The translations under genes were made by a program, and so were the position numbers. From an uncultured Oscillospiraceae bacterium (lineage in GTDB: Bacteria; Bacillota; Clostridia; Oscillospirales; Ruminococcaceae), in contig CASFKY010000076.1 of the NCBI GenBank assembly GCA_949295465.1, positions 1 to 44,661 of the forward strand: DNA of 44,661 bases. The letters run 5' to 3'. Of the stretch, positions 1 through 44,661 are shown one piece after another. Within the stretch, counting starts at the first letter, position 1. Each line of letters begins with the position of its first letter. The notes under the pieces were generated by a model. That model had not been told where the DNA came from, searched no databases, and saw only the letters and a list, made by a program, of their open reading frames with translations.

Positions 1-84
1 GAACTGTCATGCCGGAAAAGCAGAGAAAATCAGGTTGAAAATGCACCAAGTTACTACACCAATTACTACACCATTTGCCCGTGA
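1..84 (+). CDS. Possible 3' end of a gene entering from the left (partial)
   Basis: Frame 1 is open from the first base to a TGA at 82-84, giving 27 residues that end in a Tyr/Thr-rich tail (APSYYTNYYTICP). Similar low-complexity tails close some tyrosine recombinases, so an integrase end is one possibility, but 27 residues cannot establish a family. The stretch is much richer in A and T than the genes that follow, which fits foreign or mobile DNA. It could equally be non-coding. Confidence 0.25.
   Translation, partial: ELSCRKSRENQVENAPSYYTNYYTICP
51..74 (+). repeat. Two tandem 12-base units (TTACTACACCAA/T)
   Basis: TTACTACACCA occurs twice in tandem with a 12-base period, inside the possible gene end above, where it encodes the repeated YYTN motif. 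It may simply be a codon repeat. An attachment-site role is only speculation. Confidence 0.6.
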
Positions 85-140
85 ATTTGCGTAGATTTAC
101 AAAGAAGAGCGTGAATTTAAGGCAAAACACAAAAATTGAA

Positions 141-170
141 TTGAAAAGAGCGCCGGAAAGCCCGTAATAT
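141..170 (+). promoter_or_regulatory. Possible promoter of the tyrosine phosphatase gene
   Basis: TTGAAA (141-146) and TAATAT (165-170) are separated by 18 bases, 36 bases before the ATG at 206. The spacing is acceptable and the boxes are near consensus, but the region is generally AT-rich, so chance matches are likely. Confidence 0.35.
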
Positions 171-205
171 CAAGGTTTGAAGGCTTTTGAAGGGATATAA
201 GAGAT

Positions 206-667
206 ATGATAAAAATACTATTCGTGTGCCACGGCAACATCTGCCGCAGCCCCATGGCCGAGAGTCTGATGACCCACCTGGTGCGTCAAAAGCACCTGGA
301 ATCGGATTTTCGCATCGCCTCGGCCGCCACCAGCCGGGAGGAGATCGGCAATCCCATTCACCCGGGCACCCTGGAACGGCTGCGCCGGGCCGGGGTAGAG
401 CCGGTGCCCCACCATGCGGTGCAGATGTGCCGGGAGGACTATGAACGGTACGACCTTTTGCTGGGGATGGACCGCTGGAATCTGCGGAACATGCTGGCCA
501 TCCTGGGCAGCGATCCCCAGGGAAAGGTGCGCCGCCTGCTGGATTTCACCCCCACCCCCCGGGACATCGCCGACCCCTGGTACACCGGGGATTTCGAGGC
601 CACCTACCAGGATATCCTGGAGGGCTGCACCGCCCTGCTGGAGGCCTGCCTGACCAAAAAGTTCTGA
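206..667 (+). CDS. Low-molecular-weight protein-tyrosine phosphatase
   Basis: The 153-residue cytoplasmic protein carries the family's phosphate-binding loop at its N terminus (VCHGNICRSP, Cys8 nucleophile, Arg14) and the general-acid Asp-Pro pair in DPWYTG near residue 119. Length is normal for the family. It should remove phosphate from tyrosine or arginine residues of proteins; in Firmicutes such enzymes act on stress regulators or capsule tyrosine kinases, but no kinase is nearby, so the substrate is unknown. The ribosome site before ATG 206 is weak (AAGAGA). It stands alone, with its own terminator right after the stop. Family assignment is secure. Confidence 0.93.
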   Translation: MIKILFVCHGNICRSPMAESLMTHLVRQKHLESDFRIASAATSREEIGNPIHPGTLERLRRAGVEPVPHHAVQMCREDYERYDLLLGMDRWNLRNMLAILGSDPQGKVRRLLDFTPTPRDIADPWYTGDFEATYQDILEGCTALLEACLTKKF

Positions 668-675
668 TTATATAG

Positions 676-717
676 AACAGCCCGCCCGGCCTTGTTTGGC
701 CGGGCGGGCTGTTTTGT
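676..717. terminator. Bidirectional terminator between convergent genes
   Basis: A perfect 16-base-pair stem (676-691 with 698-713, loop TTGTTT) is followed by TTTT-rich sequence on the plus strand. Its left arm starts with AA, so it may also stop the minus-strand transporter operon. Confidence 0.9.
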
Positions 718-724
718 ATCTCGC

Positions 725-1678
725 TTATTCTTCCAGGATCCGGGCCTTTTGGGCCAGCTGGGCGGCTTCCTCGGCCATTTTGGCCCGCAGCCCATCGCTG
801 AACAGGGGGTAAGGCCCCAGCTGGAGGGCGTTGTAGTCTGCGGCCACATTGGCAAAGGCGGCGATGCGGGCCGGCTCAAAGCCCTCCGCCATGCCCACCA
901 TGGCCGCGGCGGTGCTGCAATTGCCGCAGCCGGTGGGATCCACCGTCCGTTCCAGCCCGATGCTGGGCACAAAGGTGGCCGGCTGCCCGGGCAGGATGGC
1001 ACAGGAGCCCTCCACCCCGAACCGCAGAAAACAGCTTTTGCCGGTGGCACGGATGGCCCGCAGCACCTCTTTTTCCTCCCGGACCCCGAACAGCTCCCGG
1101 GCCTCCCGAAAGTTCACCGAGAAGAGGTCCACCTGCTTCAGGGCCGGCCAGATGAGGGGCTTTTGAAGAGGATTGAAGGTGTTGTAGTGGGGCACCTCCC
1201 ACATGATCTTGGCGTGAGGGGCCGCCGCCCGCACCGCGGCCACCTCCCCGGGGTCCCAGAACAGCTCCTCCGAGCCGCTCTCGGTGTATACCGCTTTGGT
1301 GTCCTCCCCGCACATCCGGGCCACCCAATCTCCATGGACCATGGTGTTGCAGGCATTGTCCGCCTCGTACTGGGTGCCGTACACCGACACCTCCTGCCAG
1401 CTGCCGTCCGGCAGATAGGTGACAGTGGTGTAGTGGGTGTGGGGCAGGGTGCGGTGCACCCCCTCGGTACCCAGACCGTTGCGGCGGAAGAATTCCCCGT
1501 GATAGTCCTCAAAATCCGATCCGGCCGCGGTGACAAAGCCCACGTCGGCGGTGTAGGACAACACCCCGCCCAGCATGAACAGCCCGCCGCCGGTGACATT
1601 CTGCACCTGCCGTCCGTCGGCGTAGTGCAGGTCGTTCACAATGCTCATGGCCGCGACCACATATCTTTTTCCGTTCAA
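725..1678 (-). CDS. PfkB/ribokinase-family sugar or nucleoside kinase with altered catalytic motif
   Basis: The 317-residue protein begins with the RYVVAAMSIVND strand typical of PfkB kinases and has the Gly-rich TGGG lid region near residue 30. The C-terminal signature that normally reads D-T-x-G-A-G-D is here DPTGCGNC (about residues 248-255), so the catalytic base Asp is Asn. The start is TTG at 1678, chosen because the first beta strand would be lost with the next Met and because AAGGAAAGGAAA lies just upstream. It is the last gene of the ECF transporter operon, 17 bases after the ATPase gene, so it probably phosphorylates the imported compound; a nucleoside or sugar is my guess. Whether the Asn variant is active is open. 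Confidence 0.8.
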   Translation of the reverse strand: MNGKRYVVAAMSIVNDLHYADGRQVQNVTGGGLFMLGGVLSYTADVGFVTAAGSDFEDYHGEFFRRNGLGTEGVHRTLPHTHYTTVTYLPDGSWQEVSVYGTQYEADNACNTMVHGDWVARMCGEDTKAVYTESGSEELFWDPGEVAAVRAAAPHAKIMWEVPHYNTFNPLQKPLIWPALKQVDLFSVNFREARELFGVREEKEVLRAIRATGKSCFLRFGVEGSCAILPGQPATFVPSIGLERTVDPTGCGNCSTAAAMVGMAEGFEPARIAAFANVAADYNALQLGPYPLFSDGLRAKMAEEAAQLAQKARILEE

Positions 1679-1695
1679 GGTTTTTTCCTTTCCTT

Positions 1696-2487
1696 TCAGT
1701 CCAGTGCCTCTACCAGTTCCTCACAGTTCAGGATTCCCTCAAGCCCCAGATCCAGCGCCAGCTGGGCCAGCTGAGGCCGGCGGATACGGGCCTCTTCCAC
1801 CACCTGATTGTTGCCGAAAATCTCGGCGGCAGTGCCGTCGGCCAGGATGTTCCGATGGGCCATGGCCACCACCCGGTCAAAGTTGCGGGCCACAAACTCC
1901 ATGTCGTGGGTGATGGTGACCACCGCGATCCCCTCTTTTTGCAGCTCGTCCATCATGTTTTCCAGGATTTTGGTGCCCCGCCGGTCCTGTCCGGCGGTGG
2001 GCTCGTCGAAGATCACATATTTGGGCTCGGTGGCCAGCACCGCCGCAATGGTGACGAACTTGCGGATGGGATAGGGGATGTCAAAGGGGTTTTTGCCCAT
2101 GTAGTCCTCCAGCCCGGCCAGGGCCACCGCTCTTTCCACCCGGCGGCGGGTCTCCTGGGGGGAGAACTTGAAATAGCGGGGCATGTACTCGATCTCGGCC
2201 CGCACCGACTGGTTGAAGATCTGGTCGTCCGGGTTCTGGAACACATATCCCACAGTGCGGGCGATCTGGGCGGTGGTGAATTCCTTGGTGTTCTTGCCGT
2301 CCACCAGCACGTCCCCCGCCGTGGGTTTGTGCAGCCCGTTCATCATCTTGACGGCGGTGGTCTTGCCGGCGCCGTTCTGGCCCACAATGGCCACCCGCTC
2401 GCCGGGCTGGATCACCAGGTTCAGGTTCTCATTGGCCAGAAAGCCGCCGGGATAGGAAAAACTGGCGTTGATCAGTTCAATGGACAT
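1696..2487 (-). CDS. ECF transporter ATPase (second A subunit) with degenerate signature motif
   Basis: This 263-residue ABC ATPase energises the ECF importer. Walker A is GQNGAGKT (residues 36-43), the Q-loop is in VFQNPDDQ (the DDQ is typical of EcfA), the Walker B end and catalytic Glu are DEPTAGQD (161-168), and the switch His is in ITHDMEF. The ABC signature, normally LSGGQ, is replaced by IPYPIRK (137-143). It should pair with the upstream ATPase to form an asymmetric dimer. The gene starts 3 bases after the stop of that ATPase gene, with GGGAGG as ribosome site. Confidence 0.9.
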   Translation of the reverse strand: MSIELINASFSYPGGFLANENLNLVIQPGERVAIVGQNGAGKTTAVKMMNGLHKPTAGDVLVDGKNTKEFTTAQIARTVGYVFQNPDDQIFNQSVRAEIEYMPRYFKFSPQETRRRVERAVALAGLEDYMGKNPFDIPYPIRKFVTIAAVLATEPKYVIFDEPTAGQDRRGTKILENMMDELQKEGIAVVTITHDMEFVARNFDRVVAMAHRNILADGTAAEIFGNNQVVEEARIRRPQLAQLALDLGLEGILNCEELVEALD

Positions 2488-2490
2488 GGC

Positions 2491-3342
2491 TCAAACCTCC
2501 CCTCTGCGGCGGCGCACCAGCCGCAGCGCCTGCTCCAGTGTGATGGGTATCTCCTCCAGCGGCTTGCCGGCGTCGGCCATGGCATGGCCGAACATGGCCA
2601 CCTGGGGCTGCAATGCCCCCAGCTGGGGCAGCTCCTTGTCGGCCAGCACCTGGGCGGTGGGCCCCTTGCGGACGATCTGCCCGCCCTGCATCACCAGCAC
2701 CTCGTCGCAGTACTCGGCGATCAGGTCCACCTTGTGCTCCACCAGAAGGATGGTCTTGCCGGTGCCCCGCAGGGTGTGGATGATCTCAAAGACGTCCTGG
2801 GTGCCCTGAGGGTCCAGCTGGCTGGTGGGCTCGTCGATCACCAGGATGTCCGCGTCCATGGCCAGGATGGAGGCGAAGGCCACCCGCTGGCGCTGGCCGC
2901 CTGAGAGGGCGTTGGGGCTCTTTTCCATCAGGTTTTCGATGTCCAGCAGCTTGCACACCCGCAGCACCTCGTCCACCATCTCTTTTTTGGGGCGGCCCAG
3001 GTTTTCCAGCCCCATGGCCACCTCCTCAAAGACGGTGGCCTTGATGCCGCTGATCTGGGTGAAAGGGTTCTGGAACACATAGCCGATCCGGGCCGAGAGG
3101 CGGCCGGTGTCCCAGTCCTGCACGTCGGTGCCGTCGATGGTGACCCGCCCCTCCAGCTTGCCCCGGTAAAAATGGGGGATCAGCCCCCGCAGCAGGTTGC
3201 ACAGGCTGGTTTTGCCGCCGCCGTTTTCCCCGACAATGCCGTAGAACTTGCCCTTTTCAAAGGTACAGCTGATCTGCCGGAGCGCCGGCTCCTTGGAGAA
3301 CGGATAGTGATAAGTGACATTTTCCAGTTCGATCAAAGACAT
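2491..3342 (-). CDS. ECF transporter ATPase (first A subunit)
   Basis: The 283-residue ABC ATPase has all motifs intact: Walker A GENGGGKT (38-45), Q-loop VFQNPFTQ, signature LSGGQRQR (146-153), Walker B with DEPTSQLD (170-177) and the His switch in LLVEHKVD. It works as a pair with the next gene product and with EcfT to drive substrate uptake. ATG at 3342 is preceded by GGGAGGG. Being in one operon with its own S and T genes marks this as a dedicated (group I type) ECF system rather than the shared module usually found near ribosomal protein genes. Confidence 0.92.
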   Translation of the reverse strand: MSLIELENVTYHYPFSKEPALRQISCTFEKGKFYGIVGENGGGKTSLCNLLRGLIPHFYRGKLEGRVTIDGTDVQDWDTGRLSARIGYVFQNPFTQISGIKATVFEEVAMGLENLGRPKKEMVDEVLRVCKLLDIENLMEKSPNALSGGQRQRVAFASILAMDADILVIDEPTSQLDPQGTQDVFEIIHTLRGTGKTILLVEHKVDLIAEYCDEVLVMQGGQIVRKGPTAQVLADKELPQLGALQPQVAMFGHAMADAGKPLEEIPITLEQALRLVRRRRGEV

Positions 3343-3357
3343 GGGCTTTTCCCTCCC

Positions 3358-4155
3358 TTACAGCACAAAAATGGTGAGTACCCGCCAGACGCAGAAGGCC
3401 ACAAAGGCCAGATCTGCCGTCAGGTTCAGGGCTTTTTCCCAGCCGGGCACCGGCCGCAGCTCCCGCAAAAAGGTGTGGGGGGTGTCGATGGAAAAGGCCC
3501 GGGCGTCCATGGCGATGCTCTTCTCTTCCGCCGAGGAGATGGCCCCCAGCATCAGGGGGCTGATCACCGGGAAAAACGCCTTGGCCCGGGTGAGCAGGCT
3601 GCCCTCCACCTCGATGCCCCGGGCTTTCTGGCTCTCAAAGATGGTCTGCACGCTGGCCTTCAGGTCCACAATGGTCTGGAACGAGGCCAGGATGATGTAG
3701 CTGGTGGTGTGGGGCACGCCCTTCTGTTCCAGGGTGTACATCAGGTCCCGCATTTCGGTGGAGGCGTAGAACAGGATGATGGCCCCCGAAAAGCCCAGGA
3801 TGATGCCGCCCACCTTCAGGCCGTTGAGAAGGCCCTCCAGGGTCCAGTTCCAGCCGAACAAATCAAAGAGCACCGTCTCGCCCTTTACGGTGAACTGGCG
3901 CAGGATCACCATGAACAGGCCCACCGTGATGAGCAGCTTGGAAAAGATGCCGCTGAAATATTTGAACTCGCCGATCAGAAAGGCCAGCAGGTAGTAAAAT
4001 ACGCAGAGCCCCAGCGCACAGGGGATGCTTTGGGCCACCAGCGCGGTGAAGGCCAGCACCAGAAGCAGGTTGAGCTTGGTGAGGGGGTTCAGGTCCTTGA
4101 ACCAGTTGCCGGTGGTTTGGGGAGAGAAAAATTTCTGTACAAATTCGCTGTACAT
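3358..4155 (-). CDS. ECF transporter transmembrane protein EcfT
   Basis: The 265-residue membrane protein has the EcfT layout: several N-terminal membrane segments (LLLVLAFTALVAQSI, YLLAFLIGEF, LLITVGLFMVIL), then the cytoplasmic coupling region with the conserved A-R-G type motifs (QKARGIEVEG near residue 200 and MDARAFSID near 230) that dock into the ATPases. It links the ATPase pair to the S subunit. It lies 15 bases upstream of the first ATPase gene. A hairpin separates it from the S-subunit gene, so it may be made in smaller amounts than S. Confidence 0.9.
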   Translation of the reverse strand: MYSEFVQKFFSPQTTGNWFKDLNPLTKLNLLLVLAFTALVAQSIPCALGLCVFYYLLAFLIGEFKYFSGIFSKLLITVGLFMVILRQFTVKGETVLFDLFGWNWTLEGLLNGLKVGGIILGFSGAIILFYASTEMRDLMYTLEQKGVPHTTSYIILASFQTIVDLKASVQTIFESQKARGIEVEGSLLTRAKAFFPVISPLMLGAISSAEEKSIAMDARAFSIDTPHTFLRELRPVPGWEKALNLTADLAFVAFCVWRVLTIFVL

Positions 4156-4218
4156 CGGGCAAATCCTCCTTCAAACGGATGCGCCCCCTGCCAGAGGGCC
4201 CTGTAACAAAAAACAAAG

Positions 4219-4249
4219 CGAGAGCACACCCCAAAAAGGTGCGCTCTCG
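4219..4249 (-). terminator. Terminator-like hairpin inside the ECF operon
   Basis: In the minus-strand RNA a 12-base-pair stem (one G-U pair, 4249-4238 with 4230-4219, 7-base loop) is followed by CTTTGTTTTTT. It lies between the S-subunit gene and ecfT, about 60 bases before the ecfT start. It looks like a working or leaky intrinsic terminator. Confidence 0.75.
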
Positions 4250-4279
4250 GTTCAGCGGCCGGCGGCCGCCGCGAAAGGC

Positions 4280-4873
4280 TCAGTACTCCTCTTTTACATA
4301 GATCTCGCCCAGAGGCAGCTTGGCCAAAAAGCGGGTGGGCATGGATTTGAGGATAAAGAACACCAGCACCAGGGAAACCGACTTGTCCAGCAGGTCCATG
4401 GTGAACTCAGAGATGAACTGCGCCCAGAATTTGGGGATCCCGAACACCTCATAGAGAGGGATGGCAAACATGGACGCGGTGATGGTGCCGAAATCAAAGC
4501 TGAACAGCAGCCAGGTGATGCAGGCACCGATGCCGCCGCCCACAAAGGCAAACCAGATGGAGACAATCACCGTCTTGGGCAGGCTCAAGAAGATCTTATG
4601 CCGGCTGCAGAAGGCAGCAGACAGGGCAAAAATGATGCTGAGCACCGCGTAGAACAGGGTCACCGGGCTGGTGATGGAGTTCAGCACATTGGAGATGACG
4701 CCCACGATCACACCGGGGATGCCGCCGCAAAGCGCACCCACCACGATGGTGCCGATGGAGTCCAGATAGAGGGGCAGCCGCAGCAGGATGGCGATCTGGC
4801 CGCCGATGAAGTTTACCGCAACGCCGATGGGGATGAGGAACAAAGTGAGTTTGTCCATTCCTTTGCTGTTCAT
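4280..4873 (-). CDS. ECF transporter substrate-binding S subunit
   Basis: This 197-residue protein is almost wholly hydrophobic with five to six membrane segments and the small size typical of ECF S components. The motif PLYLDSIGTIVVGAL near residue 40 recurs in S subunits of this type. ATG 4873 is preferred over the in-frame GTG at 4894 because AAAGGA sits 5 bases before it, while the GTG would overlap the GGAGG. It would bind the substrate outside and topple into the ATPase-T module. The substrate is not readable from sequence; the kinase at the operon end points to a nucleoside or a sugar-like vitamin precursor. Confidence 0.82.
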   Translation of the reverse strand: MNSKGMDKLTLFLIPIGVAVNFIGGQIAILLRLPLYLDSIGTIVVGALCGGIPGVIVGVISNVLNSITSPVTLFYAVLSIIFALSAAFCSRHKIFLSLPKTVIVSIWFAFVGGGIGACITWLLFSFDFGTITASMFAIPLYEVFGIPKFWAQFISEFTMDLLDKSVSLVLVFFILKSMPTRFLAKLPLGEIYVKEEY

Positions 4874-4948
4874 GATTTTCCTTTTAACCTCCACACAAGA
4901 TAAAGTTCCGCCAAAAATTGTGTAAAATAAATGAATATTCCATAAACG

Positions 4949-4977
4949 AAACTACCATAGCAGCGCCCGAAAGTCAA
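4949..4977 (-). promoter_or_regulatory. Promoter of the ECF transporter operon
   Basis: On the minus strand TTGACT (4977-4972), a 17-base spacer and TAGTTT (4954-4949) form a SigA-type promoter about 75 bases before the S-subunit start. The rest of the gap 4874-5144 holds AT-rich sequence and the opposing promoter described next; I see no riboswitch. Confidence 0.6.
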
Positions 4978-5091
4978 CGGCAGAAAAGCCTGGAAAAGGG
5001 CTCTTTGCAAATTTTTGACATTTTCACCGTTTTTGTCTTAAAAATCCACTCTTTTTTTGCCCGAAACACAGATTTTTGAGTAGGGAAAATA

Positions 5092-5100
5092 TGGTATACT
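5092..5100 (+). promoter_or_regulatory. Extended -10 promoter of the M24 peptidase gene
   Basis: TGGTATACT forms an extended -10 element 45 bases before the ATG at 5145. No good -35 box is visible at the usual distance, which is tolerable for extended -10 promoters. Confidence 0.5.
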
Positions 5101-5144
5101 GGTAAGAAATACAATTAGAAAATCTCGAAGGCAGGTAAATTAGT

Positions 5145-5855
5145 ATGACTTTTCCCCGCACACAGGCCGCCCAGGAGCTGGCCCGCACCGCCCTGGCCCG
5201 CACCGCCGCCCGGCTTCGGCCCGGGCTCAGCGAGGCCTGCATCGCCCGCATGGCCCAGCGGGAGATGGAGGAGCTGGGGGCAGAGGGGTGGTGGTATCAC
5301 GGGGTGGGTGCTCTGGTGCTGGTGGGGCCGGGCCGCAGCCTGGAGTCGGTGAGCGGGCGGGACTACCGCCCCCGGGAAGATCTCCTTTTGGGCGAAAACG
5401 ACCTGGTCACCCTGGACCTGAGCCCCATCCTGCAAGGAGCCTGGGGGGATTACGCCCGCACCATCTTTATGGAGGAGGGCAAGCCCCGGTTGGAGCCCCT
5501 GCCCCCCGTCTCCGCCCCTTTTGTGGCGGGGTACCAGATGGAGCAGCGGCTGCACCAGGCCCTGGCGGACTGGGCCACCCCCCAAACCAGCTACGAGGAG
5601 GTGTGGCGGAAAATGAACGGGATGCTGGCCGCAGAGGGCTGGCAGAACCTGGATTTTCACGGCAACCTGGGCCATTCCATTGAGGAGCGGGCCGGGGATC
5701 GGATCTATCTGGAAAAGGGCTGTGCCGCCACTCTGGGCGGGTACGGCAAGCCCTTCACCTTTGAGCCCCACATCTGCCGGCCGGGCGAGGCCTGGGGCTT
5801 CAAGCGGGAGCAGATCTATGTTTTCGGGCCGGAGGGCCGGCTGACGGCGCTGTAA
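5145..5855 (+). CDS. M24-family (creatinase/aminopeptidase fold) metallopeptidase
   Basis: The 236-residue protein has the pita-bread fold metal ligands in order: Asp91 (TLDLSP), Asp102 (GDYARTIF), His177 (NLGHSIE), Glu207 (TFEPHI) and Glu222 (KREQIY). It lacks the extra N-terminal domain of Xaa-Pro peptidases, matching the size of methionine aminopeptidase, but the sequence around the ligands is unlike MetAP. It may be a dipeptidase or act on a small amide substrate. It is a single gene with its own terminator, divergent from the ECF operon. All five ligands being kept suggests an active enzyme; the substrate is unknown. Confidence 0.82.
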   Translation: MTFPRTQAAQELARTALARTAARLRPGLSEACIARMAQREMEELGAEGWWYHGVGALVLVGPGRSLESVSGRDYRPREDLLLGENDLVTLDLSPILQGAWGDYARTIFMEEGKPRLEPLPPVSAPFVAGYQMEQRLHQALADWATPQTSYEEVWRKMNGMLAAEGWQNLDFHGNLGHSIEERAGDRIYLEKGCAATLGGYGKPFTFEPHICRPGEAWGFKREQIYVFGPEGRLTAL

Positions 5856-5885
5856 AGCGGCCGCCCGCTTTTTTGCAAAAGTACA

Positions 5886-5925
5886 GGGAGAGAGGTTCCC
5901 CCGGCGGGAACCCCTCTCCCTTTTT
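5886..5925 (+). terminator. Terminator after the M24 peptidase gene
   Basis: A 15-base-pair stem with one mismatch (5886-5900 with 5906-5920, loop CCGGC) is followed by five T residues. Confidence 0.9.
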
Positions 5926-5943
5926 CTATCATTTTTCTGTCGT

Positions 5944-7026
5944 TCACCGGCGCAGGCCCCGGGCCAGAAGCACCAGCAGGATCAGCGCCGCCAGCCCCAC
6001 CAGGCCGCCCGCTGCCCAGAGCAGATACTCCGGGTGGGTCTGGAGCAGCCCGTCCAGCCCCTCCCCGGCCACGCTCTCTTCCTGGGGCGGCTGGCTCTGG
6101 GCCGGCGTCTCCGAGACCTGGGGCAGAGGAGCCACCTGTTCGCCGCCCAGGGCATCGCCCAGGTATTCCGCCAGCAGGGTGCAGGCGGTTTTCAGAGGCG
6201 CCTCCATCTCACTGTTCAGCCGGGGGTCCTCCTCACCCCGGCTCATGTCCCCTTCCAGGGTCAGCATCAGGCAGACCCCGTCATCCTGCCGGAAGGTGTC
6301 CCACACCTGGCCGGCAAACCCGCTGCTGCCGGTGTCGCCGCCCCCAAACTGAAGGGCCACAAACCGGCGGCACCGCTCCCGGTCATCGATCTGGGCATAG
6401 TAGCTGTCCAGGGCCTGGGCCAGGTCCGCGTCCTGTGTCAGCTCTGCCCCCAGGTTCACCCCGTCCAGATCGGCCAGCAGATCGCTCAGGGGAAAAAGGC
6501 TGCTGCCGTCCCCCACCCCGAACAGAGGCTCCAGGCTCTGGCGGCTGGCCGCCTCGTCCTGTCCCCGGGCGGTCTGGGCCAGCTGGATGCAGTCACCGCC
6601 CCAGGTGCAGATCACCGGCATTCCCTGCCGGGCTCCCGCCGCCCCCGCCAGCAGGTGGAGAAAGTCGATCTCCTCCCCGCCGGGAGTGGTCATCTCCTGA
6701 ATCTGCTGCAAGCCGGCCAGCTGGGGGTCCCGGCTCTCCACCAGGGCCGCAAATCCCTCATCCGCCGGGCCCAGGATCAGATCCCAGGAAAAATCCGAGT
6801 ACCGCCGGGCCCGCAGATAGTTGAGGGTGAGAAGCAGGCTGTCCTGGGCGGGCTCCTCCTGGCTGTCTACATATTCCCGGGCCAGCTGCTGAAGCCGGGA
6901 GATCTCCTCCAGCGTCCCGGCCCAATCCTCCTGGGCCGAGGCGGGCATTGCCAGCACCCCGGCCAGCGCCGCCAGCCCCGCCAGCGCCCCGGCCAGCTTG
7001 CGGGCCAAAGTTTTTGTTTTGTTCAT
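5944..7026 (-). CDS. Exported, C-terminally membrane-anchored protein of unknown function
   Basis: I do not recognise this 360-residue protein. It starts with a secretion signal (KKLAGALAGLAALAGVLAMPASAQ-like hydrophobic stretch ending in ASA, residues 8-31) and ends with one membrane helix (about 333-357) followed by an Arg-rich tail, so the body should face outside. The middle has DFLHLLAGAAGA and TWGGDC segments; a Pro/Gln/Glu-rich linker (about 290-325) precedes the anchor. ATG 7026 is chosen because GGGGGAGAAGAGAG lies just before it and the signal peptide begins there; a longer frame to 7170 would cross the promoter. There is no LPxTG motif. It stands alone, facing the Fur-type gene. 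Confidence 0.7.
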   Translation of the reverse strand: MNKTKTLARKLAGALAGLAALAGVLAMPASAQEDWAGTLEEISRLQQLAREYVDSQEEPAQDSLLLTLNYLRARRYSDFSWDLILGPADEGFAALVESRDPQLAGLQQIQEMTTPGGEEIDFLHLLAGAAGARQGMPVICTWGGDCIQLAQTARGQDEAASRQSLEPLFGVGDGSSLFPLSDLLADLDGVNLGAELTQDADLAQALDSYYAQIDDRERCRRFVALQFGGGDTGSSGFAGQVWDTFRQDDGVCLMLTLEGDMSRGEEDPRLNSEMEAPLKTACTLLAEYLGDALGGEQVAPLPQVSETPAQSQPPQEESVAGEGLDGLLQTHPEYLLWAAGGLVGLAALILLVLLARGLRR

Positions 7027-7051
7027 CTCTCTTCTCCCCCTTTTGGCCCCG

Positions 7052-7080
7052 AGTGTACCACGAAACGCCCCGCGCCGCAA
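7052..7080 (-). promoter_or_regulatory. Promoter of the anchored exported protein gene
   Basis: On the minus strand TTGCGG (7080-7075), a 17-base spacer ending in TGG and TACACT (7057-7052) lie 26 bases before the ATG at 7026. Confidence 0.55.
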
Positions 7081-7094
7081 GAGTGAAAAAATCC

Positions 7095-7122
7095 TTGACT
7101 TTCCCAAAATCGCCCCTATAAT
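7095..7122 (+). promoter_or_regulatory. Promoter of the Fur/Zur-type regulator and metal importer operon
   Basis: TTGACT (7095-7100), 16-base spacer and a perfect TATAAT (7117-7122). The predicted start of transcription falls inside the palindrome at 7124-7138, as expected of a repressible promoter. Confidence 0.85.
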
Positions 7123-7123
7123 A

Positions 7124-7138
7124 TGAGAGTAACTCTCA
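7124..7138 (+). promoter_or_regulatory. Fur-family operator, 7-1-7 palindrome
   Basis: TGAGAGT-A-ACTCTCA is a perfect 7-1-7 inverted repeat directly after the -10 box. The 7-1-7 design is shared by Fur, Zur and PerR boxes of Firmicutes, although the base pattern differs from those of Bacillus subtilis. It sits 18 bases before the start codon of the Fur-family gene, so self-repression is the simplest reading. Confidence 0.75.
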
Positions 7139-7155
7139 AATTCAGAGGTGGAACC

Positions 7156-7560
7156 ATGGCACACTATCAAACCGCCCAGAAAAAACTGCTGCTGGACTTT
7201 TTAAGCGCCCATGCCCGGCAGGCTTTCACCATTGAGGAGCTGGCCCAGGCTCTGGAGGGCCGGGAGCACGCCCCCGGCAAGAGCACCCTCTACCGGCTGA
7301 TGCCTCTGCTGGTGCAGGAGGGCCGGGTCAAGCGGTTTGTGCGGGGCACCAGCCGGCAGTTTCTGTACCAGGTGATGGGAGAGAGCTGCCGCACTCATCT
7401 GCACCTGAAGTGTTCGGTGTGCGGGCAGATGGTGCACATGGGCCAGGAGGAAAGCCTGTCGCTCCTCCGCCTCATCGACCAGAAATACCACTTTGCGGTG
7501 GATGAGGGGGACACCGTCCTGTTCGGGCGGTGCGAGGCCTGCCGCCGCAGCTCGGTATGA
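7156..7560 (+). CDS. Fur-family metal-responsive repressor, probably Zur-like
   Basis: The 134-residue protein has the Fur winged helix (residues 5-70, TLYRLMPLLVQEGRV recognition region) and the dimer domain with HLHLKCSVCG (81-90) and FGRCEACR (123-130), giving the two CxxC pairs of the structural zinc site plus nearby His residues for sensing. ATG 7156 has GAGGTGG before it; an upstream in-frame ATG at 7123 lies within the promoter. It heads the operon with a zinc-type ABC importer, so zinc sensing is more likely than iron, but manganese cannot be excluded. It probably represses its own operon through the 7-1-7 box. Confidence 0.88.
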   Translation: MAHYQTAQKKLLLDFLSAHARQAFTIEELAQALEGREHAPGKSTLYRLMPLLVQEGRVKRFVRGTSRQFLYQVMGESCRTHLHLKCSVCGQMVHMGQEESLSLLRLIDQKYHFAVDEGDTVLFGRCEACRRSSV

Positions 7561-7608
7561 GAGTTCCGGGCCCCTTCGCCGCCCCCCATCTTACGCAAGG
7601 AGACTTCC

Positions 7609-8619
7609 ATGAGAAAAATTTTTGCCCCGCTCCGCCGCTTTTTCTGTGCGGCGCTCCCGGCGCTTGTGCTGGGGGCCTCCCTGGCCGGCTGCGGTGCCGG
7701 CTCCTCTTTTTCCGCCTCTTCCGGCCCTGCATCGGCCCAGGGTCAGGCAGAGCCCCTGCGCATCGTCTGCACCACCTTCCCTCTCTACGACTGGGCCCGC
7801 CAGCTCACCCAGGGGGCCTCTGTCCAGCTGGAACTGCTCCAGCAGGGGGGCACCGACCTGCACAGCTACCAGCCCACCGCCCGGGACATTCTGTCCCTCA
7901 CCGAGGCCGACCTGTTCTTTTATGTGGGGGGCGAGTCGGACGGCTGGGTGGAACAGGCCCTGGCCCAAGCCCCCAGTGAGACCCGCCGGGACCTCTCGGC
8001 CATGGAACTGCTGGCGGACCGGCTGCTGCCGGTGCCCCAGCTGGAGGGCATGGAGGAGGAAGAGCACCACGAAGAAGAGGAGGAGGAGGACGAACATGTC
8101 TGGCTCTCCCTGAAAAACGCCCGGGCGGCCTGCCAGGGGCTTTGCCAGGCTCTCCAGGAGGCGGACGAAAGCCAGGCCGAACTCTTCCAGGCCAACGGCC
8201 GGCAGTATGACCAGGCCCTGGAGGAGCTGGACGACCGCTATACCCAAACCCTCGCTTCGGCCAGTCGCCGGACCCTTCTGGTGGGGGACCGTTTCCCCTT
8301 CTGCTACCTGGCCGCCGACTACGGGCTGCACTGCTACGCGGCCTTTTCGGGGTGCAGCGCCGACAGCGAGGCCAGTTTTGAGACGGTGGCCTATCTGGCC
8401 GACCGGCTGGAGGCTGAGGCCCTGCCCGCGGTGCTGATCCTGGAGGGGTCCGACACCGATCTTGCCTCCACCATCATCCAGAACACCTCCTCCCGGGACC
8501 AGGAGATCCTGGTGCTGGACTCCATGCAGTCGGTCTCCCCCGCTGAAATCGAGGAGGGAGCCAGCTATCTGGGCCTGATGGAACAGAACCTGACCGTATT
8601 GCAAACCGCGCTGGCCTGA
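7609..8619 (+). CDS. znuA: Zinc/manganese ABC importer substrate-binding lipoprotein (ZnuA-like)
   Basis: A lipoprotein signal ends at SLAGC (Cys28). The 336-residue cluster A-I binding protein keeps metal-ligand His residues in TDLHSY (84) and DEHVWLS (163) and a third His in the YGLHCYAAF segment; just before the second lies the acidic/His run EEEEHHEEEEEEDEH (149-163), typical of zinc-type binders, which collect metal there. It is anchored outside the membrane and hands the metal to the permease. It follows the Fur-type gene by 48 bases with its own AAGGAG site. Zinc is favoured by the His-rich loop. Confidence 0.88.
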   Translation: MRKIFAPLRRFFCAALPALVLGASLAGCGAGSSFSASSGPASAQGQAEPLRIVCTTFPLYDWARQLTQGASVQLELLQQGGTDLHSYQPTARDILSLTEADLFFYVGGESDGWVEQALAQAPSETRRDLSAMELLADRLLPVPQLEGMEEEEHHEEEEEEDEHVWLSLKNARAACQGLCQALQEADESQAELFQANGRQYDQALEELDDRYTQTLASASRRTLLVGDRFPFCYLAADYGLHCYAAFSGCSADSEASFETVAYLADRLEAEALPAVLILEGSDTDLASTIIQNTSSRDQEILVLDSMQSVSPAEIEEGASYLGLMEQNLTVLQTALA

Positions 8620-8645
8620 GCCGGCCCACCGAAAGGAACCTGCCC

Positions 8646-9362
8646 ATGACACAGCTGCTCTGTGAAGACCTTACCCTGGGCTACGAGGGCCAGGCCGTGG
8701 TGACGGACCTGAGCTTTCGGGTGAAACAGGGGGATTACCTCTTTATCCTGGGGGAAAACGGCTCCGGCAAGAGCACCCTCATCAAGACCCTGCTGCGGCT
8801 GATCCCTCCCCTGTCGGGCCGGGTGGAATTCTGCGGCGGGCTGCGGGCGGACGAGATCGGCTACCTGCCCCAGCAGACCCCCGCCCAGCGGGATTTTCCC
8901 GCCTCGGTGGAGGAGATCGTCCTCTCGGGCTGTCTGAACCGGATGGGGCGGCGGCCCTTTTACGGCCGGGCCCACCGGGAACAGGCCCGTGCCAATCTGG
9001 AACGGCTGGGCATCGGCGGTCTGGCCCGGCGCTGCTACCGGGAGCTTTCGGGCGGACAGCAGCAGCGGGTACTCTTGGCCCGGGCCCTGTGCGCGGCCCG
9101 GCGGGTCCTGCTGCTGGACGAGCCCACCGCCGGGCTGGACCCGGCAGCCGCCCGGGAGATGTACGAGCTGATCGCCCGGCTGAACCGGGAGGGGCTCACC
9201 GTCCTCACCGTGAGCCACGACCTGCCCGCCGCCGCCCGCTATGCCGGCCAGATCCTGCATATGGGGCGCCGTCCCCTCTTTTTCGGCCCCCGGGAGGCTT
9301 ATCTGGGCAGCCCGGTGGGCCGGGCCTGCCTGGCCATGGCGAAAGGAGAACAAGATGCTTGA
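8646..9362 (+). CDS. znuC: Metal ABC importer ATPase (ZnuC-like)
   Basis: The 238-residue protein has Walker A GENGSGKST near residue 38, signature LSGGQQQRV near 137, Walker B with LLLDEPTAGLD near 158 and the His switch in VSHDLPAA. It powers metal uptake by the neighbouring permease. The gene overlaps the permease gene by 8 bases, so the two are translated together. Confidence 0.93.
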   Translation: MTQLLCEDLTLGYEGQAVVTDLSFRVKQGDYLFILGENGSGKSTLIKTLLRLIPPLSGRVEFCGGLRADEIGYLPQQTPAQRDFPASVEEIVLSGCLNRMGRRPFYGRAHREQARANLERLGIGGLARRCYRELSGGQQQRVLLARALCAARRVLLLDEPTAGLDPAAAREMYELIARLNREGLTVLTVSHDLPAAARYAGQILHMGRRPLFFGPREAYLGSPVGRACLAMAKGEQDA

Positions 9363-10194
9363 GACCCTGGCCCTGTATTTCAGCTATCCCTTTGTCCGCT
9401 ATGCCCTGGTGGTGGGCCTGCTCATCGCCCTTTCCTCCTCCCTATTGGGGGTAAGCCTGGTGCTCAAGCGGTTCTCCTTCATCGGGGACGGGCTCTCCCA
9501 TGTGGCCTTCGGTGCTCTGGCCGCCGCCACCGTGCTGGACCTGGCCAGCGACATGGTGCTGGTGCTGCCGGTGACGGTGCTCACCGCGGTGCTGCTGCTC
9601 CGCTCGGGGCAGAACGCCCGGCTGAAGGGGGACGCGGCCATCGCCATGCTGTCGGTGGGGGCGCTGGCGGTGGGCTACCTGCTGCTGAACGTTTTTTCCA
9701 AGTCCTCCAACCTGTCGGGAGATGTGTGCACCACCCTCTTCGGGGCCACCTCCATCCTCACCCTCACCCCCGCCGACGTGTGGGCCTGCCTGGGGCTCTC
9801 GGTGCTGGTGATCCTCTTTTTCCTTCTGTTTTACCACCGCATCTTCGCCGTGACCTTTGACGAGACCTTTGCCCGGGCCGCCGGGCTGGGGGCAGGCCGG
9901 CTGAACCTGCTCATCGCCTGCGTGGCCGCGGCGGTCATCGTACTGGCCATGAATCTGGTGGGCTCTTTGCTGGTGTCGGCCCTCATCGTCTTCCCCGCCC
10001 TCACCGCCATGCGACTGTTCAAGAGCTTTCGCTCGGTGACCCTGGCCGCCTGCCTGATCTCGGTGTGCTGCGCAGGGGCAGGGCTGCTGCTCTCCATCCT
10101 GGCCTCCACCCCAGTGGGCGCCTCCATCGTCTGTGTGTACATCCTGGTGTTCGGGGTGGCCTGCGGGCTGGACGGGCTGAGGAGGCGGGCATGA
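9355..10194 (+). CDS. znuB: Metal ABC importer permease (ZnuB/MntB family)
   Basis: The 279-residue membrane protein has about eight helices and the family features GVSLVLKRFSFIGDGLSHVAFGA near the N terminus (the coupling helix region) and AAGLGAGRLNL in the middle. ATG 9355, inside the end of the ATPase gene, follows AAAGGAG and restores the usual family N terminus. It forms the channel for zinc or manganese together with the ATPase. Its TGA overlaps the ATG of the next lipoprotein gene. Confidence 0.92.
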   Translation: MLETLALYFSYPFVRYALVVGLLIALSSSLLGVSLVLKRFSFIGDGLSHVAFGALAAATVLDLASDMVLVLPVTVLTAVLLLRSGQNARLKGDAAIAMLSVGALAVGYLLLNVFSKSSNLSGDVCTTLFGATSILTLTPADVWACLGLSVLVILFFLLFYHRIFAVTFDETFARAAGLGAGRLNLLIACVAAAVIVLAMNLVGSLLVSALIVFPALTAMRLFKSFRSVTLAACLISVCCAGAGLLLSILASTPVGASIVCVYILVFGVACGLDGLRRRA

Positions 10195-10739
10195 AACAGA
10201 AACTTTTGGGCCTGGTCCTGGCCTCCTGCCTGGCTCTGGCCGGCTGCGGCACCCCCGCCGGGAGCGCGCCGGCGCAGTCCCTCCCCTCTCCCGCCCCACA
10301 GAGCACACCGGCCCCGGAAAACACCCCCACCCCACAGAGCGCACCGGCAACGGAGGAGGAATCCGGCCCGGCAAGCGCCGATGGCCAGCCCCAGGTGGAC
10401 CTGACCCAGATGGGTGCCAACATGGTCTATGCGGTGGTGTACCAGATGACCCTGGACCCGGCCGCCTACGAGGGGCAGAGGATCCGGGTGGCGGGGGAGT
10501 ACTACTCGGCCCCCGGCCCCAAAAAGACCTATTTCTTTATATATGTGAGCGACGCCGCCGCCTGCTGCAGCCAGGGGCTGGAATTTGTGCTGGAGGGCGC
10601 CCCTCTCTACCCGGAGGATTACCCGGAAGAGGGCGCCCAGGTGGTGCTCACCGGCACCCTGGAGACCTACACCGAGGAGGGGGATCCCTCCCTCTATTTC
10701 CGGCTGCGGGCCGACCCCCAGGACCTGGCCCCGCTCTGA
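10191..10739 (+). CDS. Lipoprotein translationally coupled to the metal importer, unknown function
   Basis: This 182-residue protein has a lipoprotein signal ending in LALAGC (Cys19), a long Pro/Ala/Ser/Thr linker (20-62) and a compact C-terminal domain with the pattern AAYEGQRIRVAGEYY...TYFFIYVSDAAACC...VVLTGTLETY, which resembles an OB-like beta barrel. ATGA overlap with the permease gene, and AGGAGG upstream, tie its synthesis to the importer. Similar small domains accompany zinc-homeostasis genes in Firmicutes, so it may be an outside metal-handling factor; two adjacent Cys residues could bind metal. The function is not established. Confidence 0.75.
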   Translation: MKQKLLGLVLASCLALAGCGTPAGSAPAQSLPSPAPQSTPAPENTPTPQSAPATEEESGPASADGQPQVDLTQMGANMVYAVVYQMTLDPAAYEGQRIRVAGEYYSAPGPKKTYFFIYVSDAAACCSQGLEFVLEGAPLYPEDYPEEGAQVVLTGTLETYTEEGDPSLYFRLRADPQDLAPL

Positions 10740-10751
10740 GTGCATTTTGCC

Positions 10752-10777
10752 GGCCCCGCCCTTTGGCGGGGCCTTTT
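10752..10777 (+). terminator. Terminator of the metal importer operon
   Basis: A 9-base-pair GC stem (10752-10760 with 10765-10773, loop CTTT) is followed by TTTTG. Confidence 0.9.
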
Positions 10778-10829
10778 GTGCCGCCGAAAGAAAAATTCAC
10801 AAACCGGCCAAGAACCCGGCGCTGAGATG

Positions 10830-10838
10830 TGGTATACT
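10830..10838 (+). promoter_or_regulatory. Extended -10 promoter
   Basis: TGGTATACT precedes the small membrane protein gene by about 60 bases. The -35 region is poor. Confidence 0.5.
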
Positions 10839-10898
10839 GTTCAATAAGCAAAATTTCCGCGCCCCAAAGGGGCGCATTCGCAAAAGAGGATGAAAAGG

Positions 10899-11300
10899 AT
10901 GGAACAGGAAAACCGGCAGCTGATGGCGCTGCTGAAGGAAGTCTATGAGGAGTGGTGCGCCGAGACAGGCAACCCGGGCAGTGTGCGGCTGGCAGAACTG
11001 GAAAGCGCCGCCGCCATGATGGGAGACCTGCACCAGGGCGGCAAGCTGGTTCTGCCGCCCCAGGAGAGCCGCCAGGTGGTGCACCAGCTGCTGGAGGACC
11101 TGAACGAGAAGTCCCTCTATGTGCAGAGCCGCTCCTTTTTGCCCAACGCCGCCAAGGGTCTGCCCGGCTGGGCCAAGTGGGCCCTTCTTGCCTTAGGCGT
11201 GGCGGCTCTGGCCCTGGTGGTCTACTTTGCCGAGGGGGTCACCGCCCGCACCCAGGCCGAGGAGGGGGTCACCAGCGCCGCGGTCTACTCCATCGCCTGA
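10899..11300 (+). CDS. Small membrane protein, unknown function
   Basis: The 133-residue protein has a charged, helical N-terminal part (about 1-88) and one membrane helix (about 93-111, WALLALGVAALALVVYF) near the C terminus, so most of it should be cytoplasmic. ATG 10899 is chosen over 10890 because GAGG then lies 9 bases away. I recognise no domain. It is 29 bases upstream of a TetR-type gene and is probably co-transcribed with it, which hints at a regulated envelope role, but nothing more can be said. Confidence 0.65.
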   Translation: MEQENRQLMALLKEVYEEWCAETGNPGSVRLAELESAAAMMGDLHQGGKLVLPPQESRQVVHQLLEDLNEKSLYVQSRSFLPNAAKGLPGWAKWALLALGVAALALVVYFAEGVTARTQAEEGVTSAAVYSIA

Positions 11301-11329
11301 ATCTGACCCAAGGAAAGGGGGCATCTGCC

Positions 11330-11956
11330 ATGGCCAAAAAGCGCACCCGCAACACCCGGGGCCGGATCATCGCCGCCGCCTGGAAGCTGTTTTACGAGCA
11401 GGGCTACGAGAACACCACGGTGGAGGAGATCATTGAGGCCAGCTCCACCAGCAAGGGCAGCTTTTACCACTATTTCGAGGGAAAAGACACCCTGCTGTCC
11501 AGCCTTTCCTATCTGTTTGACGAAAAATACCAGGAGCTGGAGGCCCAGCTGGACCCGGAAGAGGACCGCTTTGAGAGCCTTTTGTTTCTGAACCGGCAGC
11601 TGTTCGGCTATATTGAGAACTCGGTGAGCCTGGAGCTGCTGGGCCGGCTGCTCTCCAGCCAGCTCATCACCCGGGGCGACAAGCACCTGCTGGACCACAA
11701 CCGGGTCTATTACCGGCTGCTGCGCCGGCTCTGCCTGGAGGGCCAGCAGCGGGGCGAAATCCGCCAGGACATCACCGCCAACGAATTTGTGAAAGCCTAC
11801 GCCCTGGCCGAGCGGGCTTTGATGTACGACTGGTGCTTGTGCAGCGGCGAATATTCCCTGGCCGACTACGGCAGCGGCATGATGCGCCGCTTTTTGAAGG
11901 ATTATCAGCAGGGCCCCAAGCGGCTGGTGTCCTCCGAAAATATTTTGTCCCTATGA
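11330..11956 (+). CDS. TetR-family transcriptional regulator
   Basis: The 208-residue protein has the N-terminal TetR helix-turn-helix (IIAAAWKLFYEQGYENTTV at 14-32, then SKGSFYHYFEGKDTLL with the conserved F-Y-x-Y-F) and an all-helical ligand domain. Start ATG 11330 follows AAGGAAAGGGG. Its target and ligand are unknown; candidates are its own operon and the downstream symporter gene. It ends at a clear terminator. Confidence 0.9.
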   Translation: MAKKRTRNTRGRIIAAAWKLFYEQGYENTTVEEIIEASSTSKGSFYHYFEGKDTLLSSLSYLFDEKYQELEAQLDPEEDRFESLLFLNRQLFGYIENSVSLELLGRLLSSQLITRGDKHLLDHNRVYYRLLRRLCLEGQQRGEIRQDITANEFVKAYALAERALMYDWCLCSGEYSLADYGSGMMRRFLKDYQQGPKRLVSSENILSL

Positions 11957-11990
11957 TATCCAAGGTATCGTACATTTTTTGTATAATACA

Positions 11991-12025
11991 AAAGCATCGT
12001 TTTTATGTTTAAAACGATGCTTTTT
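11991..12025 (+). terminator. Terminator after the TetR gene
   Basis: A perfect 13-base-pair stem (11991-12003 with 12011-12023, 7-base loop) lies in AT-rich sequence and runs into a T-rich tail. The rest of the gap to 12197 is AT-rich and holds the symporter promoter. Confidence 0.85.
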
Positions 12026-12096
12026 GTGTTTTTATTTGTGGCATTGTATCGTTTTTCGTCTAAACTTCATTCTGTATTTTAGTCTGTTTTTGGTTG

Positions 12097-12105
12097 TGGT
12101 ATAAT
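12097..12105 (+). promoter_or_regulatory. Extended -10 promoter of the symporter gene
   Basis: TGGTATAAT is a consensus extended -10 element, giving a leader of about 85 bases before ATG 12198. The -35 is weak. Confidence 0.6.
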
Positions 12106-12197
12106 GGCCCCACTTGCTTTTGGGCAAAAAATTTGTCGGGCCGCTCTTTTTGCGGCAAACCAAGGGGCCGGCCCGCCGAGGGGGACTTTTTTACAGC

Positions 12198-13727
12198 ATG
12201 AACGCCAACGCACTGTATATGATCGCCACCATCGCCGTTTACCTGGTGGCCATGATTCTGGTGGGGGTTTTTCTCTCCAAGAAAAACGAGACCACCGCTG
12301 ATTTCTACCTGGGGGGCCGCAAGATGGGGCCCTTTGTCACCGCCATGAGCGCCGAGGCCTCGGACATGTCCAGCTATCTGCTCATGGGGCTGCCGGGCCT
12401 AGCCTACCTGGCCGGCTGCTGTGAGGTGGGCTGGACCGCCATCGGCCTGGCCGTGGGCACCTACCTGAACTGGCTCATCGTGGCCCGCCGGCTGCGGCGG
12501 TACTCCAGCAACCTGGGGGCCATCACTCTGCCGGATTTCTTTTCCCGCCGGTTCCATGACCGCTCCAACCTGCTCAACGCCATCTCGGCGCTTCTCATCC
12601 TGGTCTTTTTCGTGCCCTACACCGCTTCGGGCTTTGCGGCCTGCGGCAAGCTGTTCCACAGCATGTTCGGCGCCGACTACATGGCTGCCATGCTGCTCAG
12701 CGCCCTGGTCATCGTGGGTTATACCATCACCGGCGGCTTTTTCGCCGTCTCCACCACCGACCTGATCCAATCCATCGTTATGACCATCGCCCTGGTGAGC
12801 GTGCTGGGCTTTGGGGTGGTGTCGGCCGGCGGCTGGACCGCGGTGGCAGAAAACGCCGCCTCTCTGCCCGGCTACCTCTCCCTGACCTCTTCCTACGACG
12901 CCACCACCGGCACCGCTCAGCCCTACAGTTTTCTGTCCATCGTCTCCACCCTGGCCTGGGGCCTTGGCTATTTCGGCATGCCCCATATCCTGCTGCGCTT
13001 TATGGCCATCCGGGATGAGAAGGAACTGGTGCTCAGCCGCCGCATCGCCACCGTCTGGGTGGTGATTGCCATGGGCGTAGCGGTGCTCATCGGCATCGTG
13101 GGCCTGGGCATGACCGCCGCCGGCCGGGTGGAATTCCTGGCAGGCTCCGACAGCGAGACCATCATTGTGCGGATCGCCGACCTGATCAGCCAGCACGGGG
13201 TGGCTGCCGCCCTGCTGGCCGGCCTGGTACTGTCCGGCATTCTGGCCGCCACCATGTCCACCGCCGACAGCCAGATGCTGGCCGCGGCCTCCAGCGTATC
13301 CCAGAACATTTTGCAGGATTTCGCCGGCCTGAAGCTCTTCCCCGCCCAGAGCCTGCGGGTGGCCCGGCTCACCATCGTGGGCATTGCCCTCATCGGCATC
13401 CTGCTGGCCCGGGACCCGGAGTCCAGCGTCTTCGGCATCGTCAGCTTTGCCTGGGCGGGCTTTGGCGGCGCCTTCGGCGCGGTGATGCTCTGCGCCCTGT
13501 TCTGGAAGCGGGCCACCAGCCAGGGAGCCCTGGCCGGCATGATCGTGGGCGGCGTGATGATCTTTGTCTGGAAATATGCCGTGCGGCCTCTGGGCGGCGT
13601 GTGGGATATCTACGAGCTGCTGCCCGCTTTCCTGCTTAGCTTGCTGACCGTGGTGGTGGTGAGCCTTTTGAGCCCCGCCCCCGACCAGACCATGACCGAG
13701 GAGTTTGAGGCTGCCTCCAAGGCTTGA
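12198..13727 (+). CDS. putP: Sodium/proline-type symporter (PutP, SSS family)
   Basis: The 509-residue protein has about 13 membrane helices and the sodium:solute symporter hallmarks: TADFYLGGRKMGPFVTAMSAEASDMS-type helix II region (residues 33-60), GFFAVSTTD in helix VI and AATMSTADSQMLAAAS (about 352-367) with the Ser/Thr residues of the second sodium site. Length matches PutP (about 500). It imports proline with sodium across the cytoplasmic membrane. ATG 12198 gives the family N terminus; AGGGGGA is 12 bases upstream. Proline is the likely substrate, but related solutes cannot be excluded. Confidence 0.88.
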   Translation: MNANALYMIATIAVYLVAMILVGVFLSKKNETTADFYLGGRKMGPFVTAMSAEASDMSSYLLMGLPGLAYLAGCCEVGWTAIGLAVGTYLNWLIVARRLRRYSSNLGAITLPDFFSRRFHDRSNLLNAISALLILVFFVPYTASGFAACGKLFHSMFGADYMAAMLLSALVIVGYTITGGFFAVSTTDLIQSIVMTIALVSVLGFGVVSAGGWTAVAENAASLPGYLSLTSSYDATTGTAQPYSFLSIVSTLAWGLGYFGMPHILLRFMAIRDEKELVLSRRIATVWVVIAMGVAVLIGIVGLGMTAAGRVEFLAGSDSETIIVRIADLISQHGVAAALLAGLVLSGILAATMSTADSQMLAAASSVSQNILQDFAGLKLFPAQSLRVARLTIVGIALIGILLARDPESSVFGIVSFAWAGFGGAFGAVMLCALFWKRATSQGALAGMIVGGVMIFVWKYAVRPLGGVWDIYELLPAFLLSLLTVVVVSLLSPAPDQTMTEEFEAASKA

Positions 13728-13750
13728 GTTTCTGTTCTCTCTTTCCATAC

Positions 13751-13791
13751 GAAAGCGCCCCTGCCGGGGAATCCCCGGCAGGGGCGCTTTC
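13751..13791. terminator. Bidirectional terminator between putP and the LysR gene
   Basis: A perfect 19-base-pair stem (13751-13769 with 13773-13791, loop AAT) flanked by GAAA and TTTC ends both convergent genes. Confidence 0.9.
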
Positions 13792-13805
13792 TTGCTGTAT
13801 CGGGT

Positions 13806-14768
13806 TCAGGGCCCGGTGGCCGGGTCCATATGGCCGGCGGTAAGCTTGATGAATTTCTGCATGGCCAGGCTCACATACCGATTTTTGCGGTGGGAGATGT
13901 ACACCTTGCGCTTGGTCATCTCCCCTGCCAGCTTGTAAAAGACCAGTCCTTCCCCGCTGGCCAGGGTCTTGACGCTGGTATCCGACACAAAGGTGAGGCC
14001 CCGGTTCTGGCGGGTCAGGTCCAGGGCAGTGACCAGCTGGTTGAGATGCAGATAGCTTTTGGGCTCAAAGCCGCAGGCCCGGCAGAGGGCCAGCGCCCGG
14101 GAGTGCATGTCCTGCCCTTTGCGCTGCATGAGGAACCGCTCCTCCCGGAAGCTCTCCAGGGGCACGGGGGCAAACCGATCCTCCAAAAAGCGGCCGGTCT
14201 GCACCTCCTCTAGGGATAGGGCGTAGGGGGCCAGCTTTCGGTTCAGCCGGTTGGCCGCCGGTGCCGCCAGCAGGATGGTCTCATCCAGCACCTTGTACTG
14301 CACCATCAGCTCCGGCTCATACTCGGTGGTGTCCAGGATCAGGTCGATCTCATCCTCCAGCAGCATCTCTCTCAGCTGCACCGTATCGCCCTCCAGCAGG
14401 GAAAAATCCACCTGGCTGTAGTTCTCACTGAACTGGCCGATGATCCCCGGCAGGAGGTGGACAATGAACAGGTGGGGCGCCCCCACGGTGAGGCGGCCGG
14501 TGTGCAGCCGGCGCCGGTCGTCCATATAGCTTTCCAGCTGCTCGCTCAGCCGCAGGATGTGCTGGGCCGTCTCGATGTACACCTTGCCCTCGGTGGTGAG
14601 GGAGACGGGCGTGGTGCTGCGGTCAAAGATTTGCAGCCCCAGCCGGTCCTCCAGCTTGCGGATGGCCAGGCTCAGGGCCGGCTGGGACACATACAGGTTT
14701 TTGGCGGCCTGGGAAAAGCTCTTTTCCTTATACACCTCATAGGCATACCGCATGGCTTTGTCCACCAT
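13806..14768 (-). CDS. LysR-family regulator, divergent from the 5-oxoprolinase operon
   Basis: The 320-residue protein has the LysR winged helix at the N terminus (SFSQAAKNLYVSQPALSLAIRKLEDRLG, about residues 16-43) and a periplasmic-binding-type effector domain. Start ATG 14768 is preceded by AAGGGGG. It is transcribed away from the pxp operon across a 239-base gap that holds a 26-base tandem repeat, the usual arrangement for a LysR protein controlling its neighbour. An effector such as 5-oxoproline or glutamate is plausible but unproven. Confidence 0.9.
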   Translation of the reverse strand: MVDKAMRYAYEVYKEKSFSQAAKNLYVSQPALSLAIRKLEDRLGLQIFDRSTTPVSLTTEGKVYIETAQHILRLSEQLESYMDDRRRLHTGRLTVGAPHLFIVHLLPGIIGQFSENYSQVDFSLLEGDTVQLREMLLEDEIDLILDTTEYEPELMVQYKVLDETILLAAPAANRLNRKLAPYALSLEEVQTGRFLEDRFAPVPLESFREERFLMQRKGQDMHSRALALCRACGFEPKSYLHLNQLVTALDLTRQNRGLTFVSDTSVKTLASGEGLVFYKLAGEMTKRKVYISHRKNRYVSLAMQKFIKLTAGHMDPATGP

Positions 14769-14810
14769 TTTTGCCCCCTTGTTTTTGGTCTTTTTGCGGA
14801 ATTTGTATAA

Positions 14811-14862
14811 TAGTATACTATAAATTCCCGCTTATATAGTATACTATAAATTCCCGCTTATA
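14811..14862. repeat. Two perfect 26-base tandem repeats containing the palindrome TAGTATACTA
   Basis: The unit at 14811-14836 is repeated without change at 14837-14862, and TAG starts a third copy. Each unit opens with the perfect 10-base palindrome TAGTATACTA, which includes TATACT on both strands, followed by an ATTCCCGC segment. It lies 43 bases upstream of the LysR start codon and is likely an operator and/or -10 region for that gene. Confidence 0.9.
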
Positions 14863-14891
14863 TAGAAGCCTTTTTCATTTATATTCTGTAT

Positions 14892-14920
14892 TTGCCCCCC
14901 TGTAAAAAGCGTGTTAAGAT
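14892..14920 (+). promoter_or_regulatory. Promoter of the 5-oxoprolinase operon
   Basis: TTGCCC (14892-14897), 17-base spacer and TAAGAT (14915-14920). Transcription should start near 14927, just before a terminator-like hairpin. Confidence 0.6.
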
Positions 14921-14936
14921 AAAAGCGAACCAAGGC

Positions 14937-14975
14937 AAAGGCGCCGATACTCTTACCCGTATCGGCGCCTTTTTT
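14937..14975 (+). terminator. Terminator-like hairpin in the operon leader (possible attenuator)
   Basis: A perfect 14-base-pair stem (14937-14950 with 14959-14972, 8-base loop) ends in TTTTTT. It lies between the promoter and the first gene, 33 bases before ATG 15008, and follows no gene on this strand, so it may act as an attenuator. Confidence 0.75.
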
Positions 14976-15007
14976 CTAAAAACTGTCCGCAAAGGAGGCA
15001 TTTGTCC

Positions 15008-15793
15008 ATGTCTATGGATCTGAGCGGCAAGACCCCCGCCGAACTTCGGGCCTTGTTCCGAACCGGGGAGCTTTGCATTCCCACCGCCGGGCTCTGCCCC
15101 GGTCATCTCCAGGGCAACCTGGTGATCCTGCCTCGGCGCTACGCCGACGACTTCCTCACCTTCATGAAGCAGAACCCCAAGCCCTGCCCCATCCTGGAGG
15201 TATTCGATCAGGGCAGCCCGGTGAGCGTGAAGATGGCCCCGGGGGCCGACATCACCACCGACATCCCCCTGTACCGCATCTACCGCAAGGGAGAGCTGGT
15301 GGAGGAAGTGAAGGACGTGAGCCAGATGTGGAACCCGGACATGGTGGGATTTCTCATCGGATGCAGCCTGACCTTTGAGGATAAGCTGGTGGCCGCCGGC
15401 ATCCGCCTGAAGCACTACGAGCAGCAGACCCGGGTGCCCATGTTCGACACCAACATTCCCTGCAAGCCGGCGGGCATCTTCCACGGCAACTATGTGGTGA
15501 GCATGCGGCCGGTGAAAAAAGACAAAGTGGACCTGGCCGTCTCCATCACCGGGGCCATGGAATACGCTCACGGCGCGCCGGTACAGATCGGCGACCCCGC
15601 CGCCATTGGCATCAAGGACGTGATGCACCCGGACTACGGCGACCCGCTGGACATCGAGCCGGATGAGGTGCCGGTATTCTGGGCCTGCGGTGTGACCCCC
15701 CAGGCTGTGGCCATGCAGGCAAAACCCGACCTGATGATCTCCCATTCCCCGGGCTATATGCTCATCTGTGATGTGAAGTCCAGCGATCTGTAA
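15008..15793 (+). CDS. ycsI: UPF0317/DUF1445 putative hydro-lyase (YcsI-like)
   Basis: The 261-residue protein matches the DUF1445 (YcsI) family over its length, with the segments GLCPGHLQGNLVILP (residues 30-44), CPILEV, PDMVGFLIGCSLTFE and DIEPDEVPVFWACGVTPQ near the C terminus. ATG 15008 has AAAGGAGG 9 bases upstream. In Bacillus subtilis the same gene sits with ycsF, ycsG and kipIA. Mammalian D-glutamate cyclase carries a UPF0317-type region, so an enzyme linking glutamate and 5-oxoproline is a reasonable guess; the bacterial reaction is not established. Confidence 0.87.
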   Translation: MSMDLSGKTPAELRALFRTGELCIPTAGLCPGHLQGNLVILPRRYADDFLTFMKQNPKPCPILEVFDQGSPVSVKMAPGADITTDIPLYRIYRKGELVEEVKDVSQMWNPDMVGFLIGCSLTFEDKLVAAGIRLKHYEQQTRVPMFDTNIPCKPAGIFHGNYVVSMRPVKKDKVDLAVSITGAMEYAHGAPVQIGDPAAIGIKDVMHPDYGDPLDIEPDEVPVFWACGVTPQAVAMQAKPDLMISHSPGYMLICDVKSSDL

Positions 15794-15831
15794 GGACGCG
15801 GACCAGACTATAAAAGAAAGGATCAATGACT

Positions 15832-17088
15832 ATGAGCGAAGAAAAGAACCTGACCAAGCCCTCTTGGGTCCAGTACTTAAAGGCCATCGGCCCCGCCATC
15901 GTGATCTCGGCGGTGGTGGTGGGCCCTGGCAGCGTCACCACTGCTTCCCAGATGGGTGCCAACTACGGCTATCAGCTGCTGTGGGTGGTGGTGCTGGCCG
16001 CCCTGGCCGCCTTCTTCTACCAGCTGCCCGCTTTGCGGATGGCCATCTCCAAGGAGTGCACCATCCTGGAAGCCGTTCGCCTGCGCTTCGGCAAGGTGTG
16101 GGCCCTGATCCTGTATTTCTGCATCATGTTCGGCGCCCTGATCTTCCAGGCCGGCAACTTTACCGGCGCTGCCATGGCCATGAACTACTTCGTGCCCCAG
16201 ATTCCTCTGGTTGCCTGGTGCGCCATCATGATCCTCATCGCCTTTGTGCTGGTCTGGATCGGCAAGTACAGCATCCTGGAGGACTTCACCAAGGTACTGG
16301 TCATCCTGATGGTGGTGGCCTTTGTGATCACCGCCTTCGGCTCCGGCCCCGACCCCGCCGCCATCGTGGAGGAGGGCTTCACCTTCAAGATCCCCAACGG
16401 CGACTACTTCCTGGTCTTGGCCATGCTGGCCACCACCATGGTGCCGGACATCCCGGTCTCTCTGTCGGCCCTGCACAAACAGCGTTACTTCAAGAAGGAC
16501 TCCTTTGAGGCCAGCCTCCCCAAGGAAAACAAGCTGAAGCTGGCCCGTTTTGATCTGGTCTTCGGCAGTGCAGTCACCGCCCTCATCACCAGCGCCATCG
16601 TGATCTGCTCCGCCACCAACCTGTTCCCTCTGGGCATCACCGTGAGCAGCGCCTCCGACATGGCCCAGCAGCTCACCCCCATCCTGGGCCGCTACGCCGG
16701 CATCCTGTTCAGCCTGGGCCTGTGGGCTGCCGCCTTCTCCTCCGGCCTGTTCCGCATTGAGCTGCTGCCCATGCTCTACAACCAGGCCACCGGCCAGGAA
16801 GAGGACATGAAGGCTCCCCGCAGCCGCCTGTTCATGATCCTGGGCGCGGGCGTTCCCCTGATCTTCGTGCTTCTGTTCGGCTCTTCTCCCGCCGAGCTGG
16901 TGATCATGGCCCAGGCCCTCAACGGCCTGCTGCTGCCCATCATCTGCGCCATCATCTGGCGTATCACCGCGGACAAAAAGTTCATGGGTGAGGACGCCAA
17001 CAAGATGTGGCTGAACGTGATCTTCGCCGTGGTGCAGGTGGTCACCATTCTGCTGGCCGTGCGCGTGTTCATCAATCTGATCGGCTAA
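15832..17088 (+). CDS. ycsG: NRAMP-fold transporter lacking the metal-binding residues (YcsG-like)
   Basis: The 418-residue protein has about 11 helices and clear NRAMP similarity in helix 1 (LKAIGPAIVISAVVVGPGS, YGYQLLWVVV) and helix 6. The metal-binding DPGN motif of helix 1 reads GPGS (31-34) and the MPH of helix 6 reads VPD (204-206), so the Asp, Asn and Met ligands are all gone. Metal transport is therefore unlikely. ATG 15832 is 9 bases from AAGGA; ATG 15826 is too close to it. Placed inside the 5-oxoprolinase operon, it probably imports the operon's substrate. The gene uses C/G-ending codons heavily, suggesting high expression. Confidence 0.88.
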   Translation: MSEEKNLTKPSWVQYLKAIGPAIVISAVVVGPGSVTTASQMGANYGYQLLWVVVLAALAAFFYQLPALRMAISKECTILEAVRLRFGKVWALILYFCIMFGALIFQAGNFTGAAMAMNYFVPQIPLVAWCAIMILIAFVLVWIGKYSILEDFTKVLVILMVVAFVITAFGSGPDPAAIVEEGFTFKIPNGDYFLVLAMLATTMVPDIPVSLSALHKQRYFKKDSFEASLPKENKLKLARFDLVFGSAVTALITSAIVICSATNLFPLGITVSSASDMAQQLTPILGRYAGILFSLGLWAAAFSSGLFRIELLPMLYNQATGQEEDMKAPRSRLFMILGAGVPLIFVLLFGSSPAELVIMAQALNGLLLPIICAIIWRITADKKFMGEDANKMWLNVIFAVVQVVTILLAVRVFINLIG

Positions 17089-17110
17089 AGCCCCTGTTGC
17101 AAAAAGCGGC

Positions 17111-17136
17111 CCGGCAGCGCCTTGCGGCGCTGCCGG
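17111..17136 (+). terminator. Hairpin between ycsG and pxpB (weak terminator or processing site)
   Basis: A perfect 11-base-pair stem (17111-17121 with 17126-17136, loop TTGC) is followed by ACCGTTTTG. The T run is short and delayed, so read-through into the next genes is likely. Confidence 0.5.
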
Positions 17137-17198
17137 ACCGTTTTGAGCAGCTTTACAGGCCGGCCCGATCGGATGTATTGTAGATACAGGAGGATGTC

Positions 17199-17984
17199 AT
17201 GCCCAAGATCAAGCCGGTGGGGGACTGCGCCCTCACGGTGGAATTTGAAAACGAGATCAGCATCCCGGTGAACCAGAAGGTCCATGCGCTGGACGCCCGG
17301 CTCAGAGCCCTGGGCCTGCCCGGCGTGGTGGAGACGGTGCCCACCTACCGCACCCTGCTGGTCTATTATAAGCCCGAGCTGCTGAGCTATGGGGCCCTGG
17401 CCGCCCGGATGGAGCAGCTCTGCCAGGCGCCCTTTGAGAGCCGGGAGGATGCCGCCACCGTGGTGGAACTGCCGGTGCTGTACGGAGGCGCAGCCGAGCC
17501 GGACGACCCCACCGTCCACTACGACGGTTGGGACGGCCGGGAGACCGCCCCCGACATGGGGGATGTGACCGCCTTTGAGCACCTGAGCCGGGAAGAGGTG
17601 ATCCGGCGGCACACCTCCCACCTGAGCTATGTGTATTTCCAGACCTTCGCGCTGGGCCATTCCCAGCTGGGCTGCCCGGAAAAGACCTTTTCCATCTCCC
17701 GGCGGGCCACCCCCCGCACCCTGATTCCCCAGGGCTCCATCGCCATCTGGGCCAGCCAGACCGTGCTGAACGGCTTTGATCTGCCCTGTGGCTGGCAGGT
17801 GATCGGCCGCACCCCGGTACTGCTGTACGACCGGCGCCTGGCCGAGCCCGCCTACTGCCACCCCGGCCAGTGGATCCGCTTTGTGTCCATCACGCCGGAG
17901 GAGTACAAGGAGATTCACCGGCAGGCCCTGGCGGGCAACTACCGGCCGGTGAGCTATCCCAAAGGGCAGAAAGGAGGCGCCTGA
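17199..17984 (+). CDS. pxpB: 5-oxoprolinase subunit B (KipI family)
   Basis: The 261-residue protein begins with the KipI pattern (KPVGDCALTVEFENEIS) and carries the cyclophilin-like C-terminal half with LGHSQLGCPEK, RRATPRTLIPQGSIAIW and TPVLLYD segments. PxpB works with PxpC and PxpA in ATP-dependent opening of 5-oxoproline to glutamate; KipI was first named as a sporulation kinase inhibitor in Bacillus. ACAGGAGGATGTC precedes the ATG. TGA overlaps the ATG of pxpC by one base (TGATG). The usual LPGFAYL-type central motif seems altered here (SHLSYVYFQTF), which sets this subunit slightly apart. Confidence 0.85.
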   Translation: MPKIKPVGDCALTVEFENEISIPVNQKVHALDARLRALGLPGVVETVPTYRTLLVYYKPELLSYGALAARMEQLCQAPFESREDAATVVELPVLYGGAAEPDDPTVHYDGWDGRETAPDMGDVTAFEHLSREEVIRRHTSHLSYVYFQTFALGHSQLGCPEKTFSISRRATPRTLIPQGSIAIWASQTVLNGFDLPCGWQVIGRTPVLLYDRRLAEPAYCHPGQWIRFVSITPEEYKEIHRQALAGNYRPVSYPKGQKGGA

Positions 17985-19006
17985 TGGCTGGATTTGAGGT
18001 TCTGGCCCCGGGCCTGCTCACCAGCGTGCAGGACCAGGGCCGCTACGGCCGCCAGCGGGTGGGCATGTCCCCCGCCGGCGCCATGGACGGCTACTCCCTG
18101 GCCCTGGCCAATCTGCTGGCGGGCAACCCGGTGGGAGCAGGCGGGCTGGAGTGCACTTTCCTGGGCCCCACCCTTCGCTTTGAGGAGGCCAACACCATCG
18201 CCCTCACCGGCGCGGACATGTCCCCCACCCTGGACGGCGCGCCCCTGCCCATGGGGCAGGCGGTGGCAGTGGCGGCAGGCAGCGTTTTGCAGCTGCGGGG
18301 AACCAAAAACGGCTGCCGCAGCTACATCGCCTTTCACGGCGGGCTGGACCTGCCCCTTTTGGACGGCAGCCAGTCCACCCTGCTGCGCAGCGGCATTGGA
18401 GGCTTTGAGGGCCGCAAGCTGGCGGCAGGAGATCGGATCGGTTTTTCGGCCCCGGACCCCTGCCTGCCCAACCTGCCCCTGCGCCGGCTGGGCAAGCCCC
18501 AGCATTTTGACAAGGAGATCACGGTGCGGGTGGTGCCCGGGCCCCAGGACGACCGATTCACCCAGGCGGGGCTGGATACCTTTTTCGGCAGCGCCTTCAA
18601 GGTGAGCGCCCGGTGCGATCGAATGGCCTCCCGGCTGGAGGGGCCGAAGGTGGAACACCTCACCGACGCCAACATTCCCTCGGACGGCATCCCCCTGGGG
18701 GCGGTGCAGATCCCCGGGGACGGCCAGCCCATCATCATGATGAGTGAGCACCAGGGCTCGGGGGGCTACACCAAGATTGCCACCCTGGTGAGCACCGACA
18801 TCCCCCTGGTGGCCCAGTGCCCTCCGGGCGGCACCATCCGCTTTGCCGCGGTGAGCGTGGAGCAGGCTCAGGCCCTGTACTTGGCCCGGCAGCAGGAGTA
18901 CCGGCGGATGGAAGAGGCTTTCCGGCTGGAGTACCAGGCCATCTACCGCATCACCGTAAACGGACAGACCATGTCGGTGGGCGTGGCGGAGCGCGCCGCG
19001 CCCTGA
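17984..19006 (+). CDS. pxpC: 5-oxoprolinase subunit C (KipA, biotin-dependent-carboxylase-like fold)
   Basis: The 340-residue protein matches KipA from end to end: FEVLAPGLLTSVQDQGRYGRQRVGM-type start (residues 3-27), SPAGAMDGYSLALANLLAGNP, GGLDLP, and SEHQGSGGYTKIATLVSTDIPLVAQC near residue 265. It is the partner of PxpB in 5-oxoproline hydrolysis. The start lies in the pxpB stop codon, with AAAGGAGG before it, so the two are made in equal amounts. Confidence 0.92.
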   Translation: MAGFEVLAPGLLTSVQDQGRYGRQRVGMSPAGAMDGYSLALANLLAGNPVGAGGLECTFLGPTLRFEEANTIALTGADMSPTLDGAPLPMGQAVAVAAGSVLQLRGTKNGCRSYIAFHGGLDLPLLDGSQSTLLRSGIGGFEGRKLAAGDRIGFSAPDPCLPNLPLRRLGKPQHFDKEITVRVVPGPQDDRFTQAGLDTFFGSAFKVSARCDRMASRLEGPKVEHLTDANIPSDGIPLGAVQIPGDGQPIIMMSEHQGSGGYTKIATLVSTDIPLVAQCPPGGTIRFAAVSVEQAQALYLARQQEYRRMEEAFRLEYQAIYRITVNGQTMSVGVAERAAP

Positions 19007-19042
19007 CACATCTCAAACGGAACAGACAGGAGGAACGGACTT

Positions 19043-19804
19043 ATGTATCGAGTGGATCTGAACAGCGATCTGGGCGAGAGCTTCGGCAACTACACGCTGG
19101 CCGCCAACGACGAGGTGCTCAAGCACGTCTCTTCGGCCAATGTGGCCTGCGGGCTGCATGCGGGCGACCCGGTGGTGATGCGCCACACCGTGGCTCTGGC
19201 CAAGCAGTACGGGGTGGGCGTGGGCGTACATCCCAGCTACCCGGACCTGCAGGGCTTTGGCCGCCGCAAGATGATCATGAAAAAGGACGAACTGCGGGAC
19301 TTCATCACCTATCAGATCGGCGCGCTGTACGGCTTTGCCAAAGCGGCCGGCCTGCCCCTGCGGCACATCAGCGCCCACGGAGCCCTGGGCAATGTGGCCC
19401 AGGTGGATATGGACACAGCCCGGGCCATGTGCGAGGCGGTGGCCCAGTTTGACCCCTCCATCCGCATCCTCTACTACGGCGGGGGCTCCTGCCTCAAGAA
19501 GGTGGCCGACGAGATGGGTCTGCCCACCGTCTCCATGGTCTTTGCGGACCGGGGCTACACCGAGGACGGCAATCTGGTGCCCCGGGGCACCCCCGGCGAC
19601 ATGATCACCGACCCGGCCGAGGCGGTGGCCCGGGTGGTGTGGATGATCAAGGAGGGCAAGGTGGCCGCCAACACCGGCAAGGAGATCGATGTGAAGGCGG
19701 ACACGGTGCTGGTGCACGGCGACGGCGCCCACGCAGTGGAGTTTGTGCTGGCGCTGGAAAAGGCCTTTGCCGAAAACGGCATCCAGATCCAGGCCTTTGA
19801 CTGA
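19043..19804 (+). CDS. pxpA: 5-oxoprolinase subunit A (LamB/YcsF family)
   Basis: The 253-residue protein starts with the family signature (VDLNSDLGESFGNY, ANVACGLHAGDP, VGVHPSYPDLQGFGRR) and keeps the HGAL-type segment (HISAHGALGN) and the C-terminal VHGDGAHAVEF. PxpA carries the metal-dependent hydrolase-like fold of the PxpABC enzyme. It is the last gene of the operon, 36 bases after pxpC, with AGGAGGAAC as ribosome site, and a strong terminator follows. Confidence 0.93.
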   Translation: MYRVDLNSDLGESFGNYTLAANDEVLKHVSSANVACGLHAGDPVVMRHTVALAKQYGVGVGVHPSYPDLQGFGRRKMIMKKDELRDFITYQIGALYGFAKAAGLPLRHISAHGALGNVAQVDMDTARAMCEAVAQFDPSIRILYYGGGSCLKKVADEMGLPTVSMVFADRGYTEDGNLVPRGTPGDMITDPAEAVARVVWMIKEGKVAANTGKEIDVKADTVLVHGDGAHAVEFVLALEKAFAENGIQIQAFD

Positions 19805-19818
19805 ATCTTTTCCACAAA

Positions 19819-19860
19819 AGGGCCCGGGGCGGGTGGAAAACCTGCCCCGGGCCCTACTTT
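19819..19860 (+). terminator. Terminator of the 5-oxoprolinase operon
   Basis: A 16-base-pair stem with one G-T pair (19819-19834 with 19840-19855, 5-base loop) is followed by ACTTTTG. Confidence 0.85.
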
Positions 19861-19880
19861 TGCGCCGCCGGGCTTTTCTT

Positions 19881-19908
19881 TTGGGGCGGCGCTGTGGTAC
19901 AATATACT
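19881..19908 (+). promoter_or_regulatory. Promoter of hisS
   Basis: TTGGGG (19881-19886), 16-base spacer, TATACT (19903-19908); an overlapping extended -10 TGGTACAAT (19895-19903) is an alternative. I see no T-box sequence in the leader. Confidence 0.5.
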
Positions 19909-19976
19909 GTACCTGTAAGGAATACGGAATCGGCGGCCCGCCGCCCCTTTGCCAGCAAAAGAAAGGAACCTGTCCC

Positions 19977-21218
19977 ATGAACTGCATCAAGACCCCCACC
20001 AAGGGCATGAACGATTATCTCCCCGCCGACATGCGGCTGCGGGAATATGTGCTGAACCTGATCAAGACCACCTATGCCGGCTACGGCTTCTGCCAGATCG
20101 AGACCCCCTGCGTGGAGCATATCGAAAACCTCACCAGCAAGCAGGGGGGCGAAAACGAAAAGCTGATCTTCAAGATCCTCAAGCGGGGCGAAAAGCTGGC
20201 GGAGGCCCACACCCCCGACGAGATGTGCGACAGCGGCCTGCGGTACGACCTGACCCTGCCCCTCTCCCGCTATTACGCCAACAACATGGCCCTGCTGCCC
20301 AGCCCTTTCAAGGCTCTGCAGATCGGCAACGTGTGGCGGGCCGACCGGCCCCAGAAGGGGCGGTTCCGCCAGTTCACCCAGTGCGACATCGACATCCTGG
20401 GGGATGCCACCAACCTGGCCGAGATCGAGCTGATCAACGCCACCACCAGCGTGCTGTGCAAGCTGGGGTTTGAGAACTTCAAGGTGCGCATCAACGACCG
20501 GCGGATCCTCAAGGCCATGGCCTCGGCGGCCGGCTTTGCCGAGGAGAGCTACGGCGAGGTGTTCATCATTCTGGACAAGATGGACAAGATCGGCCTGGAA
20601 GGCGTGGAAAAGGAGCTGCTGGAGAGCGGCTATCCCCAGGCGGCGGTGGAGGCCTATGTGGCCTTCTTCCGCAAGGCAGGCCAGGGGCTGGGCTGCGCCG
20701 AGTTCTGCGGCGAGGAGCTGGCCGGCACCCTGGAGGACGGGGTGGTCCAGAACCTGGACACCATCCTGGACTGTGTGCGGGCCACTGCCGCCGGCCCCTT
20801 TGAGCTGGTATTCGACCCCACCCTGGTGCGGGGCATGGGTTACTACACCGGCACCATCTTTGAGGTGGAACTGCCCGAGTTCGGCTCCTCGGTGGCCGGC
20901 GGCGGCCGGTACGACGAGATGGTGGGCCGCTTCTGCGGCCAGAAGGTGCCCGCCTGCGGCTTCTCCATCGGCTTCGAGCGGATCATCACCCTGCTGAAGG
21001 ACCGGGGCTTCACCCCGCCCCAGGAGGGCAGCCGGGTGGCGTTCCTGGCGGACAAGGCCCTCAGCGGCCCCCAGCTGGTGGATCTCTTCCGCCAGGCGGC
21101 CCAGCTGCGGGCCCAGGGAGTCCAGGTGATGGTCACCACCCGCAAAAAGAACGCCAAGAACCAGAAGGAGGTCCTCAAGGCCGAGGGCTACACCGACTTC
21201 CGGGAGTTTTTCGCCTGA
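19977..21218 (+). CDS. hisS: Histidyl-tRNA synthetase
   Basis: The 413-residue class II synthetase attaches histidine to tRNA-His. Motif 2 is in RFRQFTQCDIDILG (near residue 123), the histidine-binding segments are RGMGYYTGTIFEV (near 283) and GGGRYDEMVGRF (near 304), motif 3 is GFSIGFERI, and an anticodon-binding domain closes the protein. Length is normal for bacterial HisRS (410-430). ATG 19977 follows GAAAGGAACC; upstream in-frame sequence crosses the promoter and terminator. It is a single-gene unit. Confidence 0.94.
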   Translation: MNCIKTPTKGMNDYLPADMRLREYVLNLIKTTYAGYGFCQIETPCVEHIENLTSKQGGENEKLIFKILKRGEKLAEAHTPDEMCDSGLRYDLTLPLSRYYANNMALLPSPFKALQIGNVWRADRPQKGRFRQFTQCDIDILGDATNLAEIELINATTSVLCKLGFENFKVRINDRRILKAMASAAGFAEESYGEVFIILDKMDKIGLEGVEKELLESGYPQAAVEAYVAFFRKAGQGLGCAEFCGEELAGTLEDGVVQNLDTILDCVRATAAGPFELVFDPTLVRGMGYYTGTIFEVELPEFGSSVAGGGRYDEMVGRFCGQKVPACGFSIGFERIITLLKDRGFTPPQEGSRVAFLADKALSGPQLVDLFRQAAQLRAQGVQVMVTTRKKNAKNQKEVLKAEGYTDFREFFA

Positions 21219-21237
21219 TCTGCCCTTTGCGGGCTGC

Positions 21238-21273
21238 AAAAGAGCCCCGCGGCGCCTGCCGCGGGGCTCTTTT
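21238..21273. terminator. Bidirectional terminator between hisS and the aminotransferase gene
   Basis: A perfect 16-base-pair stem (21238-21253 with 21258-21273, loop GCCT) has AAAA and TTTT ends on the two sides. Confidence 0.92.
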
Positions 21274-21305
21274 CTTTCATCATGGCCTGTGTTTTTTCCT
21301 GCCGT

Positions 21306-22487
21306 TCAGTCTTTCAGCAGCGCCGCCAGCTTTTCCAGCCGGCGCAGCGCCTCGGCCAGGGTCTCCTCACTGCGGGCAAAGTGCAGCCGGATCAGGTGGT
21401 TCACATCCTCTTTGAAGAAGCTGGAACCGGGCACCGCCGCCACCCCGATCTGCTCGATCATCCACTCGCAGAACTGAAGATCGCTCCAGCCCCGGAACTG
21501 CTCCATCTCCAAAAAGCGGCTGATGTCCACCAGCACAAAGTAGCTGCCCTGGGGCCGGTTGCAGTCCAGGCCGATCCGCTCCAGCCCGTCGCAGAAGAAG
21601 TTCCGCTTGCGGGTGTACAGCTCCTTGAGCTCCCGGTAATAGTCCTCCCCGAAATTCACCCCCACACAGGCGGCCTCCTGCAAAGGCGCGGGCGCCCCCA
21701 CCGTGAGGAAATCGTGCACCTTTTTGGCCCCCTCCATCACCTCGGCCGGCCCGATGAGGTATCCCAGCCGCCAGCCGGTGATGGAATAGGTCTTGGACAG
21801 GGAGCTGCAGGTGATGACCCGGTCAAACAGGCCCGGCAGCCCCGCCATGGGGATGTGCACATAGGGGTCAAAGACGATGTGCTCATACACCTCATCGGTG
21901 ATCACGAACACGTCGTACCGGCAGGCCAATTCTCCGATGTAGGTGAGCTCCTCCCGGGTGAACACCTTGCCGGTGGGGTTGGAGGGATTGCACAGGATCA
22001 TGGCCTTGGGGTGCTGGCGGAAGGCGTCCTCCAGCTCCTGCCGGTCGAAATCGAAGGCGGGGGGCTTGAGGGGCACATAGATGGGCTCGGCCCCCGAGAG
22101 GATGGCGTCCGCCCCGTAGTTCTCATAGAAGGGGCTGAACACCACCACCTTGTCGCCGGGGTCGCACACCGTCATCACCGCACTCATCATGGCCTCGGTG
22201 CCGCCGCAGGTCACCACCACCTGGGTGTCCGGGTCAATTTCGCGGCCGATGGCCCGGCCGTGCTTGCGGGCCAGGGCCTGGCGCAGGTTGGGCGCGCCAA
22301 AGGTCACCGCATACTGGTGGGGCCCCTCGTAGGCCACCCGGGCCAGGGCGTCCAGCAGGGGCTTGGGCGGGTCAAAATCCGGGAACCCCTGGGAAAGATT
22401 GATGGCATTGTGGGCATCGCTGATGCGGGTCATCCGGCGGATGACCGAATCGGTAAACCGGGAAACCCGGTGGCTGAGCTGAGGCAT
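21306..22487 (-). CDS. PLP-dependent class I aminotransferase (methionine/kynurenine aminotransferase-like)
   Basis: The 393-residue fold-type I enzyme has INLSQGFPDFDPP at about 29-41, a motif typical of the YbdL/kynurenine aminotransferase branch, the NPSNPTGKV loop, Asp and Tyr of the cofactor site in TDEVYEH, the Schiff-base Lys in SSLSKTYSITGWRLGY and the substrate carboxylate Arg in IRLHFARS. It moves amino groups between an amino acid (perhaps methionine, glutamine or an aromatic one) and a keto acid. ATG 22487 follows AGGAGAG; the promoter lies 70 bases upstream. It is divergent from the MerR gene and shares an operator-like spacer with the YfcC promoter. Confidence 0.88.
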   Translation of the reverse strand: MPQLSHRVSRFTDSVIRRMTRISDAHNAINLSQGFPDFDPPKPLLDALARVAYEGPHQYAVTFGAPNLRQALARKHGRAIGREIDPDTQVVVTCGGTEAMMSAVMTVCDPGDKVVVFSPFYENYGADAILSGAEPIYVPLKPPAFDFDRQELEDAFRQHPKAMILCNPSNPTGKVFTREELTYIGELACRYDVFVITDEVYEHIVFDPYVHIPMAGLPGLFDRVITCSSLSKTYSITGWRLGYLIGPAEVMEGAKKVHDFLTVGAPAPLQEAACVGVNFGEDYYRELKELYTRKRNFFCDGLERIGLDCNRPQGSYFVLVDISRFLEMEQFRGWSDLQFCEWMIEQIGVAAVPGSSFFKEDVNHLIRLHFARSEETLAEALRRLEKLAALLKD

Positions 22488-22554
22488 AGGGCTGTTCTCT
22501 CCTGTTCGTCGTTCTGTCAAAACCGGGCCCGCGGCCCGGATGTTCTTTTTATAT

Positions 22555-22583
22555 ACTATAGTATCCCCTTGGGGTATAGTCAA
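22555..22583 (-). promoter_or_regulatory. Promoter of the aminotransferase gene with MerR-type spacer motif
   Basis: On the minus strand TTGACT (22583-22578), a 17-base spacer and TATAGT (22560-22555). The spacer reads ATACCCCAAGGGGATAC, which shares 17 of 22 positions, over the wider TATACC...ATACT...TA block, with the operator in front of the YfcC gene. It is probably bound by the adjacent MerR protein. A small CCGGGCC/GGCCCGG hairpin (22523-22539) follows in the leader. Confidence 0.65.
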
Positions 22584-22610
22584 CGGCCCCTGCCCCAAGC
22601 TCTCTTTTTC

Positions 22611-22639
22611 TTGTGCCGGGCCCTTCTGCCCGCTATAAT
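22611..22639 (+). promoter_or_regulatory. Promoter of the MerR-family gene
   Basis: TTGTGC (22611-22616), 17-base spacer, TATAAT (22634-22639), about 43 bases before ATG 22682. Confidence 0.65.
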
Positions 22640-22681
22640 AGGAGAAACACCCTGACCATCATCTTCCGGGAGGCAAACACC

Positions 22682-23503
22682 ATGAGAACATCCTGCCCGC
22701 CGGGCATACGCCCCGCCGACTTCGCCCGCCTTTGCGGCACCAACAAGCGCACTCTTCTCCACTACGACGAGATCGGGCTGTTTTGCCCCGCCCTGCGGGA
22801 TGAGCGGGGATTCCGCTACTACGCCGAGAGCCAATGCGACCTGTTCATGGTCATCCGCGGCCTGCGGGATCTGGGCATGTCCCTGGCCGAGATCCAGGGA
22901 TATCTGGATGAGCGCAGCCCCGAAAAGCTGGAAGAGCTGCTCTGCCGCCAGCAGCAGCGGGTCGACCAGGAGCGGGCGCGGCTGGATCGGATTCAGCGGA
23001 TGCTAAACACCAAACAGAATCTTCTGAGCGAGGGCAGCCGGGCCCGGACCGGCCAGGTGCTTTTTCTGCCCCAGGAGGAGGAATGGCTGGTGCTGAGCCG
23101 CCCCATCGACAGCAGCGACCCGGCCGTGGCCCGCCGGGCCCTGTACGCCCATCTGGCCGACTGCTACGGCCGAGGGCTGGATGACGGCTACCCCTTCGGC
23201 GCCATGATGCACTCGGCGGACCTGGTGCGGGGCCGATTTGACCGCTATGCCTACTATTTCACCAAGCTGCTCCGCCGCCCGGACGGCCCGGACGCTTTCT
23301 GCAAACCTGCCGGGCTGTACGGCGTGATCTACCTGCAAGGCGATTACCATCAGGCCGGGGAGGCGTTCCGGGCCCTCCTAAAGGCGGCGGAGCAGCAGGG
23401 CCGGCAGGTGTGCGGCTATGCCTACAAAGAGGGCATCCTGGACGAAATTGCCGAAAAGGACCAGGCCCGCTACCTCACCAAGATCTCGGTGGCCGTGAAA
23501 TAA
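22682..23503 (+). CDS. MerR-family regulator with effector-binding domain
   Basis: The 273-residue protein has the MerR winged helix (FARLCGTNKRTLLHYDEIGLF, RGFRYYAESQCDLF at about 13-55), a coiled-coil dimer helix (about 75-115) and a C-terminal GyrI/BmrR-like ligand domain (about 125-273). It lacks the metal-binding Cys pairs of metal-sensing MerRs, so a small organic ligand is expected, as in BltR/BmrR. ATG 22682 follows GGGAGG. Gene order and the matching spacer motifs indicate control of both the aminotransferase and the YfcC carrier. Confidence 0.88.
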   Translation: MRTSCPPGIRPADFARLCGTNKRTLLHYDEIGLFCPALRDERGFRYYAESQCDLFMVIRGLRDLGMSLAEIQGYLDERSPEKLEELLCRQQQRVDQERARLDRIQRMLNTKQNLLSEGSRARTGQVLFLPQEEEWLVLSRPIDSSDPAVARRALYAHLADCYGRGLDDGYPFGAMMHSADLVRGRFDRYAYYFTKLLRRPDGPDAFCKPAGLYGVIYLQGDYHQAGEAFRALLKAAEQQGRQVCGYAYKEGILDEIAEKDQARYLTKISVAVK

Positions 23504-23526
23504 TGGAAAACTCCTGATTTTCCCTC

Positions 23527-23557
23527 TTGCGTATACCGTAGGGGTATACTGTATATT
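23527..23557 (+). promoter_or_regulatory. MerR-type promoter with 19-base spacer and dyad operator (YfcC gene)
   Basis: TTGCGT (23527-23532) and TATATT (23552-23557) are 19 bases apart, the overlong spacing that MerR activators correct by twisting DNA. The spacer holds the perfect dyad GTATACC-N5-GGTATAC (23531-23549). It lies directly after the MerR gene and 86 bases before the carrier gene. Confidence 0.8.
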
Positions 23558-23642
23558 TATGTAAAATCATTGGATAAAAATACATGGCGTCCCGGCCTTT
23601 GCGGCAAAAGAGGGCGGGGCCGCCTTTGCAGGAGGGAACACA

Positions 23643-25040
23643 ATGGAAAAGAAAAAGAGATGGCAGGTGCCCCACACCTATGTCATCGTGATGGCTTTTG
23701 TGATTTTTATGGCGCTGCTCACCTATGTGGTGCCGGGGGGCGAGTACGCCCGGGTCTATGACCCGGCGGCGGACCGGGAGCTGGTGGACCCCAACAGCTT
23801 TACCTATGTGGAAAACCAGCCGGTCACCCTCATGCAGTTTCTGGTCTCCATCACCCAGGGCATGCAGCAGGCGGGGGACGTGATCTTCTTCGTCTTCATC
23901 ATCGGCGGCGCCATGGAAATCCTCAACGCCACCGGGGCCATCAATCGGACCGTGGCCTCCCTTTCGGGCAAGAGCATTATCCAGAAAGCCTTTGTGCCCA
24001 TCTTTGCGCTTATCTTTGCCATCGGCGGCGCCACCTTCGGCGTGTCGGACGAGCTGGTGATCTTTGCCCCCATCGGCATCACCATTGCCCATGCCCTGGG
24101 CTACGACGCCCTGGTGGGGCTGGCTACCATCGCCCTGGGGGCGGCGGTGGGCTTCAACGCCGGGTTCTTCAACCCCTTCTCCACCAGCATTGCCCAGACC
24201 ATTGCCGAGCTGCCCATCTACTCCGGCCTGGAATACCGGCTCATCATCTTCGTGGCCATGTTTTTGGTGACGGTGTGGTACATTGAGCGTTATGCCCGGC
24301 GCATCAAATCCAAGCCCTCGGACAGCTTTGTGGCCCAGTGCCCCTGCGAAACCGAAAAGGGCGACTTCAATGTGGCTGAGATCGGCCACGCCACCGGCCG
24401 GGACAAACTGATTCTTCTGATCCTGTTCGGCGGCATCGGCGTGATGGTATACGGGGTCTTCAACCTGGGCTGGTATATCGACGAGATGTCCGGCGTATTC
24501 ATCGCCGTGGGCATCCTGGCCGGCTTTGTGGGAGGCATGGGCCCCAGCAAGATCGCCAAGGTCTTTGTGGACGGCGCCGCTTCCCTCACCTTCGGGGCTC
24601 TGGTCACCGGCTTTGCCAAGGCCATTGTCATCGTGATGGAAGATGGCATGATCATGGACACCATCATCCATGCCCTGGGCGGCGTCGTCACTGCCCTGCC
24701 CACCTCTCTGGCGGTGCTGGGCATGTATATGATCCAGATCATCATCAACTTCTTCATCCCCTCCTCCACCGGCCAGGCCGCGGTGGTCATGCCCATCATG
24801 ATCCCCCTGGCCGACATCGCCAATATCACCCGCCAGACCGCCGTGCTGGCATTCCAGTTCGGGGACGGATTCTCCAACTCCATCATCCCCACCTCCTCGG
24901 TGCTCATGTCCTATCTGGCGGTCTCCCGCATCCCCTACGAAAAGTGGGTCAAATTCATTTGGCCCCTCATGCTGATCTGGATCGGGATGGGCGCGGTCTT
25001 CCTGATCATCGCCAATCTCATGCACTACGGGCCGTTCTGA
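23643..25040 (+). CDS. YfcC/DcuC-type membrane carrier
   Basis: The 465-residue protein has 11-12 helices and the YfcC pattern: N-terminal PHTYVIVMAFVIFMALLTYVVPGGEY-like helix, FFVFIIGGAMEILNATGA, the re-entrant GGATFGVSDELVIFAPI, GFNAGFFNPFSTSIAQ, and a mirror-image second half with PSSTGQAAVVMPIM and FQFGDGFSNSIIPTS. These repeats with NPF/NS motifs belong to the DcuC superfamily; YfcC members are usually linked to amino acid or peptide uptake. GCAGGAGGG precedes ATG 23643. Its MerR-type promoter ties it to the aminotransferase, so it may import that enzyme's amino acid. Confidence 0.88.
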   Translation: MEKKKRWQVPHTYVIVMAFVIFMALLTYVVPGGEYARVYDPAADRELVDPNSFTYVENQPVTLMQFLVSITQGMQQAGDVIFFVFIIGGAMEILNATGAINRTVASLSGKSIIQKAFVPIFALIFAIGGATFGVSDELVIFAPIGITIAHALGYDALVGLATIALGAAVGFNAGFFNPFSTSIAQTIAELPIYSGLEYRLIIFVAMFLVTVWYIERYARRIKSKPSDSFVAQCPCETEKGDFNVAEIGHATGRDKLILLILFGGIGVMVYGVFNLGWYIDEMSGVFIAVGILAGFVGGMGPSKIAKVFVDGAASLTFGALVTGFAKAIVIVMEDGMIMDTIIHALGGVVTALPTSLAVLGMYMIQIIINFFIPSSTGQAAVVMPIMIPLADIANITRQTAVLAFQFGDGFSNSIIPTSSVLMSYLAVSRIPYEKWVKFIWPLMLIWIGMGAVFLIIANLMHYGPF

Positions 25041-25070
25041 GTTCTGCCAAGGCCCTTTGTTCCATACCAA

Positions 25071-25110
25071 ACAGGCGGCCTGCCTCCGGGCGGGCCGCCT
25101 GTTTTTGTTT
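25071..25110 (+). terminator. Terminator after the YfcC gene
   Basis: A 14-base-pair stem (25071-25084 with 25089-25102, loop TCCG) leads into TTTTTGTTTTTT. Confidence 0.93.
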
Positions 25111-25198
25111 TTTGCAAAAAATCAGACCTCTCTGAAAAATTCCGCCCTTTTCGGGGATATTCCCGTTGAAAAGCTTTTCAGCAAGGAGATGAGAACCC

Positions 25199-25675
25199 AT
25201 GAATCAGGACGAGTTTCTTGCCCTGGCCTGCGCCCATATGGACGAGGTGTTCCGGCTGGCTTTCAGCTGCCTGAAAAGCCGTGCGGACGCGGAAGACGTG
25301 ACCCAGACGGTGCTGCTGCGGCTGTACGAGCGGAACAACCCCTTTGAGGGGGAGGACCACCCCAGGCACTGGCTGATCCGGGTCACCCTCAATGAGTGCA
25401 AAAAATACTGGCGCTCCCCCTGGCGGCACACCGAGGATTTTTCTGACTACGCCAACACCCTGGTCTTTGAGCAGCCCCAAAACGGCGAGCTCTTTGAGGC
25501 GGTGATGGGGCTGGACGCCAAATACCGGGTGGTCGTCTTTTTGTATTACTACGAGGGATATACCCTGCAAGAGATCGCCTCGGCCCTGAAGCTTCCCCGG
25601 GCCACCGTGGGCACCCGGCTGAGCCGGGCCAGGCAACAGCTGCGCAAGATCTTATCAGAGGAGGTTGTTCCATGA
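25199..25675 (+). CDS. ECF-type RNA polymerase sigma factor
   Basis: The 158-residue protein has sigma region 2 (VFRLAFSCLKSRADAEDVTQTVLLRLYE, about 17-45) and region 4 with its helix-turn-helix (LQEIASALKLPRATVGTRLSRARQQL, about 122-147), and nothing else, as in SigM/SigW-like factors. It redirects RNA polymerase to a stress or envelope regulon. ATG 25199 has GCAAGGAG upstream. Its TGA overlaps the ATG of the next gene (ATGA), the usual linkage with an anti-sigma factor. I could not identify a self-controlled ECF promoter with confidence. Confidence 0.92.
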   Translation: MNQDEFLALACAHMDEVFRLAFSCLKSRADAEDVTQTVLLRLYERNNPFEGEDHPRHWLIRVTLNECKKYWRSPWRHTEDFSDYANTLVFEQPQNGELFEAVMGLDAKYRVVVFLYYYEGYTLQEIASALKLPRATVGTRLSRARQQLRKILSEEVVP

Positions 25676-26589
25676 ATCGCTCTTTTCAGGATGCTTTTGC
25701 TCCCCTTCACGCCCCCCGGGACCTGCCCCAGAGGGTGCTGGCCGGCGCCCCGGTCCGGCGTCCCGCCCGCCTTTTGCGCACCGGGCTGCTGGCGGCCGCC
25801 CTGGCCGTGGCCCTCACCGCCACCGCCTGCGCCGCCGACTACTTCCTCAACCAGAGGGAGGTGTTCTTCTTTGACACCCTCCAGGCGCTGGCCCAAAAGC
25901 AGGCCGACGATGTGCCGGAAAATACCGCCATCGGGGTGGCCATGCCCTGCCCCGCCGAGGAAATCCCGGAGATGGAAACAGCCGCCCAGTATGTGGCCCG
26001 GGCCATGGAAAGGGGACTTCTGGGGGAGGAGACCTTCCTCTCCCAGACCGCCAGCAGCGACCCCCGTCAGGACGGCTGGGAAGAACAGGTGGTGCGGGAA
26101 TGTGAGGACGACTATTACGGCCCCATGACCGTCACCTACCAGACCGCCGATTTTTACGCCGAGGAGATGCCCCTGGCCGAGCCGGGCCCCTGGGACCTGC
26201 GGGCCCTGGCCCAGTGGATGACTCCCCAGGAGGGGGCCCAGATCCTGGTGGAAGGCCGCCGGCCGAAGGATGACGGGCTGGCCTGGGTACAGGCCCATCT
26301 GGGCTATGCCCTGCCCGAAGGCGGGTTCTTCAACCTGTCCTACTCCTTTGACCCCAACACCAATTACGGCAGCCAGCCGGAATATGTGCTGAGCAGCGCC
26401 TATGACCAGAGCGAGGTGTACACCACCCGGGATGACCGGCAGGCGCTGGTGCTGGCCTATGACGGCCAGGTCTGGGCCACAGCCGCCTATGGCAGCGGGA
26501 TGGTCTCGATCTACACCAACGGCTGCACCCTGGAACAGGTGGAAGAGATCCTGGACGAGCTGAACCTGGCCCTCCTGTTCCCCCTGTAA
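25672..26589 (+). CDS. Probable membrane anti-sigma factor
   Basis: The 305-residue protein has a short cytoplasmic N terminus (1-42) with FAPLHAPRDLPQRVLAG, the start pattern seen in Firmicutes anti-sigma proteins, one membrane helix (about 42-62) and a large outside domain (about 65-305). The N-terminal part should hold the sigma factor and the outer part sense a signal. The translational overlap with the sigma gene is the main evidence. The outer domain has no name I recognise. Confidence 0.72.
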   Translation: MNRSFQDAFAPLHAPRDLPQRVLAGAPVRRPARLLRTGLLAAALAVALTATACAADYFLNQREVFFFDTLQALAQKQADDVPENTAIGVAMPCPAEEIPEMETAAQYVARAMERGLLGEETFLSQTASSDPRQDGWEEQVVRECEDDYYGPMTVTYQTADFYAEEMPLAEPGPWDLRALAQWMTPQEGAQILVEGRRPKDDGLAWVQAHLGYALPEGGFFNLSYSFDPNTNYGSQPEYVLSSAYDQSEVYTTRDDRQALVLAYDGQVWATAAYGSGMVSIYTNGCTLEQVEEILDELNLALLFPL

Positions 26590-26605
26590 ATCCAACACCG
26601 CAAAA

Positions 26606-26646
26606 AGGCCTGCCCGGCCGGGGAAAATCCCCGGCCGGGCAGGCCT
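26606..26646 (+). terminator. Terminator of the sigma/anti-sigma operon
   Basis: A 19-base-pair stem (26606-26624 with 26628-26646, loop AAA) followed by CCCTTTG; the T run is short but the stem is very strong. Confidence 0.8.
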
Positions 26647-26659
26647 CCCTTTGTCACAA

Positions 26660-26707
26660 TAAAGAAAAAAGCACAACACAGCGGCATTGAACGCTGTGTT
26701 GTGCTTT
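26660..26707 (-). terminator. Terminator of the serine tRNA transcript
   Basis: A perfect 16-base-pair stem (26707-26692 with 26683-26668) leads, on the minus strand, into TTTTTTCTTT. It begins at the last base of the first tRNA's CCA end. Confidence 0.92.
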
Positions 26708-26797
26708 GGCGGAGTAAGAGAGATTTGAACTCTCGCGGCCATTGCTGACCCTACGCCCTTAGCAGGGGCGCCTCTTCGACCTCTTGAGTATTACTCC
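26707..26797 (-). tRNA. tRNA-Ser (anticodon GCT)
   Basis: Acceptor arms GGAGTAA/TTACTCC pair over seven bases, discriminator G and CCA are encoded, the anticodon loop is CTGCTAA on a CGCCC/GGGCG stem, and a long variable arm marks a class II tRNA. It reads AGC/AGT serine codons. Confidence 0.95.
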
Positions 26798-26850
26798 AGA
26801 GCAAAGTGCTGTTCACCTATGCAATTGTACACCTGCAACGCGGCAAAAAA

Positions 26851-26939
26851 TGGCGGAGAGAGCGGGATTCGAACCCGCGGCTCATTGCTGAGTCACTGGT
26901 TTTCAAGACCAGCTCCATAAACCACTCGGACATCTCTCC
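26851..26939 (-). tRNA. tRNA-Ser (anticodon TGA)
   Basis: Acceptor arms GGAGAGA/TCTCTCC pair fully, CCA is encoded, the anticodon loop CTTGAAA sits on a CTGGT/ACCAG stem, and a long variable arm is present. It reads TCN codons, mainly TCA/TCG. It is the first gene of a two-tRNA transcript. Confidence 0.95.
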
Positions 26940-26979
26940 TTAGTGGCCGCCGGGACGCCTCGCCCGTGATGCGTAATAT

Positions 26980-27008
26980 ATTATACTGGATTTAAGGGGT
27001 ACTGTCAA
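26980..27008 (-). promoter_or_regulatory. Consensus promoter of the serine tRNA genes
   Basis: On the minus strand TTGACA (27008-27003), 17-base spacer, TATAAT (26985-26980): a perfect SigA promoter, fitting stable RNA genes. Confidence 0.92.
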
Positions 27009-27056
27009 GCATTTTCCCGCGCCTTTTCTGGCCGGCAGGCCGGCCGGGAGCGGTTT

Positions 27057-28484
27057 TCAGCTCTCCGGCCGCAGCTGCCGGCGTCTCCGCCGCTGGGCGG
27101 AAGAGGGGATCTCCAGTTCCTGCCGGTATTTGGCCACGGTGCGCCGGCTGATCTCCATCCCTTTTTGGGCCAGCACCTGGGCCAGCGCCTCGTCAGAGAG
27201 GGGCTTTTGGGGGTCCTCCGCCTCCACCAGGGCCCGCAGCTGCAATTTGACGCTGGCGGGGGTCAGCCCGCTGCCGGCGCTGCCGGGCAGCGCCACGCTG
27301 AACAGGCTGCGCAGCGGCAGCACTCCGCCGCCGAAGCTGAGATATTTGCCCTGCACGGCCCGGCTCACGGTGGACACATTCATCCCCAGCCGCTCGGCCA
27401 CCTGCTCCATGGTGAGGGGGGCCAGCGGCGCCGCCGAGAGGAAGTACTCCTTCTGCCCTTCCAGCACGCAGTTCAGGATTCTTTGCAGGGTGCTCTTGCG
27501 GTTTTCCAGCCCCTGGATCAGATCCCCCGCCGCAGCCAGATGGCTCTTGAGATAGGCGGCAGAGCCCGGGTCCCGGGATTCCCGCAGCAGCCGGCAGTTT
27601 TCCTCGTCCAGCCGGGCCCGGGGCTCCAGGGCGCTGTTCAGCTCGGCCGTCAGCCCTGTCCGGGTGCGCCGCACCGTGGCGTCGGGCAGGATGTAGTGGG
27701 TGGGGCCGGAGGCGCCGTACCCCCGTGCGGGCAGGGGTTCCAGGGCGGCCACCGCCGCGGCCGCCGCTCGCACCCGGGCGGGGGAGGCCTTGAGCAATTT
27801 TTCCAGCCCGGCCATGTCGTGCCTCGCCAGCAGGGGCAGCCCCTCCTTCACCAGGGTGAGGGTGTCGGCGTTAAAATCCTTGCCCCGGGCCAGCTGCAAA
27901 ATCAGACACTCCTGCAAACTGCGGGCTCCCACCCCCGCCGGCTGGAGGGACTGCAAAAAATACAGCGCCTGCTCGGCGGCAAATACGGTGCAGCCCATCT
28001 CCCGGGCCAATTCTTCCAGGGGAAAATCCAGGTAGCCGTCCCCGTTGAGGCAGTCGATGAGATAGCGGCAGATCTCCTCGGTCTGGCGGGGCAGCCCCAG
28101 GCCCAGCAGCTGCTCATTGAGCACGTCGGACAGCTTTTCCTCCCGGGCAGAGCGGTCGGCCAGCTCGCCCGCGTCCAGCGGCTGCTCCTCATCGGCGCGG
28201 CGCTGGGAGCCGCCGGTCTGCCAGTGCCCCGCCCAGGGCTCGGCCGAACCAAAGAAGTCCTCGGGATTGTGAGGGTTGTCCGGCTCAAAGCCCTCCTCCC
28301 GCTCGGGCACCAGGGCTACCTCCCCCTCCGGGCAGTCCACCTCCAGCAGCGGATTTTCCGCTGCCGCCTCGGTGACATACTCCCGCAGTTCCAACAGGGG
28401 CAGTTGCAGGATGTGCAGGCTCTGCCGCATGGCCTGGGTCAGCATCAGCTGCTGGGTCTGTTTCTGGCTCTGGCGGATCTCCAC
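27057..28484 (-). CDS. rpoN: RNA polymerase sigma-54 factor
   Basis: The 475-residue protein has the Gln/Leu-rich region I (SQKQTQQLMLTQAMRQSLHI-like start, residues 5-25, which contacts activators), an acidic linker (about 50-110), the core-binding domain and a C-terminal RpoN box (SRRTVAKYRQEL) that reads the -24 element. Length is normal. GTG 28484 is chosen because GGGGG lies 8 bases upstream and the longer frame to 28670 crosses the promoter. It transcribes genes that need an AAA+ activator; no such activator gene is in the window. Confidence 0.92.
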   Translation of the reverse strand: MEIRQSQKQTQQLMLTQAMRQSLHILQLPLLELREYVTEAAAENPLLEVDCPEGEVALVPEREEGFEPDNPHNPEDFFGSAEPWAGHWQTGGSQRRADEEQPLDAGELADRSAREEKLSDVLNEQLLGLGLPRQTEEICRYLIDCLNGDGYLDFPLEELAREMGCTVFAAEQALYFLQSLQPAGVGARSLQECLILQLARGKDFNADTLTLVKEGLPLLARHDMAGLEKLLKASPARVRAAAAAVAALEPLPARGYGASGPTHYILPDATVRRTRTGLTAELNSALEPRARLDEENCRLLRESRDPGSAAYLKSHLAAAGDLIQGLENRKSTLQRILNCVLEGQKEYFLSAAPLAPLTMEQVAERLGMNVSTVSRAVQGKYLSFGGGVLPLRSLFSVALPGSAGSGLTPASVKLQLRALVEAEDPQKPLSDEALAQVLAQKGMEISRRTVAKYRQELEIPSSAQRRRRRQLRPES

Positions 28485-28536
28485 CCTGTCTGCCCCCTTA
28501 TCACACAAAATTTCGCGGAAGTTCGCATTCTGATGT

Positions 28537-28566
28537 ATTATACCATGGGAGGCAGGCTTTGGTAAA
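28537..28566 (-). promoter_or_regulatory. Promoter of rpoN
   Basis: On the minus strand TTTACC (28566-28561), 18-base spacer ending in TGG and TATAAT (28542-28537), an extended -10 promoter giving a leader of about 45 bases. Beyond it, 28567-28828 is AT-rich sequence in which I see no convincing gene. Confidence 0.65.
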
Positions 28567-28828
28567 GCCGACAAAACGCCCGATTTCGTCCCTTCCGAAG
28601 AAGGCAAAACACCGATTTTCTCCTCTTTTGAGGCGGACTCTTTTGGAAATGACGACGATTTGCGGGACAAAGAGGGCTTTTTCTGCCTTCTTTGAGAATT
28701 TTTTCTGTAAAGGCAGCGGCCGCCCTGGCTTTTTACAAATGGGGGTAAAGTTTATTTTCGTTTTGTTGTCCTGATTTTTGTTCAATTTTTAATGAATATT
28801 TTAAAGTTTTTGGCGTATTTTATATTAC

Positions 28829-28857
28829 TTGACAAACTTTTTTGGCCCTGTTATAGT
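28829..28857 (+). promoter_or_regulatory. Promoter of the aspartate aminotransferase gene
   Basis: TTGACA (28829-28834), 17-base spacer, TATAGT (28852-28857): near-consensus SigA promoter. Confidence 0.85.
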
Positions 28858-28861
28858 TTTT

Positions 28862-28893
28862 GTGCTGCCTGTTAAATTCCAGACAGGCAGCAC
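28862..28893 (+). other. Stem-loop at the 5' end of the aminotransferase mRNA
   Basis: A perfect 11-base-pair stem (28862-28872 with 28883-28893, 10-base loop) starts at about the first transcribed base and has no T run. Such 5'-end hairpins can protect mRNA from decay. The lrgA mRNA begins the same way. Confidence 0.7.
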
Positions 28894-28927
28894 CATATAT
28901 ATTAAGAGAAATAGGAAGTGTGTGTGC

Positions 28928-30124
28928 ATGAAGATCTCCAGCCGTATCCGCAATATCACCCCTTCTGCCACCGTGGCCATCACCGGCCGCGTGGCCGCCC
29001 TGAAAAAAGAGGGCGTGAACGTCATCAATTTCGGTGTGGGCGAGCCTGATTTTGCCACACCCGACCATGTGGGCGAGGCCGGCAAGGCCGCCATTGACCA
29101 GCACAAAACCCATTACACCGCGGTGGCCGGCATCCTGGAGCTGCGCCAGGCCATCTGCAAGAAGCTCAAGGAGGACAACGGGGTGGAGTACACCCCCGAC
29201 CAGATCAGCGTGGGCACCGGCGCCAAGCAGCCCCTCTTCAACGCCCTGCTGGCCCTGTGCGAAAAGGGAGACGAGGTGATCCTGCCCACCCCCTGCTGGG
29301 TCAGCTATATCGAGATGATCAAGCTCACCGAGGCCACCCCCGTTCTGGTACCCACCCGGGAAGAGGAGGGCTTTGCCCTAGATGTGGACGCCATTGAGAA
29401 GGCTCTCACCCCCAACACCCGGGTGGTGCTGATCAACACCCCCAACAACCCCACCGGCGCGGTGTACAGCGAGGAGAGCCTGCGCCGGCTGGCGGCCCTG
29501 GCGGTGGAGCGGGACTTTGTGATCCTGGCCGACGAGATCTACGAAAAGCTGATCTACGGCCAGGCCAAGCACTTCAGCGTGGCCTCCATCTCCGAGGAAG
29601 TCAAAGAGCACACCGTCATCATCAACGGCGTGTCCAAGGCCTACGCCATGACCGGCTGGCGGCTGGGCTACGCGGCGGGCAGCACCCAGCTCATCAAGGG
29701 GATGAACGCCCTGCAAAGCCATGCCACCCACGCCCCCTGTTCCATTGCCCAGTATGCGTCCCTGGAGGCCTACACCGGCCCGCAGGACAGCGTGGAGGCC
29801 ATGCGCCAGGAGTTTGAGCGCCGCCGGGACTATCTGTTCGGCCGGCTGAACGCCATGCCCGGCGTGCGCTGCCCCCATGCGGACGGCGCCTTCTACCTGA
29901 TGCCCACCATCAGCGGGCTCTTTGGCAAAAAGACCCCCTCTGGCCAGGTGCTTCAGAACAGCGACGACGTGGCCGGCTACCTGCTGGACGAGGCCCGCAT
30001 TGCCGTGGCCCCCGGTGCGGCTTTTGAGGCGCCGGAGAGCATCCGCATCTCCTATGCCAACAGCATGGAGGAGCTGGTCCGGGGTATGGACCAGATGGAG
30101 GCCGCCCTGGGCAAGCTGGGCTGA
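28928..30124 (+). CDS. Aspartate aminotransferase-type PLP enzyme
   Basis: The 398-residue class I aminotransferase of the Ib type has NFGVGEPDFATP (about 34-45), GAKQPLFNAL, NTPNNPTGAVY, ADEIYEKLIYG with the cofactor Asp and Tyr, and the Schiff-base Lys in NGVSKAYAMTGWRLGY. It should convert aspartate and 2-oxoglutarate to oxaloacetate and glutamate, though prephenate or other acceptors are possible in this branch. AGGAAG is 9 bases before ATG 28928. It is a single-gene unit with its own strong promoter and terminator. Confidence 0.9.
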   Translation: MKISSRIRNITPSATVAITGRVAALKKEGVNVINFGVGEPDFATPDHVGEAGKAAIDQHKTHYTAVAGILELRQAICKKLKEDNGVEYTPDQISVGTGAKQPLFNALLALCEKGDEVILPTPCWVSYIEMIKLTEATPVLVPTREEEGFALDVDAIEKALTPNTRVVLINTPNNPTGAVYSEESLRRLAALAVERDFVILADEIYEKLIYGQAKHFSVASISEEVKEHTVIINGVSKAYAMTGWRLGYAAGSTQLIKGMNALQSHATHAPCSIAQYASLEAYTGPQDSVEAMRQEFERRRDYLFGRLNAMPGVRCPHADGAFYLMPTISGLFGKKTPSGQVLQNSDDVAGYLLDEARIAVAPGAAFEAPESIRISYANSMEELVRGMDQMEAALGKLG

Positions 30125-30160
30125 GCCTTTCACCTCTGTGCCGGATTCCCCTGCAAGACA

Positions 30161-30195
30161 AAAAGAGGCGGCCGGAATGGCCGCCTCTTTTTGTT
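30161..30195 (+). terminator. Terminator after the aspartate aminotransferase gene
   Basis: A 13-base-pair stem (30161-30173 with 30179-30191, loop GGAAT) with AAAA and TTTTT ends. Confidence 0.92.
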
Positions 30196-30366
30196 CTTGT
30201 TTTTCCGGGGAAAAAATTCGGGCGTTCCCGGCGGATCTTTCCGATCCATTTTAACCCTTTTCTTTTTTCCTTTTTTACTATACAATAAAAAGTATCATGC
30301 GTAAAGCGAGGCTTTTTCATTGTCTGTGTGACAAAGTCTCAATTACAGGGCAAAGGAGCAAATGCG

Positions 30367-31236
30367 ATGGACGCGGCAAAATGCGAAATCTTTCTGCGGG
30401 CGCTGGACCGGGGCAGCCTGTCCCGGGCGGCGGAAGAGCTGGGGTATACTCCCTCCGGCATCAGCCGCAGCATCGCGGCCCTGGAGGATGAGCTGGGCTT
30501 TTCCCTGCTGGTGCGCAGCCGGGCCGGAGTGGTGCCCACCGAAAACGGCCAGCGGATGGTGCCCCTCTTCCGCCAGTTTTTGTACTGGAACGAGCAGTGC
30601 CAGCAGGTGAGCGCCGAGATCCGGGGCATTGACAGGGGAACCATCACCATCGGGGCCAACTACAGCCTCTCCTACCACTGGCTGCCCGGCATCCTGGCCC
30701 GTTTTGAGGAAGAACACCCCAACATCCATGTACAGATCCTGGAGGGCTGCGGCCGGGACCTGCACAATTTTCTGGAAGAGCGGCGGGTAGATTTCTGCAT
30801 CTCCGCCTATCAGAAGGGCCCCTGGGACTGGCTGCCTCTCCAGGACGACGAACTGGCGGCCTGGCTGCCGGAGGACCATCCCCTGGCCAGCCTCAAGGCC
30901 TTTCCCCTGTCGGCCTTCAACGACCAGCCCTTCATCCTGACGCTGCCGGGCCGCAACACCGACACCGAGCAGCTGCTGGTGCGCAACGGGCTCAAGCCCC
31001 ACATCAAGTACACCACGGTGGACAGCTTTGCTGCCTATTCCATGGTGGAGGCGGGGCTGGGGCTCTCCATCAACAACGTGCTGATGGCCAAGAGCTGGGG
31101 CGGCCGGGTCAAAATTCTCCCGCTGGACCCGCCTCAGGTGCTCCATCTGGGGATTCTGGTGCCCAACCTGCGGGACGCCAGCCCCGCCGCCCGCAAGTGC
31201 ATCGAGTGCGTGCGGCAGGTCATCTCCTCTCTGTAA
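30367..31236 (+). CDS. LysR-family transcriptional regulator
   Basis: The 289-residue protein has a LysR helix-turn-helix (GSLSRAAEELGYTPSGISRSIAALEDELG, about residues 15-43) and the effector domain, with the linker helix between. ATG 30367 has AAAGGAG 8 bases upstream. It stands alone between terminators, on the same strand as the aminotransferase but separated from it, so its targets are probably elsewhere. The closest relatives by feel are the CysB/CynR-type regulators, but the ligand cannot be read. Confidence 0.9.
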   Translation: MDAAKCEIFLRALDRGSLSRAAEELGYTPSGISRSIAALEDELGFSLLVRSRAGVVPTENGQRMVPLFRQFLYWNEQCQQVSAEIRGIDRGTITIGANYSLSYHWLPGILARFEEEHPNIHVQILEGCGRDLHNFLEERRVDFCISAYQKGPWDWLPLQDDELAAWLPEDHPLASLKAFPLSAFNDQPFILTLPGRNTDTEQLLVRNGLKPHIKYTTVDSFAAYSMVEAGLGLSINNVLMAKSWGGRVKILPLDPPQVLHLGILVPNLRDASPAARKCIECVRQVISSL

Positions 31237-31241
31237 GCCCC

Positions 31242-31285
31242 AAAGGGCCGGGGCCTTCGGAAAGATCCGAGGGCTCCGGTCCTTT
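31242..31285. terminator. Terminator between the LysR gene and the sensor kinase gene
   Basis: An imperfect long hairpin (AAAGG...CCTTT ends, inner TTCGG/CCGA stem) lies between the convergent genes. Confidence 0.6.
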
Positions 31286-31291
31286 GTATGT

Positions 31292-32845
31292 TCAGCTCTT
31301 CTTTTCTTTCTTCTTGTCTTTCTCGGGAGGCTTGTCGGTCATGAGGAACCAGAAGACGGTGCCCTTGCCCTGGGTGCTCTCCACCCCGAAGCGGAACCCG
31401 TGGCTCTGGAAAATGGCCTTGGTGATGGAAAGCCCCAGCCCGGTGCCGATCTTGCCGGAATCGCTGCGGCTGCGGTAGTACCGCTCAAAGATGTGGGGCA
31501 GGTCCTCCTTGCGGATGCCGGGGCCGTGGTCTGCCACTTCCACCCGGCAGCCCCCCTCCTTCTGGGGGATCACCCGCAAGGCAAAATATCCGTCCGGCCC
31601 CATGTGGTGGGTGGCGTTGCCCAGCAGGTTGTGGAGCACCCGCTCCATCATGGCCGGATCGGCGTACACCTGGGCGGGCTCCAATTCCAGATGGAGCTGC
31701 CAGCCGTTTTTGGCGCACAGGTCTTCATACCGCTCGGCCACCTCCTCGCAGAGCTGGCTCATGTCAAAGCGGACTTTTTCCGGCTTTTCGGTGCCGCTGC
31801 TCACCTTGGTATACTCCATCACGCTGTTCACCAGCCCCGAGAGCCGGTCGGTCTCGTCCATGATGATGTTCAGCTGCTCATCCCGCTTGAGTTTGTCCTC
31901 GCCGGTGATGTCCCGCAGGGTCTCGGCATAGCCCTTGATGAGGGTGAGGGGGGTGCGCAGGTCGTGGCTCACATTGGCCAGCAGTTCCCGCTGGAGCTGG
32001 CTGGACTGCTTGACCTCCTGGGCCATGTGGTTGAATTCCCGGGCCAGCAGGGTCATCTCGTCGTCTCCCTGCTCCTCCACATGGACGTCATAGTCTCCCT
32101 GGGCCACCTTGCGGGCCGCCACCGACAGACGCACCAGAGGCTGGGACAGCCAGCTGCTGAGCAACCAGCTCACCACCACCGAGATGATGACGAGCACCAG
32201 GATCATGGTGGGCTGGAGCATGTTCAGCACCACGCCCGCCTCGTCGATGCGGGCCAGCCCGGTGGAGACGATGATGGCATAGCTGCCCCCCGCCGCCAGC
32301 CGGCCCACCACCATCTGCCGCACCCCGGAGGGGGACTCGCAGATGCGGTAGAGCTTGCCGGTCTCAAACACCTCCTGCCGCAGCTCGATGATGGCGGCGG
32401 TGTCCCGGTCGGCAGCGCCGTCGCTGGCCCCGAACCGGCTGGAAGAATTCTCGTGCAGCAGGCAGGGCTGCACGTTTTCCACATAGTTCACACTGCGCAG
32501 GGTGGTGTCCGAGATGTCCACGCAGCAGTCGCTCACCTGGATCTCTCCGTCCGAGAGAGCCTGGTTCACCCCGCTCCAGAATTCGCTGTTCAGCTGGAGC
32601 CCGAACAGGTTCCGGCTGCTGATCTCCTGGCCCTTCTGGTAGGCATCGTCAAAGAGAACGGTGAAGGAGTCCAGTCGCTGCATCAGGGATTTGTAGATGA
32701 AATGGTTGTAGGTGGGCTGCAAAAGGCTGGTGGTGGCAAAGCGCAGTACCCCCAGCACCAGAAAGGAGATGCCGCACATGGCCAGCATCAGCTTTTCCCG
32801 CATGCCAAACCCGGCCCGCTTCTTTTTCCTTGTCCCTTCTCTCAT
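31292..32845 (-). CDS. Membrane sensor histidine kinase
   Basis: The 517-residue protein has a first membrane helix (about 19-39), an outside sensing domain of about 170 residues, a second helix (about 212-232), a HAMP linker (to about 285), the phospho-acceptor His294 in NVSHDLRTPL, and the ATP-binding domain with HNLLGNATHHM, VADHGPGI and GTGLGLSI. It senses an envelope or external signal and phosphorylates the regulator encoded just upstream (18-base gap). AAGGAG precedes ATG 32845. The outside domain contains paired Cys residues (107-108) and is not one I recognise. Confidence 0.93.
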   Translation of the reverse strand: MREGTRKKKRAGFGMREKLMLAMCGISFLVLGVLRFATTSLLQPTYNHFIYKSLMQRLDSFTVLFDDAYQKGQEISSRNLFGLQLNSEFWSGVNQALSDGEIQVSDCCVDISDTTLRSVNYVENVQPCLLHENSSSRFGASDGAADRDTAAIIELRQEVFETGKLYRICESPSGVRQMVVGRLAAGGSYAIIVSTGLARIDEAGVVLNMLQPTMILVLVIISVVVSWLLSSWLSQPLVRLSVAARKVAQGDYDVHVEEQGDDEMTLLAREFNHMAQEVKQSSQLQRELLANVSHDLRTPLTLIKGYAETLRDITGEDKLKRDEQLNIIMDETDRLSGLVNSVMEYTKVSSGTEKPEKVRFDMSQLCEEVAERYEDLCAKNGWQLHLELEPAQVYADPAMMERVLHNLLGNATHHMGPDGYFALRVIPQKEGGCRVEVADHGPGIRKEDLPHIFERYYRSRSDSGKIGTGLGLSITKAIFQSHGFRFGVESTQGKGTVFWFLMTDKPPEKDKKKEKKS

Positions 32846-32863
32846 GGACTCCTTCGCTTCCTT

Positions 32864-33556
32864 TTAGTTCTTGTGGCCGCCGTCCGGGTCAAACTTGTAG
32901 CCGATGCCCCACACGGTGGCGATATAGCCCCGGCAGGGCCCCAGGTGGCTGCGCAGCATCTTTACATGGGTATCCACGGTGCGGTCCTCACCGAAATAGT
33001 TGTAGTTCCACACCTTTTGCAGGATCTTTTCCCGGCTGAGGGCCATCCCCCGGTTGCTGGCCAGAAAGACCAGCAGATCGAACTCCTTGGGGGTGAGGGT
33101 GACTTCCTTGCCGTCCACCTTGACGCTGTGGCTGGCGGTGTCGATCACCAGCCGGTCGAAGGTGAGCAGGCTGTCCTCCCCTTTGGGGTGGGGCATGGTG
33201 CGGCTGAGCACTGCCTTCACCCGGGCCACCAGCTCCCGGGGGCTGAAGGGCTTGACCACATAGTCGTCGGCCCCCCCTTCCAGCCCGGCCAGTTTGTCGT
33301 ATTCCTCGCTGCGGGCGGTGAGCATGATCACCGGCATGTTCATCTTCCGGGCCCGCATCTCCCGCAGGCAGGTCATCCCGTCCACAAAGGGCATCATGAT
33401 GTCCAGGATCACCAGATCGATGCCGCCGCCGGCCAGCACCGCCAGGGCGGCGCTGCCGTCGGTGGCCTCCTCGCAGGTGTAGCCGGCATGCTGCAGGTGC
33501 TCCCGGATCAGTTCCCGGATGCGGGGTTCATCGTCCACAATCAAAATCTTTGCCAT
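32864..33556 (-). CDS. OmpR/PhoB-family response regulator
   Basis: The 230-residue protein has a receiver domain (acidic pair in VDDEP at 8-10, phospho-acceptor Asp52 in VILDIMMP, Lys of VKPFSP) and a winged-helix DNA-binding domain with LTPKEFDLL and RTVDTHVKMLR. It is controlled by the kinase encoded next to it. ATG 33556 is chosen because GGGAG lies before it and the receiver fold starts there. Confidence 0.94.
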   Translation of the reverse strand: MAKILIVDDEPRIRELIREHLQHAGYTCEEATDGSAALAVLAGGGIDLVILDIMMPFVDGMTCLREMRARKMNMPVIMLTARSEEYDKLAGLEGGADDYVVKPFSPRELVARVKAVLSRTMPHPKGEDSLLTFDRLVIDTASHSVKVDGKEVTLTPKEFDLLVFLASNRGMALSREKILQKVWNYNYFGEDRTVDTHVKMLRSHLGPCRGYIATVWGIGYKFDPDGGHKN

Positions 33557-33743
33557 AGCTTTACTCCCTCTCTTGATCTGTCTATCACAGCACAAAGCCC
33601 CTGCCGCCGCAGCGGGCCGTTTTCCTCTTTCGGGCCCCTAAAGGGCCTTTTCACTTTATTGTAAAAGGGGGCTATGATTTTTTTGTGAAAGTTTTCAAAA
33701 AGGTCTGTTAAACTGCAAGCGACGGCATTCTTTCCCTGGCTCC

Positions 33744-33772
33744 ATTATAAACGCCGGGGCCCGCCCATGCAA
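33744..33772 (-). promoter_or_regulatory. Promoter of the two-component system
   Basis: On the minus strand TTGCAT (33772-33767), 17-base spacer, TATAAT (33749-33744), giving a leader of about 180 bases. In the same gap (33557-33864), TTGTGA (33683-33688) and TGTTAA (33706-33711), 17 bases apart, form a weaker plus-strand candidate for the DUF4830 gene. Confidence 0.65.
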
Positions 33773-33864
33773 GAATCTGTGCTGAACCGGGCGGTGGGCG
33801 GCATATACATGGAAAAAAAGCGGACGGTCCAGAAGGCCGCCCCAGAAAGGGAGGAAACAGATCT

Positions 33865-34491
33865 ATGTTCATGCTTACCCTGGGCCGCACCGGTGCCAAG
33901 CGGCTGGGTGCCGCCCTGCTCTGCGCGGCGGTGCTGTCCGGCGCTCTCTTTGCGGCCAGCCGCATCACCCAAAACCGCTCGGAGGCCGCGGCCGTCTCTG
34001 CCGACACCGGCACCACCATCAAGACCACCCAGGACATCGCCTCGTATTTCCAGGGCTACGGGCTGGAGGTGGACCTGACCAGCGCCGCCATCGACGAGGT
34101 GAAGATCCCCAAAAAATGGGACGCGGATTTTGAGGCCTTCCACCAGGCCGTGCAGGAGAGCGGCGGAGACCTGACCAAGTACAAGGGCAAGACGGTGGAA
34201 AAATGGACCATCCTCTGCCCCGGCCGCTCTTCCGGCGCCGACCAGGTGTACGGGGTGCTGCTGGTCTACAAGAAATCCCCCATCGGGGCCTATCTGCTGA
34301 CCCAGCCCTCCGGGCAGGTCACCGGCCTTGCCAGCGCGGCCCAGACGGCCGCCCCCCTGACCCAGGAGGAGAGCGCCGCCTCGGATGAGTTTGGCCAGAG
34401 CGCCGAGACCGCCGCCCCTGTTCAGGAGGATAGCCTGGAGGCCGGGGCCGAGGTGAGCCTGGAAGATGCGGGCGCCATGCCGGTGGACTGA
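33865..34491 (+). CDS. DUF4830-type exported protein
   Basis: The 208-residue protein has an N-terminal signal/anchor helix (about 14-33) and an outside domain with the DUF4830 pattern: SYFQGYGLEVD, VKIPKKWDADFEAFHQAVQESGGDLTKYKGK-like core (about 78-107), and VLLVYKKSPIGAYLLT. The last 50 residues are Ala/Glu-rich and look disordered. DUF4830 proteins are common in Clostridia and of unknown role. GGGAGG precedes ATG 33865. It is a single gene, divergent from the two-component system, which may control it. Confidence 0.8.
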   Translation: MFMLTLGRTGAKRLGAALLCAAVLSGALFAASRITQNRSEAAAVSADTGTTIKTTQDIASYFQGYGLEVDLTSAAIDEVKIPKKWDADFEAFHQAVQESGGDLTKYKGKTVEKWTILCPGRSSGADQVYGVLLVYKKSPIGAYLLTQPSGQVTGLASAAQTAAPLTQEESAASDEFGQSAETAAPVQEDSLEAGAEVSLEDAGAMPVD

Positions 34492-34533
34492 GCGCCATCT
34501 TGACCGCTTTTCCTTTCTTTTCAGGCCTGAGTG

Positions 34534-34542
34534 TGCTATAAT
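34534..34542 (+). promoter_or_regulatory. Extended -10 promoter of the DegV gene
   Basis: TGCTATAAT, with TTTCTT 17 bases upstream as weak -35, lies 75 bases before ATG 34617. Confidence 0.6.
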
Positions 34543-34616
34543 GATTCCGGCCCGAAACATTCCGTTTGGGGCTGAAACGGGGCCGATTCTGCGCCCTTTG
34601 GGAAAGGTTGCACACT

Positions 34617-35486
34617 ATGACCGACTATATCTTTTTCACCGATTCCACCACAGACCTCTCGCCGGCGCTGGTCCAGGAGATGGACGCGGTGGTCATCCCC
34701 CTCACCTTTACGCTGGACGGCCAGGATTACCTGAACTACCCGGATGACCGGGCCATGTCCTCCGACGTCTTCTACGATCGGCTCCGGCAGGGCAGCAGCT
34801 GCACCACCGCCCAGATCAACACCGCCACCTTCATCGATTCCTTCACCCCTTATCTGGAACAGGGGCGGGATATTCTGTATATCGCCTTCTCCAGCGGGCT
34901 CTCGGGCACCTACCAGGCCAGCCTTCTGGCCGCCCGGGAGCTGAAGGAGAAGTACCCCGAGCGCACCATCGAGTGCGTGGACAGCCTGCAGGCCAGCATG
35001 GGCGAGGGGCTGGTGGCCTACACCGCCGCCATGCTGCGCAAGGAGGGCCAGAGCCTCCAGGAGGTGGCCGCCTGGGTGCGGGAAAACGCCCAGAGCTTCT
35101 GTGCCTGGTTCACCGTGAGCGATCTGATGTTCCTCAAGCGGGGCGGCCGGTTGAGCGGCACCGCCGCGGTGGCAGGCACCCTGCTGGGCATCAAGCCGGT
35201 GCTCCATGTGGACAGCGAGGGGCACCTGGTGGCCATGGAAAAGGTGCGGGGCCGCAAGGCCAGCCTGGACGCCCTGGTGAAGCATTACCGGGAGGGCGCC
35301 TTTGATCATGAGAACCAGACCGTCTTTGTCAGCCACGGCGGCTGCTATGAGGACGCCAAGTATGTGGCCGACAAGGTGGCGGCCATCGGGGCCAAGCGCA
35401 TCGAGATCAACAGCATCGGCCCTGTGATCGGCGCCCACTCCGGCCCGGGCACCGTGGCCCTCTTCTTCACCGGCAGCGGCCGCTGA
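34617..35486 (+). CDS. DegV-family fatty-acid-binding protein
   Basis: The 289-residue protein has the DegV landmarks FTDSTTDLSP (residues 6-15), VIPLTFTLDG, the ligand-loop FSSGLSGTYQAS (about 97-108), LKRGGRLSGT and the C-terminal HSGPGTVALFF. DegV (FakB-like) proteins bind fatty acids and present them to a fatty acid kinase (FakA). No kinase gene is nearby. The start is ATG 34617, which gives the family's usual N terminus. Confidence 0.93.
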   Translation: MTDYIFFTDSTTDLSPALVQEMDAVVIPLTFTLDGQDYLNYPDDRAMSSDVFYDRLRQGSSCTTAQINTATFIDSFTPYLEQGRDILYIAFSSGLSGTYQASLLAARELKEKYPERTIECVDSLQASMGEGLVAYTAAMLRKEGQSLQEVAAWVRENAQSFCAWFTVSDLMFLKRGGRLSGTAAVAGTLLGIKPVLHVDSEGHLVAMEKVRGRKASLDALVKHYREGAFDHENQTVFVSHGGCYEDAKYVADKVAAIGAKRIEINSIGPVIGAHSGPGTVALFFTGSGR

Positions 35487-35523
35487 CCGGCGATGGTGGT
35501 TTTGCCTATATTTTCACGTTTTT

Positions 35524-35555
35524 GCGCAGGCTTTTTTGGGGGCCTGCGCTTTTTT
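35524..35555 (+). terminator. Terminator after the DegV gene
   Basis: An 8-base-pair stem (35524-35531 with 35542-35549) and six T residues. Confidence 0.9.
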
Positions 35556-35565
35556 ATTCCTTTTC

Positions 35566-35594
35566 TTGACAGGGACTTCTTTTGGGGGTAGCAT
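35566..35594 (+). promoter_or_regulatory. Promoter of lrgAB
   Basis: TTGACA (35566-35571), 17-base spacer, TAGCAT (35589-35594). Confidence 0.7.
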
Positions 35595-35600
35595 GGTTTT

Positions 35601-35622
35601 ATGCTGCCTGCGCGGGCAGCAT
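35601..35622 (+). other. Stem-loop at the 5' end of the lrgAB mRNA
   Basis: ATGCTGCC pairs with GGCAGCAT around a 6-base loop, beginning at the expected first transcribed base. No T run follows. The core TGCTGCC/GGCAGCA is the same as in the hairpin before the aspartate aminotransferase gene. Confidence 0.65.
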
Positions 35623-35646
35623 ATCCTTTGTACCAAAGGAGGAACC

Positions 35647-36039
35647 ATGAAATTCATTCGTCAATTCGGCATCATCCTGGCCTTCATCTTTGCGGGAGAA
35701 GGCTTGAGGGCGGTGCTGCCTTTCTCGGTGCCGGCCAGCATCTACGGGCTGGCGCTGCTTTTCCTGGGTCTCTTCACGGGGCTGATCCGGCTGGATTGGG
35801 TGGAGGATGCGGCCGACTGGCTGGTGGCCATCATGCCCATCACCTTTGTGCCCGCCTCGGTGGCCCTCATCGACGACTGGGAGATCCTGCGGCCCTTTCT
35901 TTGGCCGCTGCTGCTGATCTGCACCGTGAGCACCGTGGTGGTCTTCGGTGCTTCCGGCCTGGCCATCCAGGCCCTGATCCGGCTGGAAAAGAAGCCCTCC
36001 CGGCCCGAAAAAGAAAAGGAGGAACCGCCCCATGCGTGA
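35647..36039 (+). CDS. lrgA: LrgA/CidA-family holin-like membrane protein
   Basis: The 130-residue protein has four membrane helices and the CidA/LrgA landmarks (FAGEGLRAVLPFSVPASIYGLALLFLGL-type start at about 16-43, and FVPASVALID). A charged, Lys/Glu-rich tail follows. The family forms small membrane pores or carriers linked to murein hydrolase control and, in Bacillus, to pyruvate or holin-like export. AAAGGAGG precedes ATG 35647. Its end overlaps lrgB by 8 bases. Confidence 0.9.
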   Translation: MKFIRQFGIILAFIFAGEGLRAVLPFSVPASIYGLALLFLGLFTGLIRLDWVEDAADWLVAIMPITFVPASVALIDDWEILRPFLWPLLLICTVSTVVVFGASGLAIQALIRLEKKPSRPEKEKEEPPHA

Positions 36040-36727
36040 ATTTCTGACCTCTTCCTCCTATTTTGGGCTGGTGATCACCATTTTTGCCTTTGAGATCGGG
36101 CTGTGGGTGCGCCGCAAACTCAAGCACAGCGTCTTCAACCCCATGCTCATCGCCATCGCCCTGCTCATTCCTCTCCTGCTGGCGCTGGACATCGAGCCGG
36201 CCAGCTACTCGGCCGCCGGGGCCGACCACCTGAACCACCTGCTCACCCCCTGCACCGTCTGCCTGGCGGTGCCCCTCTACCGCCAGCTGGAGGCCCTGAA
36301 GCGGAACCTGCGGGCCATTCTGGGGGGCATTTGCAGCGGCGTCATCGCCTGCATGGTCTGCGTGCCGGTGATGTCCCTGCTCATGGGCCTGAGCCATGAG
36401 CAGTATGTCTCCCTGCTGCCCAAGAGCATCACCACCGCCATCGGCATCGGCATGACTGAGGAGATGGGAGGCTATGTTTCCATCACCATCGTGGCCATCT
36501 ACTTCACCGGCACCCTGGGCAATGTGATCGCGGACGGGCTGTGCAAGCTGTTCCGCCTCACCGACCCGGTGGCCCGGGGCGTGGCCATCGGCACCGCCTC
36601 CCACGCCATGGGCACGGTGCGGGCTTTGGAGATGGGCGAGACCGAAGGGGCCATGAGCGGCCTCTCCATCGCCATCACCGGCCTGCTCACCGCCCTGGTT
36701 GCCCCCTTCTTTGCCGGTATCCTGTGA
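36032..36727 (+). CDS. lrgB: LrgB/CidB-family membrane protein
   Basis: The 231-residue protein has 6-7 helices and the LrgB signatures FNPMLIAIALLI (about 35-46), LTPCTVCLAVPLYRQ, LLPKSITTAIGIGMTEEMGG (about 132-151) and GTASHAMGTVRALEMGE (about 191-207). It works with LrgA in the same membrane complex. Translation starts inside the end of lrgA after AAAGGAGG. PTS-sensing two-component control is usual in other bacteria, but no such link is evident here. Confidence 0.93.
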   Translation: MREFLTSSSYFGLVITIFAFEIGLWVRRKLKHSVFNPMLIAIALLIPLLLALDIEPASYSAAGADHLNHLLTPCTVCLAVPLYRQLEALKRNLRAILGGICSGVIACMVCVPVMSLLMGLSHEQYVSLLPKSITTAIGIGMTEEMGGYVSITIVAIYFTGTLGNVIADGLCKLFRLTDPVARGVAIGTASHAMGTVRALEMGETEGAMSGLSIAITGLLTALVAPFFAGIL

Positions 36728-36752
36728 TTTTGACGCTGTGAAAATCCGCGGC

Positions 36753-36788
36753 AAAAAGGCCGCCGCCCTTCGGGGCGGCGGCCTTTTT
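36753..36788 (+). terminator. Terminator of lrgAB with TTCG tetraloop
   Basis: AAAAAGGCCGCCGCCC pairs with its complement around TTCG and ends in TTTTTT. The gap 36789-37004 contains AT-rich sequence without a convincing gene. Confidence 0.95.
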
Positions 36789-37004
36789 TGGCGCCTTTAT
36801 AAAAAGTTCAAAATCCTTTGGCTTTTTGTTCACGATCTCCACAAGGGTTTTTCAAACTTCCGGGGTATCCTTAAAACAAGCTCAAAGAAGCCCACAGAAC
36901 CGAGGGCTGCTGCCCCCTTTTTCCTACCGCCCGGCTCCGGGGCGCGATGACGATCGCCTCCGCCCGTGCGGACAACCAATTCCTCCCTATTGGGGAGTTC
37001 AGAT

Positions 37005-37056
37005 AAAAAGAACCGGGAAGGCCGCCCTCTCCATGGGAGGGGCGTCTTCCCGGCTC
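37005..37056 (-). terminator. Terminator of the pilus-like operon
   Basis: On the minus strand a long imperfect hairpin (GAGCCGGGAAG.../...CTTCCCGGTTC arms, ATGG loop) runs into TTTTTATC, 22 bases after the stop of the PilT-like gene. Confidence 0.8.
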
Positions 37057-37077
37057 TGTGCATCTTTGTGCTCTGCT

Positions 37078-38148
37078 TTACCGGGCCGCTTTCAGCCGGC
37101 GCTCCAGGTTTTCCGGGTGAGCGCAGTAGGTGAGGGCTGTCTCGGCGCTGATCCGCCCTTCCCGGTACAGGGCCAAAAGGCTGTCGTCCATGCTGCGCAT
37201 CCCCTCGGCGGCCCCCGCCTGGATGGCCGCGTCGATCTGGTGGGTCTTGGCCTCCCGGATGAGATTGCGCACCGCCATGTTGGCAAAGAGGATCTCAAAG
37301 GCGGGCACCAGCCCGCCGTCCAACGTGGGCACCAGCTGCTGGCTCACCACCGCCCGCAGCACCATGGCCAGCTGGATGCGCACCTGGGCCTGCTGGGTGC
37401 CGGGGAAGGAGTCCACGATCCGATCCACCGTGCTGGCCGCGCCGGTGGTGTGCAGGGTGCTGAAGAGCAGCTGGCCGGTCTCGGCGGCGGTCATGGCCAC
37501 CTCGATGGTCTCCCGGTCCCGCATTTCCCCCAGCAGCAGCACGTCCGGGCTCTCCCGCAGGGCACTGCGCATGGCGCTGATGTAGGAGGCACAGTCGGTG
37601 TAGATCTCCCGCTGGGTCACGATGCACCGATCATGGCGGTGCACATATTCCACCGGGTCCTCCATGGTGATGATGTGGCCCTCCCGGCTGTGGTTGATGC
37701 TGTCGATCAGGCAGGCCAGGGTGGTGGATTTGCCGCTGCCCGCCTGGCCGGTGACCAGCACCATCCCGTTTTTGAAGCCGGCGGTGCGCATCACCTGGGG
37801 CGGAATCCCCAGGCTGGCCGCGTCGGGCAGCCCGAAGCGGATGACCCGGATCACCGCCCCCAGGCTGCCCCTCTGGTGCAGCACGTTGACCCGGAACCGG
37901 CCCAACCCGCTGAGGGAAAAGGAAAAGTCATCGTCGGCGTCCGGCCGCTGCACCCTGCCCGGGTCCCGGCCGGCCATCTCATAGATCTGACCGATCAGCC
38001 GGGCCGTGTCGTCGGGCATGAGGCGGCCCTCTTCCTCCTGCCGCCGCTGGGCGCCCCGCACCTTGAAGGTCACCGGGAGGCCCGCAATCAGGAACAGGTC
38101 GGAGGCCTTGGTCTCCAGCGCCTGCCTGAGGATCTCCATCATCTCCAT
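37078..38148 (-). CDS. PilT-type (retraction) secretion ATPase
   Basis: The 356-residue cytoplasmic hexameric ATPase has Walker A GQAGSGKST (134-142), the Asp box ITMEDPVEYVH (160-170), Walker B DVLLLGEMRD (202-211), the His box LLFSTLHTT (227-235) and, near residue 292, AVRNLIRE, the near-exact PilT motif AIRNLIRE that marks retraction ATPases. It should power pilus retraction or, lacking a partner, be the only motor of this system. It is the last gene of the operon; ATG 38148 has AGGAG upstream. Normal length for PilT (about 345-370). Confidence 0.93.
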   Translation of the reverse strand: MEMMEILRQALETKASDLFLIAGLPVTFKVRGAQRRQEEEGRLMPDDTARLIGQIYEMAGRDPGRVQRPDADDDFSFSLSGLGRFRVNVLHQRGSLGAVIRVIRFGLPDAASLGIPPQVMRTAGFKNGMVLVTGQAGSGKSTTLACLIDSINHSREGHIITMEDPVEYVHRHDRCIVTQREIYTDCASYISAMRSALRESPDVLLLGEMRDRETIEVAMTAAETGQLLFSTLHTTGAASTVDRIVDSFPGTQQAQVRIQLAMVLRAVVSQQLVPTLDGGLVPAFEILFANMAVRNLIREAKTHQIDAAIQAGAAEGMRSMDDSLLALYREGRISAETALTYCAHPENLERRLKAAR

Positions 38149-38160
38149 CTTCTCGCTCCT

Positions 38161-38565
38161 TTACGAGGCCGGCCCCTGCCAGAGCTGGCCCATCTGGGTG
38201 TCCTGCGTCCAGTTCACCGTCATTTCCCAGCGGGTGATCTGCCAGCCCGCCTCGCCCTGGCTCAGGGCCACGTTCAGCAGGCAGCCGTCCTCCCATTCAA
38301 AACGGGCAGTCACTTCCCCGCCCTCTCTTCGGGCAGGCTCGGGCAGTTCGCCGCCCCCGGCCAGCGCCTCGTCCAGCCGGGCCAGCCAGGCCTGGGCCTC
38401 GGCCTCATGGGCATACTGGCTCTCCAGCCGCTGGGCATATTTTTGGGTCATGAGCCAGTCGGCCCGGGCGGTCATCCCCCCCAGCAGCACCAGCAGGGCG
38501 GTACAGGCCAGGATCACCGCAAACAGCAGGCTCACCGACCCCAGCCGCAGAGGTTTGTGTCTCAC
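38161..38565 (-). CDS. Pseudopilin-like membrane protein (pilus-like operon)
   Basis: The 134-residue protein has a short basic N terminus, one membrane helix (about 10-31, starting RLGSVSLLFAVIL) and an outside domain that opens with a helix (ADWLMTQKYAQRLESQ). The layout is that of a pilin-like subunit, but the prepilin cleavage motif G-F-x-x-x-E is missing. Similar proteins recur beside PilT-like genes in Clostridia. It overlaps the upstream gene by 4 bases and lies 12 bases before the ATPase gene. Confidence 0.7.
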   Translation of the reverse strand: MRHKPLRLGSVSLLFAVILACTALLVLLGGMTARADWLMTQKYAQRLESQYAHEAEAQAWLARLDEALAGGGELPEPARREGGEVTARFEWEDGCLLNVALSQGEAGWQITRWEMTVNWTQDTQMGQLWQGPAS

Positions 38566-39011
38566 AGGCCTCCTCCTTCCCCGCCGGGCCGGTACCGGGC
38601 GGTGGTCAGCTCATACAGCTCCTGGCCGTCTCCGGCCCCGCAGACCCGGATCTGGCAGTTCCAGAGCGCCCCCGCCCCGGTGGCCTGAGGCTGCTGCTCC
38701 ATCTCCAGCCGGTAGGCCGCCTTCCCGGGAGGGCAGTTTTCTCCCTCCCCGTCAAAAAAGGCCAGCACCCGGTTCTCTTGCTCCACTTCGCCCCCCAAAA
38801 GGAGGGCCGCCTGGCTCAGATCCTCGCTGCCGGCAAACACCTCGGCGGCATTGCGGGCCAGACCTGCCGCCTGGTTGAGCTGCCGGGCCTTCCGGGAGAG
38901 GAGGGCCGACTGGCCGAAGGCCTGGGCCAGCAGGGCCAGCGCCCCCAGAAAGGCCAGAAGCAGCGCCAGAAGCTGGATCTGGAAGCTGCCGGGCAATTTT
39001 CGCTCAGCCAA
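38562..39011 (-). CDS. Pseudopilin-like membrane protein (pilus-like operon)
   Basis: The 149-residue protein has one N-terminal membrane helix (about 11-29, FQIQLLALLLAFLGAL) followed by a helical linker (LSRKARQLNQAAGLARNAAEVF) and a beta-rich outside domain with two Cys residues. No clear prepilin cleavage site is seen. ATG 39011 lies within the end of the upstream gene (8-base overlap), so production is coupled. A minor pilin or inner-membrane alignment protein (PilN/PilO-like position) is possible. Confidence 0.68.
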   Translation of the reverse strand: MAERKLPGSFQIQLLALLLAFLGALALLAQAFGQSALLSRKARQLNQAAGLARNAAEVFAGSEDLSQAALLLGGEVEQENRVLAFFDGEGENCPPGKAAYRLEMEQQPQATGAGALWNCQIRVCGAGDGQELYELTTARYRPGGEGGGL

Positions 39012-39468
39012 GGCTCACCCCTCCTTCACAGCGCAGCGCCACCCAGGCGGTGCCCTCGCCGGTGGTCAGGCGGATCATCCCCGCCTGCTGCTCGGCCTCA
39101 AAGCGATCGGTGCGGGCCAGCAGCTGGGCGCTCTCCGTCTCAAAGGGGGCGTCCTCCGGGCAGAGCTGCTGATACAGCCCGCCCTCATACAGATAGATCC
39201 GGCTCTCATAGCCGGTATCCCCCTGGCGCAGGCAGAGGGCCGTGCCCTCGGGCCCCTCTTTCAGGCTCACCCCGCCGGCCGAATCCCCCGCCCGCAGGGC
39301 GGTGACCAGGGTGGACAGGCTGGCCCGGAGCGCCTCATTCTGCTGCCGGCTGGACGTGAGGGACGCATACAGCCGGCTGCTGGCCGCCGCCAGCGCCAGC
39401 AGCGCCAGGATCATCATGGCGTACAGCGCCAGGGTCATCACCGCGCCCCTGCCCCGTTTCGGGTCCAT
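39004..39468 (-). CDS. Pseudopilin-like membrane protein, DUF4860-like (pilus-like operon)
   Basis: The 154-residue protein has one membrane helix (about 11-29) after a basic start (MDPKRGRGAV) and an outside domain with ALCLRQGDTGYESRIYLYEGGLYQQL, a pattern I associate with DUF4860 proteins of Clostridia. ATG 39468 is used because AGGGGG lies 6 bases upstream; the longer frame to 39543 overlaps the previous gene. Its role as a pilus subunit is inferred from gene order. Confidence 0.7.
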   Translation of the reverse strand: MDPKRGRGAVMTLALYAMMILALLALAAASSRLYASLTSSRQQNEALRASLSTLVTALRAGDSAGGVSLKEGPEGTALCLRQGDTGYESRIYLYEGGLYQQLCPEDAPFETESAQLLARTDRFEAEQQAGMIRLTTGEGTAWVALRCEGGVSLG

Positions 39469-39481
39469 CCGCTTCCCCCTT

Positions 39482-39793
39482 TCAGCCCTTTTCCAGCACT
39501 TCCACCGTGGGGGGAAGATTGGAGGAAAAGGCCTCGTAGACAATGTAGTATCGGTCGTGGTTCAGCACCAGGCCGTAGTTTTTTTCCAGATATTCCAGGC
39601 TGGAGGGATAGGCACCCTCCACCGCATAGCACTGGGCGGCGCTGCGGCTCACTGCCTCCCGGATGGAGCGGACGGTCTGCCGGGAGAGATCCCGCCCCCA
39701 CCATCGGTCGGCGCCCAGCCAGAGGGCTGCCGCCAGCAGCGCCGCCCCGGCCAGCCGCAGCAGCCAGTGCTTCTTTTTGCCCTCCTGATACAC
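39482..39793 (-). CDS. Small pseudopilin-like protein (pilus-like operon)
   Basis: The 103-residue protein has one membrane helix (about 12-28) and then IREAVSRSAAQCYAVEGAYPSSLEYLEKNYGL, which is the helix-plus-AYPxSL pattern of GspG-type major pseudopilins, with a C-terminal YYIVYEAFSSNLPPTVEV. The N terminus (MYQEGKKKHWLLRLAGAA) has no Gly-Phe cleavage site and no Glu5. It is the best candidate for the main subunit. It lies 16 bases after the PilC-like gene. Confidence 0.75.
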   Translation of the reverse strand: MYQEGKKKHWLLRLAGAALLAAALWLGADRWWGRDLSRQTVRSIREAVSRSAAQCYAVEGAYPSSLEYLEKNYGLVLNHDRYYIVYEAFSSNLPPTVEVLEKG

Positions 39794-39809
39794 GGGGCTC
39801 CCTCCCTTC

Positions 39810-40850
39810 TCATCCCATGGCCGTCAGGATGCCCGCCAGAGGCAGCATCACCGAGAGGAGCACTGCCCCCACCGACAGGGTCAGAAAACCGGTGAGCAGG
39901 GGCTCGGCCCCATCCACCAGGGCGTAGATCTTCTCCTCCGCGTCCCGGGCCGACACCTCTGCCAGCCGGCCGAGGGTCTCCTCCAGCCGGCCGGCCCGGC
40001 TGCCGCTGAGCAGCATCCGGCCATACAGGGGCGAAAGCACCCGGTGGGCATAAAAGGTCTGGGCCAGGCTCTCCCCCTCGTCCATCTCCTGCTGACAGAC
40101 TTCCAGGGTTTTGGCCAGGGCGCTGTGGCCGCACAGCGGGCGGGCCTGCCGCAGGGCGTCATCCTCCCGCAGGCCGCTGGCCAGAAGGGCGCGCAGGGCC
40201 CCCACACACCGGGCCAGGGCCAGCTGGCGCAGGGCCGGGCCGGTGCCGGGCAGTTTTTCCAGCAGGCGGCCCAGACCAGGGCGCAGAGCCTCCACCCGAG
40301 ACGCCCCCGCCCCGGCCAGCAGAGCCAGACAGAACAGCCCCACCAGGACAAGGGCCGCCCAGCCCACCCCGCCGGCAACGGTGATATACCCATAGGAGGA
40401 GGCCGCCAGGCTGCCGGACAGGCTGTCGTAGACTCCCTCGAACACCGGCAGCACTCCCCGCACCAGCACCAGCAGGATCAGGCACATGAAGAGCAGCAGC
40501 GCCACCGGGTAGATCAGCGCGTTTTTCAGCCGGACGGCCAGGGCGTCCTGCTTGTCGTAGTATTCGGCCAGGGCCTCCAGGGTCTCCTGGGTGCGGCCGG
40601 CGCCCTGGCCCGCCTCCAGCAGCCGGCAGGCATAGTCGGGCAGGGCACCCGTATCGGCCAGGGCACCCGCCAGGTCCCGCCCCTCGTCCGCCGCCTTTGC
40701 GGCCCGGCTCAGCACCTGGCCCATCAGGCCGCCGGCGTCCCGGGACAGCAGGTCCAGGGCCTCGGCGCCCCCCGCGCCCCCGGCCAGCAGCATGGCCAGC
40801 TCCTCGCAGAGGAGGCTCACCCCCCGGGCCTTCAGTTTTGTTTGTGCCAT
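39810..40850 (-). CDS. PilC/GspF-type inner-membrane platform protein
   Basis: The 346-residue protein has two copies of the GspF domain: an N-terminal helical repeat (LCEELAMLLAGGAGGAEALDLL, about 14-35), a helix pair (about 112-180), then the second repeat (CVGALRALLASGLREDDALRQA, about 205-226) and a final membrane helix (about 316-345). It anchors the ATPase and the growing fibre at the inner face of the membrane. It is somewhat shorter than usual PilC (about 400). ATG 40850. Confidence 0.88.
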   Translation of the reverse strand: MAQTKLKARGVSLLCEELAMLLAGGAGGAEALDLLSRDAGGLMGQVLSRAAKAADEGRDLAGALADTGALPDYACRLLEAGQGAGRTQETLEALAEYYDKQDALAVRLKNALIYPVALLLFMCLILLVLVRGVLPVFEGVYDSLSGSLAASSYGYITVAGGVGWAALVLVGLFCLALLAGAGASRVEALRPGLGRLLEKLPGTGPALRQLALARCVGALRALLASGLREDDALRQARPLCGHSALAKTLEVCQQEMDEGESLAQTFYAHRVLSPLYGRMLLSGSRAGRLEETLGRLAEVSARDAEEKIYALVDGAEPLLTGFLTLSVGAVLLSVMLPLAGILTAMG

Positions 40851-40880
40851 GATCTCTCTCCTTGCCGCCGGGCGGCCTTG

Positions 40881-41843
40881 CTAGTAAACATACCGATCGG
40901 TGTAGTTGGCGTCGTCGGCCAGATATTGGGCGGAGGCGCCGCTGGCCGCAAAGGTGATGTCCACCCGCTGCCATTGGCCCGGGTTTGCCCGGATCTCCAC
41001 CGTGATCCACCCCTCGTCCCGGATATAGATCTGGTTCCAGGCGTGGTAGATCCCGTCCGGCGCCACATAGCCGGTGATCAGCCGGGTGGGCACCCCCTGG
41101 CTTCGGAGCATGGCCGCCGCCAGGGCCGCATAGTCAAAACAGATCCCCTTGCCGGCGGCCAGGGTCTCGTCCGGGTCGGGCAGGTAGCCGCTCTGCACCG
41201 TATCGGCCTTGGGCTGGTCGTAGGAGATGTGGTCCACCAGATACCCGTACACCGCCGCCGCCAGCTGGGTGGAATCCCCGCAGTCCCGGGCCAGCTGCCC
41301 GGCCAGGGCCACACAGGCCGAATCCCGGGTATAGGCCACCATCTGGCTGGGCCGCAGGTAGGGCTGGAACTCATCCGCCAGCTCCACCGGCACTTCCTGG
41401 GCCCAGGTCTCGGCATAGGTGCTGCCGGAGATGTTCTCCATCACCCGCAGCTGGTAGCTGCCGTCCCCCATGTTCAGGGGCACCGATACCGGCGAGCCGT
41501 CCTGGGGCAGCCAGTACTTGTACTGGCTCTCTCCCATGCTCACCAGCAGCACCACCGCCTGGTTGCTCTGGCTCTCGGCGGCAAGGTAGCCCTGGGCCGT
41601 GTGGCTCAGATCCAGCCGGGCGGCCCCGCAGTCCTGAGCGGCCCCCTCCTCAAAGGGGCTGTCCGCAAAGGGGGGCGCCTGGTAGGGGGCCGTTTCCGCC
41701 TCCTCCCCGCTCTGGGCCGGAGCCGACGCCCCGACCGATCCCCCCGGCCCGGCCGAGGAGGCGCAGCCCGCCAGCAATGCGAATGCCGCGCAAAGGCACA
41801 GGGCCCGCAGCTTTTTGTGCCCGGGCCTTTGCTTTTGCCGCAT
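40881..41843 (-). CDS. Transglutaminase-like lipoprotein
   Basis: The 320-residue protein has a lipoprotein signal ending in LLAGC (Cys27), a Ser/Gly/Pro-rich linker, a beta domain and a transglutaminase-like core with GKGICFDYAALAAAMLR (Cys235), YHAWNQIYI (His267) and GWITVEI, where the usual triad Asp is Glu283. Such proteases/transamidases act on cell-surface peptides. ATG 41843 has AAGGAGG 7 bases upstream. It is the gene just before the PilC-like gene (30-base gap), so it may process or crosslink the surface structure; this is an inference. Confidence 0.85.
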   Translation of the reverse strand: MRQKQRPGHKKLRALCLCAAFALLAGCASSAGPGGSVGASAPAQSGEEAETAPYQAPPFADSPFEEGAAQDCGAARLDLSHTAQGYLAAESQSNQAVVLLVSMGESQYKYWLPQDGSPVSVPLNMGDGSYQLRVMENISGSTYAETWAQEVPVELADEFQPYLRPSQMVAYTRDSACVALAGQLARDCGDSTQLAAAVYGYLVDHISYDQPKADTVQSGYLPDPDETLAAGKGICFDYAALAAAMLRSQGVPTRLITGYVAPDGIYHAWNQIYIRDEGWITVEIRANPGQWQRVDITFAASGASAQYLADDANYTDRYVY

Positions 41844-41886
41844 AGAACGCCTCCTTTGCCGATACATATGGTATTGCCCCGAGACC

Positions 41887-43530
41887 TCAGCGCCGCCGCC
41901 CGGTGGACAGTTTTTCCGGGTGGTGCAGGTCGGCCTTGAGCAGATGCTTTTTCACATCCATCAGGCACTGGGAGGCCATGGACAGACGGTCCACCCCCAG
42001 CCGCAGATAGTGCTCGGCCATGCGGGGCTGGCCCGCGGCCAGCCCGCAGACGCAGACCGGGATCTTGGCCTCCCGGGCGGCGTCCACCGTCATCTGGACC
42101 AGACGGTCCACCCCCAGGCTGTCGGTGCGGAAATATTTCTCCACCGCCGGGTCCATCCGATCGGCGGCGCAGGTGTACTGGGCCAGGTCGTTGGTGCCGA
42201 TGCTGAAGAACTGGCATCCATGGGCGGCCAGCTCCCGGGCGGTGAGGGCCGCCCCCGGCACCTCGATCATGCAGCCGAAGGTCAGGTCCTCCTTAAAGGC
42301 CACCGACCGCTTGCGCAGGTTTTCCCGGGCGGCGTCCACCAGTTCCATGGCCTCGTCCCACTCGCTCACGTCCCCCACCATGGGGAACATCACCCGCAAT
42401 TCTCCCCGGGCCCCCGCCCGCAAAAGGGCATAGATCTGGGGCATAAAAATGTCCTGCCGCTGGAGGCAGAGCCGCAGCCCCCGCAGCCCCAGGGCCGGGT
42501 TGGGCCCGGGCTTGAGGCTGACCCCATCCGAAAACTTGTCGGCCCCGATGTCATAGGTGCGGATGGTCACCGGCCTGCCCCCCGCGGCGGCCAGGCAGCT
42601 CACATAGAAATAGAACTGCTCCTCTTCGGGGGGAATGCGGCTGCCCGCCAGGGCAAACTCGGTGCGCAGCAGCCCCACCTCCTGGGCGCCGCAGGCCACC
42701 GCCGCCTCAATATCGTCGGGGCCGCTGCAATTGCCCAGCAGCCGGAAGGGCACCCCGTCCGCAGTGCGGCAGGGGGCATGCAGCAGGGCCTCCCAGTCGG
42801 CGGTGTGGCGGCTGCTGGCGTTCTTCTGCTCCAGAATGCGGGCCTGACAGGCCTCGTCCGGCTCCAGGATCAGCTCCCCCTGCACCCCGTCCAGGGCCGC
42901 CTGCATCCCGTCGCAGTTTTCCAGAAAATCGCTGTCCACCTTGATGAGGGCCGGGATACCCAGAGTCTGGGCCACCAGGGCCGCATGGCTCTGGGCGCTG
43001 CCCTCCACGGTCACAATGCCCAGGATCATCCCGCTGCCCGCCGAGAAGATGTCGGTGGGGTAGAGGGTCTCGCTGGCCAGGATCATGGGCTCGGTGAGAT
43101 GCAGCCGCTCCCGGGGCTTGCCGTCCAGGATGGAGACCACCCGGCGGCAGACATCCAGCACATCGGTGGCCCGGTCGGCGATATAGCTGTCGTCCACCTG
43201 CTGGAGCCGGCGGGCAAAGATCTCGCTGGCCCGCTCCACCGCCTCGGCGCTGCCGGTGCCCGAGAGGATAAAGTCGCCCACCGCCTTTACCAGTACCTCG
43301 TCGTCCAGCAGCACCCGCTGGAACAGCAGGATGTCCTTTTCCTCGCCGGTGGCCCGCTCTTCCAGTTCTTCCAGCTCGTTTTTGGCGATGACCACCGCCG
43401 CATCAAAGAGCGCCCGCTCCCGCAGAGGGCCCTGCACGGTGCGGCTCACATTGCCGATGCCGTGGTCAATCCGCTTGATCTTGCCCAGCGCATACCCGCC
43501 GGACACTGCCTGCCCCTTAAAAACCCGCAT
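41887..43530 (-). CDS. ptsI: Phosphoenolpyruvate-protein phosphotransferase (PTS enzyme I-like)
   Basis: The 547-residue protein has the enzyme I layout: N-terminal HPr-binding helices, the swivelling domain with phospho-His182 in GSAQSHAALVAQTLGIPA, and the PEP-binding barrel with LLRTEFAL, the FKEDLTFGCMIEVPGAA strand and the active-site Cys in VCVCGLAAGQP. It takes phosphate from PEP for HPr. ATG 43530 follows AAAGGAG. It is shorter than typical (about 570) and has no HPr gene beside it. It is 43 bases upstream of the transglutaminase gene, so it may share the transcript with the pilus-like operon. Confidence 0.9.
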   Translation of the reverse strand: MRVFKGQAVSGGYALGKIKRIDHGIGNVSRTVQGPLRERALFDAAVVIAKNELEELEERATGEEKDILLFQRVLLDDEVLVKAVGDFILSGTGSAEAVERASEIFARRLQQVDDSYIADRATDVLDVCRRVVSILDGKPRERLHLTEPMILASETLYPTDIFSAGSGMILGIVTVEGSAQSHAALVAQTLGIPALIKVDSDFLENCDGMQAALDGVQGELILEPDEACQARILEQKNASSRHTADWEALLHAPCRTADGVPFRLLGNCSGPDDIEAAVACGAQEVGLLRTEFALAGSRIPPEEEQFYFYVSCLAAAGGRPVTIRTYDIGADKFSDGVSLKPGPNPALGLRGLRLCLQRQDIFMPQIYALLRAGARGELRVMFPMVGDVSEWDEAMELVDAARENLRKRSVAFKEDLTFGCMIEVPGAALTARELAAHGCQFFSIGTNDLAQYTCAADRMDPAVEKYFRTDSLGVDRLVQMTVDAAREAKIPVCVCGLAAGQPRMAEHYLRLGVDRLSMASQCLMDVKKHLLKADLHHPEKLSTGRRR

Positions 43531-43598
43531 AGGAACGCTCCTTTCTATCGCCGGGGCGGAGTTTGTCTCCCTTTGGCCCGGCATTTTTCCTTGTCTGT

Positions 43599-43627
43599 AT
43601 TATAGACGAACTGACCCGAATTCGCAA
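43599..43627 (-). promoter_or_regulatory. Promoter of the ptsI-pilus region
   Basis: On the minus strand TTGCGA (43627-43622), 17-base spacer, TATAAT (43604-43599), about 70 bases before ATG 43530. Confidence 0.75.
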
Positions 43628-43642
43628 CGCAAAGCCGCGCTT

Positions 43643-43671
43643 TTGCCTTTTCTGCCAGGAGATGATATACT
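43643..43671 (+). promoter_or_regulatory. Promoter of the mscS gene
   Basis: TTGCCT (43643-43648), 17-base spacer, TATACT (43666-43671), 38 bases before ATG 43710. Confidence 0.7.
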
Positions 43672-43709
43672 TGTCGTGGACCGACTCTTTTGGGAAAGGA
43701 TTGTCTAAA

Positions 43710-44522
43710 ATGGAAACATTTCTCACATTCTTGTACACCAACGGCACCAATTTTGGCCTCAAGCTCCTCTATGCCCTCCTCGTGCTGGTGGTGGGGCTGC
43801 GGCTGATCCGCTGGCTGATGCGCCGGCTGGAGAAGGGTTCCTCCTTCCACAAGCTGGACGCAGGGCTTCAGTCCTTTTTGCGCAGTTTTCTGCGCATCGT
43901 CCTGTACATCCTGCTGGCGCTGTGCCTGGTGGGGATTCTGGATATTCCCACCACCGGCTTTGTCACCATGCTGGCCAGCTGCAGCGTGGCCCTGGGCCTC
44001 GCCTTGCAGGGGGCGCTGGGCAACTTTGCCGGCGGGCTGATGCTGCTCTTCTTCAAGCCCTTCAAGGTGGGGGACTATGTGGAGGCCAGCGGCTACTCCG
44101 GCACGGTCAAGGCCATCACGGTTTTTTACACCGTCCTCTCCACTGTGGACAACAAGACCATCACCCTGCCCAACGGCAACCTCACCAACGCGGCAGTGGT
44201 GAACTACTCCTCCGAGGGGATCCGCCGGGTGGATATGACCTTCTCCGCCTCCTACGACAGCGACATCGACCAGGTCAAGCAGATCATTCTGGACGTGGTG
44301 GCGGCCCACCCCATGGCTCTCACCGGCCCCGAGGCGCCGGACGCTCCCCTGGCCCGGATGAGCGCCCAGAAGGACAGCTGCCTGGAGTTCACCCTGCGGG
44401 TGTGGTGCCGGGCCGAAAACTACTGGACCCTCTTCTACGACCTGAACGAGGGGGTCAAAAAGGCCTTTGACGCCCATCACATCGAGATCCCCTTCCCCCA
44501 GCTGGACATTCACACCCGATAA
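43710..44522 (+). CDS. mscS: Small-conductance mechanosensitive channel (MscS)
   Basis: The 270-residue protein has three membrane helices (about 14-30, 58-78 and 84-110). The third is the pore helix, with the small-residue pattern CSVALGLALQGALGNFAGG, followed by LFFKPFKVGDYVEASG and the beta-domain motif LPNGNLTNAAVVNYS. It opens when membrane tension rises and lets solutes out on osmotic downshock. Length and layout match MscS (about 286). GGGAAAGGA precedes ATG 43710. It is a single-gene unit divergent from ptsI. Confidence 0.94.
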   Translation: METFLTFLYTNGTNFGLKLLYALLVLVVGLRLIRWLMRRLEKGSSFHKLDAGLQSFLRSFLRIVLYILLALCLVGILDIPTTGFVTMLASCSVALGLALQGALGNFAGGLMLLFFKPFKVGDYVEASGYSGTVKAITVFYTVLSTVDNKTITLPNGNLTNAAVVNYSSEGIRRVDMTFSASYDSDIDQVKQIILDVVAAHPMALTGPEAPDAPLARMSAQKDSCLEFTLRVWCRAENYWTLFYDLNEGVKKAFDAHHIEIPFPQLDIHTR

Positions 44523-44529
44523 GTCAGGA

Positions 44530-44652
44530 CCCCCGGCAAAGCCGGGGGCTTGAGAAAGCCCTGGAAGGGCATAATACAGACAACGCCCCTGAAGGGGCCG
44601 CGAATGGGTCGGCCAACTGCATTGCTGACTCATGGCGTGCCCCTTAAGGGGC
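44530..44652. repeat. Cluster of four short GC-rich hairpins at the window edge
   Basis: Four inverted repeats follow mscS: CCCCCGGC-AAA-GCCGGGGG (44530-44548), GCCCT-GGA-AGGGC (44558-44570), GCCCCT-GA-AGGGGC (44585-44598) and the perfect palindrome GCCCCTTAAGGGGC (44639-44652), the last followed by TGTTTT. The first may serve as the mscS terminator although only CTTG follows. The regular series suggests a dispersed palindromic repeat, a structured RNA or the end of a mobile element continuing beyond the window. Confidence 0.6.
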
Positions 44653-44661
44653 TGTTTTATG

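What the first reader, a model, noticed from the sequence alone, without database searches (positions are those of the whole stretch)
37078..40850. Compact pilus/secretion operon with a retraction-type ATPase but no extension ATPase, peptidase or canonical prepilin
Seven tightly packed genes (transglutaminase lipoprotein, PilC-like, four one-helix proteins, PilT-like) end in a shared terminator. The ATPase has the near-exact PilT signature AVRNLIRE. None of the four one-helix proteins has the G-F-x-x-x-E cleavage motif, and neither PilB nor PilD is in the window. Either the partners lie elsewhere, or this is a simplified machine in which a PilT-like motor builds or moves an uncleaved fibre.
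Basis: partly seen in the sequence, partly recalled or inferred. Interest (0 to 1): 0.75.

Follow-up and report, generated by a model that had tools for sequence, protein, structure and literature searches.

The report
PilT-only pilus-like machine of Clostridia
A seven-gene cluster, found in the same order in many Clostridia including gut species, encodes a relative of the bacterial pilus machine that has only the 'pull-in' motor and, in many species, apparently neither the 'push-out' motor nor the enzyme that matures pilus subunits, so it probably works in a way not yet described.

Summary
The seven genes are real, tightly packed and end at a strong terminator: transglutaminase-like lipoprotein, PilC platform, four one-helix proteins (P3-P6) and a true PilT-family ATPase (TIGR01420, 401.7 bits, cut-off 319.1). 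The set is conserved: a P3 profile hits 45 of 393 genomes of the class, and of the 80 best of 339 matches in a genome-collection scan, 67 carry all seven genes in one order.

In 11 of 55 set-bearing genomes, 7 of them at least 98% complete, this PilT is the only match to the PilB model at E 1e-5 and no A24 prepilin peptidase is found. Other carriers also have a PilB-bearing pilus locus; the six such PilTs sampled lie outside the set's PilT clade. P5 and P4 derive from prepilins: some orthologues keep the cleavage motif. In the window's lineage the cleavage Gly is mostly gone while Glu5 mostly stays. P3 and P6 resemble P5 by profile.

Best reading: an independent, PilB-free, peptidase-free descendant of the type IV filament machine, in which PilT and PilC act on a membrane-anchored, initiation-complex-like set of pilins.

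The parts
40881..41843 (-). Transglutaminase-like lipoprotein (TG), first gene; lipobox LAGC; Cys243, His275, Asp303 (numbered on the 328-aa ORF that starts at 41867)
   Evidence: Pfam Transglut_core 85.1 bits, cut-off 23; C, H and D identical in 101 of 101 TG matches of the fetched loci, window included (that these form the triad is recalled from the family); start and SD
41850..41857 (-). Shine-Dalgarno AAAGGAGG before TG
   Evidence: read
39810..40850 (-). PilC/GspF/ComGB-like platform protein, 346 aa
   Evidence: T2SSF 123.2 bits, cut-off 25.2, two stretches; best NCBIfam match GspF 147.8, below its equivalog cut-off 424
39482..39793 (-). P3, 103 aa, one helix then CYAxEGxYPxSLxYL...YG; suspected GspG/ComGC-like subunit
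   Evidence: C55, Y56, E59, G60, P63, Y73, P95 invariant in 64 sequences; P3 profile against degenerate P5 profile 92.7% probability over 88 columns, reversed controls at most 1.3%; no family match
39004..39468 (-). P4, DUF4860 protein; minor-pilin-derived
   Evidence: DUF4860 40.8 bits, cut-off 25; orthologue L108:7825-8415 matches both DUF4860 and N_methyl
38562..39011 (-). P5, GspI/PilV-like (name recalled) pilin-derived protein; Glu5 is Q here, E in most relatives
   Evidence: orthologue L118:5955-6389 matches N_methyl; degenerate P5 profile against canonical prepilins 75-84% probability, reversed control 0.4%
38161..38565 (-). P6, one-helix protein with an invariant Gly at the pilin cleavage position and almost never a Glu5; GspK/PilX-like by recalled pattern
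   Evidence: Gly9 invariant in 55 of 55; Glu5-type site in 2 of 106; P6 against P5 profile 86.1% over 22 columns, controls at most 2.1%; no family match
37078..38148 (-). PilT-family ATPase
   Evidence: TIGR01420 401.7 bits, cut-off 319.1; Walker A/B, His box and AVRNLIRE; only T2SSE match at E 1e-3 in G000 and G001
37000..37057 (-). Intrinsic terminator of the operon
   Evidence: -38.6 kcal/mol, z -6.6, U-run follows

Best explanation
This is a self-contained machine descended from the type IV filament family that works without an extension ATPase and, in this lineage, without prepilin processing. Shown by sequence: a conserved seven-gene unit; a PilT-family motor with its catalytic motifs; a PilC platform; P5 and P4 of prepilin descent; no PilB and no A24 peptidase detected in several near-complete genomes; a transglutaminase-like protein with Cys, His and Asp kept. 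Supported by profile comparison: P3 and P6 are kin of P5. Inferred: P3 plays the major-pilin-like and P4-P6 the tip-like role; the four sit on PilC as a small membrane-anchored complex like the pilus initiation ('priming') complex; because their leaders stay on and no PilB is present, they should not polymerise into a long filament. PilT, turning PilC, would cyclically seat, rotate or pull this complex, and the work is used at the cell surface on or through the transglutaminase-like lipoprotein, for instance to expose it, feed it or couple it to a wall or surface substrate. The PilT step has a precedent: in V. cholerae MSHA pili, PilT is needed to start assembly, and the authors propose that it may mature the minor-pilin initiation complex (PMC9815625, abstract and Discussion read). 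The surface task is the least certain step.
For: Independence: of 55 set-bearing genomes, 26 also have a PilB-type match (E below 1e-90) and 29 do not; in 11 the set's PilT is the only match at E 1e-5. None of those 11 has an A24 match or an A24_N match over cut-off. G188 has neither PilB nor A24 while G433 of the same genus has both. 44 of 46 set-linked PilTs form one clade (97/92) apart from the 15 other PilTs sampled, 14 of which come from loci found through PilB (six of these in set-bearing genomes). Seven-gene order. Pilin descent and loss of cleavage: Glu5 in 96 of 106 P5, and Gly at -1 in 27 of those 96; canonical sites lie on one side of one branch (100/99) of the PilC tree of 49 loci; N_methyl matches in orthologues. 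P3, P4 and P6 against P5 profiles 92.7, 74.7 and 86.1%, reversed controls at most 2.4%, TG N-terminus controls at most 4.1%. Motor motifs. TG residues and purifying selection.
Against: No structure or experiment. P3 and P6 give no significant match to any known pilin family or solved pilin; against canonical prepilins P3 reaches only 14-15% (reversed control 5%), and P6 and P4 nothing above controls. P6 keeps an invariant Gly at the cleavage position and most P5 keep Glu5, which in pilins pairs with the freed N-terminus (recalled); both are odd if nothing is ever cleaved. G123, G240, G364 and G447 have an N_methyl P5 yet no A24 match (G240 has an A24_N fragment at a contig edge), so drafts can hide a peptidase. 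G048 (100% complete) has PilC-P3-P4-P5-P6 and no T2SSE match at all, and G302 has lost PilT at the locus, so the motor is not always needed. TG was not found near the cluster in the three f30 loci fetched. Weak T2SSE-profile matches (for example 27.7 bits in G005) exist beside PilT in some genomes; I take them for other ATPases such as SpoIIIAA (recalled, not tested).
Confidence: 0.5

Rival explanations
1. PilT is bifunctional here and builds and retracts a real, short fibre of (mostly uncleaved) P3 with a P4-P5-P6 tip, as the single motor CpaF does in Tad pili.
For: Single-motor extension and retraction is known for CpaF (PMC12019362, abstract). P3 carries a major-pilin-like CYAxEGxYP pattern and is kin of P5 by profile; the layout of platform, one conserved small subunit and three others resembles comG (resemblance recalled; order).
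Against: The motor is of the PilT, not the TadA, family (TIGR01420 401.7 against TIGR03819 45.9 bits). Uncleaved leaders should block helical packing (recalled for pilins). P3 has no Glu5-type site in 108 of 110.
Confidence: 0.25
2. The set depends on PilB, PilD or pilins of an unlinked canonical pilus and is an accessory retraction or tip module of it.
For: 26 of 55 set-bearing genomes also encode a PilB-type ATPase and 40 of 55 an A24 peptidase.
Against: 29 of 55 lack PilB, and 7 genomes of at least 98% completeness have no other match to the PilB model at E 1e-5 and no A24 match. In the six set-bearing genomes where it was sampled, the pilus locus has its own PilT outside the set's clade.
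Confidence: 0.08
3. A DNA-uptake (competence-like) or secretion pseudopilus of Clostridia: same parts, with the leader retained or removed by an unknown peptidase.
For: The ComG-like gene content (platform, conserved small subunit, three further pilin-like proteins, one ATPase; recalled); PilC matches ComGB weakly (88.4 bits, cut-off 240).
Against: The ATPase is not over the ComGA cut-off (125.2 against 300); no ComC-type A24 peptidase; a lipoprotein transglutaminase is foreign to ComG (recalled). Com DNA-transport genes were not tested.
Confidence: 0.12
4. Decayed remnant of a type IV pilus.
For: Loss of PilB, PilD and cleavage motifs; PilT missing in G048 and G302.
Against: Seven genes in one order over many families, ATPase motifs kept, TG residues 101 of 101 and dN/dS 0.10-0.39.
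Confidence: 0.05

Closest known systems
Type IVa pilus (T4aP) machine
   Same: PilT-family ATPase, PilC-type platform, P5/P4 of prepilin descent
   Different: no PilB, no A24 peptidase and no PilM detected in the own genome or G001; no class III signal in the window's P3-P6; adds a transglutaminase lipoprotein
ComG competence pilus of Bacilli (layout recalled)
   Same: one operon with platform, one conserved small subunit, several minor-type subunits and one ATPase
   Different: ATPase is PilT-type rather than ComGA-type and usually last in the operon; no ComC-type peptidase; transglutaminase present
Type II secretion pseudopilus (GspE-F-G-H-I-J-K, recalled)
   Same: GspF is the platform's best NCBIfam match (147.8 bits); P5 GspI-like and P6 GspK-like by recalled pattern
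   Different: no GspE in the genome and no secretin in the operon; equivalog cut-offs not reached
MSHA pilus initiation by PilT (V. cholerae)
   Same: PilT is proposed to act on the minor-pilin initiation complex before processive extension (PMC9815625)
   Different: MSHA uses MshE for processive extension; the set has no such ATPase in this lineage
Tad pilus with the bifunctional motor CpaF
   Same: single motor
   Different: different ATPase subfamily; TadB/C platform and Flp pilins (recalled)

Membership tests
PilT/PilU ATPase family | score above the TIGR01420 cut-off; catalytic motifs and A-x-R-N-x-I-R-E | tested here: met
   401.7 against 319.1 bits; motifs
Type IVa pilus | extension ATPase PilB in the genome | tested here: not met
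   only match in G000 and G001 is the set's PilT
Type IVa pilus | prepilin peptidase (A24) | tested here: not met
   none in G000, G001; A24_N none in G000, one 11-bit match far below cut-off in G001
Type IVa pilus | class III prepilin signal in subunits | tested here: not met
   no N_methyl match in G000, G001; met in P5 (rarely P4) of f30, f57 and f90 orthologues
Type IVa pilus | PilM of the PilM-N-O alignment complex | tested here: not met
   no PilM_2 match in G000, G001; PilN and PilO not tested
Type IV filament superfamily | platform protein of the T2SSF family | tested here: met
   two T2SSF stretches
Type IV filament superfamily | helical fibre of pilins | not testable with these tools
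Type IV pilin family (P5) | N-terminal pilin helix homologous to prepilins | tested here: met
   profile comparison 75-84% against 0.4% for the reversed control; orthologues match N_methyl
Type IV pilin family (P4, DUF4860) | N-terminal pilin helix | tested here: met
   met in an orthologue: L108 P4 matches DUF4860 (60.1) and N_methyl (23.4, cut-off 21.2); P4 against P5 profile 74.7%; but the P4 profile against canonical prepilins gives nothing
Type IV pilin family (P3, P6) | homology to pilins | tested here: inconclusive
   for: kin of P5 by profile, 92.7% and 86.1%; against: no match to Pfam pilin families, 14-15% or nothing against canonical prepilins, toxin co-regulated pilin only at E 0.92 for P3
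ComG competence system | ComGA-type ATPase and ComC | tested here: not met
   NF041000 125.2 against 300; no A24
Type II secretion system | GspE ATPase and GspO | tested here: not met
   TIGR02533 114.3 against 630.25; no A24
Tad pilus | TadA-type ATPase | tested here: not met
   TIGR03819 45.9 against 373.15; no other T2SSE match in G000, G001
Transglutaminase-like superfamily | core fold score and Cys-His-Asp | tested here: met
   activity not testable

The most novel reading that the evidence does not exclude
A widespread class of type IV filament-derived machine in Clostridia that has given up both the assembly ATPase and pilin maturation: a PilT-type motor alone drives permanently membrane-anchored pilins, and so does mechanical work at the cell surface without making a pilus, together with a surface transglutaminase-like enzyme.
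Probability: 0.5. Interest if true: 0.88.

Novelty: new variant of a known kind. Interest (0 to 1): 0.76.

Why it matters
PilT is known as the retraction motor that takes apart what PilB builds. Here evolution has apparently kept PilT, PilC and pilin-type subunits without PilB and, in a number of genomes, without the peptidase. That makes two questions directly testable: what PilT can do to a pilin complex on its own, and whether pilins can function uncleaved. Carriers include named species with a single T2SSE match at E 1e-8 (Merdimmobilis hominis, Christensenella hongkongensis, Negativibacillus massiliensis; A24 was tested only for the first, through G005). The set carries a Pfam family with no paper in the library (DUF4860) and includes lineages with a canonical P5 that show what the maturation step looked like before it was lost.

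Tried and rejected
Partners elsewhere: rejected for the same-genus genome. Decayed pilus: disfavoured by conservation. T2SS, ComG and Tad membership: rejected on score cut-offs. P3 or P6 as pilins by direct search: not established; only the comparison with P5 is positive. A link between P5 motif state and A24 presence did not come out: by my reading, 15 of the 55 genomes have an N_methyl match at P5 and 4 of these (G123, G240, G364, G447) have no A24 match, while of the other 40, 11 have none and 29 have one; A24 also serves Tad and other pili, and the list is capped, so this test says little. Literature: ten searches listed no description of this set; the library holds only open-licence papers, and of most listed papers I saw only the listing. 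A 2011 survey (PMC3244431, passages and one section seen) seems to count one 'pil' operon in Clostridium bolteae (column headings inferred), and an E. bolteae contig carries the set (L156); that operon may be this set, but its supplement could not be read.

Rows left out: three weak P3 hits of the 45 (G080, G199, G287) were not carried into the 55-genome tests. G022 (contig edge: PilT and P6 seen) and G026 (contig edge: PilT only) are counted among the 55. The collection scan kept the best 80 of 339 matches, so gene order round the other 259 was not examined. The P5 state is set by a motif pattern that also accepts Ala at -1 (one row, L103) and uses 49 loci of my choice; five or so rows with Gly at -1 but another +1/+2 count as degenerate. 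The PilT tree uses 46 set-linked, 15 other PilT and 8 PilB rows of my choice, with 11 of 19 PilB rows dropped. Long branches (L119, L054, L056, L120) are flagged in the PilC tree.
Full report
WHAT IS THERE. The operon lies on the minus strand, 41843 to 37078: a transglutaminase-like lipoprotein, a PilC-like platform, P3 (103 aa), P4 (DUF4860), P5, P6 and a PilT-type ATPase, with gaps of 30 bases or less and two small overlaps. The transglutaminase starts at 41843 behind AAAGGAGG, so the finding's interval should be widened. A hairpin of -38.6 kcal/mol running into a U-rich tail ends the unit at about 37000-37057. Families: T2SSF (8e-36), T2SSE (1.1e-40), Transglut_core (5.2e-24) and DUF4860 (2.3e-10). 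In NCBIfam the ATPase is over the cut-off of the PilT/PilU family and far below those of PilB, GspE, ComGA and TadA.

WHOLE GENOME. The own genome (84% complete) has one T2SSE and one T2SSF protein, both in this operon, no A24 peptidase and no N_methyl prepilin. The same-genus genome G001 (99% complete) also has one T2SSE match, no A24 and no N_methyl, and neither has a PilM match.

CONSERVATION. Among 61 relatives searched, seven (G003, G010, G015, G017, G020, G025, G040) have a PilB locus and, apart from it, a further PilT-like gene; others have only the lone one. Of 15 fetched copies, 13 show the set around them (TG not found in two, L061 at a contig end and L066) and two lie at contig edges with PilT and P6, or PilT alone. 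A P3 profile finds 45 of 393 class-level genomes, the own one included, 43 of 381 at high quality. All 30 loci returned, chosen by their P3 hit, carry PilC-P3-P4-P5-P6 contiguously (three are the window or profile members). In one genome per GTDB species, one short P3 pattern gave 339 matches confirmed by tblastn; of the best 80 loci, 67 have TG-PilC-P3-P4-P5-P6-PilT, four stop at or just after P4 near the end of the locus held, two have TG downstream, four lack a recognised TG, one lacks TG and shows PilC twice, one lacks PilT (L150), and one has PilC and PilT split (L171). Carriers named in the record titles include Merdimmobilis hominis, Christensenella hongkongensis, Lacrimispora, Enterocloster bolteae, Flavonifractor, Sinanaerobacter, Sedimentibacter and Negativibacillus.

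NO PARTNERS. I tested 55 set-bearing genomes (17 relatives and 38 class genomes; three weak P3 hits left out). With the PilB model 26 have a match below E 1e-90 and 29 do not; in 11 the set's PilT is the only match at E 1e-5: G000, G001, G005, G022, G026, G030, G047, G188, G266, G356, G364. A24 is found in 40 of 55 and in none of these 11. Seven of the 11 are at least 98% complete (G001, G005, G030, G188, G266, G356, G364), and G188 is one contig. A24_N agrees: no match over cut-off in the 11; G240, which has no A24 match, has an A24_N fragment at a contig edge. With the looser T2SSE model some of these genomes show further weak matches, for example 27.7 bits in G005. G433, of the same genus as G188, has PilB and A24, so G188 has probably lost the pilus and kept the set. 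Of 20 genomes reached through loci, three have a single T2SSE match at E 1e-8: M. hominis, C. hongkongensis and N. massiliensis.

THE MOTOR. The set's PilTs mostly keep Walker A (GPAGSGKST; the window has GQAGSGKST), Walker B, the His box and A-x-R-N-x-I-R-E. In a tree of 46 set-linked PilTs, 15 other PilTs (14 from loci found through PilB, one an unlinked copy in G003) and 8 PilBs, 44 of the 46 form one clade (97/92); the two from family f57, where PilT stands first in the operon, fall outside.

THE SUBUNITS. P5 is a pilin that lost its cleavage site in most lineages. Orthologues in f30, f57 and f90 read GFTLIEL and the like (one f57 row has AFTMVE) and match N_methyl; in six f30 genomes (G123, G167, G240, G302, G318, G364) P5 is the only N_methyl match at E 0.1. 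Over all 106 P5, 96 have Glu5 before the hydrophobic stretch, and 27 of those 96 have Gly at -1; the window itself has Gly-1 but Gln for Glu5. On a PilC tree of 49 loci the canonical state changes once, on a 100/99 branch. That canonical is ancestral is inferred from pilins at large and from the PilT tree, where f30 and f90 branch early; against this, the unlinked f48 copies, whose P5 is degenerate, branch earlier still. P4 orthologues keep Gly-1 and Glu5 in 5 of 110, and one matches both DUF4860 and N_methyl, so DUF4860 looks like a minor-pilin family. P6 has an invariant Gly at that position in 55 of 55 and a Glu5-type site in 2 of 106, the pattern I recall for GspK. P3 has an invariant CYxxEGxxP core that recalls GspG and ComGC. 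Direct searches prove neither, but profile against profile P3, P4 and P6 are kin of the degenerate P5: 92.7% over 88 columns, 74.7% over 48 and 86.1% over 22, with reversed controls at most 2.4% and a TG N-terminus control at most 4.1%. The same comparison of P3, P4 and P6 with 17 canonical prepilins of the region's pili is weak or empty, and only P5 passes it.

THE TRANSGLUTAMINASE. Cys243, His275 and Asp303 are identical in 101 of 101 TG matches of the fetched loci. The window copy has a lipobox (LAGC); a simple lipobox pattern was seen in the first 60 residues of only 28 of the 101, many of which have uncertain starts. It is the first gene in most loci, lies downstream in a few (L103, L108, L184, L197), and was not found within the flanks of the three f30 loci fetched.

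HOW IT PROBABLY WORKS. A PilT ring docks on PilC, on which the four anchored subunits are seated. In V. cholerae MSHA, PilT is needed for initiation and may mature the minor-pilin complex (PMC9815625, abstract and Discussion read); single-motor machines exist in Tad (PMC12019362, abstract). The set looks like the initiation stage made permanent: motor, platform and tip-type subunits, without the extension motor. Lack of cleavage makes a long fibre unlikely. What the motion is for, probably something involving the transglutaminase-like lipoprotein at the surface, is a guess.

COMPARISON. Denise et al. 2019 (PMC6668835, passages seen) describe a T4aP model with PilD as a mandatory gene, and note MSH loci that may borrow a peptidase from another system of the same genome; here several genomes have none to borrow. 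Pelicic 2019 (PMC6916266, passages seen) gives PilM-N-O and PilT-powered retraction as features of monoderm T4aP, with prepilins processed by PilD. No described system with PilT as the sole motor and no peptidase was found in ten searches of an open-licence library. I class this as a new variant of the type IV filament kind, not as a member of T4aP, T2SS, Com or Tad.

Noticed in passing
L119 (G048:C2:65000-79000): A 100% complete genome with divergent PilC-P3-P4-P5-P6 but no T2SSE match anywhere and no A24; the gene after P6 is ClpP-like.
   Followed up: partly
L118 (G302:C71:30000-46000): PilT is gone from the locus: the gene after P6 is RNase H-like, as is the one that follows PilT in the related locus L105, and P6 ends early; canonical P5 and a 281-aa A24 frame remain in the genome.
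   Followed up: partly
L107, L122 and L106 (G083, G213): In genus g91 of family f48 the set's PilT lies about 40 kb from TG-PilC-P3-P6; in L107 the neighbour is an HD-domain gene.
   Followed up: partly
28 of 111 loci scanned (L103-L122, eleven of L054-L068, L123-L202): A BTAD/SARP-type transcription regulator gene lies within the fetched flanks, often next to the set; none in the window.
   Followed up: partly
L171 (Lacrimispora xylanisolvens CP070896.1): PilC and PilT are each split over two ORFs, unlike close relatives; sequencing error or mutation.
   Followed up: no
G188: Three N_methyl proteins remain elsewhere in a one-contig genome with no A24 match and no PilB.
   Followed up: no
G383: One genome with three P3 matches (C163, C35, C88); in the C88 copy P4 reaches the N_methyl cut-off.
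   Followed up: no
window 41887-43584 and 35536-36727: Neighbours read by eye from the ORF list as PTS enzyme I (before the operon) and an LrgA/LrgB-like pair (after it); not searched.
   Followed up: no
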